From positions 2,418,001-2,482,000 of the forward strand of contig NZ_CP150291.1 in NCBI RefSeq assembly GCF_038051985.1: 64,000 nt of DNA, written 5' to 3'. The DNA is from Solibacillus sp. FSL H8-0523. GTDB lineage: Bacteria; Bacillota; Bacilli; Bacillales_A; Planococcaceae. Each line of letters starts with the position of its first letter. Positions within the stretch are counted from its first letter, which is position 1. The notes below the pieces were generated by a model. It had not been told where the DNA came from. It searched no databases and saw only the letters and a list, made by a program, of their open reading frames with translations. The translations under genes were made by a program, and so were the position numbers. Below are positions 1 through 64,000 of this stretch, piece by piece.

Positions 1-342
1 TGGCACATAAATCCCTGCCACTCCAATACCTGAAATCATTCTTAATAACAAGGTCATCCAAAAACCTTCCACAACAGCTGCAAATACTATCCCAGAAACG
101 CCCGCTAGAAATGCACCTAGCACCATAAAATACTTTGGATTATACTTATCAATCAACATACTATAAAAAGCAATTGCAACAACATAGCCTACATGAAAAA
201 ACGCAATAATTATTCCTGATTGAGAAGCCGTTAGTTCCCACTCATCTTCAATTACTGGCATAACAGCCGAGAAATTAAACCATACTTGCATAGCTAAAAA
301 CTGGACTATACACATACCCCACAATATTTTGCTTTGATTCAA
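1..342 (-). CDS. MFS transporter, N-terminal part (runs off window)
   Basis: Only the first 114 codons lie in the window; the gene continues beyond base 1. The start is a TTG at 342 preceded by a GAAAGGAG ribosome site at about 353-360. The peptide begins MNQSKILWGMCIVQFLAM and shows hydrophobic helices at roughly residues 5-25, 42-60 and 70-90. The Y-S-M-L-I-D-K-Y stretch between helices 2 and 3 resembles the cytoplasmic loop-2 signature of major facilitator transporters. The family suggests proton-coupled transport across the cytoplasmic membrane. The substrate cannot be told from this fragment. Confidence 0.75.
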   Translation of the reverse strand, partial: MNQSKILWGMCIVQFLAMQVWFNFSAVMPVIEDEWELTASQSGIIIAFFHVGYVVAIAFYSMLIDKYNPKYFMVLGAFLAGVSGIVFAAVVEGFWMTLLLRMISGIGVAGIYVP

Positions 343-739
343 AGAGAGCTTGCTCCTTTCGAATTTAGAAAACAAACTGCAAATGGTGATAAAATTACTT
401 TTTCCTCTTCATAGATAATTGCGACAAAAAATCATCGTTACCTAATGCCCCTACTGAATCTTGGATATTTTATTATTTCTAGAAGATGTTCGCTGATTCC
501 TTTTATACTGCGATGATAACTAGATATCAAGAATCTAAAGCTTATGACGAATTTTACGTCTCATTGCTTCTGCTGATGATAAGAAACTGTGTCCATCGTA
601 GGTTTTCATTATCCTATCTCGTCCCTATTTAACTTTGACATCCATCCTTTCCCAATGCCTTCGAGATTTCTTGTCTTTTACTTAAGTAATAAATATGCGA
701 CAATACGTTCAATACTTCAGATTACGAGGAGGGATTTGG
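343..739. other. Intergenic stretch, nothing recognised
   Basis: About 400 bases without a supported gene. A 62-codon open frame at 589-777 has no ribosome site and is not called. The stretch should hold the promoter of the MFS gene on the minus strand and of the small plus-strand genes that follow, but I see no convincing promoter pair. Confidence 0.4.
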
Positions 740-877
740 GTGAAAGTAGCTTACATTTCGGATTTGCATTGTCATGAGCAAGAGGTGTATCAACAGCAAG
801 AAGCTATGTATTATATGAATGCACTAGGGTATCCGGATGAAAAGCTGCCCAGGAAAATACGTGTATTTACGGTGTAG
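740..877 (+). CDS. Small hypothetical protein (45 aa)
   Basis: A 45-residue ORF that starts at GTG 740. A GAGGAGGG ribosome site at about 725-732 selects this start. The same frame is open upstream to an ATG at 695, but that start lacks a ribosome site. The product is hydrophilic (begins VKVAYISDLHCHEQEVY) and has no signal peptide or membrane segment. Its stop is 33 bases before the lipoprotein gene at 911, so the two may be cotranscribed. I do not recognise the family. The strong ribosome site is the main support. Confidence 0.45.
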   Translation: MKVAYISDLHCHEQEVYQQQEAMYYMNALGYPDEKLPRKIRVFTV

Positions 878-910
878 GAGGCATATTCAGCTTTAAATGG
901 AGGGGTCGCT

Positions 911-1351
911 TTGAAACATTTAATTTTATTGATCGTATCTTGTTTTATTTTATCAAGCTGTGCGGGATTAGCAGATTATACAATTCCATTAGATAATGGG
1001 TATCGCATTGATCGACTTTCAGCTCATCAAATTCAAATTTACGGAGATGAAGCGGTAAATGATGGCGATGATTCGGTATTCAATCATTTATATGTACCAG
1101 CAAAGGTAACGGCTGTCTGGTGGGATGAACAATATATTATTGCAAAACAATTGAGTTTGAAGGCAGATGAACGAGGATATGAAGAACCTCCAAAAAATCC
1201 GACTGATGATCATTATTCTTATTGGATAATCGAAATGGATAAGAACGAAGTAAAAGGCCCTCTTACGTTAAAAGAGTTAGAGAATGAAACGAACCCATTA
1301 GGAATTAACATCGTATTTACACCAATCGAAAAGCTGAAAAGGGAACCATAA
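911..1351 (+). CDS. Lipoprotein of unknown function (DUF3997-like)
   Basis: The start is TTG 911 behind a TGGAGGGG ribosome site. The 146-aa product has a lipoprotein signal peptide with the lipobox LSSC, so Cys17 should be lipidated and the mature protein anchored outside the membrane. The mature part contains GLADYTI, NGYRI and VPAKVTAVWWDEQYIIAKQ, a pattern I associate with the short Bacillus DUF3997 lipoproteins. That match is from memory and unchecked. Function is unknown. It lies just downstream of the 45-aa ORF and upstream of a TetR gene fragment. Confidence 0.7.
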   Translation: MKHLILLIVSCFILSSCAGLADYTIPLDNGYRIDRLSAHQIQIYGDEAVNDGDDSVFNHLYVPAKVTAVWWDEQYIIAKQLSLKADERGYEEPPKNPTDDHYSYWIIEMDKNEVKGPLTLKELENETNPLGINIVFTPIEKLKREP

Positions 1352-1402
1352 TTAACTAATATTATCGAGAAGATTAAGATAAATTTCAAAAGAGGATGAA
1401 TT

Positions 1403-1480
1403 ACTGCCCCTTATATGACGGAACAATTTAGGAGTTTCTATACTTCTAGTGTTAAGACCATGAATATTAACCAAAAATAA
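1403..1480 (+). pseudogene. 3' tail fragment of a TetR-family gene
   Basis: These 78 bases match the last 78 bases of the TetR gene at 25612-25689 with 5 mismatches. They encode the tail TAPYMTEQFRSFYTS and end at the same stop position. No upstream part of a TetR gene is present here. It is therefore an isolated gene end, left by deletion or recombination of a paralogue. It cannot encode a functional regulator. Confidence 0.8.
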
Positions 1481-1552
1481 TTTACTTCAAACTAAAAAAT
1501 GAACTCGACTTGCATCGAACTCATTTTTTATCTACTTATTTTGCTGTATAAA

Positions 1553-1586
1553 CGTAAAAAAAGTATGTAACAGAAGTTACATACTT
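1553..1586 (-). terminator. Terminator of the rRNA-tRNA operon
   Basis: An 11-bp inverted repeat (AAGTATGTAAC / GTTACATACTT, loop AGAA) lies just after tRNA-Glu on the minus strand. A T-run follows in that direction. It closes the 16S-23S-5S-tRNA transcription unit. Confidence 0.85.
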
Positions 1587-1591
1587 AGAAA

Positions 1592-1663
1592 TGACCCGTA
1601 CGGGATTCGAACCCGTGTTACCGCCGTGAAAGGGCGGTGTCTTAACCACTTGACCAACGGGCC
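1592..1663 (-). tRNA. tRNA-Glu (TTC)
   Basis: A 72-nt cloverleaf with anticodon loop CTTTCAC (anticodon TTC) and a GGTTCGAATCC T-arm. CCA is not encoded. It is the last of eight tRNA genes in the operon. Confidence 0.97.
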
Positions 1664-1664
1664 A

Positions 1665-1740
1665 TGGCTCCGAAGGCAGGACTCGAACCTGCGACCTGCC
1701 GGTTAACAGCCGGATGCTCTACCAACTGAGCTACTTCGGA
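1665..1740 (-). tRNA. tRNA-Asn (GTT)
   Basis: A 76-nt cloverleaf including an encoded CCA. The acceptor stem is TCCGAAG/CTTCGGA and the anticodon loop CTGTTAA gives GTT. One base separates it from tRNA-Glu. Confidence 0.97.
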
Positions 1741-1758
1741 ACAATACTAATACTATGA

Positions 1759-1832
<74 letters not shown>

Positions 1833-1838
1833 TAAAAC

Positions 1839-1912
1839 TGGAGCGGGTGATCGGAATCGAACCGACAACATCAGCTTGGAAGGCTGAGGTTTTACCACTA
1901 AACTACACCCGC
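1839..1912 (-). tRNA. tRNA-Gly (TCC)
   Basis: A 74-nt cloverleaf including CCA. It starts GCGGGTG and the anticodon loop CTTCCAA gives TCC. Confidence 0.97.
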
Positions 1913-1915
1913 AAA

Positions 1916-1991
1916 TGGTGGGTTTGGACGGAATCGAACCGCCGACACTTAGAGCTTCAATCTAATGCTCTACCAACTGAGCTACAAACCC
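1916..1991 (-). tRNA. tRNA-Phe (GAA)
   Basis: A 76-nt cloverleaf including CCA. The acceptor is GGGTTTG/CAAACCC and the anticodon loop TTGAAGC gives GAA. Confidence 0.97.
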
Positions 1992-1996
1992 ACAAA

Positions 1997-2072
1997 TGGC
2001 GGTCCCGACCGGGATCGAACCGGCGATCTCCTGCGTGACAGGCAGGCATGTTAACCGCTACACCACGGGACC
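1997..2072 (-). tRNA. tRNA-Asp (GTC)
   Basis: A 76-nt cloverleaf including CCA. It starts GGTCCCG and the anticodon loop CTGTCAC gives GTC. Confidence 0.97.
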
Positions 2073-2075
2073 ATT

Positions 2076-2150
<75 letters not shown>

Positions 2151-2226
2151 ACAATATTATTACGTTTGTTATCGCATGTTCTGAGTTCTACTTAGTTGCC
2201 ATCAACTTCGTCCCTCAGTTGCTGCT

Positions 2227-2265
2227 AATCGCTATCTTTGTTTAGCGATTTGCTCCACCCCGCGA
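2227..2265. repeat. Hairpin plus partial copy of the initiator tRNA 5' end
   Basis: The spacer between tRNA-Val and tRNA-fMet holds an 8-bp inverted repeat (AATCGCTA at 2227-2234, TAGCGATT at 2243-2250). Directly after it, 2251-2265 repeats the 15 bases at 2137-2151 that cover the 5' end of tRNA-fMet; the next few bases also resemble the downstream flank. This looks like the scar of a lost tRNA gene or an unequal recombination. Confidence 0.7.
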
Positions 2266-2284
2266 TAATACTATTTAAATTAGA

Positions 2285-2360
2285 TGGTGGAGGATGACGG
2301 GCTCGAACCGCCGACCCCCTGCTTGTAAGGCAGGTGCTCTCCCAACTGAGCTAATCCTCC
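2285..2360 (-). tRNA. tRNA-Val (TAC)
   Basis: A 76-nt cloverleaf including CCA. The acceptor is GGAGGAT/ATCCTCC and the anticodon loop CTTACAA gives TAC. It is the first tRNA after 5S rRNA. Confidence 0.97.
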
Positions 2361-2371
2361 ATAAAAAAAAA

Positions 2372-2487
<116 letters not shown>

Positions 2488-2554
2488 CTTATTAAATTAA
2501 AAGAACTTATTCTTTCAAAACTGGATAAACGTTTCATTGATGTTCATAAATTGT

Positions 2555-7349
<4,795 letters not shown>

Positions 7350-7509
7350 TAGTTTGAAAGCTCATTTGCTTTGCTAGCGATTCTAACAATTAAGTTAGAA
7401 ATCTATTGTTTGTTTCATTTAAGAAACTTGTTTTTCATTAACGTTGCTTGTTCAGTTTTCAAGGTTCATGTTATTTCGTTTGTCGCAATCTCTCTCGGCG
7501 ACTTATATA

Positions 7510-7538
7510 ATATTACACGGCTAACGAGATTTCGTCAA
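7510..7538 (-). promoter_or_regulatory. rRNA operon promoter
   Basis: On the minus strand a -35 TTGACG (7538-7533) and a -10 TAATAT (7515-7510) are separated by exactly 17 bases, about 160 bases upstream of 16S. The downstream leader is followed by the 16S processing arm. Only one strong promoter is visible; many Bacillus rRNA operons have two in tandem. Confidence 0.8.
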
Positions 7539-7894
7539 CCTATTTTTAAAAATAAATTTGCTTAATTATTTCTTTCCTATTAAATAACTTAAAAATAGAC
7601 TACGAATGATGCCTCCATTTTAAACTATACGGCGTCCCTTTAAAGAAATAGGGTTAATATCCTAGCCGAGGAAGCATCCGAATTCGTTCGTCCGGGAGAT
7701 CACCTCATTTAATGACAGAATGGTTTTCTTAAAATCAAAGAAACAGGTACCTTCCTATTACTTAATCATTCCCTGTACTCGCTGAATCTTTACCTCTTTA
7801 TTTCAAGGGAATCGATGGCAAATCCATGCCTGTTAAAAATGATGTCATTCTACCTTAAACTAGAGAATAGGGGTCCAGCATTAGGGGAATAAGA
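7539..7894. other. Unresolved spacer upstream of the rRNA operon
   Basis: About 350 bases between the rRNA promoter and the terminator of the 57-aa gene. No ORF with a good ribosome site is seen. A very short minus-strand frame near 7800-7850 (MTSFLTGMDLPSIPLK) could be a gene remnant but lacks an upstream extension. I cannot exclude a non-coding RNA. Confidence 0.3.
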
Positions 7895-7937
7895 AAAATC
7901 CGTAAACGCTGTTTTATCAACGTTTACGGATTTTTTG
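7895..7937. terminator. Bidirectional terminator
   Basis: A 14-bp inverted repeat with arms AAAATCCGTAAACG and CGTTTACGGATTTT, a 12-nt loop and T-runs on both strands. It lies 37 bases after the stop of the 57-aa minus-strand ORF, which supports that ORF as a real gene end. Confidence 0.85.
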
Positions 7938-7973
7938 GTGGAACATTGTTTATACATAATTTTATGCATATAT

Positions 7974-8147
7974 CTACAAATACAGTCGCAGCAGTCGTTT
8001 AAGATTATTTTTGGGATACTGAATTAATAACGATTTTGTAATGTGAATAGACGACACCGTTAAACGTTTTTTATAAGCAAAATAAATGAATACACCTAAT
8101 AAAAAGGCACTTGCTAGACCTAGCAACGCATCAATTAATGAAAACAT
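7974..8147 (-). CDS. Small membrane protein (57 aa)
   Basis: The ATG at 8147 begins a 57-residue protein starting MFSLIDALLGLASAFLLGVF. It has one transmembrane helix at about residues 4-24, then the basic stretch YKKR and a basic C-terminus ending RLLRLYL. The ribosome site is weak (AAAAGACA). A strong terminator lies 37 bases downstream. It sits 196 bases after the last large gene of the Fur-boxed cluster on the same strand, so it may be that cluster's final gene or an independent small gene. The family is unknown. Confidence 0.5.
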   Translation of the reverse strand: MFSLIDALLGLASAFLLGVFIYFAYKKRLTVSSIHITKSLLIQYPKNNLKRLLRLYL

Positions 8148-8343
8148 AGCTGTCTTTTCTAACAGGAACCAACTATATGTTATACGTATATTGTAAATTT
8201 AGTTTTCCTTTTGAAAAGCCGTTCAAAAGATTCACTATGGAATACGATATTTTCACGATATCCTGTAAAATCGATCATTCCATTTATATTGGTGCGCAAT
8301 AAAGCTTGTGATACGAACTTTTTTGATGAACATCTTGTATAAT

Positions 8344-9375
8344 CTATTTTTGCTTTTTAGTTTTCTTTAAAAAAATACTACCTGATATTATGAAAACTAA
8401 AATGATTACTAGCAGGATTATTAAACCTGTATGTTGCTTTTCATCTTCTAAAGACGGTTCTTTTATTTGATCCTCAATCGTTGTCAAGGTTTGTTCCATT
8501 TGATTCATTTGTGTCGTTTCTTCTTCTAAACGGTTTTGATTTGACTCTTGCCCTGCTTTTACATTTGTATAAGGTTGATCGCCTATCACAATGAGTTGAA
8601 TTGCTGTCGTACCAATTGTTGTTGCCGATATAGCTTGTGCCACATCATTTTGCTCAAAATGCGCGCTATGGTCATTTTGCTTACCTACATCATCTGACGA
8701 ACTATTTGTTCCTATATAAGATTCAGCAATTGTTTGACCAACCCAAACAGATGGGTCAGCGCTTTCCGAAATAGCACGTGGATGCATACCAAGTTCATAT
8801 TCTTTACCATCGACGGTAATTACATAAATATAGTATTTATCCCCCGTCTCCGTCTGCTTTTTCACATGCTCAACTGCTTCTACTGTTCCAGTTGGGCCTT
8901 CTGTAAAGCCTGACATCTGTAATAATGAATGTCCACCAATGTTCGTGTGTACATTTTCCGCTACAAATGCTGCAAATTCATCACGTGTTAATATAGCAGT
9001 TGGTTGCTCTACTTGTAATTGATTATGGAAATAAACTTCATTAACAAGCGCATATGTGGCATTTCCATCAATTGTAGATATGAGATTATGCGCCAGTGCG
9101 GCTTGCGCAAGTTCCTCTACCGTTTTTCCTTCTAGACCATTGTATTTTGCAGCCCATGCAGCTAAATCTTGTGCTGTTAATGGCTCTGCTGGCTCAAAGG
9201 TCATGTCATCATTTAAATAAGAAACAATCCCTAATGACGCAAGTAACACGACATCATTAGCATGCTCAGACAATGCTAAATCAGCAAATGTATTATTTTT
9301 ATTCATTACATGTGCAGAAGCGGTTGTCGATAATAATAAACAAACAAATACAATTGAAACGATTTTTTTCTTCAT
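8344..9375 (-). CDS. SLH-like, C-terminally membrane-anchored surface protein
   Basis: 343 aa with a Sec signal peptide (cleavage near residue 21, ASA-HV). Residues about 28-75 resemble one S-layer-homology repeat (FADL..SEHANDVVLLASLGIV...FEPAEPLTAQDLAAWAA). A second, weaker repeat may follow at about 75-140. The middle, about 165-215, contains TGDKYYIYVITVDGKEYELGM. A glutamine- and glutamate-rich linker leads to a C-terminal helix (about 318-337) and a KKTKKQK tail. The protein should be anchored with its body outside the cell. It follows the coiled-coil gene by 9 bases with a GGAGG site, so it is cotranscribed. I infer a cell-envelope partner of the FtsEX-like module; no enzymatic motif is visible. 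Confidence 0.7.
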   Translation of the reverse strand: MKKKIVSIVFVCLLLSTTASAHVMNKNNTFADLALSEHANDVVLLASLGIVSYLNDDMTFEPAEPLTAQDLAAWAAKYNGLEGKTVEELAQAALAHNLISTIDGNATYALVNEVYFHNQLQVEQPTAILTRDEFAAFVAENVHTNIGGHSLLQMSGFTEGPTGTVEAVEHVKKQTETGDKYYIYVITVDGKEYELGMHPRAISESADPSVWVGQTIAESYIGTNSSSDDVGKQNDHSAHFEQNDVAQAISATTIGTTAIQLIVIGDQPYTNVKAGQESNQNRLEEETTQMNQMEQTLTTIEDQIKEPSLEDEKQHTGLIILLVIILVFIISGSIFLKKTKKQK

Positions 9376-9384
9376 GTGAACCTC

Positions 9385-10335
9385 CTATTTTGTTGCGATT
9401 TGCAAGTTACCGTCTTGTTGAATGACGTATGGACTATCGATGCCTTCCAATGTCTGTAATGTTGCATAATCAATCGAAAAGCTCGGCAACTCTACTAGTA
9501 ATTCTTCAGGTAAATAAAAGCCGTTATAAAATCCGGCTTCAACTACTAACTGCGCAGCTGTACCTTCTGCATTTTGCAGTACTTGTCCTAACACTAATAC
9601 ATGGGCATATTCAAGCTCGTATTCTACATATACATGATCACTTCTAAAATAATATCGCGCTTTACTATGCTCATTTAGCCATTGTTCTGATAACTGGTAA
9701 GCACCATCTACCGATTTTTCAATCCAATCACTTAACTGTATGTTTACTAATTCTGCATCTAACTGAAAGTCACGAATAATGTTCTCTTCTACCTCTGCTG
9801 TCCAGTCAATGTCTAAATAATTCGCAATATTTTCAAGTTCCATCCCTTGTGTTTCGACTAAAAAATCTTCGCGTGCTTGCAGATTTTTTTCAATAGCATA
9901 AAGCAATTGTTCATGCCCTTTTAAGCGATTTTGACTTTGAAGTAGTTTCTGATACGTTACATAAAGTATATTTAACTGCTGTAAGTAATCATTAATTTTT
10001 TCATTCAATAGCCATTGATTCCCTAAAATATCAACAACATCTGTCCCCTGTTGCATCAAGGCTAAATATGTATCTAAGCCCATTTCTGAATAAAACTGAA
10101 GTTGTTCAATTGCACCCTGCTGCTCTTCTTTAAAATCTTGCTCCGACTGCTCAACCAATGGCTGTAATTGTTCAATTTCAAGCTTTGTTTGTTCCACTTC
10201 CTCATGTAATTTAGAAATGGTGGAATCGTCATAAACAATAGCTAAAAAATTTGCAAATGCTCCTGTTAAATGCGCATAAACTGGAAGTGCAAGCACAGCT
10301 GACAACGATAAAATAAATCCGATTTTTTTAAACAT
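9385..10335 (-). CDS. PcsB/CwlO-like extracellular coiled-coil protein without hydrolase domain
   Basis: 316 aa. A signal peptide or anchor (about 3-22) is followed by a coiled coil from about 38 to 175. The segment FYSEMGLDTYLALMQQGTDV and the following LGNQWLLNEKINDYLQQL match the arrangement in PcsB and CwlO coiled coils, where a YxxGxxxYLxxLL motif precedes a second helix. In those proteins this part docks on the outer loop of FtsX. Here the C-terminal half (about 190-316) has no NlpC/P60 or CHAP catalytic pattern. The gene overlaps the FtsX-like gene by 8 bases. I infer a regulatory or scaffold partner of that permease. What its C-terminal domain binds is unknown. Confidence 0.7.
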   Translation of the reverse strand: MFKKIGFILSLSAVLALPVYAHLTGAFANFLAIVYDDSTISKLHEEVEQTKLEIEQLQPLVEQSEQDFKEEQQGAIEQLQFYSEMGLDTYLALMQQGTDVVDILGNQWLLNEKINDYLQQLNILYVTYQKLLQSQNRLKGHEQLLYAIEKNLQAREDFLVETQGMELENIANYLDIDWTAEVEENIIRDFQLDAELVNIQLSDWIEKSVDGAYQLSEQWLNEHSKARYYFRSDHVYVEYELEYAHVLVLGQVLQNAEGTAAQLVVEAGFYNGFYLPEELLVELPSFSIDYATLQTLEGIDSPYVIQQDGNLQIATK

Positions 10336-11200
10336 ATCGAATCAGCTTTCTTGTTGAGACGTAACTCGCTACCACACCTAGCAAAAGACCCATGCCTAGC
10401 TGAATAGTGCAGATGACGATGACTTGCTGCATGTTTAATTGTCCTAAATAAGGAATAGCCTCTTGAATCGACTTTATTAAAAATGTATAAAGCATAACGA
10501 CTACTGCCATACCAAGTACCGCTCCAAACAGCCCTAAAACAAACCCTTCAATTAAAAACTGCAAACGCACGATTTTAGGATTCATTCCTAAAAATAATTT
10601 GATTTTCAGTTCTTTTGAGCGTTGGTACATCGCTAAATGAAATGAGCTATAAACCATTAAAAAGGCAACAGCAATAAATAAAATAATAGCAAGCACACCA
10701 TAGAGTTCGATTTTATAGAGCCAATCTGTCAAAATCTTGGCCATTTGCTGTGGGTAAACAACCTTTTGAATGCCCTCTACCTGCTGGAGATTTTGCGCTA
10801 GTAATTCAAAATAACGTGTGTCACGCACTTGAAATTTTACAGCATCTGGCATGCTTCCATCTGTAAACGCCTCTAGCAAATGTTCCCGCCCTTCAAAGAA
10901 GAACGCTAAATTTTGAATAATCTGCTCACCCGACTCGATTTGCACATCTTTCGCATACGACTGTTTCGCAATGATAGCTGCAACCTCTTCTGCCATACCA
11001 TCCTCCACATACACTTTCATAGCAAGCTGTGATTCAACGTAGTCAACCGCTTCTCCTATGTAGGCTCGAACAAGCAAAATACTTCCGATTAAACTAAGTG
11101 CAATAAAAAGAAGCGTGACAGAGGCAATCACACTCCCTCTATTGCGCTTGATCCCTAGTTTCGTATCTTCTAGCATATAGCTAATTTGGTGTTTGTTCAT
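10328..11200 (-). CDS. FtsX-like ABC permease
   Basis: 290 aa with the FtsX layout: a short cytoplasmic N-terminus, one helix at about 23-45, an extracellular domain of about 120 residues, then three helices at about 168-190, 215-238 and 258-280. The outer domain contains FFEGREHLLEAF and a GIQKVVYPQQMAKIL segment, matching the usual FtsX pattern of an E-G-x-E motif and a G-I-x-x-V-x-Y motif. It overlaps the ATPase gene by 20 bases and the coiled-coil gene by 8, so the three are translationally coupled. FtsX proteins transmit ATP-driven movement to wall hydrolases rather than transporting a solute. It is probably a paralogue of the cell-division ftsX rather than that gene itself. Confidence 0.8.
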   Translation of the reverse strand: MNKHQISYMLEDTKLGIKRNRGSVIASVTLLFIALSLIGSILLVRAYIGEAVDYVESQLAMKVYVEDGMAEEVAAIIAKQSYAKDVQIESGEQIIQNLAFFFEGREHLLEAFTDGSMPDAVKFQVRDTRYFELLAQNLQQVEGIQKVVYPQQMAKILTDWLYKIELYGVLAIILFIAVAFLMVYSSFHLAMYQRSKELKIKLFLGMNPKIVRLQFLIEGFVLGLFGAVLGMAVVVMLYTFLIKSIQEAIPYLGQLNMQQVIVICTIQLGMGLLLGVVASYVSTRKLIRYV

Positions 11201-11834
11201 GGATGTTACCTCCCTCCATTGCCCAAATACATGCGCCTTTTTGTATCAAACGTTCGTCATGCGTTACGATAAGCATCGTGATTTGTTCTTCGTTGTGAAG
11301 TTCATATAATAAGTCCATAATTTCTTTTGTTGTTTGTTGATCTAAATTTCCAGTGGGTTCATCGGCAATAATGAGCCTAGGTTTATTCAGAAGTGCTCGA
11401 ACAATCGCAACACGTTGTTGTTGACCACCTGATAGCTGAGCGGGAAAAGCATCCTTTTTGTGTTCAAGGCCGACACGTTTTAATAAACGTTCGGCCTCTT
11501 GTTGTATTTGTTTAATTGGATGACCAAGTGCTTTTCCTGCTAGCAGTACGTTCTCAAGAACTGTTTTTTGCTCGATTAACTCAAAGCTTTGAAATATAAT
11601 CCCTATTTTTCGGCGTAATTCAAACTTGGGTATACTCAAAATGCTCCTACCATCTATTAAAATCTCGCCAGCATCACATTCAATCTCACGATAGAGTAAT
11701 TTTAACAATGTGCTTTTTCCAGAACCCGAGCGACCTTTTAAAAAGGCAAATTGTCCTTTCTCAAGATGAAACGTCAATTTTTCTAAAACGGCAACGTCTT
11801 GATAACATTTTTTCACATTAGTCATTTGAATCAT
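11181..11834 (-). CDS. FtsE/LolD-type ABC ATPase
   Basis: 217 aa from ATG 11834, which lies 2 bases after the upstream stop, with AAAGGAC as ribosome site. An in-frame ATG at 11861 would overlap the ThuA-like gene. Walker A is GRSGSGKS (about 34-41), the signature is LSGGQQQRVAIVRAL (about 135), Walker B is LIIADEPTG with a following D-loop, and the H-loop is VTHDE. Size and motifs fit the FtsE/LolD/MacB class that pairs with FtsX-fold permeases, here the overlapping gene at 10328-11200. It sits in the same cluster as a Fur-boxed importer but is not part of that importer. Confidence 0.85.
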   Translation of the reverse strand: MIQMTNVKKCYQDVAVLEKLTFHLEKGQFAFLKGRSGSGKSTLLKLLYREIECDAGEILIDGRSILSIPKFELRRKIGIIFQSFELIEQKTVLENVLLAGKALGHPIKQIQQEAERLLKRVGLEHKKDAFPAQLSGGQQQRVAIVRALLNKPRLIIADEPTGNLDQQTTKEIMDLLYELHNEEQITMLIVTHDERLIQKGACIWAMEGGNIHEQTPN

Positions 11835-11836
11835 CG

Positions 11837-12445
11837 TTAAATCTGTCCTTCTTTCAACCAAGGTAAGAAGCCGCGTAAGAAGCGCTCTGTTGCTGGCATG
11901 AAATATGAACCAAAGTGGAAATCAGGATCTAATGTTGTATTCACCCAAATCCCGTTTGTATTAACACGGTCAATGTATAATACTGAACCCCCATCAACTG
12001 TTGAAACAAGTGTTTCACAGCCTTCTGATGGCCAATATACGCCATGCTGATGCCATGTTGCATCACCTAATGTTAAATAATTTGTAAATAAATCATGATT
12101 TTCACCTGGCAAACGTAAACCACTATCTGCTCCTGGCTCTAACCACCACCAAAAGTTTGTTGGGCGAAACTCCCATTTATGTTCAGGTAGCCACTCTTTA
12201 TGCTGCGGGCCAAACGTGACAACGACTTTTCCTGTATTCGCAAATTCATAAATTTTATCTACATTTTGCTCTAATAATTCAACATGTGTTTGAGATGGAA
12301 TTAATAATACGTCGAATTCATCTAATGGTGTTTCTGCAAATTCACGTACTGGAATACAGGTATGAATATGCTGACCAAATTCAGATATTTTATAAGTTCG
12401 TTGATGCTGTGAGCTCCCGCCATACATTACTGCAATTTTACGCAT
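11837..12445 (-). CDS. ThuA-like / class I glutamine amidotransferase-fold protein (paralogue 2)
   Basis: 202 aa, cytoplasmic. The segment EFDVLLIPSQTHVELLEQ then GKVVVTFGPQ resembles the Rossmann-like core of ThuA-type proteins, related in fold to class I amidotransferases. No Cys-His-Glu triad is visible at the expected positions. It shares with its neighbour (12438-13070) the blocks V/S-x-FG, WLP, YIDR-x-x-TNG and a terminal helical region, so the two are tandem paralogues. The start overlaps the upstream stop by 8 bases. I do not know its substrate. Its place between an importer and an FtsEX-like pair suggests processing or sensing of the imported ligand, which is inference. Confidence 0.6.
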   Translation of the reverse strand: MRKIAVMYGGSSQHQRTYKISEFGQHIHTCIPVREFAETPLDEFDVLLIPSQTHVELLEQNVDKIYEFANTGKVVVTFGPQHKEWLPEHKWEFRPTNFWWWLEPGADSGLRLPGENHDLFTNYLTLGDATWHQHGVYWPSEGCETLVSTVDGGSVLYIDRVNTNGIWVNTTLDPDFHFGSYFMPATERFLRGFLPWLKEGQI

Positions 12446-13070
12446 TTACTTTCTCACCCTTCTGTAATCGATTGTATTCTTCACGTGCCCACGCCTCAAT
12501 TTGTGCTGGGATACGATCTGTTGTTTTATCTACAACTGGCTGCATACGTCCACCTGTATTAAATAAACTTCCACCTGAGTGAACAAAAATGGTACCATTC
12601 GTTGATTCACGATCGATATAGGTAATCGTTGCGCCACCTGGTAACGTTAATAATACTTCTGCATTTTCAGGTGCTGGATGATGCCCGCGTGCAAAGAAAC
12701 CTTTTACACCTCGATTAATCGTCATATCCTCTTCTGTTACACCTTCAAAAATTGGGTGTGGCTTTGCAATTTGTACATCGTAATCACCATGCCATTTAAT
12801 TTCTTTCGGAATAAACATTTCTTGACCTGGCAGCCAATCCGTCACTAAATCCCCAAAGAAGCTGACAATTTTTCGGTCTTGTAAAAAGTCTGCAATCACT
12901 TGCTTTTGCTCCAATAAGTAATCTTGATCAACAAAGCCTAAAATAATCATACATTTATAAGCTGATAAATCGATCGTATGTAATTGGTACATATCCACCA
13001 TTTCATAGTCTGGTTGGACCGGGTTTGCAGAAAAAATATTGCGTGGATGAACTACAAGAAAATCTTTCAT
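12438..13070 (-). CDS. ThuA-like / class I glutamine amidotransferase-fold protein (paralogue 1)
   Basis: 210 aa, beginning MKDFLVVHPRNIFSANPVQP. The core LSAYKCMIILGFVDQDYLLEQ followed by RKIVSFFGD fits a ThuA-like flavodoxin fold. PHPIFEGV recalls the H-P-x-x-x-G motif of ThuA proteins. TYIDRESTNG is shared with its tandem paralogue. The ATG follows the ATPase stop directly and has a GAAGGAG site about 17 bases upstream inside the previous gene. Function is unknown; the fold call is moderately confident. Confidence 0.6.
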   Translation of the reverse strand: MKDFLVVHPRNIFSANPVQPDYEMVDMYQLHTIDLSAYKCMIILGFVDQDYLLEQKQVIADFLQDRKIVSFFGDLVTDWLPGQEMFIPKEIKWHGDYDVQIAKPHPIFEGVTEEDMTINRGVKGFFARGHHPAPENAEVLLTLPGGATITYIDRESTNGTIFVHSGGSLFNTGGRMQPVVDKTTDRIPAQIEAWAREEYNRLQKGEKVNA

Positions 13071-13859
13071 TTAATTTTTCGCTCCTTCTAAAATAAGTAA
13101 TGCATCTATTAACGCTCTCGTAAATGGATGCGTTGGTTCATTAATCACTTGCTCTGTTGGACCTTCATCAACAATTTCACCTTCGTGTAACACAATAATA
13201 CGGTCACAGAAATTTTTCGTTAAGGCGATATCATGCGTAACAAATACATACGAAATACCAAACTGTTCATTCATTGATTTTATTAATTGAATCAGCTCTA
13301 AACGAAGTGATGTATCAAGCATTGACGTGGGTTCGTCTGCTACAATAATTTTAGGCTTTGTTATAAATGCTCGCGCAACTCCAACACGTTGACGTTCCCC
13401 ACCTGATAATTCGTGCGGATAACGGGTCATGTATTTATCTGGATCAAGTGATACAACCTGCAATGCCTCACGAACGAGCTGTTCACGTTGTTTTGCATCC
13501 GGCTCAATTTTTTGAATAATAAGTGGTTCTTCAATTAATTGCGAAATTTTCATACGTGATGATAATGATTCATAGGGATCTTGAAAAATCATCGCAATAT
13601 TTTTCGCAAATTGTCTTCGTGCCTTTTTTGAAAGTGTATGCAAATTGATACCGTCTACCGTTATGGAACCCTTTGTTTGTTGCTCTAAGCCGACTAAAAT
13701 TTTTCCAATCGTACTTTTCCCTGCACCAGAAGCGCCAATCAATCCAATGATTTCACCTTGCTCAAATGAAAAGGAAACATCTTTTAAAACGGCGACTTTG
13801 TTACTTTTTGAATGACCATACACTTTCATAATGTTTTTCAATTCAACGAACGATTTCAT
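13071..13859 (-). CDS. Oligopeptide/nickel-type ABC importer ATPase (DppF-like)
   Basis: 262 aa. Walker A is GASGAGKS (about 42-49), the signature is LSGGERQRVGVARAF, Walker B is IIVADEPTS, and the H-loop is VTHD. It has the C-terminal EPTHPFTRALIDALL segment typical of the Opp/Dpp/Nik/Cnt ATPases. The gene overlaps the permease-ATPase fusion by 17 bases. It should be the second nucleotide-binding subunit, pairing with the ATPase half of that fusion. Confidence 0.88.
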   Translation of the reverse strand: MKSFVELKNIMKVYGHSKSNKVAVLKDVSFSFEQGEIIGLIGASGAGKSTIGKILVGLEQQTKGSITVDGINLHTLSKKARRQFAKNIAMIFQDPYESLSSRMKISQLIEEPLIIQKIEPDAKQREQLVREALQVVSLDPDKYMTRYPHELSGGERQRVGVARAFITKPKIIVADEPTSMLDTSLRLELIQLIKSMNEQFGISYVFVTHDIALTKNFCDRIIVLHEGEIVDEGPTEQVINEPTHPFTRALIDALLILEGAKN

Positions 13860-15555
13860 ACTGCGCCTCCTCGCTGAAATGTTGTTTCTTTTTTGGTTTT
13901 AATAACGGAATGGCATCCATTAAGCGTCTTGTATATGGGTGATTTGATTCATTCGCAAGGAGTTTTGCTGGACCACTATCAACTACATGACCATACTTCA
14001 TAATTAAAATGCGATCCGTAATCGTTAATACTGCCGGTAAATCATGTGAAATGAAAATCATTGATAAATTCATTTCTTTTTGAAGCTTGCGAAGCACTTG
14101 TAAAATTTCTACTTGCACAAGCACATCAAGCCCTGTTGTCGGTTCATCTGCAATCACAAATTGTGGCTTGTTAATAAGTGCCATTGCGATGATGACACGC
14201 TGACGCATCCCACCGGATAATTCATGTGAATAGGCATAGCGCCATTTTGGCTCTAATCCAACCTGAATAAGTACCTCATCAATACGTTGATTAATCAGCG
14301 CTTTTGACATTTTTTGATGCGCTAAAATCGCTTCTTTTAATTGTTTTTCCACTGTATGTACTGGATTCAATGCATTCATTGCAGCCTGTGCAATATAACC
14401 AATTTGCTGTCCACGTACTTGTCGAATTTCCTCGTCACTAAATAGTTGTAAATCCTTACCTTCAAAATAAATCGCACCGTTTGGCACATGGGCAGAAGCA
14501 CGTAATTGCTGAATAATCGCTGAAGCAATAGTCGTTTTACCACTACCAGATTCTCCAACTATCCCTAATACTTCACCTTGTCTTACCTCAAAGCTGACTT
14601 CATCGACAACGGTTGTAAATGTATTATTTTTCGGATATTGAACCGTTAATTTCTCTACAGCGAGTGTAATTTGACTTTCAACTAATTGTGAAACAATTTC
14701 AAACTGCTGCTTTGGTCGTTTTTTCGCGACTGTATACATCCCCAATCGAGGATTCACTTTTTCTTCTAGGAAGTAGCCAATAAATGAAAAAGCCAATACA
14801 ACAAACACAATACAAATACCAGGAGGGATAATCCACCACATCCAAGCATCTGTTAAGAAGCCACTTCGATTGTTGGCATAATATAAAATACTGCCCCAAC
14901 TCTTCATTGTTGGATCTCCAAGACCTAAAAAGCTTAAAGAAGATTCCATTAATATGGCTCCATTGACCGCACCCACAAACTGTGGAATGAAAATCGGAAA
15001 TACACCAGGTGTAATATGTTTATAAAAAATATAAAAATCGCTAGCTCCCATCGTCTTGGCTGCCAGGACTGGACCCGCTGATTTAATCGATAAAGTTTGT
15101 GCACGAATTTGACGTGCTTTACCCGCCCACATTACAAGTGTAATGACAAAAATTTGTGTCATAACCCCTGGACCAATATAAACGGCAACCACAATCATTA
15201 ATGGTAAAAATGGCAAGGTCATGACAACATCGATGACACGCATGACAATCATTTCAAAACGTCCACCAATATAACCTGCAAGTACTCCCATAATTCCACC
15301 AATTGTTGTAGCTAAGATTGCTGCTACAACCCCAATAAATAGAGAGGTACGTGCACCTACTGCAAGCTCTGATAAGATGTCTTGCCCCATATCATTTGTT
15401 CCAAGCCAATGTGATTTATTCGGGGCTAGGAATGAAGCACCTACTTGTTTATACGCATCATAAGGACTAATCATTGGACCAAATATTGCAAATAAGACAA
15501 CGAGGATAAGCATCGAAACCCCAATGATTCCAATTATTTTTGTTGAATTACGCAT
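13843..15555 (-). CDS. ABC importer permease-ATPase fusion (DppC-DppD-like)
   Basis: 570 aa in two parts. Residues about 1-275 are a DppC-type permease with six helices and the EAA loop KTMGASDFYIFYKHI...PIFI. Residues about 300-570 are an ABC ATPase with Walker A GESGSGKTT, signature LSGGMRQRVIIAMAL, Walker B FVIADEPTT and H-loop ISHD. In most Opp/Dpp systems these are separate proteins; permease-ATPase fusions of this kind do occur in Firmicutes. The start overlaps the DppB-like stop (TAATG). With the DppB-like and DppF-like proteins it forms a complete membrane transporter. Confidence 0.88.
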   Translation of the reverse strand: MRNSTKIIGIIGVSMLILVVLFAIFGPMISPYDAYKQVGASFLAPNKSHWLGTNDMGQDILSELAVGARTSLFIGVVAAILATTIGGIMGVLAGYIGGRFEMIVMRVIDVVMTLPFLPLMIVVAVYIGPGVMTQIFVITLVMWAGKARQIRAQTLSIKSAGPVLAAKTMGASDFYIFYKHITPGVFPIFIPQFVGAVNGAILMESSLSFLGLGDPTMKSWGSILYYANNRSGFLTDAWMWWIIPPGICIVFVVLAFSFIGYFLEEKVNPRLGMYTVAKKRPKQQFEIVSQLVESQITLAVEKLTVQYPKNNTFTTVVDEVSFEVRQGEVLGIVGESGSGKTTIASAIIQQLRASAHVPNGAIYFEGKDLQLFSDEEIRQVRGQQIGYIAQAAMNALNPVHTVEKQLKEAILAHQKMSKALINQRIDEVLIQVGLEPKWRYAYSHELSGGMRQRVIIAMALINKPQFVIADEPTTGLDVLVQVEILQVLRKLQKEMNLSMIFISHDLPAVLTITDRILIMKYGHVVDSGPAKLLANESNHPYTRRLMDAIPLLKPKKKQHFSEEAQYEIVR

Positions 15556-16559
15556 TAACGTCCCACCTTTTCTACGACCGTACTTTTAGCGCGTGGATCA
15601 ATTAGCGGGTACGTAACATCTGCTAAAATATTCGCTATGATAACCCCTAATGTAATGATTAAAAAAACACCTTGCATCATTGGGAAGTCCCGTGCAATAA
15701 CACTTTCATAAAGTAAACGCCCAATACCTGGATATGAAAATACGGTTTCTACAACAACCGAGCCACCAATTAATGTTCCTAATGAAATCGTAAATTGTGT
15801 ATAAACAGGTAACAACGCATTTCGAAGTGCATGATTAAAGATTAAATTCTTCTTTTTTACGCCTTTCGCTTCCGCCATTAACATATAATCTTGTCCGAGT
15901 GACTCAAGCATTGAGGACCTCGTTAGCAAGTAATTGGATCCAACTGTTGCGATACTTAACGTCGCAATTGGTAATGTTAAATGCCATAACACGTCCTTGA
16001 TGAAGCCCCATGTTGTCCCATCTTGCACGATAGATACCGCACCATATGTTGGGAACCAGCCAAGTTGGACTGCGAAGATTGCAATAAATAACATCCCTAT
16101 CCAAAATCCTGGTAATGCTTGCAAAGTCAGCATCAATGTTAAAAAGGAAACATCCCGTTTCTTTCCTCGATTCCAAGCTGAATATGCGCCAATCATGACA
16201 CCGACAATGGCACTAATTAAAAGGGCAGGTAAAATGAGTGTAATCGTCCACCCTAATTTATCTGCCATAATTTCAGTAACAGGTTTTGCATATTTAATGG
16301 AAGTCCCAAAATCCCATGTTAGGATTCCTTTTAAATAATCCATATATTGTCCCCAAAGCGTTCCACCCAAGCCTACTGATTCTAAAGCTGCTTGTCTTTG
16401 CTGTTCTGTAAGTTCCTTTAGTGTGGACTCATCAAAAAAGTAAAGTAATGGATCGCCAGGTGCTAAACGTGGCAATCCAAAATTAATCGTGATTGCCACA
16501 AATAACACAACAAGATATTGGACTAGTTTGTTCATTAACTTAGAAAAACGATTGTCCAT
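15555..16559 (-). CDS. Oligopeptide/nickel-type ABC importer permease (DppB-like)
   Basis: 334 aa. It shows the DppB hallmarks: an N-terminal helix (about 11-31) followed by PRLAPGDPLLYF, a soluble loop, five further helices, the EAA loop MAEAKGVKKKNLIFNHALRN and the IGGSVVVETVFSYPGIGRLL motif. It starts 12 bases after the solute-binding protein with a good AAGGTGG site and overlaps the fusion gene by one base. It is the first permease subunit of the Fur-boxed importer. Confidence 0.9.
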   Translation of the reverse strand: MDNRFSKLMNKLVQYLVVLFVAITINFGLPRLAPGDPLLYFFDESTLKELTEQQRQAALESVGLGGTLWGQYMDYLKGILTWDFGTSIKYAKPVTEIMADKLGWTITLILPALLISAIVGVMIGAYSAWNRGKKRDVSFLTLMLTLQALPGFWIGMLFIAIFAVQLGWFPTYGAVSIVQDGTTWGFIKDVLWHLTLPIATLSIATVGSNYLLTRSSMLESLGQDYMLMAEAKGVKKKNLIFNHALRNALLPVYTQFTISLGTLIGGSVVVETVFSYPGIGRLLYESVIARDFPMMQGVFLIITLGVIIANILADVTYPLIDPRAKSTVVEKVGR

Positions 16560-16571
16560 TTGATTTCCACC

Positions 16572-18227
16572 TTACTCTATGATTACAGGTGCTGTTGTTG
16601 ACGCTGCTTTTTGTGTTGCTTCTGGTAAAAATGAGAATTTGTTAATAATACCGTAACCTAATGACTCTACGTAGCCATCATATTTTACTGCATTATATGC
16701 GTATACCTCATCTGGGTAATAAAGGGCGATTGCAGTTGGTTGATTGTTATAAAGTGTTTGCATATCAAATGCAATCAGTTTGCGGTCTTCAATTGTTGAA
16801 GCTGCTTTCCAATCCGCGATTATTGCATCCATTTCAGGATATGGTAAGCCTGCTGTCCATAAATAGCTCGCACTGTGAGACTGAACAAATTGGTCTGGAT
16901 CCGCTACACCATGTGGACCAATTAAGCTTACATATGTTTCAAAGTTATCTTCAGAAATATCTGCTGAATACGTTGTTGGATCTAACGTTGCAACATTAAG
17001 TGATAAACCAACCGCTTTGTATTGTTCTACCATTAATTCTGCTACGCGGACATAAATTGGCTCACCTGCAGAAACTTTAATTGACATCGATAATGCTTTA
17101 CCATCTGGTGTTTCACGGAAGCCGTCACCATTTGTATCTTTATATCCAAGCTCATCTAATAAAGAATTCGCTTTTATTACATCATATGGTGTTGAAAGCT
17201 CTGGGTTTGTCCATGGCGAATCTGGGTGTGGGTACCCTTTTTCCCCTGCACGACTCTGACCAAGTAATACAGTATCAACGATAGCTTGACGATCGATTGA
17301 TAAAGACATTGCTTGGCGGAACACCTCATTACTAAATGGTGCAATTTCATAGTTTAAGCCAAATTGTACGATTGAAAGATTTGTTGCAGATGCTAATTTG
17401 AAGTTATCATCACTGCTAAATGTTGAGATTAACTCAGCAGGTACTGTACGTGATGATACATCGATTTGACCAGATTTTAACGCGTTAAACATGGCTGTGG
17501 CATCAGGAATAATTGGTAATGTTAATTTTTTTACTGTTGGTTCGCCCATGAAATAATCTACATTAGCCTCTAACACATAATGTCGATCGGCTACATATTC
17601 TGTTAACTTATAAGGACCTGTACCGATTGCAAGGTCAGCATATTTGCGTGGATTTTCAACATTTCCCCAAATGTGTTTTGGTAAAATTGGTAAATCCGCA
17701 AATGTAATTATTTTTAATGATGGGCATGCATACCCACATTCGAATGTTAGTGTTTTACCATCTTCTTGGATATTAATTTCATCAATTTTCGGTACGTCAC
17801 TTACGTGGTGCGTGTGGCGATTTGCTGGGCCATCGCGATAATATTCGTATGTAAATTTAACGTCTTCTGCTGTGAAATCTTCACCATCGTGCCATTTAAT
17901 ACCGTCACGAACAACTACTTCCCATGTATCTTCATCAATTTGAGTTGCAGATTCTGCTAACCAAGGTGTTGGCTCATCTACATAAGGTGATGGTGAAAAT
18001 AATTTGTCATACACCATATCTGTTAACCAATCTAAGTTCCCTGTGTAGATATTTAATGGACCTACATCACTCTTTAAACCGATTGTTAAATTCTCAATTG
18101 TTGAATCTGAACCTTTTGATTCAGTACTACTTTCTTTTACATCTTTATCACTTGAGCCACAAGCGGCAAGTGCAAAAGATAATGCCATTGTCAGTAAGAC
18201 GAACAGCCAATTCTTATTGAATTTCAT
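16572..18227 (-). CDS. Family-5 extracellular solute-binding lipoprotein
   Basis: 551 aa from ATG 18227, chosen because AGGAGGAAAG lies just upstream; the frame is open to 18260 but without a site there. The signal peptide ends in the lipobox LAAC, so the protein is lipid-anchored outside the membrane. The body has the SBP family-5 pattern (ATQIDEDTWEVVVRDGIKWHDG, TAEDVKFTYEY, AIGTGPYKLTEY). Family members bind peptides, nickel, haem or metallophore-metal complexes. A Fur box lies on the promoter of this gene, so an iron-linked ligand is the best inference; the ligand itself is not readable. Confidence 0.88.
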   Translation of the reverse strand: MKFNKNWLFVLLTMALSFALAACGSSDKDVKESSTESKGSDSTIENLTIGLKSDVGPLNIYTGNLDWLTDMVYDKLFSPSPYVDEPTPWLAESATQIDEDTWEVVVRDGIKWHDGEDFTAEDVKFTYEYYRDGPANRHTHHVSDVPKIDEINIQEDGKTLTFECGYACPSLKIITFADLPILPKHIWGNVENPRKYADLAIGTGPYKLTEYVADRHYVLEANVDYFMGEPTVKKLTLPIIPDATAMFNALKSGQIDVSSRTVPAELISTFSSDDNFKLASATNLSIVQFGLNYEIAPFSNEVFRQAMSLSIDRQAIVDTVLLGQSRAGEKGYPHPDSPWTNPELSTPYDVIKANSLLDELGYKDTNGDGFRETPDGKALSMSIKVSAGEPIYVRVAELMVEQYKAVGLSLNVATLDPTTYSADISEDNFETYVSLIGPHGVADPDQFVQSHSASYLWTAGLPYPEMDAIIADWKAASTIEDRKLIAFDMQTLYNNQPTAIALYYPDEVYAYNAVKYDGYVESLGYGIINKFSFLPEATQKAASTTAPVIIE

Positions 18228-18300
18228 TTTCTTTCCTCCTACATAGTTTGTTCGTTCCATTCATCAGCCATCAAACGCCTTATTTAAACTAACAAAATGT

Positions 18301-18333
18301 AATATACAACTATTGATAATGATTATCAATATC
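18301..18333 (-). promoter_or_regulatory. Promoter with near-perfect Fur box for the importer cluster
   Basis: On the minus strand -35 TTGATA (18329-18324) and -10 TATATT (18306-18301) are 17 bases apart. The 19-mer GATAATGATTATCAATATC at 18315-18333 matches the classical Fur box at 18 of 19 positions and covers the -35 and part of the spacer. A bound Fur dimer would block RNA polymerase, so the cluster should be on under iron limitation. Confidence 0.88.
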
Positions 18334-18446
18334 GTTTCGATTCGAGCAAAACGGTTTAACGTGTCACAGATACCCTTTTCATCATTTTTATAAAAAATTC
18401 AAATAGAACTATTTAATTTACTAATAACATAGCAGGTTCCATAAAA

Positions 18447-18477
18447 AAACGCCTATATCGTTAAGATACAGGCGTTC
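18447..18477 (-). terminator. Terminator overlapping the lysR stop
   Basis: The inverted repeat AACGCCTGTATC / GATATAGGCGTT is followed by TTTTTTT on the minus strand. It begins within the last codons of the LysR gene and separates it from the importer cluster. Confidence 0.8.
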
Positions 18478-19339
18478 CAATACACTCTTTTATATGTTCA
18501 CAAATCGCTTGCTCACTCGTTGAAAGTACCACATTTTTTTGCTTAACAATCGTCATCATCCGTCTAATAGACAGACCTTTAACAGGTTTAAAAAGTAACC
18601 CCTCTTGTTCAATTACCTTTGGAGGTAAAAAAGCCATCCCACTTTGAAGGTGTAATGCTTTAGCAATTACAGTGAAATTCGACATTTTCGAATAATTAGG
18701 GATTATATTTTTTTGCTGTAATGACATTTTAATCGCTTGTGTATAAAACTCTCCTTGGGGAACATAGATTTCATAATCCTCTAAATCACGACCGTATAAA
18801 ATTTGACGCTCTGCTAAAGGATGCATCGGAGATACCGCTAAATGTAACTCTTCTCTGAATAGCATCTCAACATCAAATTGTTGCAATAAAATGGGATCTA
18901 ATTCATAAATCGGCATGATAGCAAATTTAATTTTCTTTTCGAATAATAAATTTTTCAATTCATTATAACAATAGCAATTAATTTCATAGCTTAATTTTTC
19001 GTCATTAAAATGTGACCCAAAAATTTCTTCAAAATAATGATTAGCAATATACGTGCTTAAATATAAGCTTACCTTTTCCTCGCTTTCGGATTGACGTATT
19101 GCATCCATCATTTTTTCTTCATAATGACATATCATTTGGGCATGTTTTAAAACAATTTCCCCTTTATTAGTCAATTCAATTTTTCGTTTATTTCGTTGAA
19201 TGAGTGTGCACTCTAAACTTCTTTCTAATTGCTTAATGTGTTGAGTAACAGTAGGTTGTGAACAATATAACCTTTTCGCCGTTTCTGTATAGGAACGGCA
19301 CTCAGAAAGTACAATAAACGTTTTATACCAGTTATTCAT
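18461..19339 (-). CDS. LysR-family transcriptional regulator
   Basis: 292 aa. The N-terminal winged helix-turn-helix (about 4-62) contains SYTETAKRLYCSQPTVTQHIKQLE, the standard LysR recognition helix. The rest is the effector-binding domain. It is encoded upstream of, and on the same strand as, the importer cluster, but a terminator separates them. It has its own promoter with a Fur-like box. It may sense the imported ligand and activate the cluster; that link rests on position alone. Confidence 0.88.
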   Translation of the reverse strand: MNNWYKTFIVLSECRSYTETAKRLYCSQPTVTQHIKQLERSLECTLIQRNKRKIELTNKGEIVLKHAQMICHYEEKMMDAIRQSESEEKVSLYLSTYIANHYFEEIFGSHFNDEKLSYEINCYCYNELKNLLFEKKIKFAIMPIYELDPILLQQFDVEMLFREELHLAVSPMHPLAERQILYGRDLEDYEIYVPQGEFYTQAIKMSLQQKNIIPNYSKMSNFTVIAKALHLQSGMAFLPPKVIEQEGLLFKPVKGLSIRRMMTIVKQKNVVLSTSEQAICEHIKECIGTPVS

Positions 19340-19357
19340 ACAACCAACCCTTTAAAT

Positions 19358-19402
19358 GAGAATGAATATCATTATTATAACGGTTTAATCGTTAACTGTA
19401 AA
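19358..19402 (-). promoter_or_regulatory. lysR promoter with Fur-like box
   Basis: On the minus strand -35 TTTACA (19402-19397) and -10 TATAAT (19379-19374) are 17 bases apart. The 19-mer GAGAATGAATATCATTATT at 19358-19376 matches the Fur consensus at 16 of 19 positions and overlaps the -10. Both the regulator and the adjoining cluster are thus marked for iron control. Confidence 0.75.
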
Positions 19403-19536
19403 TTTTTTATGAATTTATTATTTTTTAATAGGGCTCCCGCGAGATTTAAATGCGGATTTACAATGTTAAACAAAAAATGTGACCAAACGTCGGATTGAAC
19501 TGCACTCCTTGTTAAAGTGTGTCTAACTTTTAGAGA

Positions 19537-20265
19537 TCACTTCAACGCACCAAAAACTTTTCGGTTCAGTGCAACGATATCATCATGTGTGAACTCAAGC
19601 GAAAACTGCGCCATAATTTCATCTCGTAACCCGGCAGCGTTCCCTTTTTCTGCTTTTTGTAAGGCTGCTGTTAGCTCTTCTTTCGTTAGCTCTGTGCAAT
19701 ACGCCGGTGTACCCGGTTGCATATTCCAAGATGCAGCAATCGAACCTGCATCGACCGTATCAAAACCGCATTCGTTTACAAGATTCATGATGATTTGTTT
19801 ATGCCCCTCATCATCACCTGCAACCGCCATCGCAATACGCCCTGTTGTTCCCGCCGGTGTCCCTTTATTCTCTAATGTAAAGGCTAGTAGATTGCTGAAC
19901 GCTTTAATAACTGGACGCCCAAGCTGCTCTGTCGCCCATGCACTTTCCACCATACCTTGATCAATTGCTTCGATTTGTTGATCTCTAAATGGATAATAAT
20001 TTGATGTATCCACAACAATCACGTTATCGCCAACAGTTTTTAAAATCGGCTGGATTGTTGGAATCGCATATAGTGGAATCGAAATGATTAACACATCAAT
20101 ATGTTGACCAATCTCTTCCGTACTTACGGCAGTGCCAACAATTGTTTTCCCTGCTAAACGTTCCATTCCTCGTGCATCTGCTACTTTAACCTCGTGTCCG
20201 TTATTCATTAATTTTTTGGCAATGCTTTGACCGATTGGCCCTGCTCCAATAATTCCAAATTTCAT
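19537..20265 (-). CDS. NADP-binding oxidoreductase (F420H2:NADP-like)
   Basis: 242 aa. It opens with a Rossmann motif MKFGIIGAGPIGQSIAKKL followed by NGHEVKVADARG. The VLIISIPLYAIP and VIVDTSNYYP segments fit the family annotated as NADPH-dependent F420 reductases or NAD(P)-binding proteins. It is the third gene of a minus-strand set with two flavin-dependent oxidoreductases, 65 bases after the second. It may supply or shuttle reducing equivalents; the actual substrate is unknown. Bacillales do not make F420, so the F420 name should not be taken literally. Confidence 0.75.
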   Translation of the reverse strand: MKFGIIGAGPIGQSIAKKLMNNGHEVKVADARGMERLAGKTIVGTAVSTEEIGQHIDVLIISIPLYAIPTIQPILKTVGDNVIVVDTSNYYPFRDQQIEAIDQGMVESAWATEQLGRPVIKAFSNLLAFTLENKGTPAGTTGRIAMAVAGDDEGHKQIIMNLVNECGFDTVDAGSIAASWNMQPGTPAYCTELTKEELTAALQKAEKGNAAGLRDEIMAQFSLEFTHDDIVALNRKVFGALK

Positions 20266-20330
20266 ATTTATTTCTCCCTTTAAATGATTTATTTTTTAAT
20301 TCTCTCTGCGAAAGCATCTATTTAGTAACC

Positions 20331-21338
20331 TCATAATACTTGCATGATTTGTGCGAATAATGTATGGCCTTTTAAACGTGTCTGTTGATCGGCATAAAAA
20401 TCAGCGACCATGATTTCATCGAGTTCTGCTGTATGTTTTAGCGCTTCCATCTGTGCTTTCACTTGCGCTGGATTCCCAATAATGAAGCGATTTCTGTTTT
20501 GTTCACGGATCGCGAGTTCGTGCAGCGTAAATTCATAATTCGCTGCTTCCTCTAGTGAAAATAATTGCAGTTCATCAGGTTTAGCCCCCATAAACATCTT
20601 CATCCAGCTGATTTCAGCAGGTAACGCCGCAAGCTGTGCTTCTTCTTCCGTATCCGCTACAAAAATAAACTTCGATAACATGCTATATGGTTTCTCTTCA
20701 TGGCCCTGTAAAGCAAACTGCTGCTTGTAGAGATTTAGAAATTCTAGATCCTGACGTGGATTCAATTGACCTGCAAAGGCGAATTTCAAGCCAAATTTCA
20801 CCGCTAAGCTTAGTCCACCAGCTGACGAGCCCAACATAAATAAATTTGGCTTTAACGGTGTGCCCGGGATTTTCAATGTTTGCAAAGGATGCCCTTCTGG
20901 AAACGTGCCTGTTAAATGGTAAATGATTTCTTGAATTTGATCCGCTGTATTGAGCTCATACATTTTTTCACGTGTCATTTGAAGTGCCATTTTCGCTAAA
21001 AAGTCCGTGCCCGATGCACGCCCCATGCCTAAATCGACGCGCCCTGGGAATGCAGCTTCTAACGTTGCAAAATTTTCTGCTACCTTATACGGGCTATAAT
21101 TTGGAAGCATGATGCCACCAGCACCAATATTCATCCGTTTCGTAAGTGTACCGGCCAGCATCATCATTAGATCCGGTGCCATACTAAAAATTGTCGTTGA
21201 ATTATGATGCTCAGTAAACCAGTAACGCGCATAGCCCAGCGAATCTGCTAATTGCAGCGTTTCCTTTGTATTTGATAGCGCTTGTTGAGGCGTTTGCCCT
21301 TTAAAAATGTGTACATAATCTAAGATTGAATAGTTCAT
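20331..21338 (-). CDS. LLM-class flavin-dependent oxidoreductase (MsnO8-like)
   Basis: 335 aa from ATG 21338, chosen because of ATGGAGGATTGC directly upstream; the frame runs on to 21368. The sequence starts MNYSILDYVHIFKGQTPQQAL and contains RYWFTEHHN, INIGAGGIMLPNYSPYKVAE in broken form, and RVDLGMGRASGTD, all hallmarks of bacterial luciferase-like TIM-barrel monooxygenases. Such enzymes use reduced FMN and oxygen. The gene lies 53 bases after the NtaA-type monooxygenase and shares its transcript. Confidence 0.85.
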   Translation of the reverse strand: MNYSILDYVHIFKGQTPQQALSNTKETLQLADSLGYARYWFTEHHNSTTIFSMAPDLMMMLAGTLTKRMNIGAGGIMLPNYSPYKVAENFATLEAAFPGRVDLGMGRASGTDFLAKMALQMTREKMYELNTADQIQEIIYHLTGTFPEGHPLQTLKIPGTPLKPNLFMLGSSAGGLSLAVKFGLKFAFAGQLNPRQDLEFLNLYKQQFALQGHEEKPYSMLSKFIFVADTEEEAQLAALPAEISWMKMFMGAKPDELQLFSLEEAANYEFTLHELAIREQNRNRFIIGNPAQVKAQMEALKHTAELDEIMVADFYADQQTRLKGHTLFAQIMQVL

Positions 21339-21391
21339 GCAATCCTCCATATCGTTTGTGTTGTTCACAGCTTTTCACTACTGCTTCGTTG

Positions 21392-22732
21392 TTAAACGTG
21401 CTCCTCTTGACGACCATATTCATAAGGAACACCCATGTTTTCGCGTAGTGTTTTCCCTTCATATTCCGTGTGAAATAGACCTCTTTGTTGTAAAATCGGC
21501 ACCACTTGCTCCACAAAATCTTGCACCCCGTCATGCGCGCTATCTGGCACAACCGAGAACCCATCACACGCACCCGCTAAAAACCACTCTTCTAAAAAGT
21601 CCGCCACCTGCTCTGCCGTTCCTGCCACAACCGGATGATAATTAATGACTCCATGTGCCAACACATCACGAACAGATAAACCGCTTTGTAATAAGTCATA
21701 AGCACGCTTCGAACGGGGATCCATTCGGTTAGGGTACATACGCGCGCGCATTTCTTCTGGCAGCGGTTGATCAATATCCATTGTGTGAACCGATAATGGT
21801 AAGCCCACCATCGCACCTAAGTACTGCACGCGTCCCGTGATTTCACCAGGATCAAAGCTCATCAGTTTACGACGGCGTTCTAGCCCTTCTTCTTCGGTTT
21901 TCCCAATCGAGAACATAAAGCCCGCGTACATTTTAATATCGTCTGGATTACGTCCAAACGCCTCTGCACTTTCACGTAACGCTGCACGATGCGCTCTTGC
22001 TGACTCGATATCATACGGATTTGCGTACACACCTGAAGCAAAGCGTCCCGCAAGTCGTAACCCTTCCTCGCCACCACCTGCTTGGAATAAAACCGGTTGT
22101 CCTTGTTTAGAAGGTGGAATCGGTAATGGTCCGCGCGATGCATAGTAGTCGCCACTTAAATTAATTGGCTGCACTTTCGACATGTCGGCAAATTGCCCCT
22201 TTTCGACATCGAGTTTTAGCGCATCCTCTTCCCAGCTTCCCCAAAGTGCTTGGACGATTTCAATAAATTCATGTGCCTTGTCATACCGTACGCTTCGGCT
22301 ATCAATTTGCGCCCCAAAGTTTGCAGCGGCTCTCGGCTCAGATGTTGTCACCGCATTCCAACCTACACGCCCACCACTGATTACATCTAACGCCTTCATT
22401 TGACGCGCTAAATTATACGGGTAATTAAATGTTGTGGAAGCGGTTGCCACCAGTCCAATCTGTTTCGTTTCACGCGCAACTGCCATAAGTGCAAGCATCG
22501 GGTCCATTGGAAACATCGGTGTATGAATGTTCAAGTCGACCGTTAACGCTGCTGTATCTGCGATAAAAATCATGTGGAATTTCCCTTTTTCCGCAAGTTT
22601 GGCACGTGCCACATAACTATCCATATTTGTATAGGCTGCTGGGTCCGCCCCAGGCATGCGCCATGCGGAAAATTCAGCTCCGTATCCTGAATTCATTTGC
22701 AGAGCCAGTTGCATTTGTCTTTTGTTCTCCAT
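21392..22732 (-). CDS. NtaA/SnaA/DszA-family FMN-dependent monooxygenase
   Basis: 446 aa from ATG 22732 behind AAAGGGAGAG; an upstream TTG at 22753 is less likely. Motifs include YVARAKLAEKGKFHMIFIAD, ISGGRVGWNAVTTSE and PVLFQAGGGEEGLRLAGRFA, which mark the nitrilotriacetate/dibenzothiophene-type monooxygenases. They oxidise organic substrates with FMNH2 and O2. It is the first gene of a three-gene operon. Two copies of the TTAGCNTNCTAACTA-type operator lie just upstream and the MarR gene follows, so control by that MarR is likely. Confidence 0.88.
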   Translation of the reverse strand: MENKRQMQLALQMNSGYGAEFSAWRMPGADPAAYTNMDSYVARAKLAEKGKFHMIFIADTAALTVDLNIHTPMFPMDPMLALMAVARETKQIGLVATASTTFNYPYNLARQMKALDVISGGRVGWNAVTTSEPRAAANFGAQIDSRSVRYDKAHEFIEIVQALWGSWEEDALKLDVEKGQFADMSKVQPINLSGDYYASRGPLPIPPSKQGQPVLFQAGGGEEGLRLAGRFASGVYANPYDIESARAHRAALRESAEAFGRNPDDIKMYAGFMFSIGKTEEEGLERRRKLMSFDPGEITGRVQYLGAMVGLPLSVHTMDIDQPLPEEMRARMYPNRMDPRSKRAYDLLQSGLSVRDVLAHGVINYHPVVAGTAEQVADFLEEWFLAGACDGFSVVPDSAHDGVQDFVEQVVPILQQRGLFHTEYEGKTLRENMGVPYEYGRQEEHV

Positions 22733-22757
22733 TTCTTCTCTCCCTTTCGCCAAATAA

Positions 22758-22823
22758 TTAGCTTGCTAACTATTTATTTTTATAAACACCAACTACGCAT
22801 GAAATTATTTAGTATGCTAACTA
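22758..22823. promoter_or_regulatory. Two MarR-type operators before the monooxygenase operon
   Basis: TTAGCTTGCTAACTA (22758-22772) and TTAGTATGCTAACTA (22809-22823) are 15-base motifs with a TTAGC/GCTAA dyad. The same motif recurs at 23343 and 23421 on the other side of the MarR gene. Confidence 0.75.
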
Positions 22824-22887
22824 TTTTTCCCTACTTACTTCCACTAACTCACTTGGTGAAGAAGTATGCAGGTAGCTCATTGCTTAT

Positions 22888-23313
22888 TTACGATAACCCA
22901 TGTTCCATTCGTTTTAGTAAGTCCAGTAAGACTATACGTTCATCCGGCGAAATTGCATGCAGTAATTTTTCTTGTTGATACTGCCACTTTTTCGCAACAG
23001 GCGCTTGCAGATTTTTGCCCGCGTCCGTCAAATAGATGCGCATCACACGTCCATCTACTGCATCTTTTTTACGATAAATAAAGCCGTTTTGTTCTAGCGA
23101 TTTGACCATATTGGTTACAGTAGGTGGCTCACATTTTAAATGCTCGGCTAGTTGCATCTGCGTCAGGCCATCCCCTGTCCACAAGCGGGCTAGTAAATTA
23201 TCTTGCCCCACATATAGGTTTAATTCTCTTAATTCTTCCGAGTATGCGCGACGCATTTGAAATGACACTTTATCTAGCGCTTGGCGAATGTCACAATCCA
23301 CTTTATTTGTCAT
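22888..23313 (-). CDS. MarR-family transcriptional regulator
   Basis: 141 aa. The winged helix region at about 45-100 contains GLTQMQLAEHLKCEPPTVTNMVKSLEQNG in broken form, then a basic wing with KKDAVDGRVMRIYLTDAG. MarR proteins are dimeric repressors released by small aromatic or oxidising ligands. The gene is upstream of the flavin operon on the same strand, and four copies of one dyad operator bracket it. Autoregulation and repression of the operon are inferred. Confidence 0.88.
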   Translation of the reverse strand: MTNKVDCDIRQALDKVSFQMRRAYSEELRELNLYVGQDNLLARLWTGDGLTQMQLAEHLKCEPPTVTNMVKSLEQNGFIYRKKDAVDGRVMRIYLTDAGKNLQAPVAKKWQYQQEKLLHAISPDERIVLLDLLKRMEHGLS

Positions 23314-23342
23314 AACTAGTCCCTCACATTCCGTCCATTTAT

Positions 23343-23435
23343 TTAGCCTACTAACTATATCAACGGACTTTTGTAATTGTCAACGTAACAAGATCATGCG
23401 TCACAGCCTACGTTAAATACTTAGCTTGCTAACTA
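23343..23435. promoter_or_regulatory. Two further MarR-type operators upstream of marR
   Basis: TTAGCCTACTAACTA (23343-23357) and TTAGCTTGCTAACTA (23421-23435); the second is identical to the copy at 22758. They lie between the divergent marR and hxlR genes and suit autoregulation of marR. Confidence 0.75.
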
Positions 23436-23491
23436 AATATGTGATAAGATGAGCCTGCTAAAACGATTCGTTCTCATGAGACATTGTCTAT

Positions 23492-23506
23492 TTAGTACGT
23501 TACTAA
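23492..23506. promoter_or_regulatory. Palindrome upstream of the HxlR gene
   Basis: TTAGTA-CGT-TACTAA is a perfect 6-bp-arm palindrome about 90 bases before the hxlR start. It resembles the MarR motif but has a different centre, so it could be an HxlR site or a variant MarR site. Confidence 0.5.
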
Positions 23507-23597
23507 GCATACAATGCATATTTCGAATTTAAAAGTAGGCAATAAAAATGCACATAGTACATTTTTTTGTACCATGGCGTAGAAAGCAGGTTACAAC

Positions 23598-23957
23598 ATG
23601 GCAAGAGTATGTAATGAAGGTTTTGACAAAGAGGCGATCAAGCATCAACGCGACTTTTACAGTATCGCGTATACGCAAAATATCGTTTCAGGTCGTTGGA
23701 AATTTTTAATCCTTTGGTATTTGAAAGAAAACACACGCCGCTTTCACGAAATTAAACTTTTTTTAAATAATATTTCGCAAGGTTCTTTAACGAAACAATT
23801 ACGTGAATTAGAGCAAGATGGCGTCATTGAACGTGTGGTGTATCCAGAAGTGCCACCCCGTGTAGAATATTCGTTATCCCCTAAAGGAAAAGCCCTGCTA
23901 CCGATGCTCGAATTGATGCGCGCGTTTGGGGATCAGTTTGGCGAACAGGTCGAATAA
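23598..23957 (+). CDS. HxlR-family transcriptional regulator
   Basis: 119 aa. The winged helix contains VSGRWKFLILWYL, RRFHEIKLFL and GSLTKQLRELEQDGVIER, followed by the wing VPPRVEYSLSPKG, all typical of HxlR/YodB-type regulators. It has one Cys (Cys5) near the N-terminus, the position used for thiol sensing in YodB and HypR; function as a redox sensor is inference. It is divergent from marR and ends at a strong terminator. Confidence 0.88.
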   Translation: MARVCNEGFDKEAIKHQRDFYSIAYTQNIVSGRWKFLILWYLKENTRRFHEIKLFLNNISQGSLTKQLRELEQDGVIERVVYPEVPPRVEYSLSPKGKALLPMLELMRAFGDQFGEQVE

Positions 23958-23986
23958 ATGGATTTCCTATTGCAAACAAATCAATG

Positions 23987-24026
23987 AAAACAGATGGGCT
24001 CCTATTTGTGAACCCATCTGTTTTTA
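23987..24026. terminator. Bidirectional terminator between hxlR and the SDR gene
   Basis: Arms AAAACAGATGGG and CCCATCTGTTTT with a 14-nt loop and T-runs on both sides. The flanking genes are convergent and both can use it. Confidence 0.85.
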
Positions 24027-24044
24027 ATAATTCACTTTATTTAA

Positions 24045-24803
24045 TTACTGAATCCACTGCCCACCGTCAATGATATGTTCAGCACCTGTAATATAAGTTG
24101 ATTCATCACTTGCTAAAAAGACAACTAAATGAGCGACTTCATCCGCTGTACCTAAACGGCGTAACGGAAGAGCTGCTTCGATTTGACGAACTGCTTCTTG
24201 TGTAATATCTTTATTTTCCGTTACCATACGTGTTGCAATGCCACCTGGGTGCACAGAGTTAACACGTATACCTACTGGGCCTAATTCTGCTGCAGCTGAG
24301 CGCGTCATCGCTTCAACAGCACCTTTACTCATTGTATAAGCCGAGAATCCGCCCGCATTAATCTTACTTGCAAGTGAGCCAATGTTAATAATAGAGCCAG
24401 CACCAGCTTGTTTCATGTATGGCACAACTGTACGGATCCCTACAAGTTGGCTCCATGCATTAATGCTCATCGTACGTTGGAACGCATCAAACGTTAACTC
24501 TGTGTATGGTGTTGTCGTGGCAATACCGGCATTATTGACTAAAACATTAATATTACCAAACGTTTTAACACCTGCTTCTACAACCTGAATCCATGCTTCT
24601 TCTGAAGATACATCATGTTTTAAAGCAATTGTACTGTTTGGGTATTCTGCATTAATTTCATTGACTACTTCTGTTAAACGATCAAATTCGATATCTGTCG
24701 CAATGACTTTTGCGCCTTCTCTTGCGAAAAAGTACGCTTCACTTGCGCCTTGACCATTCCCTGCACCTGTAATTAAAGCGACTTTACCTGTTAATCTACC
24801 CAT
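24045..24803 (-). CDS. Short-chain dehydrogenase/reductase
   Basis: 252 aa from ATG 24803 with AAAGGAG upstream; the frame continues to 24881 without a site. The cofactor motif is TGAGNGQG, followed by NNAG, the catalytic Ser in INIGS and the YTMSK pair (Y-x-x-x-K), then PGGIATRM. This is a classical SDR that reduces or oxidises a hydroxyl or keto group with NAD(P)H. The C-terminus ends GGQWIQ. It is divergent from the TetR gene at 25093, its likely regulator. Substrate unknown. Confidence 0.87.
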   Translation of the reverse strand: MGRLTGKVALITGAGNGQGASEAYFFAREGAKVIATDIEFDRLTEVVNEINAEYPNSTIALKHDVSSEEAWIQVVEAGVKTFGNINVLVNNAGIATTTPYTELTFDAFQRTMSINAWSQLVGIRTVVPYMKQAGAGSIINIGSLASKINAGGFSAYTMSKGAVEAMTRSAAAELGPVGIRVNSVHPGGIATRMVTENKDITQEAVRQIEAALPLRRLGTADEVAHLVVFLASDESTYITGAEHIIDGGQWIQ

Positions 24804-24900
24804 TAGATACACTCCTTTGAAATGAATAATTTTAAATGCACTTTGCCTCTTCATTGTAGAGAACCTATATTTCTGAAACAATCACTAATGAAATGAGCAA

Positions 24901-24940
24901 TGTCGAGTATTCAACACTTCTATCGTTCGTGTCGAGTATT
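24901..24940. repeat. Direct repeats in the SDR-tetR intergenic region
   Basis: TGTCGAGTATT occurs at 24901-24911 and 24930-24940, with 29 bases between starts. A related CGAATACTC lies near 24996. The repeats sit between the divergent SDR and tetR genes and are candidate TetR operators. Confidence 0.6.
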
Positions 24941-25092
24941 TTTGTGAAATGGTGTTAACATTGTAAACTTAGTATTTTCAATCAATTCGAGGAATAGCGA
25001 ATACTCTCTTGTTCCCTTATAATTTTAACTAACAGAAAAGCATTCATTCTATTCTCTTAAAATGGCTGCCGTCTACAAAAGGAGGAGTCTCT

Positions 25093-25689
25093 ATGAATCG
25101 ACAAGAAAAAAAGCGACTAAAAACCATTGCTACAATAAAAATAGTTTTTATGGAATTACTGTTAGAAGATGTAGTTTTTGAAGACATAACAGTAAAAGAA
25201 ATTACAGAACGTGCTGATTTTAATCGAAGTACTTTCTATTTATATTTCCAAGATAAGCATGAATTGGCCGAATCACTTTTTAATGAAGCCCTTCAAGCCT
25301 ATACACATGCCGTGATGTCGCCTTATGAAGAAGGCCAAATTGTTGGATTAGACGGTGACGTACCATCAGATCGTTTAATTTTTGATTGCATAGCGGAAAA
25401 CAAACAATTATTTAGCGCTTTAGATCGTCTACAAATCCCTCCAACTATTTATGAACGGATGGAACAAACTTGCTTAGCTCTCTTTTCAACCAACATTCAA
25501 CTTGTGCAGGAAAAAACAGACCCTTCCATCGATTACAATCTGTTTTTACACTATCAAGTAGCTGCAATGATTGGGCTCATTAAATATTGGATTCGCAATA
25601 ACTTCGAAGAAACTGCCCCTTATATGACGGAACAATTTAGGAGTTTCTATACTTCTAGAGTTAAGACTATGAATATTACTCAGAAATAA
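25093..25689 (+). CDS. TetR/AcrR-family transcriptional regulator
   Basis: 198 aa behind GGAGGAG. The N-terminal helix-turn-helix (about 25-50) reads TVKEITERADFNRSTFYLYFQDKHEL, the standard TetR form. The C-terminal part is the variable ligand domain. The gene is divergent from the SDR and probably represses it through the TGTCGAGTATT repeats. The last 78 bases are duplicated at 1403-1480. A strong terminator follows. Confidence 0.88.
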   Translation: MNRQEKKRLKTIATIKIVFMELLLEDVVFEDITVKEITERADFNRSTFYLYFQDKHELAESLFNEALQAYTHAVMSPYEEGQIVGLDGDVPSDRLIFDCIAENKQLFSALDRLQIPPTIYERMEQTCLALFSTNIQLVQEKTDPSIDYNLFLHYQVAAMIGLIKYWIRNNFEETAPYMTEQFRSFYTSRVKTMNITQK

Positions 25690-25702
25690 AGTAAATCAAA
25701 AT

Positions 25703-25738
25703 AAAAAGCCCGTTTCCATCAAGAGGAAACGGGCTTTG
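25703..25738 (+). terminator. Terminator after tetR
   Basis: Arms AAAGCCCGTTTCC and GGAAACGGGCTTT with a 7-nt loop, 15 bases after the tetR stop. The T-tract is short. It may also serve the convergent zinT gene. Confidence 0.8.
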
Positions 25739-25790
25739 ACATTTAACAGCTAGCATCCACATTCAGCAGCTATTTCTTAAGATTTACGTA

Positions 25791-26495
25791 TTAATGCGCC
25801 ATCATTTCATGGGCAATTGTATGACCATCCATAGAAGATGGATAGTAGGTTGGCCAGTGTGTAACTTCTTCTAATAACGTTGCACGATCATCGCCTAAAT
25901 AAATATGATAATGGCCTGCTACCGTTGGGAAGATACTGTGGTCACTGAATTGAATATACGCTGGCAGCCCTTCTGTCGGCTCTGCTAATTTAAAACTATA
26001 GCGTACGCCTCGATTGCCCTTTTCATACGTTAAAATTTCATGGCCATCATTAATGTAAGTACCTGTACGTTCTTGACCTTGGTCCGTAAACGTTACTTGA
26101 TCGCCTGCAATGACAATACGCTCAATTGTTGTTTTATAGCCTACATCATAATAGTCTCTGTATTCATCGACAGTCATCGTGCCACCGTTTTTCACTTTAT
26201 ATTCAAACACTTCATCTAACGTACCATCCAGTAAATACGGGTAAACCGATTGCCAATCGCCTGCCCAATCCGTTAACTCACGCGCTTGCACTTGCTCTTC
26301 TTCAAAATAACCGGCATAAATTTTTTTCGCTGCCTCGTCGTCTGCGTGAGTATGGTCGTGGTCATGATCGTCTTGTTTAACCGCTGCACTTACCTCTTCT
26401 ACGTTATTCTTTGCTGTATCCTCTTCTGCGTTACAGCCTACTAGTAATGCGCTCATTGCGAAAGCACCAATCCATTTGCTTGCCTTTGTCTTCAT
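25791..26495 (-). CDS. zinT: ZinT-family zinc-binding lipoprotein
   Basis: 234 aa. A lipoprotein signal peptide ends LLVGC. A His/Asp-rich spacer (HDHDHTHADD, about 43-52) precedes the ZinT domain, recognised by YFEEEQVQARELTDWAGDWQ in two parts, GTMTVDEYRDYYDVGY and HSIFPTVAGHYHIYLGD. ZinT proteins bind Zn and pass it to the ZnuABC importer under zinc starvation. The gene stands alone, with two Zur-like boxes upstream. The C-terminal HEMMAH adds further ligands. Confidence 0.92.
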   Translation of the reverse strand: MKTKASKWIGAFAMSALLVGCNAEEDTAKNNVEEVSAAVKQDDHDHDHTHADDEAAKKIYAGYFEEEQVQARELTDWAGDWQSVYPYLLDGTLDEVFEYKVKNGGTMTVDEYRDYYDVGYKTTIERIVIAGDQVTFTDQGQERTGTYINDGHEILTYEKGNRGVRYSFKLAEPTEGLPAYIQFSDHSIFPTVAGHYHIYLGDDRATLLEEVTHWPTYYPSSMDGHTIAHEMMAH

Positions 26496-26508
26496 AATAA
26501 ATTCTCCT

Positions 26509-26587
26509 TAAATAGTAATGATTACACTTTACGATTATAGAGATACCTTTTCTAGATGTCAATACAAATCGTAATTATTACTGTTAA
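26509..26587 (-). promoter_or_regulatory. Two Zur-like boxes upstream of zinT
   Basis: The 23-base window 26509-26531 (core GTAATGATTAC) matches the Bacillus Zur consensus at about 20 positions. The window 26565-26587 (core AATCGTAATTATTAC) matches at about 19. They lie 14 and 70 bases before the zinT start, consistent with repression when zinc is sufficient. Confidence 0.8.
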
Positions 26588-26592
26588 AGAAA

Positions 26593-26622
26593 AAACTTCG
26601 TCTCAATAAAGAGACGAAGTTA
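26593..26622 (-). terminator. Terminator of the EF-G-like gene
   Basis: Arms AACTTCGTCTC and GAGACGAAGTT with a 6-nt loop, followed by TTTTTTC on the minus strand, 15 bases after the stop. Confidence 0.85.
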
Positions 26623-26637
26623 AATTTGCGGCACCAT

Positions 26638-28587
26638 TTATTCAACATCACAATGCATCGCTGCTTTTGCCTCTTGCCAAGGCACACTATACCCTTTGCC
26701 CTTCGCTAAGAAAACACTCGACGAACTATACAGCGGATCGGCGTCTTTGTTATAGCCGATTTGTTCGATGATTTGTTCTTTATTATGGCACGCATCATAG
26801 CCATCAAACATAAGTGTGAGCGCACCCTTGCCATTTGTAAACGCCGCAAACTGCGTGCTGTAATCCATAAAGGTCGCGACCGGTGCGCGGCCATGAATCG
26901 TGACACTGTCTTCCGTTAAGATAGGCGCTTCAAATGTGCCACTCGCTTGTTGAATATCACTCATCATACGCCCAATATACTCATTACTCGCCTTCATTTT
27001 AAAGCGGTAATACGGCTCAAGTAGGACATTTTCAACCTGTTCAAGCCCTTGTCTTAATGCACGGATGGTCGCCTCGCGGAAATCACCACCAGCTGTATAC
27101 TGATTATGTGCGCGCCCTGTCAGTAACGTCACATGGATGTCTGTTACCGGAAAGCCGATTAATAAGCCGTGGTGCGCGCGCTCAAATAGGTGCTGTTCGA
27201 TTAAACGCTGGTGCCCAACGGTTAAATGATCGGCATGGCACTGATTTGAAAACGTGATCCCCTGCCCGCGCGCATTTGGTTCAAGCTTGATATGTACTTC
27301 CGCATAATGCTTGAGCGGCTCAAAATGACCATAGCCGACTGCCGAAGCGTTAATCGTTTCTTTATACAAAATTTGCGGTTTGCCAAATGTCACCTCTACG
27401 AAGAAACGCTCCTTTAGCACTTCCACGAGTACCTCAAGCTGAATAACGCCCATCACATGCACCGAGATTTCCTGAAACTGCTCATTCCAGAAAACGCGTA
27501 AGCTCGGCTCTTCCGCTTCGAGTTCACGGAAGATGCGTGTCAATTCCTTCACATGCAGTGGCCCGTCATAATTGACCTTCGCTTGCAGTGTGGGCACCAT
27601 ATCAAACTGCGATTTTTCCGATGAAGCGCCAATCACATCCCCAATAATTGGTGTTGATAAGCCTTTGACCGCAAACAAATCCCCCGCCCTGACCTGCTGC
27701 ACGGTCGTAAAGCTCGCGCCATTATAAAGCCTGATTTCCGTAATTTTTTCTGTCTTGTCGCCAAACGTAAATTCATCGCGGACGTTCAATGTCCCTGACA
27801 TGGCTTTTAGAAAGGTTAAGCGCTGCTGCTCGTTATGGCGGATTTTAAAAACCGATGCTTGAAACGCTGCCTCTTCGTTAAAATCTGTTTTCGTTAGCTG
27901 ATGCACGTCTTCAAAAAAGGCCATAATGCCCTCATCCTTTAAAGCAGAGCCGCCCATACAAACGATGGCCTGTTGCTTTTGTACAAGTGTTTGCAAGGCA
28001 GCAAAACTCGTTGCATCATCTAATTGATCGTCAAAAAACAACTCCATTAACACTTCATCGCGCTCCGCTAGCCATTCTTTTAGCGTAGGATTCATGCCGC
28101 TGTAAAGAAGCGCATCCGGTGAAAGCTCCTGACGAATCGCCTGCATTACGCCTTCCACATCCGCGCCTTCTCGGTCCGTTTTATTCAAAAAAATAAACGT
28201 CGGCACCACGCGCTGTTTTAAGAGCTGCCACACCGTTTCCGTATGCCCTTGAATGCCGTCAACCGCGCTCACAATAAGGATTGCCGCATCCATCACATGG
28301 ACGGCGCGCTCCATTTCCGGTGCGAAATCGACGTGGCCTGGCGTATCGATCAGGTTATAGGTAACCCCGTCATAAACGAAGCGCCCCTGCTCGGCAAATA
28401 TGGTAATCCCGCGTGCGCGTTCAATGGCATGATTGTCTAAATGGGCGTCCTGATGATCGACGCGCCCTCGTGTTTTAATAGCTTGTGTATGATAAAGTAA
28501 TTGCTCACTAAATGTCGTTTTCCCGGCATCGACGTGCGCTAATACCCCGATTGTTTTATACAAAAAATCCACCGCTTTCAATGCCAT
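26638..28587 (-). CDS. EF-G-like translation GTPase (TetM/TetP-type ribosomal protection fold)
   Basis: 649 aa from ATG 28587, giving the normal family length; the frame is open to 28668 but that part looks non-coding. G1 is AHVDAGKTT, G3 DTPGHVDF and G4 NKTD, followed by EF-G-like domains II-V with GHFEPLKHYAEVHIKLEP. The family includes TetM/O ribosomal protection proteins and uncharacterised EF-G paralogues of Bacillus. I see no reason to assign tetracycline resistance: the gene lacks a Tet leader peptide and the family is broad. Its GC content is clearly higher than that of its neighbours, a possible sign of transfer. No strong ribosome site precedes the ATG. Confidence 0.8.
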   Translation of the reverse strand: MALKAVDFLYKTIGVLAHVDAGKTTFSEQLLYHTQAIKTRGRVDHQDAHLDNHAIERARGITIFAEQGRFVYDGVTYNLIDTPGHVDFAPEMERAVHVMDAAILIVSAVDGIQGHTETVWQLLKQRVVPTFIFLNKTDREGADVEGVMQAIRQELSPDALLYSGMNPTLKEWLAERDEVLMELFFDDQLDDATSFAALQTLVQKQQAIVCMGGSALKDEGIMAFFEDVHQLTKTDFNEEAAFQASVFKIRHNEQQRLTFLKAMSGTLNVRDEFTFGDKTEKITEIRLYNGASFTTVQQVRAGDLFAVKGLSTPIIGDVIGASSEKSQFDMVPTLQAKVNYDGPLHVKELTRIFRELEAEEPSLRVFWNEQFQEISVHVMGVIQLEVLVEVLKERFFVEVTFGKPQILYKETINASAVGYGHFEPLKHYAEVHIKLEPNARGQGITFSNQCHADHLTVGHQRLIEQHLFERAHHGLLIGFPVTDIHVTLLTGRAHNQYTAGGDFREATIRALRQGLEQVENVLLEPYYRFKMKASNEYIGRMMSDIQQASGTFEAPILTEDSVTIHGRAPVATFMDYSTQFAAFTNGKGALTLMFDGYDACHNKEQIIEQIGYNKDADPLYSSSSVFLAKGKGYSVPWQEAKAAMHCDVE

Positions 28588-28946
28588 TTTGAAAAAGTAT
28601 AACACACCCCTCAATGAAAGAAAAAAAGAGCAGACAATGCTAGAAATGCTCAAATTCACATAAAGCAATATGCATCATTTTATGCAAGATGTAGACTGCC
28701 CCCTGCAAGCATAAATACAACCACCCCAAACGTTTGTACACTCTGTATAAAATAGTGTATAAACAATACACGACTAAAAAAGCGGCAAACATTGATTTCA
28801 CAACGTTTACCACTTTGTGTTACGTGTCCAAACTTTGATTTGGGAACGTTTATGGGATTTATTTTGTATATTTTATAAATCGATGTTACACAATAGTCAC
28901 TCGTTCTCTTATTGATACAAAAATTTTCTTCATCCTTATAGGTTAG
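28588..28946. other. Intergenic region with terminator and hairpin repeat
   Basis: About 360 bases with no gene. It holds a minus-strand terminator-like hairpin at 28786-28816 and a CCAAA..TTTGG mini-hairpin at 28828-28850 that recurs around the next two genes. A promoter for the EF-G-like gene should lie near 28600-28700 but is not obvious. Confidence 0.5.
28786..28816 (-). terminator. Imperfect terminator after the 221-aa gene
   Basis: On the minus strand, AAGTGGTAAAC pairs imperfectly with GTTTGCCGCTT and TTTTTT follows. It lies 130 bases after the stop of the gene at 28947. Confidence 0.55.
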
Positions 28947-29612
28947 CTAATTTACTACTTTCCCTTTGGCATTTAATATTTTAATTTCATAAGAGTCAAT
29001 TTGAGGTACTGAATCGAATTCTTTAGATTGTAAGATTTTTTTTATTGAATCTTCAATTTCCATTGCCAATTCTTTTGCATTTTTACCTGTTCCTTTTATT
29101 GATGTATATATAGTAATGGATTTTTCAGAACTTGTAGTTATATTTTTATATACGTCGTAATCTGCTTTAAGAGCTTCGTTTAAAGGCTTTGTTATGAGTG
29201 AAAGTTCGTCATTAATTTTTTGTTGTTCTTCAGTCAAATAAGAAGATAAATCCAATCTCATTACAATAACTGTATAGTCTTTTAATATGGAAGATTTAAT
29301 TTCATTTTTTGCAATGGATTCAATATTTTCTTTTACTGAATTAAAATAATCCTCATTCTCCGCAATTTGTACCCTCAATTCTTTCACTGAGGTCGAACCT
29401 ACGGAAAACTTTAAATCCTCGTATTTCTCATGAATTTTTTCTGTTATTGAGTCTAATATAGAATAAGTTAGCTTTTCCTCTTTAGTTAATGAAGGTCTTT
29501 GTTCCCCTTTATTTGCAACAGCAGTATTGTCCTCTGAAGGCTTATTTAACAGGCTAAATGTTGTTATTCCCACTAGAAGTATTCCAATAATAATCAATAT
29601 TCTTTTTAACAT
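28947..29612 (-). CDS. Membrane-anchored protein of unknown function (221 aa)
   Basis: Starts at ATG 29612 behind CGGAGGG. An N-terminal helix (about 4-21) anchors the protein; there is no lipobox. The outer part is rich in Lys, Glu and Ile and predicted to be mostly alpha/beta with two similar halves (KFSVGSTSVKELRVQIA and a later VIVMRLDLSSYL block). It may belong to the DUF4030 group, which I cannot check. The neighbour at 29901 has the same size and layout and shares 3' flank repeats, so the two appear to be distant paralogues. Function unknown. Confidence 0.65.
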   Translation of the reverse strand: MLKRILIIIGILLVGITTFSLLNKPSEDNTAVANKGEQRPSLTKEEKLTYSILDSITEKIHEKYEDLKFSVGSTSVKELRVQIAENEDYFNSVKENIESIAKNEIKSSILKDYTVIVMRLDLSSYLTEEQQKINDELSLITKPLNEALKADYDVYKNITTSSEKSITIYTSIKGTGKNAKELAMEIEDSIKKILQSKEFDSVPQIDSYEIKILNAKGKVVN

Positions 29613-29795
29613 ATAATCCCTCCGTTAAAAAGGTACGCCTTGTATACTTAAAAAATTCCATAAATCGTTCCCAAAACGTCCTTTGGTAACATTTCATTGA
29701 GATTCTATTTATATGTTACCTCCATTCAGATTGAGTGGATTGAACAGTCCTCTTTAAAATAAATTTTCACAGCGTCTCAGAGCAATATTTCTATA

Positions 29796-29840
29796 AAAAA
29801 CAGCGACAAACACCGATTTTACAGTGTTGTCGCTGTTTGA
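29796..29840 (-). terminator. Terminator after the 231-aa gene
   Basis: Arms AAACAGCGACAA and TTGTCGCTGTTT with a 17-nt loop and a T-run on the minus strand. It corresponds in position to the imperfect hairpin at 28786. Confidence 0.8.
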
Positions 29841-29900
29841 AATGTTACCAAGCTTTTATTTGGGAACATTATTTAAATTTATTTTGTATGTTCTATTCAA

Positions 29901-30596
29901 CTAAGAATCATTTAGTTCACTAATATGGATTGCATTAACAGTAACTACACCATTTAATTTAAACTTTGTCATTTGACTTTTAAAAATACGATTTATTTCA
30001 ACTTGTGTTTGCTCAGTTACTGCTTCATTTGGAGCAATAATTTGTAGATTTACTTCATTTGGAGCATAAACCATACCAACTATACTGTATCCCTCTGCAT
30101 AAGAGTATCCAGCTTTATCTAACTCTTTTCCGACCTGTTCAAAAAATCCACCATCTTTATTAAGTTCCTTGTAAAATGTATCTAATTCTTCTTGTTCCTG
30201 TGAAGAAGGTTGTTCTGCTGTATCAATATAAGTCGTTATCTTAATGAAAAAGTTCTGTCTATCAAAGTGATGCTCGCTTATTACCTGTTCAATTCGTTGT
30301 AGTAATTCCTCTGTAACCTTTTGGGTAACATTATATCTCGGCAATTTTACGTGTAGTAAATATTGATTATTTGGCAACTCTTTATTACTTAACCAAAGAC
30401 CATAATCTAGTTCCATTAAACTATTGGATATTAGAACTACTAAATCGTCGAAATTTAATACCTCTGATGCCGTAACTTCTTGCGGAGTCTCTGATTTCAT
30501 TTCATTTTCTGCACCTAAAACCTGATAATAAATAAAAGGTACTGAAACTAATAGTGAGGCACCAAGTACCTCAACAATTACTTTTCCTTTATTCAA
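29901..30596 (-). CDS. Membrane-anchored protein of unknown function (231 aa)
   Basis: Starts at TTG 30596 behind AAGGAGATG. The N-terminus (MNKGKVIVEVLGASLLVSVP) forms a signal anchor. The rest is soluble and acidic, with NNQYLLHVKLPRYNV and FFIKITTYIDTAEQ as two beta-rich blocks, as in its downstream neighbour. It is cotranscribable with nothing else: a terminator separates it from the 28947 gene. Likely exposed at the cell surface. Function unknown. Confidence 0.65.
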   Translation of the reverse strand: MNKGKVIVEVLGASLLVSVPFIYYQVLGAENEMKSETPQEVTASEVLNFDDLVVLISNSLMELDYGLWLSNKELPNNQYLLHVKLPRYNVTQKVTEELLQRIEQVISEHHFDRQNFFIKITTYIDTAEQPSSQEQEELDTFYKELNKDGGFFEQVGKELDKAGYSYAEGYSIVGMVYAPNEVNLQIIAPNEAVTEQTQVEINRIFKSQMTKFKLNGVVTVNAIHISELNDS

Positions 30597-30803
30597 TGTA
30601 ACATCTCCTTATGAAAAGAATATGTCATTCTAAATGAAATTATCTCCATTCAATTGAATAAGGGGGATTGGTCCCCAAAGTTTCATTTGGGAACGTTATT
30701 TGTATCTAAATGTATACTTTATTAGCTCTTGCTGTAAACATGCGACATCAAGTGAAAACGTATTTAATTTTCCAGTGCCGGATTTTTATCCAACAAAACT
30801 AAT

Positions 30804-30842
30804 AAAACGCTATTCCGTAAATAATTGGAATAGCGTTTTTAT
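30804..30842. terminator. Terminator of the YtrA-type ABC operon
   Basis: Arms AAAACGCTATTCC and GGAATAGCGTTTT, 10-nt loop, immediately after the permease stop on the minus strand. Confidence 0.85.
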
Positions 30843-30844
30843 AT

Positions 30845-31471
30845 TTAAAAGTCTTTTGCACAATATATTTTTGTAGAAATTGTAAATGACAAAACAAAGC
30901 CAATCGCCGCAAGAGCTGGGACACTATAGCCTACAAGCTGCCAGTTAAAATCTCTTGGAATGGTAAAGCCTAGGTTTGCGAGAATTATCACGCCAAACGT
31001 TGGCACTAGAGCAATAGTCATGAGCATTATGCGACTTTTTTCTACGCCAAATTTGTAGATAAGCGGGAGCATAATAGCTAGTAGAATTAAACCTGTTAGC
31101 GCAATCATGCCATTTCCGATAAATAACTCCATCAGATCGATTGTATCGTTCTTAAAGAATGTCGCGATGAAGGTGATTACAAATGAGAGCGCAAAGCCTA
31201 GAACGATGAATATCAACGCGACAATATATTTTCCTAGGACGATTTGCTTTCTCGTCACAGGCAAGGTTTGGCCAAAGACATCCCATTTTGCCTGCTGATC
31301 ATAGGAAAAGGATGAAATCGGAATCATCGCAAATAAAATAATCAGCATCCCCGCAACAAAGCTCACATCCGCCATTGTAAAGCTTAACACCGTATAAAAG
31401 GCTACAAATACAACGATTGTTTTTAAATAGCTCTGTAAATTTAATAAATCCTTTAACACTAAACTAATCAT
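30845..31471 (-). CDS. ABC-2-type permease
   Basis: 208 aa from ATG 31471, which overlaps the ATPase stop by 8 bases; the frame is open to 31525 but lies inside the ATPase gene. The protein is almost wholly hydrophobic with six helices and a cytoplasmic N-terminus MISLVLKDLLNLQSYLKT, as in ABC-2 exporters. It pairs with the overlapping ATPase. Together with the YtrA-like regulator this resembles the Bacillus ytr-type cell-envelope stress operons, but substrate is unknown. Confidence 0.8.
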   Translation of the reverse strand: MISLVLKDLLNLQSYLKTIVVFVAFYTVLSFTMADVSFVAGMLIILFAMIPISSFSYDQQAKWDVFGQTLPVTRKQIVLGKYIVALIFIVLGFALSFVITFIATFFKNDTIDLMELFIGNGMIALTGLILLAIMLPLIYKFGVEKSRIMLMTIALVPTFGVIILANLGFTIPRDFNWQLVGYSVPALAAIGFVLSFTISTKIYCAKDF

Positions 31472-32327
31472 TTTTTTCACCTCGCACATAATACAGCATA
31501 ATGTCTTCAATTGTAGGCGCATCAATCGTTAACTCAGGGTAGGCAAGCTGTAGTTGCTGCTTATCGTTCACTAACGCTTGCACCGAATAAGCTCCCTTCT
31601 CAAAGCCAATGACATGTGTTTGATCGAGCTTTTCGAATTGCTGCTCACTGCATTTCACTAAGCCGTACTTGTAAATTAAATCATCCTTCGTTTCGTTTAA
31701 AATGATGCGACCGTTATGCATAAAGGCAATATAGTCTGCGATTTTTTCTAAATCTGTTGTAATGTGTGAAGAAAGTAAAACCGAGCGCTCTTCATCGACA
31801 ATGAAATCTTGAAAGATGTTCAAAATTTCATTGCGCACAATTGGGTCAAGACCGCTAGTTGGTTCATCTAAAATAAGTAACTTCGCATCATAAGAAAGTG
31901 CAATTGCGATGGATAATTTCATGCGCATCCCTTTTGAAAATTCCTTAAGCTTTTTCGTAATGGGTAAGTTAAATTGCTGTAAATAACGCTCAAATGTCGC
32001 TTGGTTCCACTTTTTATAAAGCCCTTTTAATACTTTTGCCATTTGCTTTGGCGACAGCTCCTCATGGAAAAAGCTCCCTTCCATGACGATAGCGATTTGC
32101 TGCATCACGTCTTTGTTTGATGCATCAAACGGCTGCCCAAATATCGTGATTTCCCCCGCATCTCTATGAATAGCACCGATCATTGCTTTAATGGTTGTTG
32201 TCTTTCCAGCACCATTTTCGCCGATTAATCCAACAATGCTACCTTTTGGGATTGTTAAGTTCACGTTGTTTAGTGAAAAGGTATTATAATGCTTCGTTAC
32301 ATTTTTCAATTCTAAAATTGCGTTCAT
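31464..32327 (-). CDS. ABC transporter ATPase (YtrB-like)
   Basis: 287 aa. Walker A GENGAGKTT (about 37-45), the degenerate signature FSKGMRMKLSIAIAL, Walker B LLILDEPTSGLD and H-loop SSHI. These match ATPases of ABC-2 exporters such as YtrB and BcrA. The start overlaps the GntR stop by 4 bases and the permease overlaps its end, so the three genes form one coupled operon. Confidence 0.88.
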   Translation of the reverse strand: MNAILELKNVTKHYNTFSLNNVNLTIPKGSIVGLIGENGAGKTTTIKAMIGAIHRDAGEITIFGQPFDASNKDVMQQIAIVMEGSFFHEELSPKQMAKVLKGLYKKWNQATFERYLQQFNLPITKKLKEFSKGMRMKLSIAIALSYDAKLLILDEPTSGLDPIVRNEILNIFQDFIVDEERSVLLSSHITTDLEKIADYIAFMHNGRIILNETKDDLIYKYGLVKCSEQQFEKLDQTHVIGFEKGAYSVQALVNDKQQLQLAYPELTIDAPTIEDIMLYYVRGEKND

Positions 32328-32704
32328 TGGTCTTCTCCTTTATAGCTTAATGACAGCATTTCCATTAATTCCTCTAAAGAAATATCACTCATCTTGGCCA
32401 TGTCGACGGATTTTTGTAGTAGCGCTTCGATGTTTTTAAGCTGCTCTTCTCTAATAAAATCCATATTGCGAGACGCCACAAAGCTACCCTTTCCTTGCAC
32501 GACTTCAATAAAGCCATCGCGTTCTAGGTCTGCATAAGCACGCTTTGTAGTAATGACACTAACCTTTAATTCCTTTGCGATCACACGAATGGATGGCAAT
32601 AATTCACCTTCTTGTAGCTGGCCATTCATAATTTGTGCTTTAATTTGCGACGAGATTTGCTCATAAATGGGCTTATCACTCGCATTACTAATAATGATGT
32701 TCAT
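32324..32704 (-). CDS. GntR-family regulator, YtrA subfamily
   Basis: 126 aa from ATG 32704 behind CGAGGTGTG; the open frame to 32809 is the promoter region. The winged helix has KPIYEQISSQIKAQIMNGQL, LPSIRVIAKELKVSVITTKRAYADLERDG in parts and VVQGKGSFVA. The short C-terminal tail lacks an effector domain, as in YtrA proteins. It should repress its own operon through the palindrome overlapping the promoter. Confidence 0.88.
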   Translation of the reverse strand: MNIIISNASDKPIYEQISSQIKAQIMNGQLQEGELLPSIRVIAKELKVSVITTKRAYADLERDGFIEVVQGKGSFVASRNMDFIREEQLKNIEALLQKSVDMAKMSDISLEELMEMLSLSYKGEDQ

Positions 32705-32723
32705 AACACACCTCGTGTTCTTA

Positions 32724-32773
32724 GTGTATATACCGTATATACACACTATAATTTTTATGTACAGTTTTGTCAA
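32724..32773 (-). promoter_or_regulatory. YtrA-type operator and promoter
   Basis: A minus-strand promoter has -35 TTGACA (32773-32768) and -10 TATAGT (32750-32745) with 17 bases between. Directly downstream the perfect dyad GTGTATATA / TATATACAC with a 3-base centre spans 32724-32744, where a bound repressor would block transcription. Confidence 0.85.
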
Positions 32774-32783
32774 TAAAAAAAAC

Positions 32784-32807
32784 GCTTCGAACAAAATTGT
32801 TCGAAGC
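32784..32807 (-). terminator. Hairpin upstream of the YtrA-type promoter
   Basis: GCTTCGAACAA / TTGTTCGAAGC with a T8 run on the minus strand, ending just before the -35. It would insulate the operon from upstream transcription. Confidence 0.7.
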
Positions 32808-32831
32808 ATTTCTGTGACATCCGCCAGAGGC

Positions 32832-32874
32832 TTAACTTAATTCATTGGGGTTTTACCCCAATGAATTAAGTTAA
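32832..32874. repeat. 19-bp perfect inverted repeat with 5-nt loop
   Basis: The left arm TTAACTTAATTCATTGGGG (32832-32850) is the exact complement of 32856-32874. It has no T-tract and follows GACATCCGCCAGAGG. It does not look like a terminator and may be a small mobile repeat or a folded RNA element. Confidence 0.75.
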
Positions 32875-33228
32875 AATGGTAATTATGACAGGTTAAATTG
32901 TCAAATCCCTTTATTGTTCTTCTCTGAATATAATTTTAATACAAAAGTGTCAAATTTGGATTGTACTGTCCCGAATGTAGCTTTTTAGTAAAGTTCGATT
33001 AAAAGTAAGTTGCAAACGTTTGTATCTTTATTTATCTATATAACGACCGACTTGTATAAAGGGGAAGGTTCTTATTCAAGTATTAAGTATACGAAATCTG
33101 TTAAACTTCCTAAAATATACTATTTTTCTACTAATAACAAATATTTTGTAAATATGTAAAAACTAAGTTTCACTTGTTTTTTAATATATATTACAATTAA
33201 GTGGTTAGTTGGAAAAAATCATTTATAA
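32875..33228. other. AT-rich intergenic stretch, no gene recognised
   Basis: About 350 bases of AT-rich sequence leading into the broken secreted-protein gene. I see no ORF with a ribosome site and no clear promoter. Confidence 0.4.
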
Positions 33229-33730
33229 ATGAAGGAAGAATATAAAAAAATTATATACTTATTTTTACTAACTATTTCAGTTTATGCATTTAGTTCATAT
33301 GAATTATTTGCTGAAAATTTAGAGACACCTTTCATTACAGAAAGTAATATATCTGTTGATAAAGAACAATCTTTTGGGTTAAATGAAGCCTCAATATTAT
33401 TTTCTCCTGAATCTTCAAATGATGAAATAAAAACTAAGGTTTAGATTTTGCAGGAGGAAATATTGTATGTAAAACAAGTGGTAAAGATGCTTATTGTGAT
33501 TGGGTAATTAAAGTAAAGGGTGATTATATCAACGTTAGTAACGTAGAAGTTATTCTGAAAAAGGACTCCGACTTTTTAAACGGTGGATGCAAGACTTATA
33601 AAAACTACTTTTTCAATTATTGATTATATACACCTTCTCCTTTATTGAAGATCAAGCAGGTTTTTATAATTTGCCAAAAGGTCATTACAAGGCATACCTT
33701 GGAGGAACCTTCAGAACTCTTGCAACCTGA
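33229..33730 (+). pseudogene. Frameshifted gene for a small secreted protein
   Basis: Three reading frames join into one plausible protein. The first (33229-33444) gives a signal peptide and a short mature part. The second, from about 33438, continues GLDFAGGNIVCKTSG and KVKGDYINVSNVEVI to about 33625. The third continues FIEDQAGFYNLPKGHYKA to a TGA at 33728-33730. The shifts fall near A- and T-runs at about 33430 and 33615. The protein would be secreted, about 165 aa, with paired cysteines (C-x9-C and later C). Two independent frameshifts argue for decay, although sequencing error at homopolymers is possible. Family unknown. Confidence 0.65.
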
Positions 33731-33795
33731 ACGTATTCTGCGTTGGCAAGTAACCCTTCTATTTTCGAAATCGAAGAAAAGCGAGGAAAAGATGT

Positions 33796-34440
33796 ATGAA
33801 TTGGATCCAAGAATGTAACATAAACTTGTCTACGAATGATTTAGAAGAAAGCGAATATGTTGATTTTTCAATAGAAGATATCCCTGATATTGAAAAAATC
33901 AATAAAAAGTACAATGTTTTAACAGAATTCTATATTTCCCTTACAGCAAGATTTCCCAACTCACGTGCTTCAATTTTTTTAAATGAAACAAAAATATCTG
34001 TCGAGATATTAGAGTCTGTAGTTGCACATTTCAATAATCCAAAAGTAGTAACAAACGGTAAAAATCCAATCAAAATAATACTAAAGAACCCTAAAACAAG
34101 TTCCGTAGATCACATTCTTAAAAAAAATAGAAATCCAATTATCGAAGACCTTTTTGACTTCAATAAAAACTATAGTTTTAGAGAGTGGACACCACCTAAA
34201 ACATACAAAATTGTACCAGATAAAGTGGAAAAATATGAAAATGATGATTTCGATTCTATTTTACCATATTTATATAGGTGTAATTCCCAACCATTTTTTA
34301 TTTTTTCAATAGATGATTGGGTTCTAAATGATTCATTAAAAAATTCATTAGCAATTAGATATTTTACCCATAAATTTAAAGAGGTTTATTTATGGGTAGA
34401 TGATGATAAAAATGTGACAAATATTCAACTTGCTTTTTAA
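33796..34440 (+). CDS. Hypothetical protein (214 aa)
   Basis: An ORF with ATG 33796 and a GCGAGGAAAAG site upstream. The product is cytoplasmic, acidic and rich in Asn, Lys and Ile, starting MNWIQECNINLSTNDLEES. It has no membrane segment and no motif I know. Its low GC resembles that of the adjacent broken secreted-protein gene, and the two lie in an AT-rich patch next to a transposon. An immunity or toxin partner role is conceivable from context but not supported by sequence. Confidence 0.6.
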   Translation: MNWIQECNINLSTNDLEESEYVDFSIEDIPDIEKINKKYNVLTEFYISLTARFPNSRASIFLNETKISVEILESVVAHFNNPKVVTNGKNPIKIILKNPKTSSVDHILKKNRNPIIEDLFDFNKNYSFREWTPPKTYKIVPDKVEKYENDDFDSILPYLYRCNSQPFFIFSIDDWVLNDSLKNSLAIRYFTHKFKEVYLWVDDDKNVTNIQLAF

Positions 34441-34464
34441 GTTTACTGTAGTCCATTACCATTT

Positions 34465-34551
34465 TTATTTACTATCCACAATCGCCTTAGCAGCAAGACT
34501 TAGTAAATCAGCATCTGTAATCAAAACATTGTCGAGTTTTTCTTGCCACAT
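34465..34551 (-). pseudogene. Possible gene remnant (28 codons)
   Basis: A short minus-strand frame reads MWQEKLDNVLITDADLLSLA and ends in a stop at 34465. It has clean, protein-like composition but no upstream extension and no strong ribosome site. It looks like the C-terminal end of a lost gene. The surrounding 34441-34690 stretch holds nothing else. Confidence 0.35.
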
Positions 34552-34805
34552 TTTATTAGCCCCCTACAGCTGTGTCTACAATAACTTGATGCTACTGATT
34601 GTAGTAAAATTGCTCACAACCGAGATAACCTTAATAAAAAATGTCACAGCGAATTTAATTTTTAGTACAAAAAAAGATTAGCAGAGTGTTATGTAACCCG
34701 TTCAGTTCAGTGGTACAAACATTGAAAATAGCATTGGAAATAGCAGAATATTGACAAGGAAATTACCACTACAATCGACACGAAAATTAGCATAAACTTT
34801 GACAC

Positions 34806-34847
34806 ATAAAAGGACTTAGTTCACCTAATGAACTAAGTCCTTTTTAA
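34806..34847. terminator. Terminator of the transposon cargo lipoprotein gene
   Basis: Arms AAAGGACTTAGTTCA and TGAACTAAGTCCTTT with a 5-nt loop and A/T runs on both sides. It lies about 50 bases after the lipoprotein stop and 90 bases inside the left transposon end. Confidence 0.88.
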
Positions 34848-34896
34848 ATACTTTGGTATTCAATATTCAACAAAAGCTCCAGTAACACCGTAATAA

Positions 34897-35382
34897 TTAA
34901 CTAATCCAAGTCTGTTTCACTTCTTTTGCTTTCCATTTATTATCTTTATGATGAACTGTAACCTCTACTCCAACTGCTCCTAAACCCGAACGATACTTAG
35001 AACCCTCAAAAAAGATATTATCGTTTACCTTAAATTCAACTTTTTCTATTCTAAGGAGTACACCATCCAAAGACAATGTATCTTGATTGTATAATCCCTT
35101 TTCTTTAAGCTGTTCGAAAGTAGCATCCATCACATCGACTTTATATTTTTCTTTAAAATAACTTAATATTTCTTTTTTACTATCTTCATCCACATCATCA
35201 AAATTACTCATATCAATAGCTATATATTTCATTTCACTACTTAATGCTTCATCTTGTTCCATAATAGAGTCCAATGCAACAGTATATATTTCTCCTAAAT
35301 GTTCCTTTGGTTCTAATCCAGTATTGCAAGCAGATAGCAAAAACAACATAATAAACAGAATACTAAAAAATCTAAATTTCAA
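34897..35382 (-). CDS. Lipoprotein, transposon cargo
   Basis: 161 aa from TTG 35382 behind GGAGGGAT. The signal peptide MKFRFFSILFIMLFLLSAC ends in a lipobox, so the protein is membrane-anchored outside. The mature part contains YIAIDMSNFDDVDEDSKKEI and a C-terminal beta-rich block with VEVTVHHKDNKWKAKEVKQTW, resembling small stress- or immunity-type lipoproteins of Bacillus. I cannot name the family. It lies inside the transposon ends, behind the transposase genes, so it is passenger DNA. Confidence 0.75.
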   Translation of the reverse strand: MKFRFFSILFIMLFLLSACNTGLEPKEHLGEIYTVALDSIMEQDEALSSEMKYIAIDMSNFDDVDEDSKKEILSYFKEKYKVDVMDATFEQLKEKGLYNQDTLSLDGVLLRIEKVEFKVNDNIFFEGSKYRSGLGAVGVEVTVHHKDNKWKAKEVKQTWIS

Positions 35383-35538
35383 TTTTATCCCTCCTTTTCT
35401 TATTTGACGGTATAATTTTAATTTCGTTACAAAAAACCACTTATACGATACAATCGTATTGTAAATATTCCCTAAAACGTTGTTTTTTTAAAATCTCGGT
35501 GTTGCAATTTATAATTCAATTGCACCTGTTAAATTTAT

Positions 35539-37485
35539 TCATCTTTTATAGATAATATCTTCCCAAGAATACACTTTAGTCGCTAATCCAAGTCTTTGAG
35601 CAGGTGTTTCATCCTTTCCATTAGATTTAAAAGTCAGACAGAAGTTATAGTACGTTCGAAGAATTGTAATCGCCATTTGAGAATACTTGGGATTAAAATT
35701 CGCATAAATGTAACTTTTTCCATCTCCACGAGCCGTTACGAGAGGTCTTTCTAAAATAGACAATCTTCTACGTACTGTCTGAAAAAAGGCATTAATCGCA
35801 TTGTCATCAACTTGTATAAGTGCGGTTGCGAGTTGATATTCCGTTAAATGATTTAGGTCAGTCAATACATCCAGTTTTCGATTCCCTCTGTCCTTTGAGG
35901 GAATCGGATGGTCTATCCGATTTCTTAGTTGTTTATAATAAATTTCACTATTAGGTGCGACATTCCTTTCTTGGAATTGATGGTGTTTAAGTTCTTCTTC
36001 CAAATACCACACTGCAAGTTCTTCAAGATTACGATAGATATAACCATTTGCCTTCGCCCAATGTTTTAGCTCTGATATAGATTGTAAGTGTAAGTCTTTC
36101 GCTTGTTTTCTTGTCAAACTTTTATCCGTTAAACAAAGGAAGTAGTGACCATTCTTATTTTTGATTTCCTCTTTAAAAACACTAAAGATTGATTTTTTTA
36201 ACGAGTCATCTTCATCGGAGATAAATCGCCATTTTTTCGCATTTATCATTTGTTTTAACAACCAAAAATGAGCAATGCTTGTATAGGTTTGTCCTACGTG
36301 AAGACCATCTACAAAGTTGCTCCTTAAATTAAACTGCTCTAATTCCTTTAAATATTCTTCTCTGGTTTGTGTGTCATTTAGTGTGGGTTCAATAGGAGCG
36401 GTTCCGTATCTTCCAAACCTTTCATATCTCCTTAAATAACCAGCCAGATGGTCTTCCTTATAAGTCAAGGTATTTGAAATAACATCCTCCAAAGAAATAT
36501 CCCAATCAAAGCATAAATCTGAACGGAATACGTATCGAGAGTCTTTATCGGCAGAAGCAACAATATAGGTTGGTAATTGTTTGTCTTCGATAGCCGTTCC
36601 TTTATTCTTTCCTCTTCCTTTTTTTAAGACATTATTTAAAACATAGTGCAGTTTATCTGTTGTTATCCACATTTCGGGAAATTCGGTTTTCGCTAATTTT
36701 TTCGTTTCGTGAGTTTCCAAAAATTCAAGGCAACATCTATATAGCCATTCTAATTTCTGATAATACGTTCCTTTAGCAATTTCTAATATTTCACAAGCTC
36801 GATTGATAGGAACCTTATTAACGAGCAATTTTGCGAATGTCGGCAAAATTTCATTTCGTTTTTGATTAAACTTTAAATTCTCCTTTTTGCTTGGTAGTAC
36901 ACTTGTAATCTTTTTGCATGATTTACATTGATAGCGTTGAGAGTTAGCTGAATTTTTACCGCGTTTATAAAAACTTTCTGAATTCGATTTAGGTGTATGA
37001 TGTTCGTTTGGACAAGCAGGTTTGTGAAAGTCGTATTCTTTTGCTACGGGTAAAAGCGAATTGATTCTAATTAATCGTTCAATTTCTTCTGCAACAGACC
37101 AATTTGAAATAGCGATAGTTGAGCAGTTATTGGTGGGGGGAGAAGTAGGGTCAACACGTTCAGGATTACAAATCATAAAATTGGCATCTCTACTACTTCC
37201 AGATATTTTATAACGATAAGGCTTTGATTTAATTTCAAACCGTTCCTGTGGCAGACCGTAATTTTTGCACAAAGGGTTTGTACAGGCGTTAAATTGAATT
37301 TCGTGTATTAATCCTTTGTATTTAAGTGTAACAGGATTAAAAGCGTTCTTGGTTCTAAGTGTATTGAATTTTTTGGGAGTTAAATTGTCGTATTCAAGAT
37401 TGCGACTTTTCAATTCGTCATCCGAAATAGGTAAATCAATTTCAATAGCACGAAGATGGGATGGAAAAAGCTCCTTATAAATCAT
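35539..37485 (-). CDS. Large zinc-finger DDE-type transposase
   Basis: 648 aa behind GGAGTTG, overlapping the upstream small gene by 11 bases. The N-terminal third has Cys/His clusters (CTNPLCKNYG, then CPNEHH and YQCKSCKK) that look like two zinc ribbons. A helix-turn-helix INRACEILEIAKGTYYQKLE follows at about 230. A catalytic core is suggested by MWITTDKLHY, NFVDGLHVGQTY and NAFFQTVRRRLSILERP, where acidic residues and an N-x-x-x-F helix occur in the usual DDE order. The third acidic residue is not certain. It should bind the inverted repeats and catalyse transposition. The family assignment is open. Confidence 0.75.
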   Translation of the reverse strand: MIYKELFPSHLRAIEIDLPISDDELKSRNLEYDNLTPKKFNTLRTKNAFNPVTLKYKGLIHEIQFNACTNPLCKNYGLPQERFEIKSKPYRYKISGSSRDANFMICNPERVDPTSPPTNNCSTIAISNWSVAEEIERLIRINSLLPVAKEYDFHKPACPNEHHTPKSNSESFYKRGKNSANSQRYQCKSCKKITSVLPSKKENLKFNQKRNEILPTFAKLLVNKVPINRACEILEIAKGTYYQKLEWLYRCCLEFLETHETKKLAKTEFPEMWITTDKLHYVLNNVLKKGRGKNKGTAIEDKQLPTYIVASADKDSRYVFRSDLCFDWDISLEDVISNTLTYKEDHLAGYLRRYERFGRYGTAPIEPTLNDTQTREEYLKELEQFNLRSNFVDGLHVGQTYTSIAHFWLLKQMINAKKWRFISDEDDSLKKSIFSVFKEEIKNKNGHYFLCLTDKSLTRKQAKDLHLQSISELKHWAKANGYIYRNLEELAVWYLEEELKHHQFQERNVAPNSEIYYKQLRNRIDHPIPSKDRGNRKLDVLTDLNHLTEYQLATALIQVDDNAINAFFQTVRRRLSILERPLVTARGDGKSYIYANFNPKYSQMAITILRTYYNFCLTFKSNGKDETPAQRLGLATKVYSWEDIIYKR

Positions 37486-37711
37486 ACTCGTTCAACTCCA
37501 AATCTTTGAGTATTCTTCTGTTGTTTCGTTTCTTTTTAATATGCACTTTGAAATTTTCATCGAGAAGTAAATTATCCAAGAATCGTGCTACAACTTCTTC
37601 TTCTGAATAACCTGTATATTCAGCGTAGTGTTCAACCAGTCGAATGGTCTTTTGAGGTAGTGACCAATTAACTTTAGATGTTTTTAAGTTTTTCGGTTCA
37701 ATAAACTTCAA
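37475..37711 (-). CDS. Ribbon-helix-helix-like accessory protein of the transposon
   Basis: 78 aa from TTG 37711 behind AGAGGTG; the open frame extends to 37756 without a ribosome site. NWSLPQKTIRLVEHYAEYTG and YSEEEVVARFLDNLL fit a ribbon-helix-helix DNA-binding fold, followed by a basic KKKRNNRR tail. It precedes and overlaps the transposase gene by 11 bases. It could bind the ends or repress the operon. Confidence 0.65.
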   Translation of the reverse strand: MKFIEPKNLKTSKVNWSLPQKTIRLVEHYAEYTGYSEEEVVARFLDNLLLDENFKVHIKKKRNNRRILKDLELNEYDL

Positions 37712-37857
37712 TTTTAACACCTCTTTTAACATTATAATTAACAAACTAATTAGCATGATTTTATCACATTACAATAACTATTGTTATCCTGTTAATATTA
37801 TTGCCAATTAACCTGTTAAAAATACTCTAAATCCACAAGAAAGCCTTATGTATCAAT

Positions 37858-37902
37858 AAAAAATAGACTGCTAATTGTTGTGCTAATTAGCAGTCTATTT
37901 AT
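37858..37902. terminator. Hairpin near the right transposon end
   Basis: AAATAGACTGCTAATT (37861-37876) and AATTAGCAGTCTATTT (37885-37900) form a 16-bp stem. It lies between the right end and the transposon genes and could block transcription entering from outside. Confidence 0.8.
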
Positions 37903-38001
37903 GTGTTTAATTCTTATTTTGTACCAGACAACTGAACGGGTTAAGTGTTATGCTAATCCTTTTTTTATACTCATTTAGAGTAAATCGGTCATTTATCCCT
38001 T

Positions 38002-38907
38002 TTAAAAATGATAATCATCCTCGCAAATTACGACTGCTTTTGGCTCATACGGCTCAATATGCACAAGCGTTGTCGCAAAAGGATCGAGCTGCTGCACCGC
38101 TTTTTCGATTTGCTCGGTGATGGCATGTGAGTCACGGACATTTAAATGCGGATTCACACAAACCGTGACATCGATTAACGTTAAGCTCGCATGATGCCTA
38201 CCTCGTACTTCAACAACTTCACGTACGCGCGGGATGTCTGCCACATGTTTTTCAATCGACGCAATTAACTCTGGGTCAAAGCCATCTGTTAATGAAAAGA
38301 CGGCTTCTTTGAAAATTTCAATCGCCGTTTTAATAATAATTAAGCCAATAACAAATGCCGTAATCGTATCGACAATGACAAACCCTAAGATCGCCGCTGT
38401 AATCCCGATCGCTGTCCCAATACTGACTAACGCATCGGAACGGTTATCATACGCCGCTGCTTTGACCGCGCTACTATTAATCCTTTTGGCCAGCGCAATA
38501 TTGTATTTATATACCGCAAACATGACAACCGCACTGAATAATGCCACAACAATCGTAAGTGCTCTCGGCTCCTGGTTAATTGGGTGCATGATATTTTTGA
38601 CCGCTGTAATTAATACTTCAATCCCAACATAAATCATAATGAATGAGGCGATAAGTGAAGAAATCGTCTCTGCACGAAAATGACCATAGCGGTGATCATC
38701 ATCAGGTGGGCGCTGTGAAATTTTCAAGCCGATTAACACCGCAATCGACGCAATAATGTCCGTTGTATTATTTAATCCGTCTGCCTTTAACGCTTCTGAA
38801 TCGCCCATATAGCCGACAATTAATTTCAGTGTGCTCAAGAAAATATAGGCAATAATCGACAAATAAGCCCCTTTTTCTCCAGCACGTAAGTTTGTATACT
38901 GCTCCAA
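38002..38907 (-). CDS. CDF-family divalent cation exporter (MneP-like)
   Basis: 301 aa from TTG 38907 behind GGGGAGGAAAC; an ATG at 38940 lies further up without a site. Six helices contain the metal-site residues in ALKADGLNNTTDIIAS and AAAYDNRSDALVS, and RPPDDDHRYGHFRAE is the cytoplasmic His loop. A C-terminal metallochaperone-like domain follows. The N-D pattern at the sites is closer to manganese exporters (MneP/MneS) than to zinc exporters, but this is tentative. Its terminator has been split by the transposon downstream. Confidence 0.88.
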   Translation of the reverse strand: MEQYTNLRAGEKGAYLSIIAYIFLSTLKLIVGYMGDSEALKADGLNNTTDIIASIAVLIGLKISQRPPDDDHRYGHFRAETISSLIASFIMIYVGIEVLITAVKNIMHPINQEPRALTIVVALFSAVVMFAVYKYNIALAKRINSSAVKAAAYDNRSDALVSIGTAIGITAAILGFVIVDTITAFVIGLIIIKTAIEIFKEAVFSLTDGFDPELIASIEKHVADIPRVREVVEVRGRHHASLTLIDVTVCVNPHLNVRDSHAITEQIEKAVQQLDPFATTLVHIEPYEPKAVVICEDDYHF

Positions 38908-38943
38908 AGTGTTTCCTCCCCGAAAAACATCTGCAAACACGAA

Positions 38944-38984
38944 AGAGGTTACCCCTTTTCAAAAATAGAAAAGGAGTAACCTCT
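38944..38984. promoter_or_regulatory. Leader hairpin upstream of the CDF gene
   Basis: AGAGGTTACCCCTTTT pairs with AAAAGGAGTAACCTCT with one mismatch and a 9-nt loop, 37 bases before the CDF start. It has no long T-tract. It might be a 5'-UTR control element; it does not show the yybP-ykoY manganese riboswitch consensus. Confidence 0.45.
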
Positions 38985-39295
38985 CGAACATGTAGTTTTC
39001 ATTTATTATAGCAAAAAATCGGACAAAAAACGACTAATAGTTATTGATTTTGTTGTATTGTAGATAGTTCTTGAATTTTTTTCAAACATTCTTGAAGTGA
39101 CAATTCAACATATAATGTAAAAAGGTATTACGTATAAAGTATAGAAATAAAGTGATAAGACGGACAGGAATGAAGTTAAATAGAAACATTTTTTACCATT
39201 ACCCCAATTATTTTTTGGGCGACAATCTACGTGGGTATCATTTGGAGTTGCACCTTTTCTTATACGCTGGACTCTTAGCCTAATTTCTCTATAAA
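38985..39295. other. Intergenic stretch, nothing recognised
   Basis: About 310 bases between the CDF leader and a terminator-like hairpin. A minus-strand frame overlaps it (39105-39362) but lacks a ribosome site and runs through the hairpin and gene remnant, so it is not called. Confidence 0.4.
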
Positions 39296-39342
39296 ACACA
39301 AAAAATCGAAACTGCATGACGCAATTTCGATTTTTTGTGTGG
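39296..39342. repeat. Terminator-like hairpin, copy A
   Basis: CACAAAAAATCGAAA and TTTCGATTTTTTGTG enclose TGCATGACGCA. The same hairpin, with a compensating base-pair change, is found at 42511-42558. Confidence 0.75.
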
Positions 39343-39360
39343 ACTACGTGCCATAATCGC

Positions 39361-39418
39361 AATCTACGGCCGTCTACTAATACATCCGTTCCCGTTACAT
39401 AAGATGCGCATCATTTAG
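39361..39418 (-). pseudogene. 3' remnant of an SDR gene
   Basis: The minus strand reads ASYVTGTDVLVDG, matching ASYITGTDLLVDGG at the end of the SDR at 42962-43792. A one-base deletion shifts the frame before it and the expected C-terminus is missing. Nothing of the rest of the gene is left. It abuts hairpin copy A. Confidence 0.7.
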
Positions 39419-39499
39419 GCTAATTTCAACGGTGGTACAACTTTTACAGCAGCGTGCATGGTTACTCCAATTACTCGCACCGGTTGCAACTGACTTCAT

Positions 39500-40105
39500 T
39501 TAGCGCACCTTTGAACGGTACGTTGGAGCTACCTCCGTCTCCTTTGGCGCTTCATGTTTCCAATATTCAAAGCTCTTTAAAAAATAATGAAGCTCTTGAA
39601 ATGGAATCGTTAATCCACAAGAAACAGCCTCTTGCACAACCTTTGATGCAAGCTCAGCATCCTTTTTTAACATCGCTAATCGGAAGCCACGCACAAAATG
39701 TAAATCCTCAGCGCTTAGCTGAAGCAGTCGCTCAAATAACAGTAAAAACTCCTGCTCCTGCTCCGTCACCTTTTGGTCCTGAAACGCATATTCGTACAAA
39801 TCAAGCATGAAAATATATTTGTATCTAGGCTCCACGATCATTGCGAGTATTTGATAAATAACATCCGGATCAGCATTAATTGCAATTTCTATCGCTGTTT
39901 TACGAAACTTTGATGGTAGACCTAGTGCTATAATTTCACGCTTCAGCTGTTTTTTCACGATTTCACTCGGATATCCATTCACACATGCTAGCATCGTATA
40001 ACCAATTGCATAGGCCTCTCGCATTGCTAACGGCTCCAAGGCTAAAGGGTGATGATCATCAAACATTTCACTCTCCACCTGGCGTAAACTTTCTAAAATC
40101 GGCAT
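39500..40105 (-). CDS. TerB-like helical protein
   Basis: 201 aa from ATG 40105 behind AAGGGGGGAAA; the frame runs to 40126. The product is all alpha-helical and acidic, with LDLYEYAFQDQKVTEQEQEFLLLFERLLQLS in parts, which recalls the TerB domain of tellurite-resistance proteins. The metal-type acidic residues of TerB are only partly present. No neighbouring ter genes are seen. Function unknown. Confidence 0.55.
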   Translation of the reverse strand: MPILESLRQVESEMFDDHHPLALEPLAMREAYAIGYTMLACVNGYPSEIVKKQLKREIIALGLPSKFRKTAIEIAINADPDVIYQILAMIVEPRYKYIFMLDLYEYAFQDQKVTEQEQEFLLLFERLLQLSAEDLHFVRGFRLAMLKKDAELASKVVQEAVSCGLTIPFQELHYFLKSFEYWKHEAPKETEVAPTYRSKVR

Positions 40106-40393
40106 CTTATTTCCCCCTTTTATCAAATACGAATAGTAGCTGAAAACCCATACTACAAATCGCCCTCTTTAGAAACATACGAAAACTGTCCCTATTCGAA
40201 CTAGTCGCCCCTTAGGTTACTTTATAATATTATCTTACAGTATCCATACTATTATGTAAAGAAATGGTAATACACTATAGTTGCTACCGATTATGAATCA
40301 ATCTATCGCCAAAATCTTCATCAAACAATGCATGTTGTCATTATAATGGCGTGAATTTACGAGAATTTGTGGTGAGGGGTAAGTGCGGTTTCT
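40106..40393. other. Intergenic stretch, nothing recognised
   Basis: Between the TerB-like start and the nitroreductase terminator I see no gene, repeat or clear promoter. Confidence 0.4.
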
Positions 40394-40434
40394 AAAACAA
40401 GCCGTTCAGTTTAAAAGCTGAACGGCTTGTTTAG
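40394..40434. terminator. Terminator of the nitroreductase gene
   Basis: Arms AAACAAGCCGTTCAG and CTGAACGGCTTGTTT with an 8-nt loop, 20 bases after the stop. Confidence 0.88.
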
Positions 40435-40454
40435 GTTATTTAATTTACCCGAGA

Positions 40455-41018
40455 TTATTTGAAAGAACCTTCAAATAAAATTTCTTCTAATGGGCGACGA
40501 CTTGATGGTGTTTCGCGCGCTTGTAATTCGGGAGAAAGCAGTTCTTTTTCACCTTGGTAACCAATCGCGATTGCTAATTGTACATCGAAGTTTTCAGGAA
40601 TATGTAATGCTTCCTTCGCCACATCTTTATAAATACCGCTCATTGGATGAGTGATTAAGCCTTCTTTAGCTGCTTGTAATGACAGGAATCCCCAAGCTGC
40701 GCCAGCATCAAATTCATTTGATCCTTTTGTATTATCAGAAACTACTATTGCTAATACGGGTGCATTTTTAGCCCATACTAAGTTTCCTTCCATTAAGATT
40801 GGATGGAATTTTTCAAGGTCCGCTTCTGTTTTAGCAACGATGAAGCGCCAAGGTTGGTTGTTACCTGAAGATGGTGCCCAACGAGCTGCTTCGAATAGTC
40901 GATTTAATACGTCGTCAGCTACTGGTTTGTTAGCATAAGAACGTGGAGACCAGCGATTTAAAAATAAGTCTGCAATTTCGTGTTCAGCTTTACGGTAATC
41001 TTTTGCTTGGAATGTCAT
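40455..41018 (-). CDS. Nitroreductase-family protein
   Basis: 187 aa. RWSPRSYANKPV, APSSGNNQPWRFIVA and GAAWGFLSLQAAKEGL mark the FMN-binding nitroreductase fold; the last block provides dimer and FMN contacts. Such enzymes reduce nitro groups, quinones or enones with NAD(P)H. The gene stands alone with its own terminator. No regulator is adjacent. Confidence 0.9.
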   Translation of the reverse strand: MTFQAKDYRKAEHEIADLFLNRWSPRSYANKPVADDVLNRLFEAARWAPSSGNNQPWRFIVAKTEADLEKFHPILMEGNLVWAKNAPVLAIVVSDNTKGSNEFDAGAAWGFLSLQAAKEGLITHPMSGIYKDVAKEALHIPENFDVQLAIAIGYQGEKELLSPELQARETPSSRRPLEEILFEGSFK

Positions 41019-41351
41019 GATAAAATCCCCCTAGTTGTATTTAACTTCCTTTTACATTTTAAATTATTTAAACAAGTTTGCAAGGAAAAAGACTTACAAA
41101 AAGTAAGCACATTATTGTAAGTAAGTTATGTTAAGAACTTTAGAAATTGATGGAGATATATTAGAGGATTGGAATTAAAAATTTTAAGGTTATCTTCGTA
41201 TCGCAATCTGTTTTCCTATCTAAGTTTTTTAGCCTTTAATAACTTTCTTCTGTCATTAAATCCTTATTTTAGTAAAAAAATCACTAATCAGATATTTCCT
41301 TGATAATTTAATGCTATTATTCAATTATACTTAAACATAAAGGAGTACATA
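41019..41351. other. Upstream region of the nitroreductase and SLH genes
   Basis: A 333-base divergent promoter region. An AAAGGAG ribosome site lies just before 41352. I see no other element. Confidence 0.4.
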
Positions 41352-42425
41352 ATGAAAAAAATTATTATGACATTGATTCTAGTTTTAATGCTAGCAGTAC
41401 CAACCCAATCATTAGCAGCTGTGCAGTTTAATGACGTAACAGATCGCACGCAAAATGGGATTTTAGAGAAGTTGGTTGCGGAAGGTTTAGTAAGTGGGAC
41501 AAGTGCTAAAACATTTACGCCAAATCGAAAAGTTACACGCGGTGAAATGGCCGTATTTTTAAACCGTGCGTTTGATTTAAAGGCAGTTCGTCCTGTTGGT
41601 ACGTTTAAAGATGTGCCGAAAACGCATAAGTACTACAGTGCAATTCAAGCATTATACCGTGCGGACATCATTAACGGTGCAGATGGAAAGTTCATGCCAA
41701 ATAACCCAGTTACACGTGAGCAAATAGCAATCGTGTTCACGCGTTTATTAAATTTAAAAGTAGAGCAGACGACAAAATTTAAAGATGTGCCAAAAACGCA
41801 TGTTTCAAATATGTTTGTGGGTGCATTAGTAGCAAAAGGCATTACATCAGGTTATACAGACGGCACATTTAAACCGAAAACACATGTGACACGTATGCAG
41901 TTTTCAACATTTTTATACCGCTCTTTATATGGGAAAGAGCCTGTTCTTGCTAATCGTAAAATAACATCGCTTTCAAAGTATTCGGCGACGAAACTTAGCT
42001 ACGCGAAATATAAACACAATTTCTTCAATGAAACTGACTATGTATCATTTAACATTCTCCGTAACGGCGATTCGGAGTTTAAAGACTGGGACATTAACAT
42101 GCGTGGTTTATCCGTTTATGTAGAAGGATCGGACTGGGTTTTCTTTAATTTATATGATATTGAAGGAATGGAAGAAAATAAAGTTCGCACACAAAAAATC
42201 ACAGATATGAATGACTTTGTTACACAGCATACAGAAAAAACAAAAGTAATTTTCGATCAGCCAATCAAAGTGGACGGCAAAACATTCACTAACGCATTAA
42301 AGGTAACATCTACCTATTCATATGGCTCTACATGGACTTTTTATGTGATTGAAGGCTATGGTATTGTAAAAGTGTTTGAAAATGCAAAAGTTATGTGGGA
42401 ATTAGTTGATTACGACTTACGTTAA
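41352..42425 (+). CDS. SLH-domain surface protein
   Basis: 357 aa with a signal peptide (cleavage near LAA, residue 23). Three S-layer-homology repeats follow at about 25-80, 85-140 and 145-200, each with the FNDV/FKDVP...TRGEMA/TREQIA/TRMQFS pattern. They bind pyruvylated secondary wall polymer and hold the protein on the cell surface. The C-terminal 150 residues (about 205-357) form a beta-rich domain with YSATKLSYAKYKH and GKTFTNALKVTSTYSYGS, which I do not recognise. It is a single-gene unit. Confidence 0.9.
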   Translation: MKKIIMTLILVLMLAVPTQSLAAVQFNDVTDRTQNGILEKLVAEGLVSGTSAKTFTPNRKVTRGEMAVFLNRAFDLKAVRPVGTFKDVPKTHKYYSAIQALYRADIINGADGKFMPNNPVTREQIAIVFTRLLNLKVEQTTKFKDVPKTHVSNMFVGALVAKGITSGYTDGTFKPKTHVTRMQFSTFLYRSLYGKEPVLANRKITSLSKYSATKLSYAKYKHNFFNETDYVSFNILRNGDSEFKDWDINMRGLSVYVEGSDWVFFNLYDIEGMEENKVRTQKITDMNDFVTQHTEKTKVIFDQPIKVDGKTFTNALKVTSTYSYGSTWTFYVIEGYGIVKVFENAKVMWELVDYDLR

Positions 42426-42510
42426 TTTACAGGTTGCCAAAATTTTTTGATAGCACATTCAAATAAATGGGTGCAGCATTTGGCGTGAAGGTTAATCTCT
42501 GCGTCTATAA

Positions 42511-42558
42511 AGCACAAAAACTCGAAACTGCATGACGCAATTTCGAGTTTTTGTGTGG
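42511..42558. repeat. Terminator-like hairpin, copy B
   Basis: GCACAAAAACTCGAAA and TTTCGAGTTTTTGTG enclose TGCATGACGCA. It lies between the convergent SLH and 69-aa genes and can end both transcripts. Compared with copy A at 39296, one A:T pair is replaced by C:G. Confidence 0.75.
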
Positions 42559-42586
42559 GCAGATATAGCAGGTCCTTTTTAAAGAG

Positions 42587-42796
42587 TTAGTAGATGTAAT
42601 CAAATATTTTTTGATAACCAGCGGGTAATACGGAAGCGATGGTTACACCTATTACAATTGAAGTCGTTGAAAAAACAATAAATTTCTGAAGTGATATTTC
42701 CTTCCTCTTATAAGCAATGATGAATACCTTTATCATAAAATAGACAGTAATAATTATAATGATGGCAGAAAAAACACTAGTTAATAATACTTCCAT
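42587..42796 (-). CDS. Small membrane protein (69 aa)
   Basis: Start at ATG 42796 with AAAGAAGG upstream; the frame is open to 42826. Two hydrophobic helices (about 5-27 and 38-58) are joined by a basic loop AYKRKEISLQ. It lies between two hairpins and downstream of the SDR terminator, so it is probably its own unit. Family unknown. Confidence 0.55.
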   Translation of the reverse strand: MEVLLTSVFSAIIIIITVYFMIKVFIIAYKRKEISLQKFIVFSTTSIVIGVTIASVLPAGYQKIFDYIY

Positions 42797-42872
42797 TGAA
42801 TACCTTCTTTCATATAAGTATTTCAACTAAATTTTACCACCCAATTGATCTGCTTGATATAAAATTATAAGT

Positions 42873-42907
42873 AAAAAGCGACTGTATAATTCTACGGTCG
42901 CTTTTTA
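42873..42907 (-). terminator. Terminator of the SDR gene
   Basis: AAAAAGCGACTGTA and TACGGTCGCTTTTT pair with one mismatch, about 55 bases after the SDR stop. Confidence 0.75.
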
Positions 42908-42961
42908 CTCGATTTTGATTGTTTGTGGACAGACACTAACCCTGTCCCAGCCCCTACTATT

Positions 42962-43792
42962 TTATTGTTGATTCTGCTGCATAGCCTGACGCATACGTGC
43001 CATATTCGCGATCGTACCGCCATCTACTAATAGATCCGTTCCTGTTATATAAGATGCCGCATCACTTAGTAAAAATTCTACTGCTTTCGCGATTTCATCG
43101 GCATCGCCTTCACGACGTAATGGTGTGTGCGCTAACAGTACGGCCATTTGTTGGCTCTCTTCTTTTTCTTGACGGCCCATTGCTGTATCGATTGTTCCTG
43201 GTGAAATCGAGTTTAAACGTGCACCCTTTTCGCCCCATGCCCATGCTAAGTCTTTTACCATCTCGATCACTGCTAGTTTTGAAGTAGTGTATGACCCTCC
43301 AGGCGTACCTTGACTCATTTGTTCCATCGTTGCCATGAATGCTTCGTCTAATGGATTTTTTAATGCCGCGCGCATTTCAGGTGTTGCCGGTACCATATGT
43401 GCACTCATTGAAGAAATCATCACAGCCGATGTTTTTGGACCTGCTAAATGAATGAATTCATCTAAAATATACGCTGTCCCGACTGCGTTCACTTCCATAA
43501 TTTTTTTCCAATCTGCCATTGTTGGTGAAAGACCTGCTGTGTGTACTAAACCAACGAGCTCTCCCATTGATGCAGCTTTGTCCGCAAGCGCTTTCACAGA
43601 TTCACGTTTTGAAATATCGGCAATCATGTATTCCACTTGTACAGCACCTGCTGCTGTCAGTTCCTCAGCTATTTGTGCTAAACGTTCTTCGTTCATATCT
43701 GCAAGTAAAAATGCATTACCCTTTGCTAGGCGCATTGCTGTTGCTTTACCCATACCGCCTGTACCACCAGTAATTACATATAAGTTCGTCAT
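42962..43792 (-). CDS. Short-chain dehydrogenase/reductase
   Basis: 276 aa from ATG 43792 behind TGGAGGTTTC; the frame extends to 43858 without a site. The cofactor motif is TGGTGGMGKATAMRLA, then MISSMS with the catalytic Ser, SYTTSK (Y-x-x-x-K) and SPGTIDT. The C-terminus ASYITGTDLLVDGG is copied as a remnant at 39361. It is divergent from the TetR gene at 43894, a second SDR/TetR pair with the same layout as 24045/25093. Substrate unknown. Confidence 0.87.
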   Translation of the reverse strand: MTNLYVITGGTGGMGKATAMRLAKGNAFLLADMNEERLAQIAEELTAAGAVQVEYMIADISKRESVKALADKAASMGELVGLVHTAGLSPTMADWKKIMEVNAVGTAYILDEFIHLAGPKTSAVMISSMSAHMVPATPEMRAALKNPLDEAFMATMEQMSQGTPGGSYTTSKLAVIEMVKDLAWAWGEKGARLNSISPGTIDTAMGRQEKEESQQMAVLLAHTPLRREGDADEIAKAVEFLLSDAASYITGTDLLVDGGTIANMARMRQAMQQNQQ

Positions 43793-43893
43793 GTGGAAAC
43801 CTCCAATTCTAAAGTTACCTTCATTATATTGCACGTTTTCGTTCGATTCAAACAACATTGTGTAGTAAAGTGTCTATAGAAGGAGCTGAAATT

Positions 43894-44424
43894 ATGCATA
43901 AGCGCGAATATCTTGCACACCATTCTATGAAGCAATACATTCTAACCTCGTATAGAGAACTATTAAAGACGCACGCACCTGATAAAATTTCAGTCAAGCA
44001 AATTGCTACACATGCGGGTGTTAACCGATCGACATTTTACTTACATTTTCAAGATAAATATGAAGTGTTACAGCTCATCACAGAGGAAAAATTAGCGCAA
44101 TTGGTTTCCTATTATTATGGGACAAATGAAAGCGATGATGACCCGAAAAACGTGACCATACAAATTTGCACACATATTTATCAAAATAAAACGTTTTATA
44201 AAGAGCTCTGCCAGGATGATGCTTTCAAAGATCGCCTGTTTCATTACCTATATGAAGCATTATTCATACATATCCAGCATGAAGCGATTGCGACGTTTAC
44301 GGCATACGGCACAATGGGCTATTTTATCGAATGGATTAAGCAAGATTGCCAAAAACCGATTGACATGATTGCCAGTGATTTAGCGAGTATTTCGAACGCT
44401 CAATCAGTAATATCAAAAATGTAG
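43894..44424 (+). CDS. TetR-family transcriptional regulator
   Basis: 176 aa from ATG 43894 behind AGAAGGAG; an upstream TTG at 43858 lacks a site. The helix-turn-helix reads ISVKQIATHAGVNRSTFYLHFQDKYEVL. The start lies about 100 bases from the divergent SDR start, so it likely controls that gene. The ligand domain is short. Confidence 0.88.
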   Translation: MHKREYLAHHSMKQYILTSYRELLKTHAPDKISVKQIATHAGVNRSTFYLHFQDKYEVLQLITEEKLAQLVSYYYGTNESDDDPKNVTIQICTHIYQNKTFYKELCQDDAFKDRLFHYLYEALFIHIQHEAIATFTAYGTMGYFIEWIKQDCQKPIDMIASDLASISNAQSVISKM

Positions 44425-44453
44425 CGCTATGTCACCGATGGACATAGCGCTAT
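44422..44453. terminator. Convergent terminator
   Basis: TAGCGCTATGTC and GACATAGCGCTA form a 12-bp stem between the tetR end and the phosphatase end. T-tracts are weak. Confidence 0.75.
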
Positions 44454-44456
44454 TAG

Positions 44457-45173
44457 TTACTGAACTTTATAGATTTCGAGTAGTTGCCCATCATAATTTA
44501 ACAGCACGGCATTCAGCTGCCCGCTCATATAGCAACCACCATCAATTGCAATATAGCGTTTATCTTCACTTACCCAGACATCATTTGATTCATGAATATA
44601 CGAAACTGGTGTATGGCCGAATACATTAACGTATGGTGTTTTGTTGGCTTGTAAAAAGTGTTTGCGTATCCAAATAAATTCCCGTTCTGTTGTTTCATCG
44701 AGCGTCGCAAATTCCGAGTTAAAGCCGGCATGTGTGAATAGTACATTACCGATAATCTGATGAGTTGGTGCTGTCGCTAAAAATTCGAGCTGCGCCTTGA
44801 AATGCGTTTTCACTGCTTCAGCTTGTACTGGATAGGACTCGTTCGAAGTAGTATCCGGCAGTTGTGCTAAGAGATTTTGCATCGTTTCTAAACCACCGTT
44901 GACATAATAATGCACCTGCTTTTCAGTTGGATTATTTAAAAAGTTCAACAGCATGTCTTCATGATTGCCTTTAAGAAAAACGACTTTATCGCCATATGTT
45001 TGATTAAGTTCGATCACTTTTTCAATGACCTGTAAGGATTGTGGCCCTCGATCGATTAAATCACCTAAAACCACAAGCGTATCCTCTGGGTTCCAATGCG
45101 TTAAGATTTCTTCAAACTGTTTCAAATGTCCATGAATATCACTTACTACGAATAGATTGCTCACAAAAATCAT
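44457..45173 (-). CDS. Calcineurin-like metallophosphatase (PrpE/ApaH type)
   Basis: 238 aa. The three metal motifs are DIHGH (about 12), GDLIDRG (about 37) and GNHED (about 68), with later FTHAGF and FGHTP. These define bacterial PPP-family phosphatases that act on phosphoproteins or diadenosine polyphosphates. An intervening ELNQTYGDKVVF segment matches PrpE/Ap4A hydrolase members. It is a single gene. Confidence 0.88.
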   Translation of the reverse strand: MIFVSNLFVVSDIHGHLKQFEEILTHWNPEDTLVVLGDLIDRGPQSLQVIEKVIELNQTYGDKVVFLKGNHEDMLLNFLNNPTEKQVHYYVNGGLETMQNLLAQLPDTTSNESYPVQAEAVKTHFKAQLEFLATAPTHQIIGNVLFTHAGFNSEFATLDETTEREFIWIRKHFLQANKTPYVNVFGHTPVSYIHESNDVWVSEDKRYIAIDGGCYMSGQLNAVLLNYDGQLLEIYKVQ

Positions 45174-45323
45174 CTACCATTCCTATTTCCAATTAGTGGA
45201 ACATATATTTCATTTCTTCTATAATACCACGTTGTAATTATTTATTTTCAGAAATGTTTAGTAATAGCCTATTTGTGTGAATATACTAACTAAAATGGAA
45301 TTACTATACAAAAGGAGTGTCAA

Positions 45324-46928
45324 ATGATGAATAATGAAAAATTTGATGTAATTGTTGTTGGTGCTGGGATGGCAGGCGTTTGTGCAAGCTTAGAAGCAGC
45401 TGAACAAGGACAAACAGTGTTGTTAATCGATGTGGCTTATGGTGGTGGTACAAGTGGAATTTCTGGTGGTGTCGTATATGCGGGTGGTGGTACAAGTACT
45501 CAGCTTGAAGCAGGAGTTGAGGATTCAATCGACAATATGTACAACTATTTAATTCAAGAAACGGCTGGCGTTGTAAAAGATGAAACGGTTAGACGTTTTT
45601 GTGAGGAAAGTCCAGCTTCAATTGATTGGCTTAAAGCAAAAGGTGTCAAATTCCAAGGGACCGTTTGCCCATATAAAACTTCTTATCCAAACGATCAATT
45701 TTATTTATATTACTCAGGCAATGAAAAATCATATCCGTATAAAAACCACGCAACCCCTGCGCCTCGTGGACATCGTACCGTTGCGAAGGGGCTTGATTCA
45801 GGGAAGGTGTTAATGGAAACGTTACTTAACTATGCAAAAAAACAGCCAACTATCACATTTCAACCTTTATGTAAAATTACGGATTTAATTGTTGAAGACG
45901 ATGCAGTAGTAGGCATTAAATACCGCGGCGTTAAAAATTTCACAAATGAAAAACATACTCGCTATTCAAAAATTGGAACGAACTACGGGAAATATATCAA
46001 GCCACTCGGAGAAAAAATGGATAAACTCAGCAATTCTATTTGGGAAGAGTCGGCAAAAGATTACGAAGCCTATGCAACTGGCGTTATACTTAGCTCAGGA
46101 GGCTTTATTTTTAACAGTGAAATGGTGAAAAAATATGGTGGCAAAGCAGATCATACGATGGCACTTGGAACCGTTCATGATAGTGGCTACGGTATTCAAT
46201 TAGGTCAAAAAGTTGGTGGAGATGTTGCTCATATGGACAGTCTATCTATCTGGCGCTTCTTGTCACCTCCTTCTGATTTCATTCGCGGCGTCGTAGTTGA
46301 TGGTAACGGACAAAGGATATTAAATGAAGATTTATACGGAGCAACATTTACTAAAAAAATGGTTGATCAGCATGATGGAAAAGGCTATCTTTTTGTTGAC
46401 CGTGAAATTTGGGAAGCAGCAAAGCGTAATGGGCCAAAAGAGTCACTATCATTCCAAGCATTAATGATGCAGTACCTGTTTAAATTAGGTCATTACAAAG
46501 CCAATTCAATTGCTGAACTAGCAAAGAAAGTGAAGCTACCAGAAGAAGTAGTTGTGGACACAATTACTGAATATAATAACGCCATCTTTTTAGGCAAAGA
46601 TGAGCCAATGCACAAAACAAATGAAGCAGCAACGCCTTTATTACGTCCACCATTTTATTGTGTAAATGTATCGATAAAAAATTCTCCGTTTAACCCAGCT
46701 CCGGCTTTAACTTTAGGTGGCTTACGTGTAAACGAGGAAACTGGAGAAGTGCTTCGTGCAGACGGTTCAGAAATTAGCGGTTTATATGCTGCGGGTCGTA
46801 CTGCGGTAGGCATTTGCTCAAATAGTTATCTTAGTGGATTATCACTTGCAGATGGAATGTTTTCTGGACGACGTGCTGCACGTCATATAGCAAATGTAGC
46901 TTCTAGTGTGCACACAGTAGAAGTGTAA
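45324..46928 (+). CDS. FAD-binding flavoprotein (fumarate reductase/KstD-like)
   Basis: 534 aa behind AAAGGAG. The N-terminal dinucleotide motif is VVGAGMAGVCASLEAAEQG, and the second glycine-rich block is GTSGISGGVVYAGGG. The C-terminal GLYAAGRTAVGICSNSYLSG block closes the FAD site. The cap region (about 120-400) fits fumarate reductase or 3-ketosteroid dehydrogenase-type enzymes, which remove or add hydrogen across a C=C bond. No heme or membrane part is present. The substrate is unknown. Confidence 0.85.
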   Translation: MMNNEKFDVIVVGAGMAGVCASLEAAEQGQTVLLIDVAYGGGTSGISGGVVYAGGGTSTQLEAGVEDSIDNMYNYLIQETAGVVKDETVRRFCEESPASIDWLKAKGVKFQGTVCPYKTSYPNDQFYLYYSGNEKSYPYKNHATPAPRGHRTVAKGLDSGKVLMETLLNYAKKQPTITFQPLCKITDLIVEDDAVVGIKYRGVKNFTNEKHTRYSKIGTNYGKYIKPLGEKMDKLSNSIWEESAKDYEAYATGVILSSGGFIFNSEMVKKYGGKADHTMALGTVHDSGYGIQLGQKVGGDVAHMDSLSIWRFLSPPSDFIRGVVVDGNGQRILNEDLYGATFTKKMVDQHDGKGYLFVDREIWEAAKRNGPKESLSFQALMMQYLFKLGHYKANSIAELAKKVKLPEEVVVDTITEYNNAIFLGKDEPMHKTNEAATPLLRPPFYCVNVSIKNSPFNPAPALTLGGLRVNEETGEVLRADGSEISGLYAAGRTAVGICSNSYLSGLSLADGMFSGRRAARHIANVASSVHTVEV

Positions 46929-46967
46929 TTAATTAAGCTGCAGCCAACCAATTGGGTGTAGATAATG

Positions 46968-47000
46968 AAAATGCCCACTTCCCAATCAAGTGGGCATTTT
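46968..47000 (+). terminator. Terminator after the flavoprotein gene
   Basis: Arms AAAATGCCCACTT and AAGTGGGCATTTT with a 7-nt loop. The convergent hisS gene ends 37 bases further on and can also use it. Confidence 0.88.
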
Positions 47001-47036
47001 CTATTTGATTTGCTCATTTCCAATTAGCTTTTCCAT

Positions 47037-48317
47037 CTAAAACTTAAATTCCATCTCGTCCACACAACCACTTTCCATGTCTTTAATGGCAATTTTATTG
47101 GCGTTGATTTCATTTTCCCCTAAGACAATTACTTTCCCGACATTTTCGCGATTCGCTTTGTCCATTGCCTTACGAACCTTTTTCCCGGAAAGTTCCACTT
47201 CCACACGCTTACCGGTTTTTCGGAAGAAGCTCGCTAGTTGCAAGGCTTGTTTTTCCGTGTTCATCGGGATAATATAAATGTCGATTTCACGTGGATTTTG
47301 TTCAACTTTCCCAGCGAGGTCAAGCGCGGTATAAATCACATCTAATCCAAATGAGATGCCGACTGTAGCGAATGATTCGTCGGTGCCAATCAGTCCCCCA
47401 ATCGCATTATCATAACGCCCGCCACTCCCAATGCTTGATTTAATCTTGCCATCTGCTAAGAAAATTTCGTAAATCGTACCGGTGTAAATTTCTAAGCCTC
47501 GCGCTAAAAATGGATTGAAGATGCATAGTTGATCAATTTGCAGCGCTTGTAAATAATCCATTAATTCACGAACTTCCGTCACACCCTCAGCGATAAAACG
47601 ATTTTGCTCCTGATAATTTTCAAAATACGCAAGGCTAGGTACGGCATCTAAAAAGTGTTCGATTTGGGCTAGTGATTTCTCTGTGAGTGAAAGTTCCTTT
47701 AATTCTTTCACTAATGTCGTGCGATTGATTTTCTCCATTTTATCTAAAATTAAAATGACACGATTCATGACATTTTCAGGCACCTCAAACATCTGTAGTA
47801 AGCCGTATAATAATTTGCGGTTATTGTATTGAATCGTAATTGGGACCGCTAACTCTTCAAACGCATCCATGGCCATCATCATCAGTTCGGCTTCTGCTGC
47901 TTGTGATTCGACACCCACGATATCGACATCGCATTGCGTGAATTCTCGGAATCGCCCTGCTTTTATTGGGCCATCACGGAATACCTTTCCGATTTCATAG
48001 CGTTTAAAAGGCATGGCAAGCTGTGGATTCATCGCAACGACCTTTGCGAACGGAATGGTTAAATCATAACGTAGAGCTAAATCACGTTCACCACGATCCG
48101 TTAATGTATACATTTCTTGCAGAATTTCCGCACCACCTGCATATTTCGACGCCATCAGCTCTGTGTAATTGATAATTGGTGTTTCAATCGGTTTACAGCC
48201 ATATCGTATAAATGTGTCTTCTAATATGCGGCGAATTTTACGACGTACACTCTCTTGTTCTGGTAAAAAATCCTGTGTTCCACGTACATTTTGATAATCC
48301 ATTTTCTTCATTTTCAT
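47037..48317 (-). CDS. hisS: Histidyl-tRNA synthetase
   Basis: 426 aa, the usual HisRS length; an internal start at 48308 is also possible. Motifs include RGTQDFLP, YEIGKVFRDG with RFREFTQCDVDIVG (motif 2), LARGLEIYTGTIYEIF and GSGGRYDNAIGGLIG. The anticodon-binding C-terminal domain is complete (VEVELSGKKVRKAM region). It charges tRNA-His. It is not followed by aspS, unlike the standard Bacillus hisS-aspS pair, so it may be a second hisS copy. A His-rich leader peptide and an intrinsic terminator precede it. Confidence 0.93.
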   Translation of the reverse strand: MKMKKMDYQNVRGTQDFLPEQESVRRKIRRILEDTFIRYGCKPIETPIINYTELMASKYAGGAEILQEMYTLTDRGERDLALRYDLTIPFAKVVAMNPQLAMPFKRYEIGKVFRDGPIKAGRFREFTQCDVDIVGVESQAAEAELMMMAMDAFEELAVPITIQYNNRKLLYGLLQMFEVPENVMNRVILILDKMEKINRTTLVKELKELSLTEKSLAQIEHFLDAVPSLAYFENYQEQNRFIAEGVTEVRELMDYLQALQIDQLCIFNPFLARGLEIYTGTIYEIFLADGKIKSSIGSGGRYDNAIGGLIGTDESFATVGISFGLDVIYTALDLAGKVEQNPREIDIYIIPMNTEKQALQLASFFRKTGKRVEVELSGKKVRKAMDKANRENVGKVIVLGENEINANKIAIKDMESGCVDEMEFKF

Positions 48318-48342
48318 TCTCTCCTTTTCATTTTAGGCAAAT

Positions 48343-48450
48343 AAAAAAATCGTATAAGTATAAAGCTCCAAAACGGCTTTATTATACGATTTCACGACGA
48401 AAAGTCTTCCTATTCGATATTAAAAAATTAATAAAGATAGCAAGACTTTT
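48343..48450 (-). promoter_or_regulatory. hisS leader attenuator (alternative hairpins and terminator)
   Basis: On the minus strand, a hairpin of AAATCGTATAA...and TTATACGATTT (48348-48392) followed by T7 forms an intrinsic terminator about 26 bases before hisS. Upstream, AAAAGTCTT directly after the leader stop pairs with AAGACTTTT. CTTTATTA (complement of 48429-48436), which lies in the loop of that hairpin, is complementary to TAATAAAG (complement of 48377-48384) in the 5' arm of the terminator. These give mutually exclusive structures as in ribosome-controlled attenuation. Confidence 0.75.
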
Positions 48451-48502
48451 ATTTATGATGATGGTGTTTAGAACTAAGTGAAAGTTGCCAATTTGACTGC
48501 AT
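48449..48502 (-). CDS. His-rich leader peptide of hisS (17 aa)
   Basis: The ORF MQSNWQLSLSSKHHHHK starts at ATG 48502 behind AAAGGGGAAG and contains four consecutive His codons (CAC CAT CAT CAT) two codons before its stop. It is followed by a terminator and hisS. By analogy with the enterobacterial his operon leader, a ribosome short of His-tRNA would stall at these codons and change the fold downstream. No T-box sequence is present, although T-box control is the rule for Bacillus hisS. Confidence 0.8.
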   Translation of the reverse strand: MQSNWQLSLSSKHHHHK

Positions 48503-48531
48503 AAAATCTTCCCCTTTCGATTTAATTACAG

Positions 48532-48560
48532 ACTATACAGCAAAAATTTCCGATGCGCAA
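48532..48560 (-). promoter_or_regulatory. Promoter of the hisS leader
   Basis: -35 TTGCGC (48560-48555) and -10 TATAGT (48537-48532), 17 bases apart, about 30 bases upstream of the leader-peptide start. Confidence 0.65.
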
Positions 48561-48649
48561 CTTAATTTGCTAAAAATTCACAATTCTACGAAACGCGGTG
48601 GTTCGTTTATCCGTATAATAACTAATGAACGAAAAAGGAGGCTACGCGA

Positions 48650-49048
48650 ATGTTACTAGGATTTTATAGTGGGCTTATTGTGTTTATTCTCTTATTTATT
48701 ATCGTACTCGTAGTCTTCATCAAAACGTTGAAGCTAAAGCAACAAAACACGTTGCCAGCAATTATGCTCGGCGTTTTACTCGTATTTACACTCGTTGTTG
48801 CTAGCATTTATAGTGTTGACTTTTACTTTTTAAAAAGTGGACAAACCAAGTCAACGTCTGGCGCGTGTTCGCTTGAATATGTGACTGGTAATGGCAATAG
48901 TATGGATTCAACCGATGTGACGATTGGCGACAAAACTTATTCGATTAAGTCCAGTCGTTTTAAAGAAGTTGAAGATGGTCAGTACAATTGCACAATCTCG
49001 TATTTACCCATCACAAAAATTGTGACAGAAATCTCGCTCAGCAAATAA
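48650..49048 (+). CDS. Membrane protein of unknown function (132 aa)
   Basis: ATG 48650 behind AAAGGAGG. Two helices (about 5-27 and 38-60) are followed by an extracellular domain of about 70 residues with two cysteines (GACSLEY and QYNCTI) that could form a disulfide. It is divergent from the hisS leader and ends at a convergent terminator. Family unknown. Confidence 0.65.
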   Translation: MLLGFYSGLIVFILLFIIVLVVFIKTLKLKQQNTLPAIMLGVLLVFTLVVASIYSVDFYFLKSGQTKSTSGACSLEYVTGNGNSMDSTDVTIGDKTYSIKSSRFKEVEDGQYNCTISYLPITKIVTEISLSK

Positions 49049-49087
49049 ACCATGCGTGCGTATCAAAGAGATACTTACGCATGGTTT
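49047..49087. terminator. Convergent terminator
   Basis: AAACCATGCGT and ACGCATGGTTT with an inner GTATC/GATAC stem, between the 132-aa membrane protein gene and the esterase gene. Confidence 0.85.
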
Positions 49088-49093
49088 ACGTTG

Positions 49094-49981
49094 TTATTCT
49101 TTAATAATAGCCACTAGCTCCTGAAACGCTTTTTTCGCTTCTGGAATTGGAAATACCGGGAAAACGTGATTCATTTTTTCGTACTCAAAATAATGGATAT
49201 CCACGCCTTGTTGCTTTGCTTTTTCGAGGAGTAGCTGCGCATCCACATATAAGAGCTCTGCCGTCCCAACAAATAGCGTGATTTGGCCGATATCGTGAAG
49301 CTCCCCGTATAGCGGGCTAACAATGTGATTTTTGACCCCTGCGTTTTTTGCCCACATTTTCCCGAGTCTTTGCGCTCCTTGCACACCTAACATGGGATCT
49401 AGCTTTTCGATGTGCTCATAGCGCGGGTCCTCACCTGTCACATCCAGCCATGCGGAATGCAAGATTACATGCTGCGGTTGCTTTTTTCCTAACCGCTTCA
49501 CGTCCTGCGCTAAGCCCAGCGCTAGCCCACCGCCCGCTGAATCACCCATGAATAAAAACGTTGTGTCATATTTTTCGAGAAGTCGGTCATACAATGCATG
49601 AATCGCCTCATAGCATTCTACAACCGTATAGCGTGGTAATTTCGGATAAATCGGAACAACAATCGTAAATTCTGTTGTACGGGCAAGCTTCACCAAATAG
49701 CGCCAATGAAAGCTTAATGGGTCATTAATGTACGCACCACCGTGAAAATAGTAAATCACTTTTTCTGGTTGACGTTGTTCATTAATCGTATAATAGCGCA
49801 TGCCATTTATTTCGTTTTTCAAAATGTCCTGCTTGACCCGGTAGGATTCATCTAATTGATATGCTGGATCGTTGTATTTACTCGCAATAAAATCATCCAT
49901 CAACTGTGCATGTTGAAATTTTTTCTTCGTTCCGCGCAATCGTAAAAACTTTTCAAATGCTACACTTTGCCAGCTACGCAC
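49094..49981 (-). CDS. Alpha/beta hydrolase (HSL-type esterase/lipase)
   Basis: 295 aa from GTG 49981 behind AAAGGGGGAG. The oxyanion block YYFHGGAYINDP (HGG-type) and the nucleophile elbow MGDSAGGGLA (Ser in G-D-S-A-G) place it in the hormone-sensitive-lipase group. The acidic residue is likely in VGTAELLYVD and the His in KMNHVFPVF. It hydrolyses short-chain esters. It is a single gene, probably cytoplasmic since no signal is seen. Confidence 0.88.
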   Translation of the reverse strand: MRSWQSVAFEKFLRLRGTKKKFQHAQLMDDFIASKYNDPAYQLDESYRVKQDILKNEINGMRYYTINEQRQPEKVIYYFHGGAYINDPLSFHWRYLVKLARTTEFTIVVPIYPKLPRYTVVECYEAIHALYDRLLEKYDTTFLFMGDSAGGGLALGLAQDVKRLGKKQPQHVILHSAWLDVTGEDPRYEHIEKLDPMLGVQGAQRLGKMWAKNAGVKNHIVSPLYGELHDIGQITLFVGTAELLYVDAQLLLEKAKQQGVDIHYFEYEKMNHVFPVFPIPEAKKAFQELVAIIKE

Positions 49982-50131
49982 AAAACTCCCCCTTTTAATT
50001 TCCTTACAAAAACAATCTCATTTACTTGTTTTAAAGAAAAATTAAGTGGTTCCTGTTCATTCAAAGGTCCAATATTATCGAAAAGTGGAATTTGCTATGA
50101 TTTTATTAGAATTTAAATCGAGGTGATGACG

Positions 50132-50812
50132 TTGGATATTATTCTAGTAAAACTTCAAACAAACCAATTGAACGCTATGAAGTTTTTTTATGAAAGTATT
50201 TTAGGTTTTAAGGTTCTTGAAGAAGCTCATAATAAATTTACTATTCAAACTGGATTAACTGTCGTTACGTTTAGCGATGAACGGGTAACCAAAAATCCTT
50301 TCTATCATTTTGCTTTTGATATTCCAAGTAATCAATTTAATAGTGCTAAAGAATGGATTAAACAGAAAGTACAGCTTTCTACTGAAAATGATGAAGATGA
50401 AGTTTATTTCGACAGTATTAAAGCAAGATCACTTTATTTTGAAGACCCTGCTGGTAACATTGTTGAATTTATTTCACGGCTTGAGGATAGCCCAAAAAGT
50501 AATTTACCTTTCACAATTGACCATGTCATTAAAATGTCTGAAATGAGTTTAGTTGTTGAAGACAAAATTACTGTTGCCAATGAACTAAACAAAATGGCCT
50601 TATCTGAACGGGATCAACAACAGATTTCAACGAATTCACTTTCTTTTATTGGTACTAGAAAGCACCCTGTTTATTTGTTATTAGTAGATGCTAAAAGAAG
50701 ATGGTTTTTTTCAAAAAAGGAAGCTGTTGTATACCCGCAAGAAATCCTTTTAGATTCAGGAATCCAAATCACAATAGACGATAATCTTCAATTTCACATA
50801 ATAAAATTATAA
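50132..50812 (+). CDS. VOC/glyoxalase-fold protein
   Basis: About 226 aa. GTG 50123, ATG 50126 and TTG 50132 are all in frame; GAGGTG at 50120-50125 fits TTG 50132 best. Residues about 1-110 form one glyoxalase module with MKFFYESILGFKVLEE, FYHFAFDIPSN and FEDPAGNIVEFISR, where His and Glu are metal ligands. The second half (about 125-226) is more diverged and may be a second module without the ligands. The substrate is unknown. A terminator follows. Confidence 0.75.
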   Translation: MDIILVKLQTNQLNAMKFFYESILGFKVLEEAHNKFTIQTGLTVVTFSDERVTKNPFYHFAFDIPSNQFNSAKEWIKQKVQLSTENDEDEVYFDSIKARSLYFEDPAGNIVEFISRLEDSPKSNLPFTIDHVIKMSEMSLVVEDKITVANELNKMALSERDQQQISTNSLSFIGTRKHPVYLLLVDAKRRWFFSKKEAVVYPQEILLDSGIQITIDDNLQFHIIKL

Positions 50813-50815
50813 TAG

Positions 50816-50858
50816 AAAAATGCCCCAATAACTGATAATACAGCGATTAGGGGCATTT
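50816..50858. terminator. Terminator after the VOC gene
   Basis: AAATGCCCC and GGGGCATTT enclose about 23 bases, right after the stop. Confidence 0.75.
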
Positions 50859-50975
50859 GAATTGAGAGTAAAAATTCATTTAGCTTATTGTCTTTAACAA
50901 CATATGCATAGCTCTCTTAATTTATAAGAATAAACAGCTTTTTTCGAGATTGATACATGCTTTCGAATAACTAAC

Positions 50976-51380
50976 TTAGCCTTCACTAGAAAATAAGCTT
51001 TGCAAGCGCTCTGGGATTCTCGCTACCTTTTTGTTTTTTAAGTCATAGAAACAGCCCTTTTGCTTGCCGATACAATGCACTTTATCAGTCGCAATTTCAA
51101 ATTCCATTTCCCAGCTGGATTGCCCAGACTTCACCATCCAGCAACGTCCAATCGGTTGATCAAAAATCGTTAGCGGCACTTTATAATCGATTTCCGTTCG
51201 CATTAAAATCGGTGAAATTTTGATTGCCATCATTTCTGCTAAAGGATAATGTTCGTTTAAAAATGCCATACGTAAGTCTTCAAACCAACGTACGTACACA
51301 ATATTACTGACAATCCCCATTGCATCAATATCGTAGGCATTAATTTGAATATCCTTTTGTGCTAATAATACTTTCTCCAT
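50976..51380 (-). CDS. Acyl-CoA thioesterase, 4HBT/hot-dog fold
   Basis: 134 aa behind GGGGGAG. It has the hot-dog pattern with IQINAYDIDAMGIVSNIVYVRWFEDLR, where the D-x-x-G-x-V/N-x-x-Y-x-x-W/F segment holds the catalytic Asp. Such proteins cleave acyl-CoA or hydroxybenzoyl-CoA. It lies 11 bases after the membrane-anchored 250-aa gene on the same strand, so they may form a pair. Confidence 0.85.
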   Translation of the reverse strand: MEKVLLAQKDIQINAYDIDAMGIVSNIVYVRWFEDLRMAFLNEHYPLAEMMAIKISPILMRTEIDYKVPLTIFDQPIGRCWMVKSGQSSWEMEFEIATDKVHCIGKQKGCFYDLKNKKVARIPERLQSLFSSEG

Positions 51381-51391
51381 TTGAACTCCCC

Positions 51392-52144
51392 CTATAAGTC
51401 TTCCACAAGTATTTGCGCCTGTTTAGGCATAACGTCTAATGACCTTTGTTCCCCATTTTCAAGCATGATTTCAAGTGTAGATGCCGTATTGTCATCTGTA
51501 ACAAAAACAAGCAACTGGTCGTTATGACTCAGATGGACCACATCCGCATACGCAAATTCTTCCATTAGTTCTAAACTGTAGCCCCCCTCAAAATAATCAA
51601 ACACGGCAATCGCCAGCTTTTCATCGACCTTTAACCCAAATACCGTAAAGCGGCCGTCTTCATAATAGGCAAGCTTTTGAATTTTATCTATTGACTGACC
51701 GAGCTGATAAATTTCATTATAATGAAGTAATAATTCTTGCCACACATCTTGTTGCTTTTCTACGGGATTACTCCAAGTAGCTATCTGCACGACTTGTTTA
51801 TTATCTTTCACGCGCATCATGACGCCGCGATTTGGTGTACGCACATCATTAATATAAAAATCCCCGGCGGCAATGCCTAGCTCATATTCTTCCGGAATGA
51901 CATTAAATTGTTGCGTAGGATACTGTTGTTGTAAATATTCACTCAACTCAGCATAACTTTTTTTATGTTTATATTGTTGAATCGATGGAAAAGCAAAAAA
52001 ATAGATACTGTAGCTGATAATTAAAAGCGTACTGATCACGAGCGTAACCTTTTTCCGTTTTCTAAAAATCAATGCCACGATTACAATGACTACGAGCATA
52101 CACGCACCGATAAAAAGAAAGCCAATCAAATCCCCTGGCATCAT
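51392..52144 (-). CDS. Membrane-anchored protein of unknown function (250 aa)
   Basis: ATG 52144 behind AAGGGG. Two N-terminal helices (about 5-27 and 32-52) are followed by a soluble domain with YLQQQYPTQQFNVIPEEYEL, GIAAGDFYINDVRTPNRGV and LELMEEFAYADVVH. The first of these recalls a PepSY- or YqgU-like beta region, but I cannot name it. It is upstream of the thioesterase and probably cotranscribed. Confidence 0.6.
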   Translation of the reverse strand: MMPGDLIGFLFIGACMLVVIVIVALIFRKRKKVTLVISTLLIISYSIYFFAFPSIQQYKHKKSYAELSEYLQQQYPTQQFNVIPEEYELGIAAGDFYINDVRTPNRGVMMRVKDNKQVVQIATWSNPVEKQQDVWQELLLHYNEIYQLGQSIDKIQKLAYYEDGRFTVFGLKVDEKLAIAVFDYFEGGYSLELMEEFAYADVVHLSHNDQLLVFVTDDNTASTLEIMLENGEQRSLDVMPKQAQILVEDL

Positions 52145-52218
52145 TGCACTCACCCCTTAATTTGCTATAATTGTAATTATAACGCAAAGATTCAGAATAG
52201 AGGAGATGAACAGACAGC

Positions 52219-52542
52219 ATGAATGATTCTGGCCTTTGGATTAGTTTAGGGATCAATTTAGTCATTATTTTAATACTAACAATTGGATTCAGAAGATATT
52301 ATCGTAATAAACCGAAAGTCGATCAAGGTTTTAAAATTGCCTATTACGGCTTATCTTATCGCCGAAAATTTTGGCGTACGATTTATTCACTTCCATTGCT
52401 ACTTGTTTATATTGTGCTCATGTATTTTTTACTAGGTTTGGACGCATTATTTATTGGTTTTGTCATTTTTGCCGGCATCATTTTTATCGTGCAAGCCTAT
52501 TACAATTACGTAAAATGGCAAGAGGAAGAAAAATTAGCTTAA
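52219..52542 (+). CDS. Small membrane protein (107 aa)
   Basis: ATG 52219 with GAGGAG about 12 bases upstream, a rather long spacing. It has an N-terminal helix (about 8-26), a basic loop RRYYRNKPKVDQG, then two helices (about 57-78 and 79-98) and a charged tail. Divergent from the 250-aa protein gene. Family unknown. Confidence 0.6.
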   Translation: MNDSGLWISLGINLVIILILTIGFRRYYRNKPKVDQGFKIAYYGLSYRRKFWRTIYSLPLLLVYIVLMYFLLGLDALFIGFVIFAGIIFIVQAYYNYVKWQEEEKLA

Positions 52543-52546
52543 CATT

Positions 52547-52578
52547 GGCACATCGCTCTTAGGTGGTGTGCTTTTTTT
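52547..52578 (+). terminator. Terminator after the 107-aa gene
   Basis: GCACATC and GGTGTGC (one G:U-type pair) followed by T7. Confidence 0.75.
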
Positions 52579-52785
52579 CATTTATTTTATTTTGAGGCAT
52601 TCCTGTAATGGATAGGATATTTCCACGTTACATTCTGCCCAAATTTATACCCAGTGTAGTCGCGTCTTCATAGCTATAATTAGTTAATTCCAAGCCCATT
52701 TCATATAAATCACACTGGGTCTATCTTTCAATTTTCATAGTCCTTATCTTTATTCAATTTTTTTCTTTAACGTTTAATACATATT
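52579..52785. other. Intergenic stretch, nothing recognised
   Basis: About 200 bases between two terminators with no gene or repeat that I can support. Confidence 0.4.
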
Positions 52786-52824
52786 AAAAAAGCAGTGAAA
52801 CGGGCTTAGTCGTTTCACTGCTTA
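52786..52824 (-). terminator. Terminator of the zinc-ribbon/nuclease gene
   Basis: AAGCAGTGAAACG and CGTTTCACTGCTT, 8-nt loop, with a T6 run on the minus strand, about 100 bases after the stop. Confidence 0.8.
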
Positions 52825-52921
52825 GACTTTAATAAAAACATCTACAATTAAATAAAATTATTAAAAAAACAAATCTTTAAAAATCAAAACATTCACTTCA
52901 ATTAGTTAACAAAACAACTTC

Positions 52922-55006
52922 TTATTGCTTCTGATTACATACTCTACAAGTACTTTTTTTATTTGATCTTTGATTCAAGGACTCTTCCCATTCATGGCCT
53001 TCAGCACATTGCCACCAAACTTTTTTACTCATACCTTTAGTAACATCCCACGGTGTTAGATTATCATTTTTACTAGGATGCCATTCTTTTGCAAGTTGAG
53101 GATAGGTAACAGCTAAATTATTTGTAATGCTAACACGCCTACCTTGACAATACGGACAACTAAACGATTTCCTTGAGTAAACGGGAGTTTCCCAAATATG
53201 GTCTGGACCGTTAGGACAACGCCAAGTAACTACTTTTTTAGATCCCGCTGTAACTTCATACGGAGAGATGATATTACTACTATCCCATTGGTTCACCAAC
53301 TCTGGATAAATAGCCGCAAAAGAGTTACTTTCATTTACTCGTTTTCCAGTACAGAATGGGCAGCCTCTACCTCGCATACGGGATTTAACATTCATTGAAT
53401 ACTCATGCCCCTTTTCACATTCCCAAATTATCTCTACATTCGATCCTGTTGATATGAAATTCGGATTTAATCCAGTATTTTTTGTTGAATGCCATTGTTG
53501 TAGTAGTTTAGGTTCAATAGTTGCAATTGAATTTGCCCTTTTTACATGATAAAAATTCGTTCGAATATCTATTAAATCATTATTTGTAAAAATATCCTTA
53601 AAATTAATTGGTATTTTTAAATGGTTAAAAATATCAAAAATCATACTAGCATAGCTTTCAAGATTGGATGGCTCAAAAAGATAATTCCAAGATTCATCTA
53701 TTTGTGTCAGTGGTGCCTCTCTAACTCTAACAGTCGAATAGCCATTTTTTTTAAAGAAAAGATTTTTTTCTCTATCTTTATCTTCTTTACCTAAATGCCA
53801 CTTCTTACCGTCATATTCTATAATTGTTTGAATCGAAGGTAATAATATATCTGCTTCGAATGATACATCATCAACCCTAATGATTTCTCTATGTGATACA
53901 GTCAGTCCACTCTTTTTCAAATAATAATACAATGAAAATTCAGGAAAAGAACTTCCTGATAGTTTATAGCATAGAGGGCAACCAGAGCCTTTTAAAGATC
54001 TATCTGCTACAACTTTTTCATAGCTATGTCCTTCTGGGCATATCCACCAATACCGTTTATTAGAGAAAGGTAATACATCCTTGGCTGTAATTCCATTATT
54101 TTTTTCATTATCCCAATCAAGTGCTAAATCCGGACGAATATTGGCCAAACAAGTTTCATCTGAAGCAAATAAATTTTTACAATATGGACAGCCAGAATTT
54201 TTCCCGTTTCTATTAGAAATATATGCTTCCCATTCATGTTTTTTCGCACAAATCCACCATACTTTTTTATTAGCATTTGGTGATACATTATCTGGTAATA
54301 ATTGATTATTTTTCGTTGGGTGCCATTCTTTTGCTAATGATGGATTAGTCACATTTAAGTTATAGTCTTTGTGCACAATTTTATTTGAGCATTTAGGACA
54401 ACCCTGAGCTTTCACACGATTATATACAGTCATTTGATAAGAGTGATTATTTGCACATTTCCACCAAATTTTTTTCGATGTACCTGGGGGGATTTGAGTA
54501 GGTAAAAGTTTATTATTTTTATCATAATGCCATTCAGATGCTATTTCAGGGTATAACTTTGCAAATGAGTTCTGTTCATTAATTTTTAAATTAGCACAAT
54601 ACGGGCAACCTCTACCTCTTTTCCTCCCTGCTATACTAGCAAAATAACTATGTTGTTTAGGGCAAATCCACCATACTTTTTTTGAACTCCCTGGTAAAAC
54701 TTCTTTAGGTGTATTTAAGTTTTTTTCATGATCCCACTCTTTTGCAATTTCCGGATAAACGGTTAATAGGCAATTTTCTATATTAGCTTTTTTATTTGCA
54801 CAATACGGGCAACCTTTACCTTTAACTTTTTCCTTAACTACTTTTTCATAAAAATGACCTTTATTACAAATCCACCATACTTTAATATGACTACCTTTTG
54901 AAACTTCAGTGGGTAATGTAATATTTTGATTTTTTTCATAATACCATTCTGTTAACAATTCAGGATAGAGAGTAGCAATCGATTTTTCTTTAGAGACTTT
55001 CCTCAT
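52922..55006 (-). CDS. Multi zinc-ribbon (DUF4379-like) protein with an embedded nuclease domain
   Basis: 694 aa. Eight repeats of about 65 residues each carry P-x-L/I-x-x-E/Q-W, a K-K-V-W-W-x-C block, G-H-x-W/Y and G-C-P-x-C, so each can hold one zinc through four Cys/His. Five repeats occupy about 1-345 and three about 485-694. Between them lies a domain with VSFEADILLPSIQTIIEYDG and KWHLGKEDKDREKN, then GYSTVRVRE. This matches Vsr/DUF559-type PD-(D/E)XK nucleases with D, E and K at the expected spacing. The protein probably binds nucleic acid through the ribbons and cuts it. It is a lone gene with its own terminator. A role in defence or as a selfish nuclease is inference. Confidence 0.8.
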   Translation of the reverse strand: MRKVSKEKSIATLYPELLTEWYYEKNQNITLPTEVSKGSHIKVWWICNKGHFYEKVVKEKVKGKGCPYCANKKANIENCLLTVYPEIAKEWDHEKNLNTPKEVLPGSSKKVWWICPKQHSYFASIAGRKRGRGCPYCANLKINEQNSFAKLYPEIASEWHYDKNNKLLPTQIPPGTSKKIWWKCANNHSYQMTVYNRVKAQGCPKCSNKIVHKDYNLNVTNPSLAKEWHPTKNNQLLPDNVSPNANKKVWWICAKKHEWEAYISNRNGKNSGCPYCKNLFASDETCLANIRPDLALDWDNEKNNGITAKDVLPFSNKRYWWICPEGHSYEKVVADRSLKGSGCPLCYKLSGSSFPEFSLYYYLKKSGLTVSHREIIRVDDVSFEADILLPSIQTIIEYDGKKWHLGKEDKDREKNLFFKKNGYSTVRVREAPLTQIDESWNYLFEPSNLESYASMIFDIFNHLKIPINFKDIFTNNDLIDIRTNFYHVKRANSIATIEPKLLQQWHSTKNTGLNPNFISTGSNVEIIWECEKGHEYSMNVKSRMRGRGCPFCTGKRVNESNSFAAIYPELVNQWDSSNIISPYEVTAGSKKVVTWRCPNGPDHIWETPVYSRKSFSCPYCQGRRVSITNNLAVTYPQLAKEWHPSKNDNLTPWDVTKGMSKKVWWQCAEGHEWEESLNQRSNKKSTCRVCNQKQ

Positions 55007-55689
55007 TTTTTCTCTCCTCTACTATAAACTTCTAATGTTATCTATATTATACTCGTGTTAATTTTTAAAGTCTGACAATTAATTAATGAATTTTATATTT
55101 TTATCGCATCATCAGATCATTTCCAAATCTAACATTAAATTAATTTAATTCAACAATACAGTATCCCAGATTAAACGTACTCAAATTCAAAATCCCACTA
55201 GAAAACTGACTTGTCGGCTTTACTGTCGGGTTCTCTTTTTCACTTAAAGATCGAAAATTATACCAAAGTGGCGCATGATGATAACCTTATAATTTCACGA
55301 ATTACGATTCGCAGATTAATCAAAGTCGTTATTAAACTCGTAAAATCTGGTCATTACTTACACTTTAAATTATTATCAAGTTTCGGGTACAACAGCTTTC
55401 CTTCAACTAAAGTCCTTTTAAAATTTGAACCCGTACGTCTGCCTAAAAATCGAAGACATTGATAAAAACTTATGAAAATGTTTGTTAGCTCTGAATAAAT
55501 CAGGATCCTATAACCTTTTGCGTTTATTTTTGTACATTCAAGACCACTTTTATAAACATAAATCACTACAATTGCCCACATGTCAAACCACTTTAATTAT
55601 CCGACTTTAAAATCTCCCTTTACTTTTCATATACGAACACGTATACTCATACCTATAACTATATATTGTGTTGATTTAACGCGGTACTA
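55007..55689. other. Long intergenic region with possible gene remnants
   Basis: About 680 bases without a supported gene. A minus-strand frame near 55100-55250 reads SEKENPTVKPTSQFSSG and another at 55354-55581 is open, but neither has a ribosome site and they are in different frames. They may be decayed coding DNA. The 3' part should contain the promoter for the nrd operon. Confidence 0.4.
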
Positions 55690-55845
55690 CTAAATGTAGT
55701 TTAAAAGGGAAGTTTGGTGCAAAACCAACGCTGTCCCCGCAACTGTAAATGCTGACTGAAAAGACAATAACCACTGTGCGTATGCATGGGAAGGTGTCTT
55801 AAAGGATGACGCAAAGCCAGGAGACCTGCCACGCTAAATTTACGT
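55690..55845 (+). ncRNA. Cobalamin riboswitch
   Basis: The conserved parts occur in order: AGTTTGGTGCAAAACCAACGC, split here as GGTGCAAAACC, then GCTGTCCCCGCAACTGTAA (55730-55748) and GCCAGGAGACCTGCC (55816-55830, B12 box). An intrinsic terminator follows at 55901 and then nrdH. By the known logic, bound adenosylcobalamin favours termination. It would switch off the B12-independent class Ib reductase when B12 is present. Confidence 0.95.
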
Positions 55846-55863
55846 ACATTTCTTCGGGGAACA

Positions 55864-55934
55864 GGAAATGGAGACGAATCTCTATTTTTGTTTCCATTTC
55901 AAGCTATCCATTCACCTGGATAGCTTTTTTTGTT
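55864..55934 (+). terminator. Expression platform of the riboswitch
   Basis: AAGCTATCCA and TGGATAGCTT with a 6-nt loop and T7 (55901-55928) form an intrinsic terminator before nrdH. Just upstream GAAATGGA (55865-55872) and TCCATTTC (55892-55899) form another hairpin. The two suit a ligand-controlled switch. Confidence 0.85.
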
Positions 55935-55981
55935 GCTCTGTACGGCACAATGTAAATTCATGTTTAGCGAGGGATTCTATT

Positions 55982-56206
55982 ATGAAACTGTACACGAAAA
56001 CAATTTGTCCAAAATGCCTGTGGGTAAAATCAGAGCTAGAAGCAGCCAACTTACAGGTGGAAGTAGTAAACATCGATCATGACGAAAATGCCAAACAAGC
56101 TGTAATGGATGCCGGATTTATGGCGGTGCCTGTGTTAGAAGTAAACGGCGAATGGCTAGCAGACACACATGTAATCATGGACCGCATTGCCACACTAAGC
56201 GCGTGA
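55982..56206 (+). CDS. nrdH: Glutaredoxin-like NrdH
   Basis: 74 aa from ATG 55982 behind GCGAGGG. The redox motif is TICPKC (C-x-x-C at residues 8-11). FMAVPVLEVNG carries the cis-Pro typical of NrdH/glutaredoxins. It supplies electrons to class Ib ribonucleotide reductase. The stop overlaps the GTG start of nrdI. It is the first gene of nrdHIEF, under the cobalamin riboswitch. Confidence 0.88.
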   Translation: MKLYTKTICPKCLWVKSELEAANLQVEVVNIDHDENAKQAVMDAGFMAVPVLEVNGEWLADTHVIMDRIATLSA

Positions 56207-56565
56207 TTGTTTATGCAAGCCGCACCGGAAATGTTCGAAGCGTGATTGCAAAGCTCAAACTACCAGCAATCGCGATTGAACTGGCATCGGCAATAAGCGA
56301 GCCGTTTATCCTGTTTACATATACGGACGGGCTCGGCTCGGTGCCACTAGCTGTAGAGAATTTCATGCAGCAGCATCACAAACGTTGTAAAGGCATTATC
56401 GTCAGTGGCAACCGCAACTTCGGTCATGCGATGTTTGGGCGCGCGGGTGATCTCCTTGCTGGCTATTACAACGTTCCCCTCATCGCAAAGCTTGATTTAC
56501 GAGGAACGATGTCCGATTACGAAACAATCCAGCAATTTTACTACTCCACTTGGAAAGAGGCATGA
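56203..56565 (+). CDS. nrdI: Ribonucleotide reductase flavodoxin NrdI
   Basis: 120 aa from GTG 56203, which overlaps the nrdH stop by 4 bases (GTGA), so translation is coupled; the open frame continues upstream inside nrdH. VIVYASRTGNVRSVI is the FMN phosphate loop, and YTDGLGSVP and GNRNFG the other NrdI motifs. NrdI activates the Mn2 cofactor of NrdF. The stop overlaps the nrdE region closely (3 bases before its ATG). Confidence 0.9.
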   Translation: MIVYASRTGNVRSVIAKLKLPAIAIELASAISEPFILFTYTDGLGSVPLAVENFMQQHHKRCKGIIVSGNRNFGHAMFGRAGDLLAGYYNVPLIAKLDLRGTMSDYETIQQFYYSTWKEA

Positions 56566-56567
56566 GG

Positions 56568-58987
56568 ATGAAACAGTATTTAACACTAAATAATGATATA
56601 TTAAACCGCTACCGCGCAACCGGTGAACTCGATTTACAAAAAGATAAGGACGCGACACGCCGCTATTTTTTAGAGGAAATTAACGTGCGACTACGTTACT
56701 TTATCGATATTGAGGAAAAGGTACGCTACTTAGTCGACGAAGGCTATTATGAAAAAGAATTTTTAGAACTTTACTCAATGGAGTTCATTAAGCGCATGTA
56801 CAAAAAGGCGTATGCGTATAAATTCCGCTTCCCTTCATTCATGAGCGCATCGAAGTTTTATGATAGCTATGCAATGAAAAGTCGCGACGGAAAAGAAATA
56901 TTAGAAAAATATGAGGACCGCATTGTTATTATTGCACTCTATCTTGCACAAGGTGATGAAGCGTTAGCTGAGGAGGCGATTGATGCGATTCTAACTGCTT
57001 ATCAACCGGCTACCCCAACTGCTTTAAATAGTGGAAAAAAAGCACGTGGTGAATTAGTTTCGTGCTTTAAATTAACGATGGATGACTCGATGAATTCGAT
57101 TGCCGAAAATATTGGCTACTGCTTAGAGCTATCTCGTTTAGGTGGTGGTGTTGGGGTCAATTTAACCGATTTGCGTCCACTTGGTGATCCGATTAAAGGC
57201 ATTTTAAACCGTGCAAGTGGGGTCATGCCCGTTGCAAAGCTATTAGAAAACTCTTTTAGCTATAGTAATCAATTAGGGCAGCGTAACGGTTCAGGAGTTG
57301 TGTACTTAAACATTTTCCACGGTGATATCGAGAGCTTTATTTCATCAAAAAAGCCTAACGCCGATGACAAAATCCGTTTAGCTACCCTATCAACCGGCAT
57401 TATCGTCCCGGACATTTTCTTTGAATTAATGAAACGTGACAAAGACATTGTGCTGTTTAGCTCCTACGATATTTATAAAGAATACGGCAAGCGCATGTCA
57501 GAAATTTCGATGACTGAAATGTATTACGAGCTATTGGATAATCCGAATATCCGCAAACTAAAACGCATCAACGCGCGTAAACTCTATACCGAGGTGAAAA
57601 AAGCACAGTTTGAATCGGGCTATCCTTTTGAAATTTTAGATGATAACGTCAATAATAATCACGCATTGAAAAATATCGGGCGTGTGAAAATGTCGAATTT
57701 ATGCACCGAAATCCTTCAGTATCAACAAACAAGCATCATTACGGATCAAAACGAGCCAAACGAATATGGCCTGGATGTGTCATGTAATTTAGGCTCAATC
57801 GATATTCACGAAGCAACAAAAGTCGAAAACTTTGAAAAGCTCGTTGCTACAGCAATGCGCCTATTAACAAATGTTTCGACGATGACGGATATTATTAATG
57901 TTCCTTCTGTTTCGAAGGCCAACAAAGTGATGCACTCGGTAGGGCTTGGTGTCATGAATTTACACGGGCATTTAGTACAGAGTGGCATTCGCTACGGCTC
58001 AAAGGAATCTATCCAATTTATTGATGCCTTTATGGAAGCACTGAATTACTATTCGTTAAAGGCTTCTATGGAAACAGCGAAAGCAAAAAAAGAAACGTTT
58101 TATCAATATGAGGATAGCGATTACGCGACTGGCGTTTATTTTGAAAAGTATTTGAGTAAAAACAAGAACATACACTCTGCAATTGTTAGAGATGCTCTAA
58201 ACAACGTGCCGATTATTACGCAAGATATGTGGGTTCAGTTAAAGAATGACGTGAAGAAATATGGATTATTTCATAGCTACCGATTAGCGATCGCGCCTTA
58301 AATGCTAGGGCTTTCATTGTTGTAAAACAGTGTCAAAACAAGTGAAATTGCTGGGAATCCGTAAAGCCAAAAATACGACAACGTCATTGGAAACAATATG
58401 CGTGAACGTGGCGAAAGCAGAAAAAAATTTTTGGATGACATAGGGTGAAAAAAAGCGTCTTGAGATAGATGTCCTACGTGTCGAAACAATCGGGAATCAG
58501 CAGCCAAGCACCTGTCAAATGGTGAAGGTTCAACGACTATAATACTTGGTAGGTAAGGAAACCCCTTACCTATATTGGATAGTCTACTCCCCTACTAAAT
58601 ATCGGGAAACCGAGGGTATCAAGGACAGGCAGTATTTCTTACATCCGTTCCTGCACAGCATCCATCTCCCCCGTCACTGAACGCGTGGAGGTACGTGACT
58701 ATGCAGATTCTCGCACGATTTACCCGATGCCATTTTTAACAAACGACAACAAAGAGCTTTATACAGAAGCCTATGACGTAAATCCATACGAGCTCATCGA
58801 TTTATATGCAGCCGCGCAGCAGCACGTCGATCAAGGGATTTCGATGACGCTGTATGTAACCGATCAATGGACAACCGAGCAGCTTGCGAAAATTTATATT
58901 TATGCATGGATGAAAGGCATTAAATCCATCTATTACGTTCGTCAACGCCTACTGACAATCGAGGAGTGTGTCGCATGTCAAATTTAA
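56568..58987 (+). CDS. nrdE: Ribonucleotide reductase class Ib alpha subunit NrdE, split by an intron
   Basis: Two exons, 56568-58298 and 58625-58987, join to 697 codons, the normal NrdE length. Exon 1 reads up to HSYRLAIAP and exon 2 resumes TGSISYIRSCTASISP, matching the RLAIAP-T-x-SISY continuity of the family. Catalytic cysteines are in LVSCFKL and DVSCNLGSID, and the C-terminal pair is CVAC. With no splicing the ORF stops after AP at 58299-58301, so splicing is required. NrdE reduces ribonucleoside diphosphates with NrdF. The start ATG follows GAGGCATGAGG. Confidence 0.9.
58299..58624 (+). ncRNA. Group I intron in nrdE (326 nt, no ORF)
   Basis: The conserved group I elements occur in order: P AATTGCTGGGAATCC (58346-58360), Q AATCAGCAGCCAAG (58495-58508), R GTTCAACGACTATA (about 58528-58542) and S GGATAGTCTACTCC (about 58578-58590). 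The upstream exon ends in U (GCGCCT) and pairs with GGGC at 58308-58311, giving the required U:G pair. The intron ends in G at 58624. It carries no homing endonuclease gene. The exon junction restores the NrdE frame. Confidence 0.93.
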
Positions 58988-59937
58988 TATATACGGCAGT
59001 CAACTGGAACAAGCCAACAAGTGATTTAGCCCGAATTTTCTGGGATCAACAGTGGAAACAAATTTGGTTTCCCGAGGAAATCGCGGTAAGTAAAGACGTC
59101 AAGCAATGGAAGGAATTCGAGCATCAGGATACATATAAAAAAGTATTTGGTGGCTTAACCCTGCTCGATACGGTGCAAACAAACATCGGCATGAACGAAA
59201 TCGCGAAATTCACGCCCGACCTACAGGAAAAAGCGGTTTTAACGGTATTTGGTGCATTCGAAGCCATTCATGCCAAATCGTATTCGTACATTTTTACGAC
59301 CCTTTGCACGAACACCGAAATTGATGAAATTTTTGAATGGGTGCAAAAAAACGAGTTCCTTCAATATAAAGCAAATCGGATTGGCGATGTATATAAAGCC
59401 ATCCAAGAAGATGATCCAGAAAGCTTATGGAAAGCGATGTATGCGTCGGTTATGCTAGAAAGCTTCCTGTTCTATTCCGGCTTCTTTTATCCGCTCTATT
59501 TAGGCGGACAAGGAACTTTAAGGAATTCTGCGGAAGTGATTTCATTAATATTGCGTGACGAAAGTATTCACGGCGTAGCAGTCGGCTTTTTCGCGCAAAA
59601 CATCTTCAAATCGTTTTCTGAAGACAAAAAGCAAGAGCTCACATTGTGGGGCTATGAATTTTTACTTGATCTTTATCAAAATGAAATGAAATACACAGAG
59701 GACCTGTATGCTGAAACCGGTCTATCCCCTGAAGTAAAAAAATACGTGCGCTATAATGCCAATAAAGCACTAATGAACCTAGGCTTCGAGACGATGTTCC
59801 CGGAAGAAGAAGTGAACCCGGTCGTAATGAACGGCATCACAAACACCGGCTCCAATTATGATTTCTTTAGCCAAAAAGGTGCGACTTATGCCATCGCAAA
59901 AGTAGAGCCAATTACAGACGATACGTTTAAATTTTAA
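58975..59937 (+). CDS. nrdF: Ribonucleotide reductase class Ib beta subunit NrdF
   Basis: 320 aa from ATG 58975, which overlaps the nrdE stop; GAGGAG lies 9 bases upstream. Metal ligands are visible in LTLLDTVQTN (Asp), AFEAIHAKSYSYIF (Glu, His and radical Tyr), VMLESFLFYSGF (Glu) and ILRDESIHGVAV (Glu, His). It forms the Mn2- or Fe2-tyrosyl radical for NrdE. The end TDDTFKF resembles the NrdF C-terminus. A terminator follows. Confidence 0.93.
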   Translation: MSNLIYTAVNWNKPTSDLARIFWDQQWKQIWFPEEIAVSKDVKQWKEFEHQDTYKKVFGGLTLLDTVQTNIGMNEIAKFTPDLQEKAVLTVFGAFEAIHAKSYSYIFTTLCTNTEIDEIFEWVQKNEFLQYKANRIGDVYKAIQEDDPESLWKAMYASVMLESFLFYSGFFYPLYLGGQGTLRNSAEVISLILRDESIHGVAVGFFAQNIFKSFSEDKKQELTLWGYEFLLDLYQNEMKYTEDLYAETGLSPEVKKYVRYNANKALMNLGFETMFPEEEVNPVVMNGITNTGSNYDFFSQKGATYAIAKVEPITDDTFKF

Positions 59938-59941
59938 AGAG

Positions 59942-59977
59942 AAATGGCTGTCCATTTGATGGGCAGCCGTTTTTCCA
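59942..59977 (+). terminator. Terminator of the nrd operon
   Basis: ATGGCTGTCC and GGGCAGCCGT pair with G:U positions and are followed by T5, 4 bases after the nrdF stop. Confidence 0.8.
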
Positions 59978-60111
59978 TTAAATAGCGCACTCTCTGTGTG
60001 ACACGGAAATGCGTTCGTTTTCTTTTCATTTTTGAATATTTTATAGCTATCTACTTAAAATTCCTATAGTATAGTTGTTCGGAACACTTAAAGTTATTGG
60101 AGGAAAACATT

Positions 60112-61014
60112 GTGTGGTTTATTTTTGCCATTTTAACGGCCCTAGCATGGGGTCTAGCCGATCTTTTTTATAAAAAAGGATCGAATCCACAAGATCAATA
60201 CAGTCATTTGAAAATTGTAGTGATGGTTGGTCTTGTCATGGGGATTCACGGAATTAGCTATATGCTCATCAATGATTTGTCTCTTGAAATTTCGGAGCTT
60301 ATCAAATATTTACCTGTATCTGCACTTTATATTATTTCGATGACCATCGGATATATTGGTTTACGCTATATTGCCTTATCTGTTGCGTCACCGATTCAAA
60401 ATAGTTCGGGTGTTATTACAACCATTTTACTCGTTGTCTTCTTCTCTTATAGCCTATCTGGATTAGAAGTCGTTGGTATTGCAGCGATTACTGTTGGGGT
60501 CATCTTATTAGCCGTTTTAGAACGTAAATATGATTTAGAGGAACTTTCTAAAACTGAAACCGTTGACCGAAAGTATAAAATTGGTTTCTTAGCGATTTTA
60601 TTCCCAATCTTATATGCAATCTTTGATGGTGCGGGTACATTCTTAGATGCCATTTACTTAGATGAAAAAGCATTGATTTCAGAAGACCATGCATTACTGG
60701 CATATGAATTTACATTCTTCTTCGTTGCGATCCTTGTTTTCATTTTCTTAAAAATGAAAAAGCAAAGCATTAATCCGTTTAAAGAATATACGCGTGGGAG
60801 TGCAGCGATTTTCGAAACAGCTGGTCAATTTACATACGTGTTTGCCATGGCTAGTAATGCCGTGATTTCTGCGCCGATTATTGCCTGCTACTCGATTTTC
60901 TCAGTTCTTCTATCACGTATTTTCTTAAAGGAACGCTTAACAAAAGCACAGTATGCGGTTGTAGTTTTAGTACTGCTTGGTATCGCGATTTTAGGGATTG
61001 CAGACGAATTGTAA
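60112..61014 (+). CDS. EamA/DMT-family transporter
   Basis: 300 aa from GTG 60112 behind GGAGGAAAAC. Ten hydrophobic helices in two similar halves (about 1-140 and 155-300) each resemble an EamA domain. The start is VWFIFAILTALAWGLADLFYKKG. Halves contain YIGLRYIALSVASPIQNSSG and FAMASNAVISAPIIACYSIF, with the final helix LLGIAILG. DMT proteins export or import metabolites; substrate unknown. A strong terminator follows. Confidence 0.85.
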   Translation: MWFIFAILTALAWGLADLFYKKGSNPQDQYSHLKIVVMVGLVMGIHGISYMLINDLSLEISELIKYLPVSALYIISMTIGYIGLRYIALSVASPIQNSSGVITTILLVVFFSYSLSGLEVVGIAAITVGVILLAVLERKYDLEELSKTETVDRKYKIGFLAILFPILYAIFDGAGTFLDAIYLDEKALISEDHALLAYEFTFFFVAILVFIFLKMKKQSINPFKEYTRGSAAIFETAGQFTYVFAMASNAVISAPIIACYSIFSVLLSRIFLKERLTKAQYAVVVLVLLGIAILGIADEL

Positions 61015-61030
61015 GTAATGCTCCATGTAA

Positions 61031-61072
61031 AAAAGAAGCGACAGTCCGTTAAATTGGACCGTCGCTTCTTCG
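61031..61072. terminator. Terminator between convergent genes
   Basis: AAGAAGCGACAGTCC and GGACCGTCGCTTCTT (one mismatch), 8-nt loop, between the DMT transporter and the acetyltransferase gene. Confidence 0.85.
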
Positions 61073-61082
61073 TTTTCAACCA

Positions 61083-61355
61083 TTAGTTGCCGTACAACAC
61101 ATCGGCATAAGCACTATTTTTTTCGAATTCTGCTTTCGCGAATGGACATAGTGGTAACACCTTCATGGCTTTTTCACGTGCATGTTCGACAAAGGCCGCG
61201 ACTAGCTTTTTACCTACCCCTAGCCCTCTTGCAGCATCTGTGACACCTGTATGATCAATAATATAGAAGCTTCCTGAATCGACAAATGTCATTTCGCCTA
61301 ACTCTATACCATCTTGTACCGCTGTTACGATTAGTTCTTTTACTTTTACGTCCAT
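61083..61355 (-). CDS. YjdJ-like GNAT acetyltransferase domain protein
   Basis: 90 aa, the size of the small YjdJ/YidJ-type GNAT proteins. MTFVDSGSFYIIDHTGV, the acetyl-CoA loop GVGKKLVAAFVEHARE and LCPFAKAEFEKN are the family blocks. It follows the ferredoxin-like gene by one base. The pair is conserved in many bacteria (E. coli yjdI-yjdJ). Substrate unknown. Confidence 0.85.
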   Translation of the reverse strand: MDVKVKELIVTAVQDGIELGEMTFVDSGSFYIIDHTGVTDAARGLGVGKKLVAAFVEHAREKAMKVLPLCPFAKAEFEKNSAYADVLYGN

Positions 61356-61356
61356 C

Positions 61357-61602
61357 TTATTTTTGCTCCTTTAAAATGTATTGTAATGCTTTTGCTGGGC
61401 AAGTATCGATAATTTCTGCAACCCTATTTGCTGCTTCAGCATCTGGAAGAATCCACGGCTTACGCTTCGGATTAAATACTTCTAAACTCCCTTTCACACA
61501 CTTGCCTGCGTGTGCACATAGCTCGATATTGTAATACACGTCAATCGCTGTACCTGGATAGCTTCGGTAGCCGTTTTCTTTTAATTGTTGATCTGTCATC
61601 AT
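61357..61602 (-). CDS. YjdI-like (4Fe-4S) mono-cluster protein
   Basis: 81 aa. YYNIELCAHAGKCVKG, with two Cys, and IDTCPAKAL carry the conserved residues of the DUF1271/Fer4_19 family, in which a cluster is held by about three or four cysteines. Only three cysteines are evident here. It is directly upstream of the GNAT gene, and the pair is transcribed downstream of the ring-cleaving dioxygenase gene. Confidence 0.83.
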   Translation of the reverse strand: MMTDQQLKENGYRSYPGTAIDVYYNIELCAHAGKCVKGSLEVFNPKRKPWILPDAEAANRVAEIIDTCPAKALQYILKEQK

Positions 61603-61612
61603 CGTGTTCCCC

Positions 61613-62545
61613 CTATTGTAACGGTTTTAATTTGCTTTCTATTTCACTTCGCTTATGCTCAAGTGCAGCCGGTAAATGTAATGTTGCACCAAGTTCATCA
61701 ACGTGAGCCACATGCGCGAATCCTGGTTCATCTGTTGCAATTTCAAATAATAGATTATTCCCATCACGGAAGTATACACTCTCAAAATAGTGCCTGTCCA
61801 CAACATTCGTCGTCATGTAGCCTAACGCCTTTAGTTGATCATTGAGTGCCACTAAATTCTCTTTTGTACCAGCTCGCACCGCAATATGATGAATACTACC
61901 GCGCCCAGGCTTTTCACTTGGCCCATCCTGCGTCACGACAATAAATTCACTATAAGCCACCTGCTCACTTTGTAAACGGTAGACACCCTCTGCCTCAGCG
62001 ATCACCGTATAAGAAAACACATCCTGTAACACTTGGATCGTCTTTTGTGGAAATTGTACCGTTAGCTCAATCGGACCTAAACCTAAAATACGGTGAGCTT
62101 CTTCGACCGGGCTGTTTGGCCAATACGTCCATTTTTCCGGTACCGTTTGCCCATTATGATTGATGAGCAGCATGCGTAACCCTTCCGAATCTTCAAACGC
62201 CAGTACATCATAGCCAGCGTACTTCGTAATCGGCTCATGCGTCACGTTTAATTCCTGAAGTCGTTGTTGCCAATACACTAAGCTGTCATAGCTTGGTACG
62301 AGTAAACCCATTCGCGTAATCGCATTTGTACCCCGAATTGTTCTGCCTGCCAATGGAATTTCAAAGAATGTCAACTCTGTCCCCGGAGCGCCCGTATAAT
62401 CTCCGTAAAACAAGTGGTACATATCGGTAGAATCCTGATTGACGGTTTTATTTACCAATCGTAATCCAAGAATATCATGATAAAAATGGAAATTTGCTTT
62501 TAAATCTTTTGTAATCATTGAAATGTGATGATGTGTCATTTTCAT
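61613..62545 (-). CDS. Ring-cleaving dioxygenase (MhqO/MhqE-like VOC protein)
   Basis: 310 aa behind GAAGGAG. Two VOC modules: THHHISMITKDLKANFHFYHDILGLRLVNKTVNQD at the start (quoted in part by HHHISMITKDL and GLRLVNKTVNQD) and GSIHHIAVRAG with ESVYFRDGNNLLFEIATDEPG in the second. His and Glu ligands for iron occur in each. In B. subtilis such proteins are induced by hydroquinones and catechols through MhqR. No MhqR gene is adjacent. It lies 10 bases upstream of the YjdI-like gene and may share its transcript. Confidence 0.87.
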   Translation of the reverse strand: MKMTHHHISMITKDLKANFHFYHDILGLRLVNKTVNQDSTDMYHLFYGDYTGAPGTELTFFEIPLAGRTIRGTNAITRMGLLVPSYDSLVYWQQRLQELNVTHEPITKYAGYDVLAFEDSEGLRMLLINHNGQTVPEKWTYWPNSPVEEAHRILGLGPIELTVQFPQKTIQVLQDVFSYTVIAEAEGVYRLQSEQVAYSEFIVVTQDGPSEKPGRGSIHHIAVRAGTKENLVALNDQLKALGYMTTNVVDRHYFESVYFRDGNNLLFEIATDEPGFAHVAHVDELGATLHLPAALEHKRSEIESKLKPLQ

Positions 62546-62556
62546 AGTAACTCCTT

Positions 62557-63978
62557 CTATTGTAAATCAGTAAATTCTTCATATAATACGAGTTGATTTA
62601 ACTTTTCAACGACGCTATTTAAGCCATTCGTTACGTGCTGTAAATCATCGATATTTCGAATTTGTTCACCCGATGTCTCGATCGAAGCATCAGACAGTTT
62701 CAGTAAAAGCTCATTCGATTGAAGGACTGTTTGGAATGTTTCATTAACATTTTTAACCGTTGTGACAGTCGCATCAATAATTTTTGAAATATCATAGGTT
62801 TCGTGTTCCATTGATTTTGAGCTCGTGACAATTTGTGAAAAGGTTTGCTCTGTCTCTTCAACAATCTGCTTGCCTTTCGCTACTTCTTCAACGCTCGCTA
62901 CCATGCTTTCTTGAATGTGCTCGACTTTCGTATACATCGTGTGAATTAACGTTAAAATATGGCTCGTTGAATCTTTCGAGCTATGCGCGAGCTTTTGAAC
63001 CTCATTTGCCACCACACTAAAGCCCTTTCCGTGATCACCTGCACGCGCTGCTTCAATCGAAGCGTTCAATGCCAGTAATTTCGTTTGATCAGAAATCCGT
63101 TCAATTTCGATTACCTGCTTTGAAATTTCCTTTGAATCGTCATAAAAATCATCTACTAAACTACGTAAATTTTGTAAGGATGATTCAACAACCTCTTGCT
63201 GCGTCGCGATTTTATTGATAGAAACCGAGCCATCAAGTGCATGTGTCGTTGCATCAGTTGCCTGTTTGGTAATATGATTGGTGATTGACTGAATATCAAG
63301 CATTTGTTGTTCAAGTTCCCCACCATTAGCAGCTGTTTGAATCACTAAATTCGTCGTTTTGTCAATTTGCCCTTTTGTAGCGGTTAACGTATCTTGAGTC
63401 TCATAGCTCGAAGATGTCACAAGCGTATTTTTTTTACCTAAATCTTCTGCACCACGTCTCACAGCTTGACTCACGCTTTGCACCTCTTGTAGCAATGCGT
63501 TTATTTTTTCATTGCTTTCCTGTTCAAGCTTAGCGTGAGCGCGGTCTGATTCTTGCATATGCTGAATAATCACGGCAGTAGCAACTGTAATCAAAATTAA
63601 AAAGAACGCATGAATTAAGACAAGACTGAAGCTATACCCACTCGTTCCACAAAGCAGTTCTGGGAATAAAAAATACCCACCTAAATGGTGAACCGTAAAT
63701 ATAGACGCCGCTACAAAAATTAACCGTTTGCTATGAAACATCGTGATTAACGACATCACCACAAAAATTGAAAAGTGATATTCTATTAAACCACTCCCAG
63801 ATGCGATGATGGTTATACTTGAGAGGGTTAGCGTCAGCATAATCAGCCACGGTAAGCGTTGATCGGAAGGATACTTTTTATACATAGTCCAGCCCACGAT
63901 CACGAGTAGGAAAAGCGTAACAAGTAAGCCGATGACAATAGTTTTAGTCTGATAGGTCATCACTTGCCCATTTTCCAT
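62557..63978 (-). CDS. Methyl-accepting chemotaxis protein (possibly 5'-partial)
   Basis: 473 aa from ATG 63978. The N-terminal part has about six hydrophobic helices (about 12-30, 42-60, 65-80, 85-105, 115-140) without a large periplasmic sensor. The C-terminal signalling domain contains the hairpin tip [37 protein letters not shown] in several parts (e.g. [14 protein letters not shown]). The frame stays open to the window edge (FLEGRII before the ATG), so the true start may lie outside. It ends 11 bases upstream of the dioxygenase gene. Confidence 0.85.
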
Positions 63979-64000
63979 AATAATGCGACCTTCTAAAAAT

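Follow-up and report, generated by a model that had tools for sequence, protein, structure and literature searches.

The leader upstream of hisS2, a second histidyl-tRNA synthetase (HisRS) gene in Solibacillus sp. FSL H8-0523, is very likely a histidine-sensing attenuator. Taken as a whole, our proposal that transcription of this second HisRS gene is attenuated through a leader peptide that senses histidine is a prediction that we consider probable. A histidine leader before a hisS paralogue belongs to a known kind of element; what is new is the split between leader types with and without a detectable antiterminator.

Organization of the leader upstream of hisS2

The window, that is, the whole analysed stretch of 64,000 nucleotides, carries all leader elements and the gene on its minus strand, in the order promoter-like pair, Shine-Dalgarno sequence, short open reading frame (ORF), hairpin, linker, terminator and hisS-type gene:

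48532-48560, minus strand: putative sigma-A promoter TTGCGC-17-TATAGT, identified by eye (TTGCGC 48560-48555, TATAGT 48537-48532, spacer 17 nt)
48511-48517, minus strand: Shine-Dalgarno sequence AAAGGGG of the leader ORF; a similar sequence also precedes the leaders of relatives
48449-48502, minus strand: leader ORF MQSNWQLSLSSKHHHHK, 17 codons followed by TAA; a His-codon leader is found in 14/14 genus and 22/22 further family loci
48455-48466, minus strand: four His codons, CAC CAT CAT CAT, within the leader ORF
48400-48450, minus strand: hairpin A:B, beginning at the leader stop codon; its outer stem holds a conserved G-G mismatch
48394-48403, minus strand: linker between hairpin and terminator, 10 nt, consensus TATTTNTCAT; its first bases overlap the extended stem of the window
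48346-48393, minus strand: terminator hairpin D:E, local fold -16.9 kcal/mol, stem ends approximate
48343-48349, minus strand: terminator U-tract, T7
47037-48317, minus strand: hisS2, second histidyl-tRNA synthetase; the start conserved in relatives is the ATG at 48311

The arms of hairpin A:B are AAAAGTCTT (48450-48442) and AAGACTTTT (48408-48400). A previous sequence-only reading of this DNA had described a promoter, a ribosome site, a 17-codon ORF, a hairpin at the stop codon and a terminator before a hisS-type gene, and each of these is present where it was placed. Folding of the transcript, which the same reading had proposed as a check, gives for 48525-48318 a free energy of -46.8 kcal/mol, more stable than shuffled sequences (-34.0 +/- 3.9 kcal/mol, z -3.3).

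The first promoter hexamer matches the consensus at only three of six positions by eye, and a consensus pattern scan of the window reported neither the leader promoter nor the leader terminator. By eye, the -10 hexamer TATAGT is present in 13 of the 14 genus loci, and five of the 14 show TTGACA-18-TATAGT. An MKKMDYQN-type start of HisS2 is seen in relatives.

Elsewhere in the window, a cobalamin riboswitch (Rfam RF00174, 120.8 bits) occupies 55665-55847 on the plus strand, and 52922-55006 on the minus strand encodes a 694-aa protein with repeated W-x-C-x-x-G-H units, presumably zinc ribbons.

The gene behind the leader is a second, distant HisRS

The hisS2 product scores 602.8 bits against NF009085 (histidine--tRNA ligase; cut-off 540), and by its sequence the gene is a second, distant HisRS of the NF009085 type and not the usual hisS. 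Another HisRS place in the same genome is 35% and 33% identical to the hisS2 product over two pieces, and a third place is hisZ-like to judge from its sequence match. Among solved HisRS chains, HisS2 matches 6nhi at 217 bits, 3net at 162, 4phc (cytoplasmic HisRS) at 159 and 1qe0 at 121, the last being the chain that this genome's canonical HisS matches at 583 bits; we take 4phc to be human, 3net to be from Nostoc and 1qe0 from Staphylococcus. Since HisS2 fits cytoplasmic-type chains better than the bacterial chain favoured by canonical HisS, hisS2 does not look, at the level of protein similarity, like a recent copy of hisS.

Canonical hisS is present in 10/10 hisS2 genomes checked and in both genus members that lack hisS2. 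An Rfam T-box match (RF00230) precedes canonical hisS in this genome, whereas none is found upstream of hisS2 in the window. The same match precedes canonical hisS at 9/9 same-genus loci in one set and 2/2 in another, these sets covering part of the canonical hisS loci of the genus, and at only 2/10 loci of other genera; the contrast between a T-box and a leader peptide at the two HisRS genes is thus shown for this genus and not for the class. None of 10 sister-type hisS2 loci scanned (see below) has a T-box match upstream. The sequence-only reading had presented hisS as controlled by attenuation instead of a T-box. There is indeed no T-box here, but the gene is the second HisRS and the canonical hisS keeps its own, so that the contrast set two different genes against each other; the leader at hisS2 therefore replaces no T-box of canonical hisS.

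Conservation of the leader peptide

In the genus search, hisS2 was found in 14 of 16 genomes, all 14 with the leader; the family search found it in 36 of 250 genomes, the 14 genus ones included, and the leader in all 22 further loci. Read singly, all 36 loci have a His-codon leader ORF next to the same hairpin, which bears out the expectation that the His codons are conserved in relatives. In a named collection (112 relatives found, 80 kept, some genomes repeating the genus and family sets), an ATG leader with a Shine-Dalgarno sequence lies within 350 nt in 75/80. A hairpin model matches the coding strand in 79/80 of these relatives, partly by construction, since 46 leaders drawn from the two sets served to train it; the exception is L102.

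The model was also run against the order and the class, with Infernal's stricter filters. Among 261 genomes of the order, all 36 with hisS2 have a match, and seven have a match at the cut-off without hisS2, three of them strong and four weak; in each of the strong cases, a leader lies next to a hisS2 that is broken or gone. All matches below E 1e-10 examined in the two scans are likewise hisS2 leaders or leaders beside a broken or missing hisS2, and the weaker matches examined lie near unrelated genes and are chance-like. To judge from these sequence searches, the presence of the leader at hisS2 is not a chance occurrence.

Two observations concern the fate of the gene. In four genomes (L150, L173, L176 and L141) the leader outlives hisS2, which is truncated, broken or missing. 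In Oceanobacillus sp. J11TS1, two hisS2 copies (L091 and L102) lie about 12 kb apart on one contig; the leader hairpin is kept at one copy and there is no model match at the other.

Across the 116 loci of the three sets (14 + 22 + 80), a script found the leader in 111, which gave 86 leaders that are distinct after the stop codon; four of the five remaining loci have a model match further upstream. The window has four His codons. The 86 distinct leaders have three His codons in 65 cases, four in 11, two in eight and five in two. Among 92 distinct ORFs, His is nearly always written CAT, and in all 59 that have a Gln two codons before the His run, this Gln is written CAA. The leader thus contains a short ORF in which codons for the regulated amino acid stand in tandem, and translation of this ORF is predicted.

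The distance from the first His codon to the outer stem of the hairpin is 15 nt in 75/86 distinct leaders. In the window it is 18 nt, and the second of the four His codons lies at 15 nt. The spacing of 15 nt recurs in 18 leaders of genus g40, where hisS2 has an identity of only 49-54%. The stretch 5' of the hairpin is poor in G in hisS2 leaders (consensus UCACAAYUACAUCAUCAUAUC), which might help this stretch to stay unpaired.

A covarying hairpin and a near-fixed linker

The outer stem of hairpin A:B has the consensus UAGYCUUgCUAU / AUAGgAAGRCUA. In 46 sequences, 98% of the cells of the outer helix are paired, with double changes at 6 of 11 pairs, and the inner helix is 70% paired. Taken over the entire structure, with 15 pairs in 46 sequences, the covariation score is 0.233, compared with 0.112 for shuffled alignments, none of 500 reaching it, and a slid structure scores at most 0.091. 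By this measure hairpin A:B covaries, and one part of the expectation that the stems covary is upheld. The other part, concerning the pairing CTTTATTA/TAATAAAG, is not: that pairing is not conserved and does not exceed chance.

The G-G mismatch is retained in 83/86 leaders. The linker between hairpin and terminator measures 10-11 nt in 79/86, and its positions 1, 3, 4 and 10 are conserved at 98% or more. Conserved letters in a stem, a mismatch that is kept and an unpaired, conserved linker of near-fixed length together suggest, at the level of sequence, that hairpin and linker are recognised by RNA polymerase or a factor.

In this regard, hairpin A:B might do no more than cause a pause in which the ribosome can catch up, with the rest of the switch invisible in the sequence. 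The conserved T-rich linker directly after the hairpin agrees with this explanation, as does the vmlR leader of B. subtilis, for which the accessible text of PMC9226507 reports a motif for NusG pausing next to a probable pause hairpin. In the linker, however, the NusG motif TTNTTT is not enriched (11/86 leaders, 9.8 expected), and pausing alone would leave readthrough unexplained; we regard this explanation as rather unlikely.

The terminator and the search for an antiterminator

The computed folds predict an intrinsic terminator between leader and hisS2. Ribosome states were modelled by barring the covered nucleotides from pairing, with the ribosome placed on the first His codon, two codons downstream of it or on the stop codon. 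Over the 86 leaders, the mean probability of the terminator is 0.92 for the free RNA and 0.94 in each of the three states. The sequence-only reading had proposed a switch through exclusive pairings including CTTTATTA/TAATAAAG. That pairing exists as letters, linking the interior of the first hairpin with the 5' arm of the terminator, and in many relatives CTTTATTA is replaced by other sequence; the switch itself finds no support, the terminator being alike in every modelled state. In the window architecture, no RNA-only switch is visible in the computed folds.

It could be argued that the leader is nonetheless a normal attenuator of the trp/his type, in which A:B excludes an antiterminator CTTTATTA/TAATAAAG that is too weak or divergent for energy tests. 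The pairing is present in the window, and there the terminator 5' arm pairs upstream, before its 3' arm appears, with a probability of 0.65 when the ribosome is at the stop codon and 0.28 when it is at His (0.40 and 0.26 over the leaders). The sign of such a switch would however be reversed, and this weak trend to more upstream pairing at the stop counts against the direction of response that we favour. The duplex of the terminator 5' arm with the ORF, the hairpin 5' arm and the hairpin 3' arm has a mean z of +0.13, +0.17 and +0.13, respectively, with +0.1 to +0.4 as the span over the upstream segments tested; with the 5'UTR it is +0.05, while the control duplex of A with B reaches -3.1. For hairpin and terminator, native partners have no advantage, 45-54% of the swapped pairs being better, whereas for the two terminator arms they clearly do, with 10% of swaps better than the native combination. 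As a plain list of column pairs is confounded by relatedness, helices were searched separately in the full alignment; those of at least 5 pairs are A:B, D:E and matches of the purine-rich strand B to the terminator end and U-tract only. Moreover, the same kind of test does detect an additional segment in the sister types described below. Taken together, no mutually exclusive antiterminator was found in window-type leaders, and we hold a normal attenuator here to be unlikely.

The matches of strand B raise the opposite logic, in which a ribosome at the stop codon would free strand B, which would disturb the terminator, so that hisS2 would be made when His-tRNA is plentiful. Strand B with the terminator 3' arm has a mean z of -0.6, and of -1.1 with the U-tract added (26% below -2), in excess of shuffles; the longest match, 8 pairs and mostly G-U, occurs in 97% of weighted cells. 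Against this, native pairs of strand B and terminator are no better than swapped ones, the U-tract match is of low complexity, and the terminator is still dominant with the ribosome at the stop (0.94). We did not retain strand B as an antiterminator, the excess over shuffles not being specific to native pairs. The physiology would also be odd for a synthetase and contrary to the sister types, and we consider this logic quite improbable.

Three further possibilities were looked at. Hairpin arm A with the stretch beyond the terminator gives a mean z of -0.5. Strand B, being rich in purines, might serve a second start codon located on the terminator; by eye this codon is ATG in about half of the leaders and ATT in many, and the idea was dropped. 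Finally, a ribosome might shift frame at hungry His codons and translate through the terminator, holding it open. The His codons do directly precede the hairpin, but the frame past the U-tract is open in only 8% (+1), 3% (-1) and 5% (same frame beyond the stop) of the 86 leaders, and on the rarity of such open frames we reject frameshifting as extremely improbable.

Sister-type leaders with an additional pairing segment

A class sample of 398 genomes held hisS2 in 33 (E 1e-80), of which four have matches to the window-type model. For the other 29, leaders were examined in 26 and then in the last three, which end HHIKQR, YHFHRR and HHHKQR. In 25 of the 26, a Gln stands one or two residues before at least two His codons, mostly HHH and in three cases HYYH. 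The latter three (L198, L199 and L203) have their middle His codons turned to Tyr (QLHYYHKQR), and L202 has by eye one His left (QFYYHKQR); L202 was left out because the script's criteria gave no leader, and 25 leaders were analysed. The recurrence of Gln ahead of the His run across lineages may mean that the nascent peptide itself plays a part. From the first His codon to the stem there are 15 nt in 18/25, and 10-16 nt in the other seven, the two groups being by sequence families f22 and f3.

In these leaders a segment C follows hairpin A:B. Its mean z with strand B is -4.3 in f22 (18/18 below -2) and -5.6 in f3 (7/7); with the terminator 5' arm, it is -2.6 in f22 (16/18 below -2) and -1.4 in f3 (0/7). 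The computed pairings indicate that two sister families, whose hisS2 is more distant, retain the leader and its hairpin and add the exclusively pairing segment C, clearly in f22 and less so in f3. The modelled terminator has a mean probability of 0.67 with the ribosome at the first His codon and 0.89 with it at the stop (25 leaders). A clear computed switch (terminator at most 0.22 at His and at least 0.74 at the stop) is seen in only 7/25; of the remainder, one switches partially and the others little or not at all. Given that so few sister leaders switch in equilibrium folding, the unchanged terminator of the window type is by itself weak evidence. In the modelled folds, the sister type has the textbook arrangement in which shortage switches the gene on; f22 shows it clearly, f3 less completely.

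Relation to known systems

The mechanism of the enterobacterial his and trp attenuators is well-established background. They share with the present leader tandem cognate codons, a hairpin by the stop codon and a terminator, in the part of PMC9413887 that describes them; the window-type leader differs in that no antiterminator was detected. The Rfam His leader (RF00514) has no match at the hisS2 leader at gathering score.

The closest precedent shows that the sequence-only reading was incomplete. In 2010, according to the accessible text of their paper, Naville and Gautheret (PMC2965389) predicted a His leader peptide before hisS*, a Bacillus hisS paralogue, and before hisZ in bacilli. As there, a short ORF with His codons and a premature terminator precede a hisS paralogue of bacilli, and canonical hisS has a T-box; the hisS2 leader is of this kind, as far as that text describes it. 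The same text describes no stop-codon hairpin, missing antiterminator or second architecture, and it speaks of a recent duplication specific to bacilli, whereas HisS2 scores higher with HisRS chains of the cytoplasmic type than with the bacterial chain that canonical HisS fits. The accessible part of PMC4833913 also mentions that regulation dependent on histidyl-tRNA has been predicted ahead of hisZ in some species; no His leader was seen before the hisZ-like gene of this genome.

Ashniev et al. (2022) describe attenuators before his biosynthesis operons in the Bacillus cereus group and other Firmicutes (PMC9413887). As in the hisS2 leader, leader peptides with 3-5 consecutive His codons stand directly before attenuator hairpins; in contrast, they concern biosynthesis operons and have described antiterminators, and the word hisS is absent from the accessible text. 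In the vmlR and bmrCD attenuators of B. subtilis, ribosome stalling in a short ORF likewise controls a terminator, but the response is to antibiotics and antiterminators are described (PMC9226507 and PMC4191407, from their accessible portions). Within the literature searched, which included few subscription papers and was in part available as partial text, we found neither the hairpin nor the two architectures described, and no experimental work on a leader of hisS2.

Proposed mechanism

RNA polymerase would transcribe the leader, and the short ORF would be translated by a ribosome. As long as His-tRNA is sufficient, this ribosome would reach the stop codon and cover the 5' arm of A:B, opening the hairpin, and transcription would stop at the terminator. 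With scarce His-tRNA, the ribosome would stall at a His codon and A:B, just outside the ribosome, would stay folded, in which case polymerase would read on into hisS2. We infer both the stalling at His codons and the manner in which the folded hairpin permits readthrough. The supports at hand are the parts themselves, their conservation, the near-fixed distance from His codons to hairpin, the covarying hairpin, the terminator and the link to hisS2; against the proposal, the number of His codons is small, only three in most leaders, and in some sister leaders the run is HYYH or down to one His.

By analogy, we think it likely that a shortage of His-tRNA switches hisS2 on, since sensor and geometry are common to both leader types and the same direction of response would then apply to the window. 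Whether hairpin A:B is read out without an antiterminator is, in our estimate, an even question. For the last step we favour, tentatively, that the ribosome gates a sequence-specific hairpin (UUGCUA/UAGGAA, with its G-G mismatch and near-fixed linker) that would act together with the linker directly on polymerase, by pausing or antitermination, to allow readthrough; as a specific claim this is possible but doubtful.

Implications

If the proposal is true, two HisRS genes in one genome would sense uncharged histidine tRNA by different devices, a T-box and a leader peptide. If the direct action of the hairpin is also true, the two leader types would differ in their output stages and share the sensor, and segment C of the sister type could serve as a normal antiterminator. 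RNA polymerase is reported to outrun ribosomes in B. subtilis (runaway transcription; PMC9226507, as far as its accessible text goes), so that, with such a leader-peptide attenuator widespread in Bacillales, one may ask what keeps ribosome and polymerase in step. In this regard, the type without a detected antiterminator and the sister type with the extra segment would offer a natural comparison of how the position of a ribosome is converted into readthrough.
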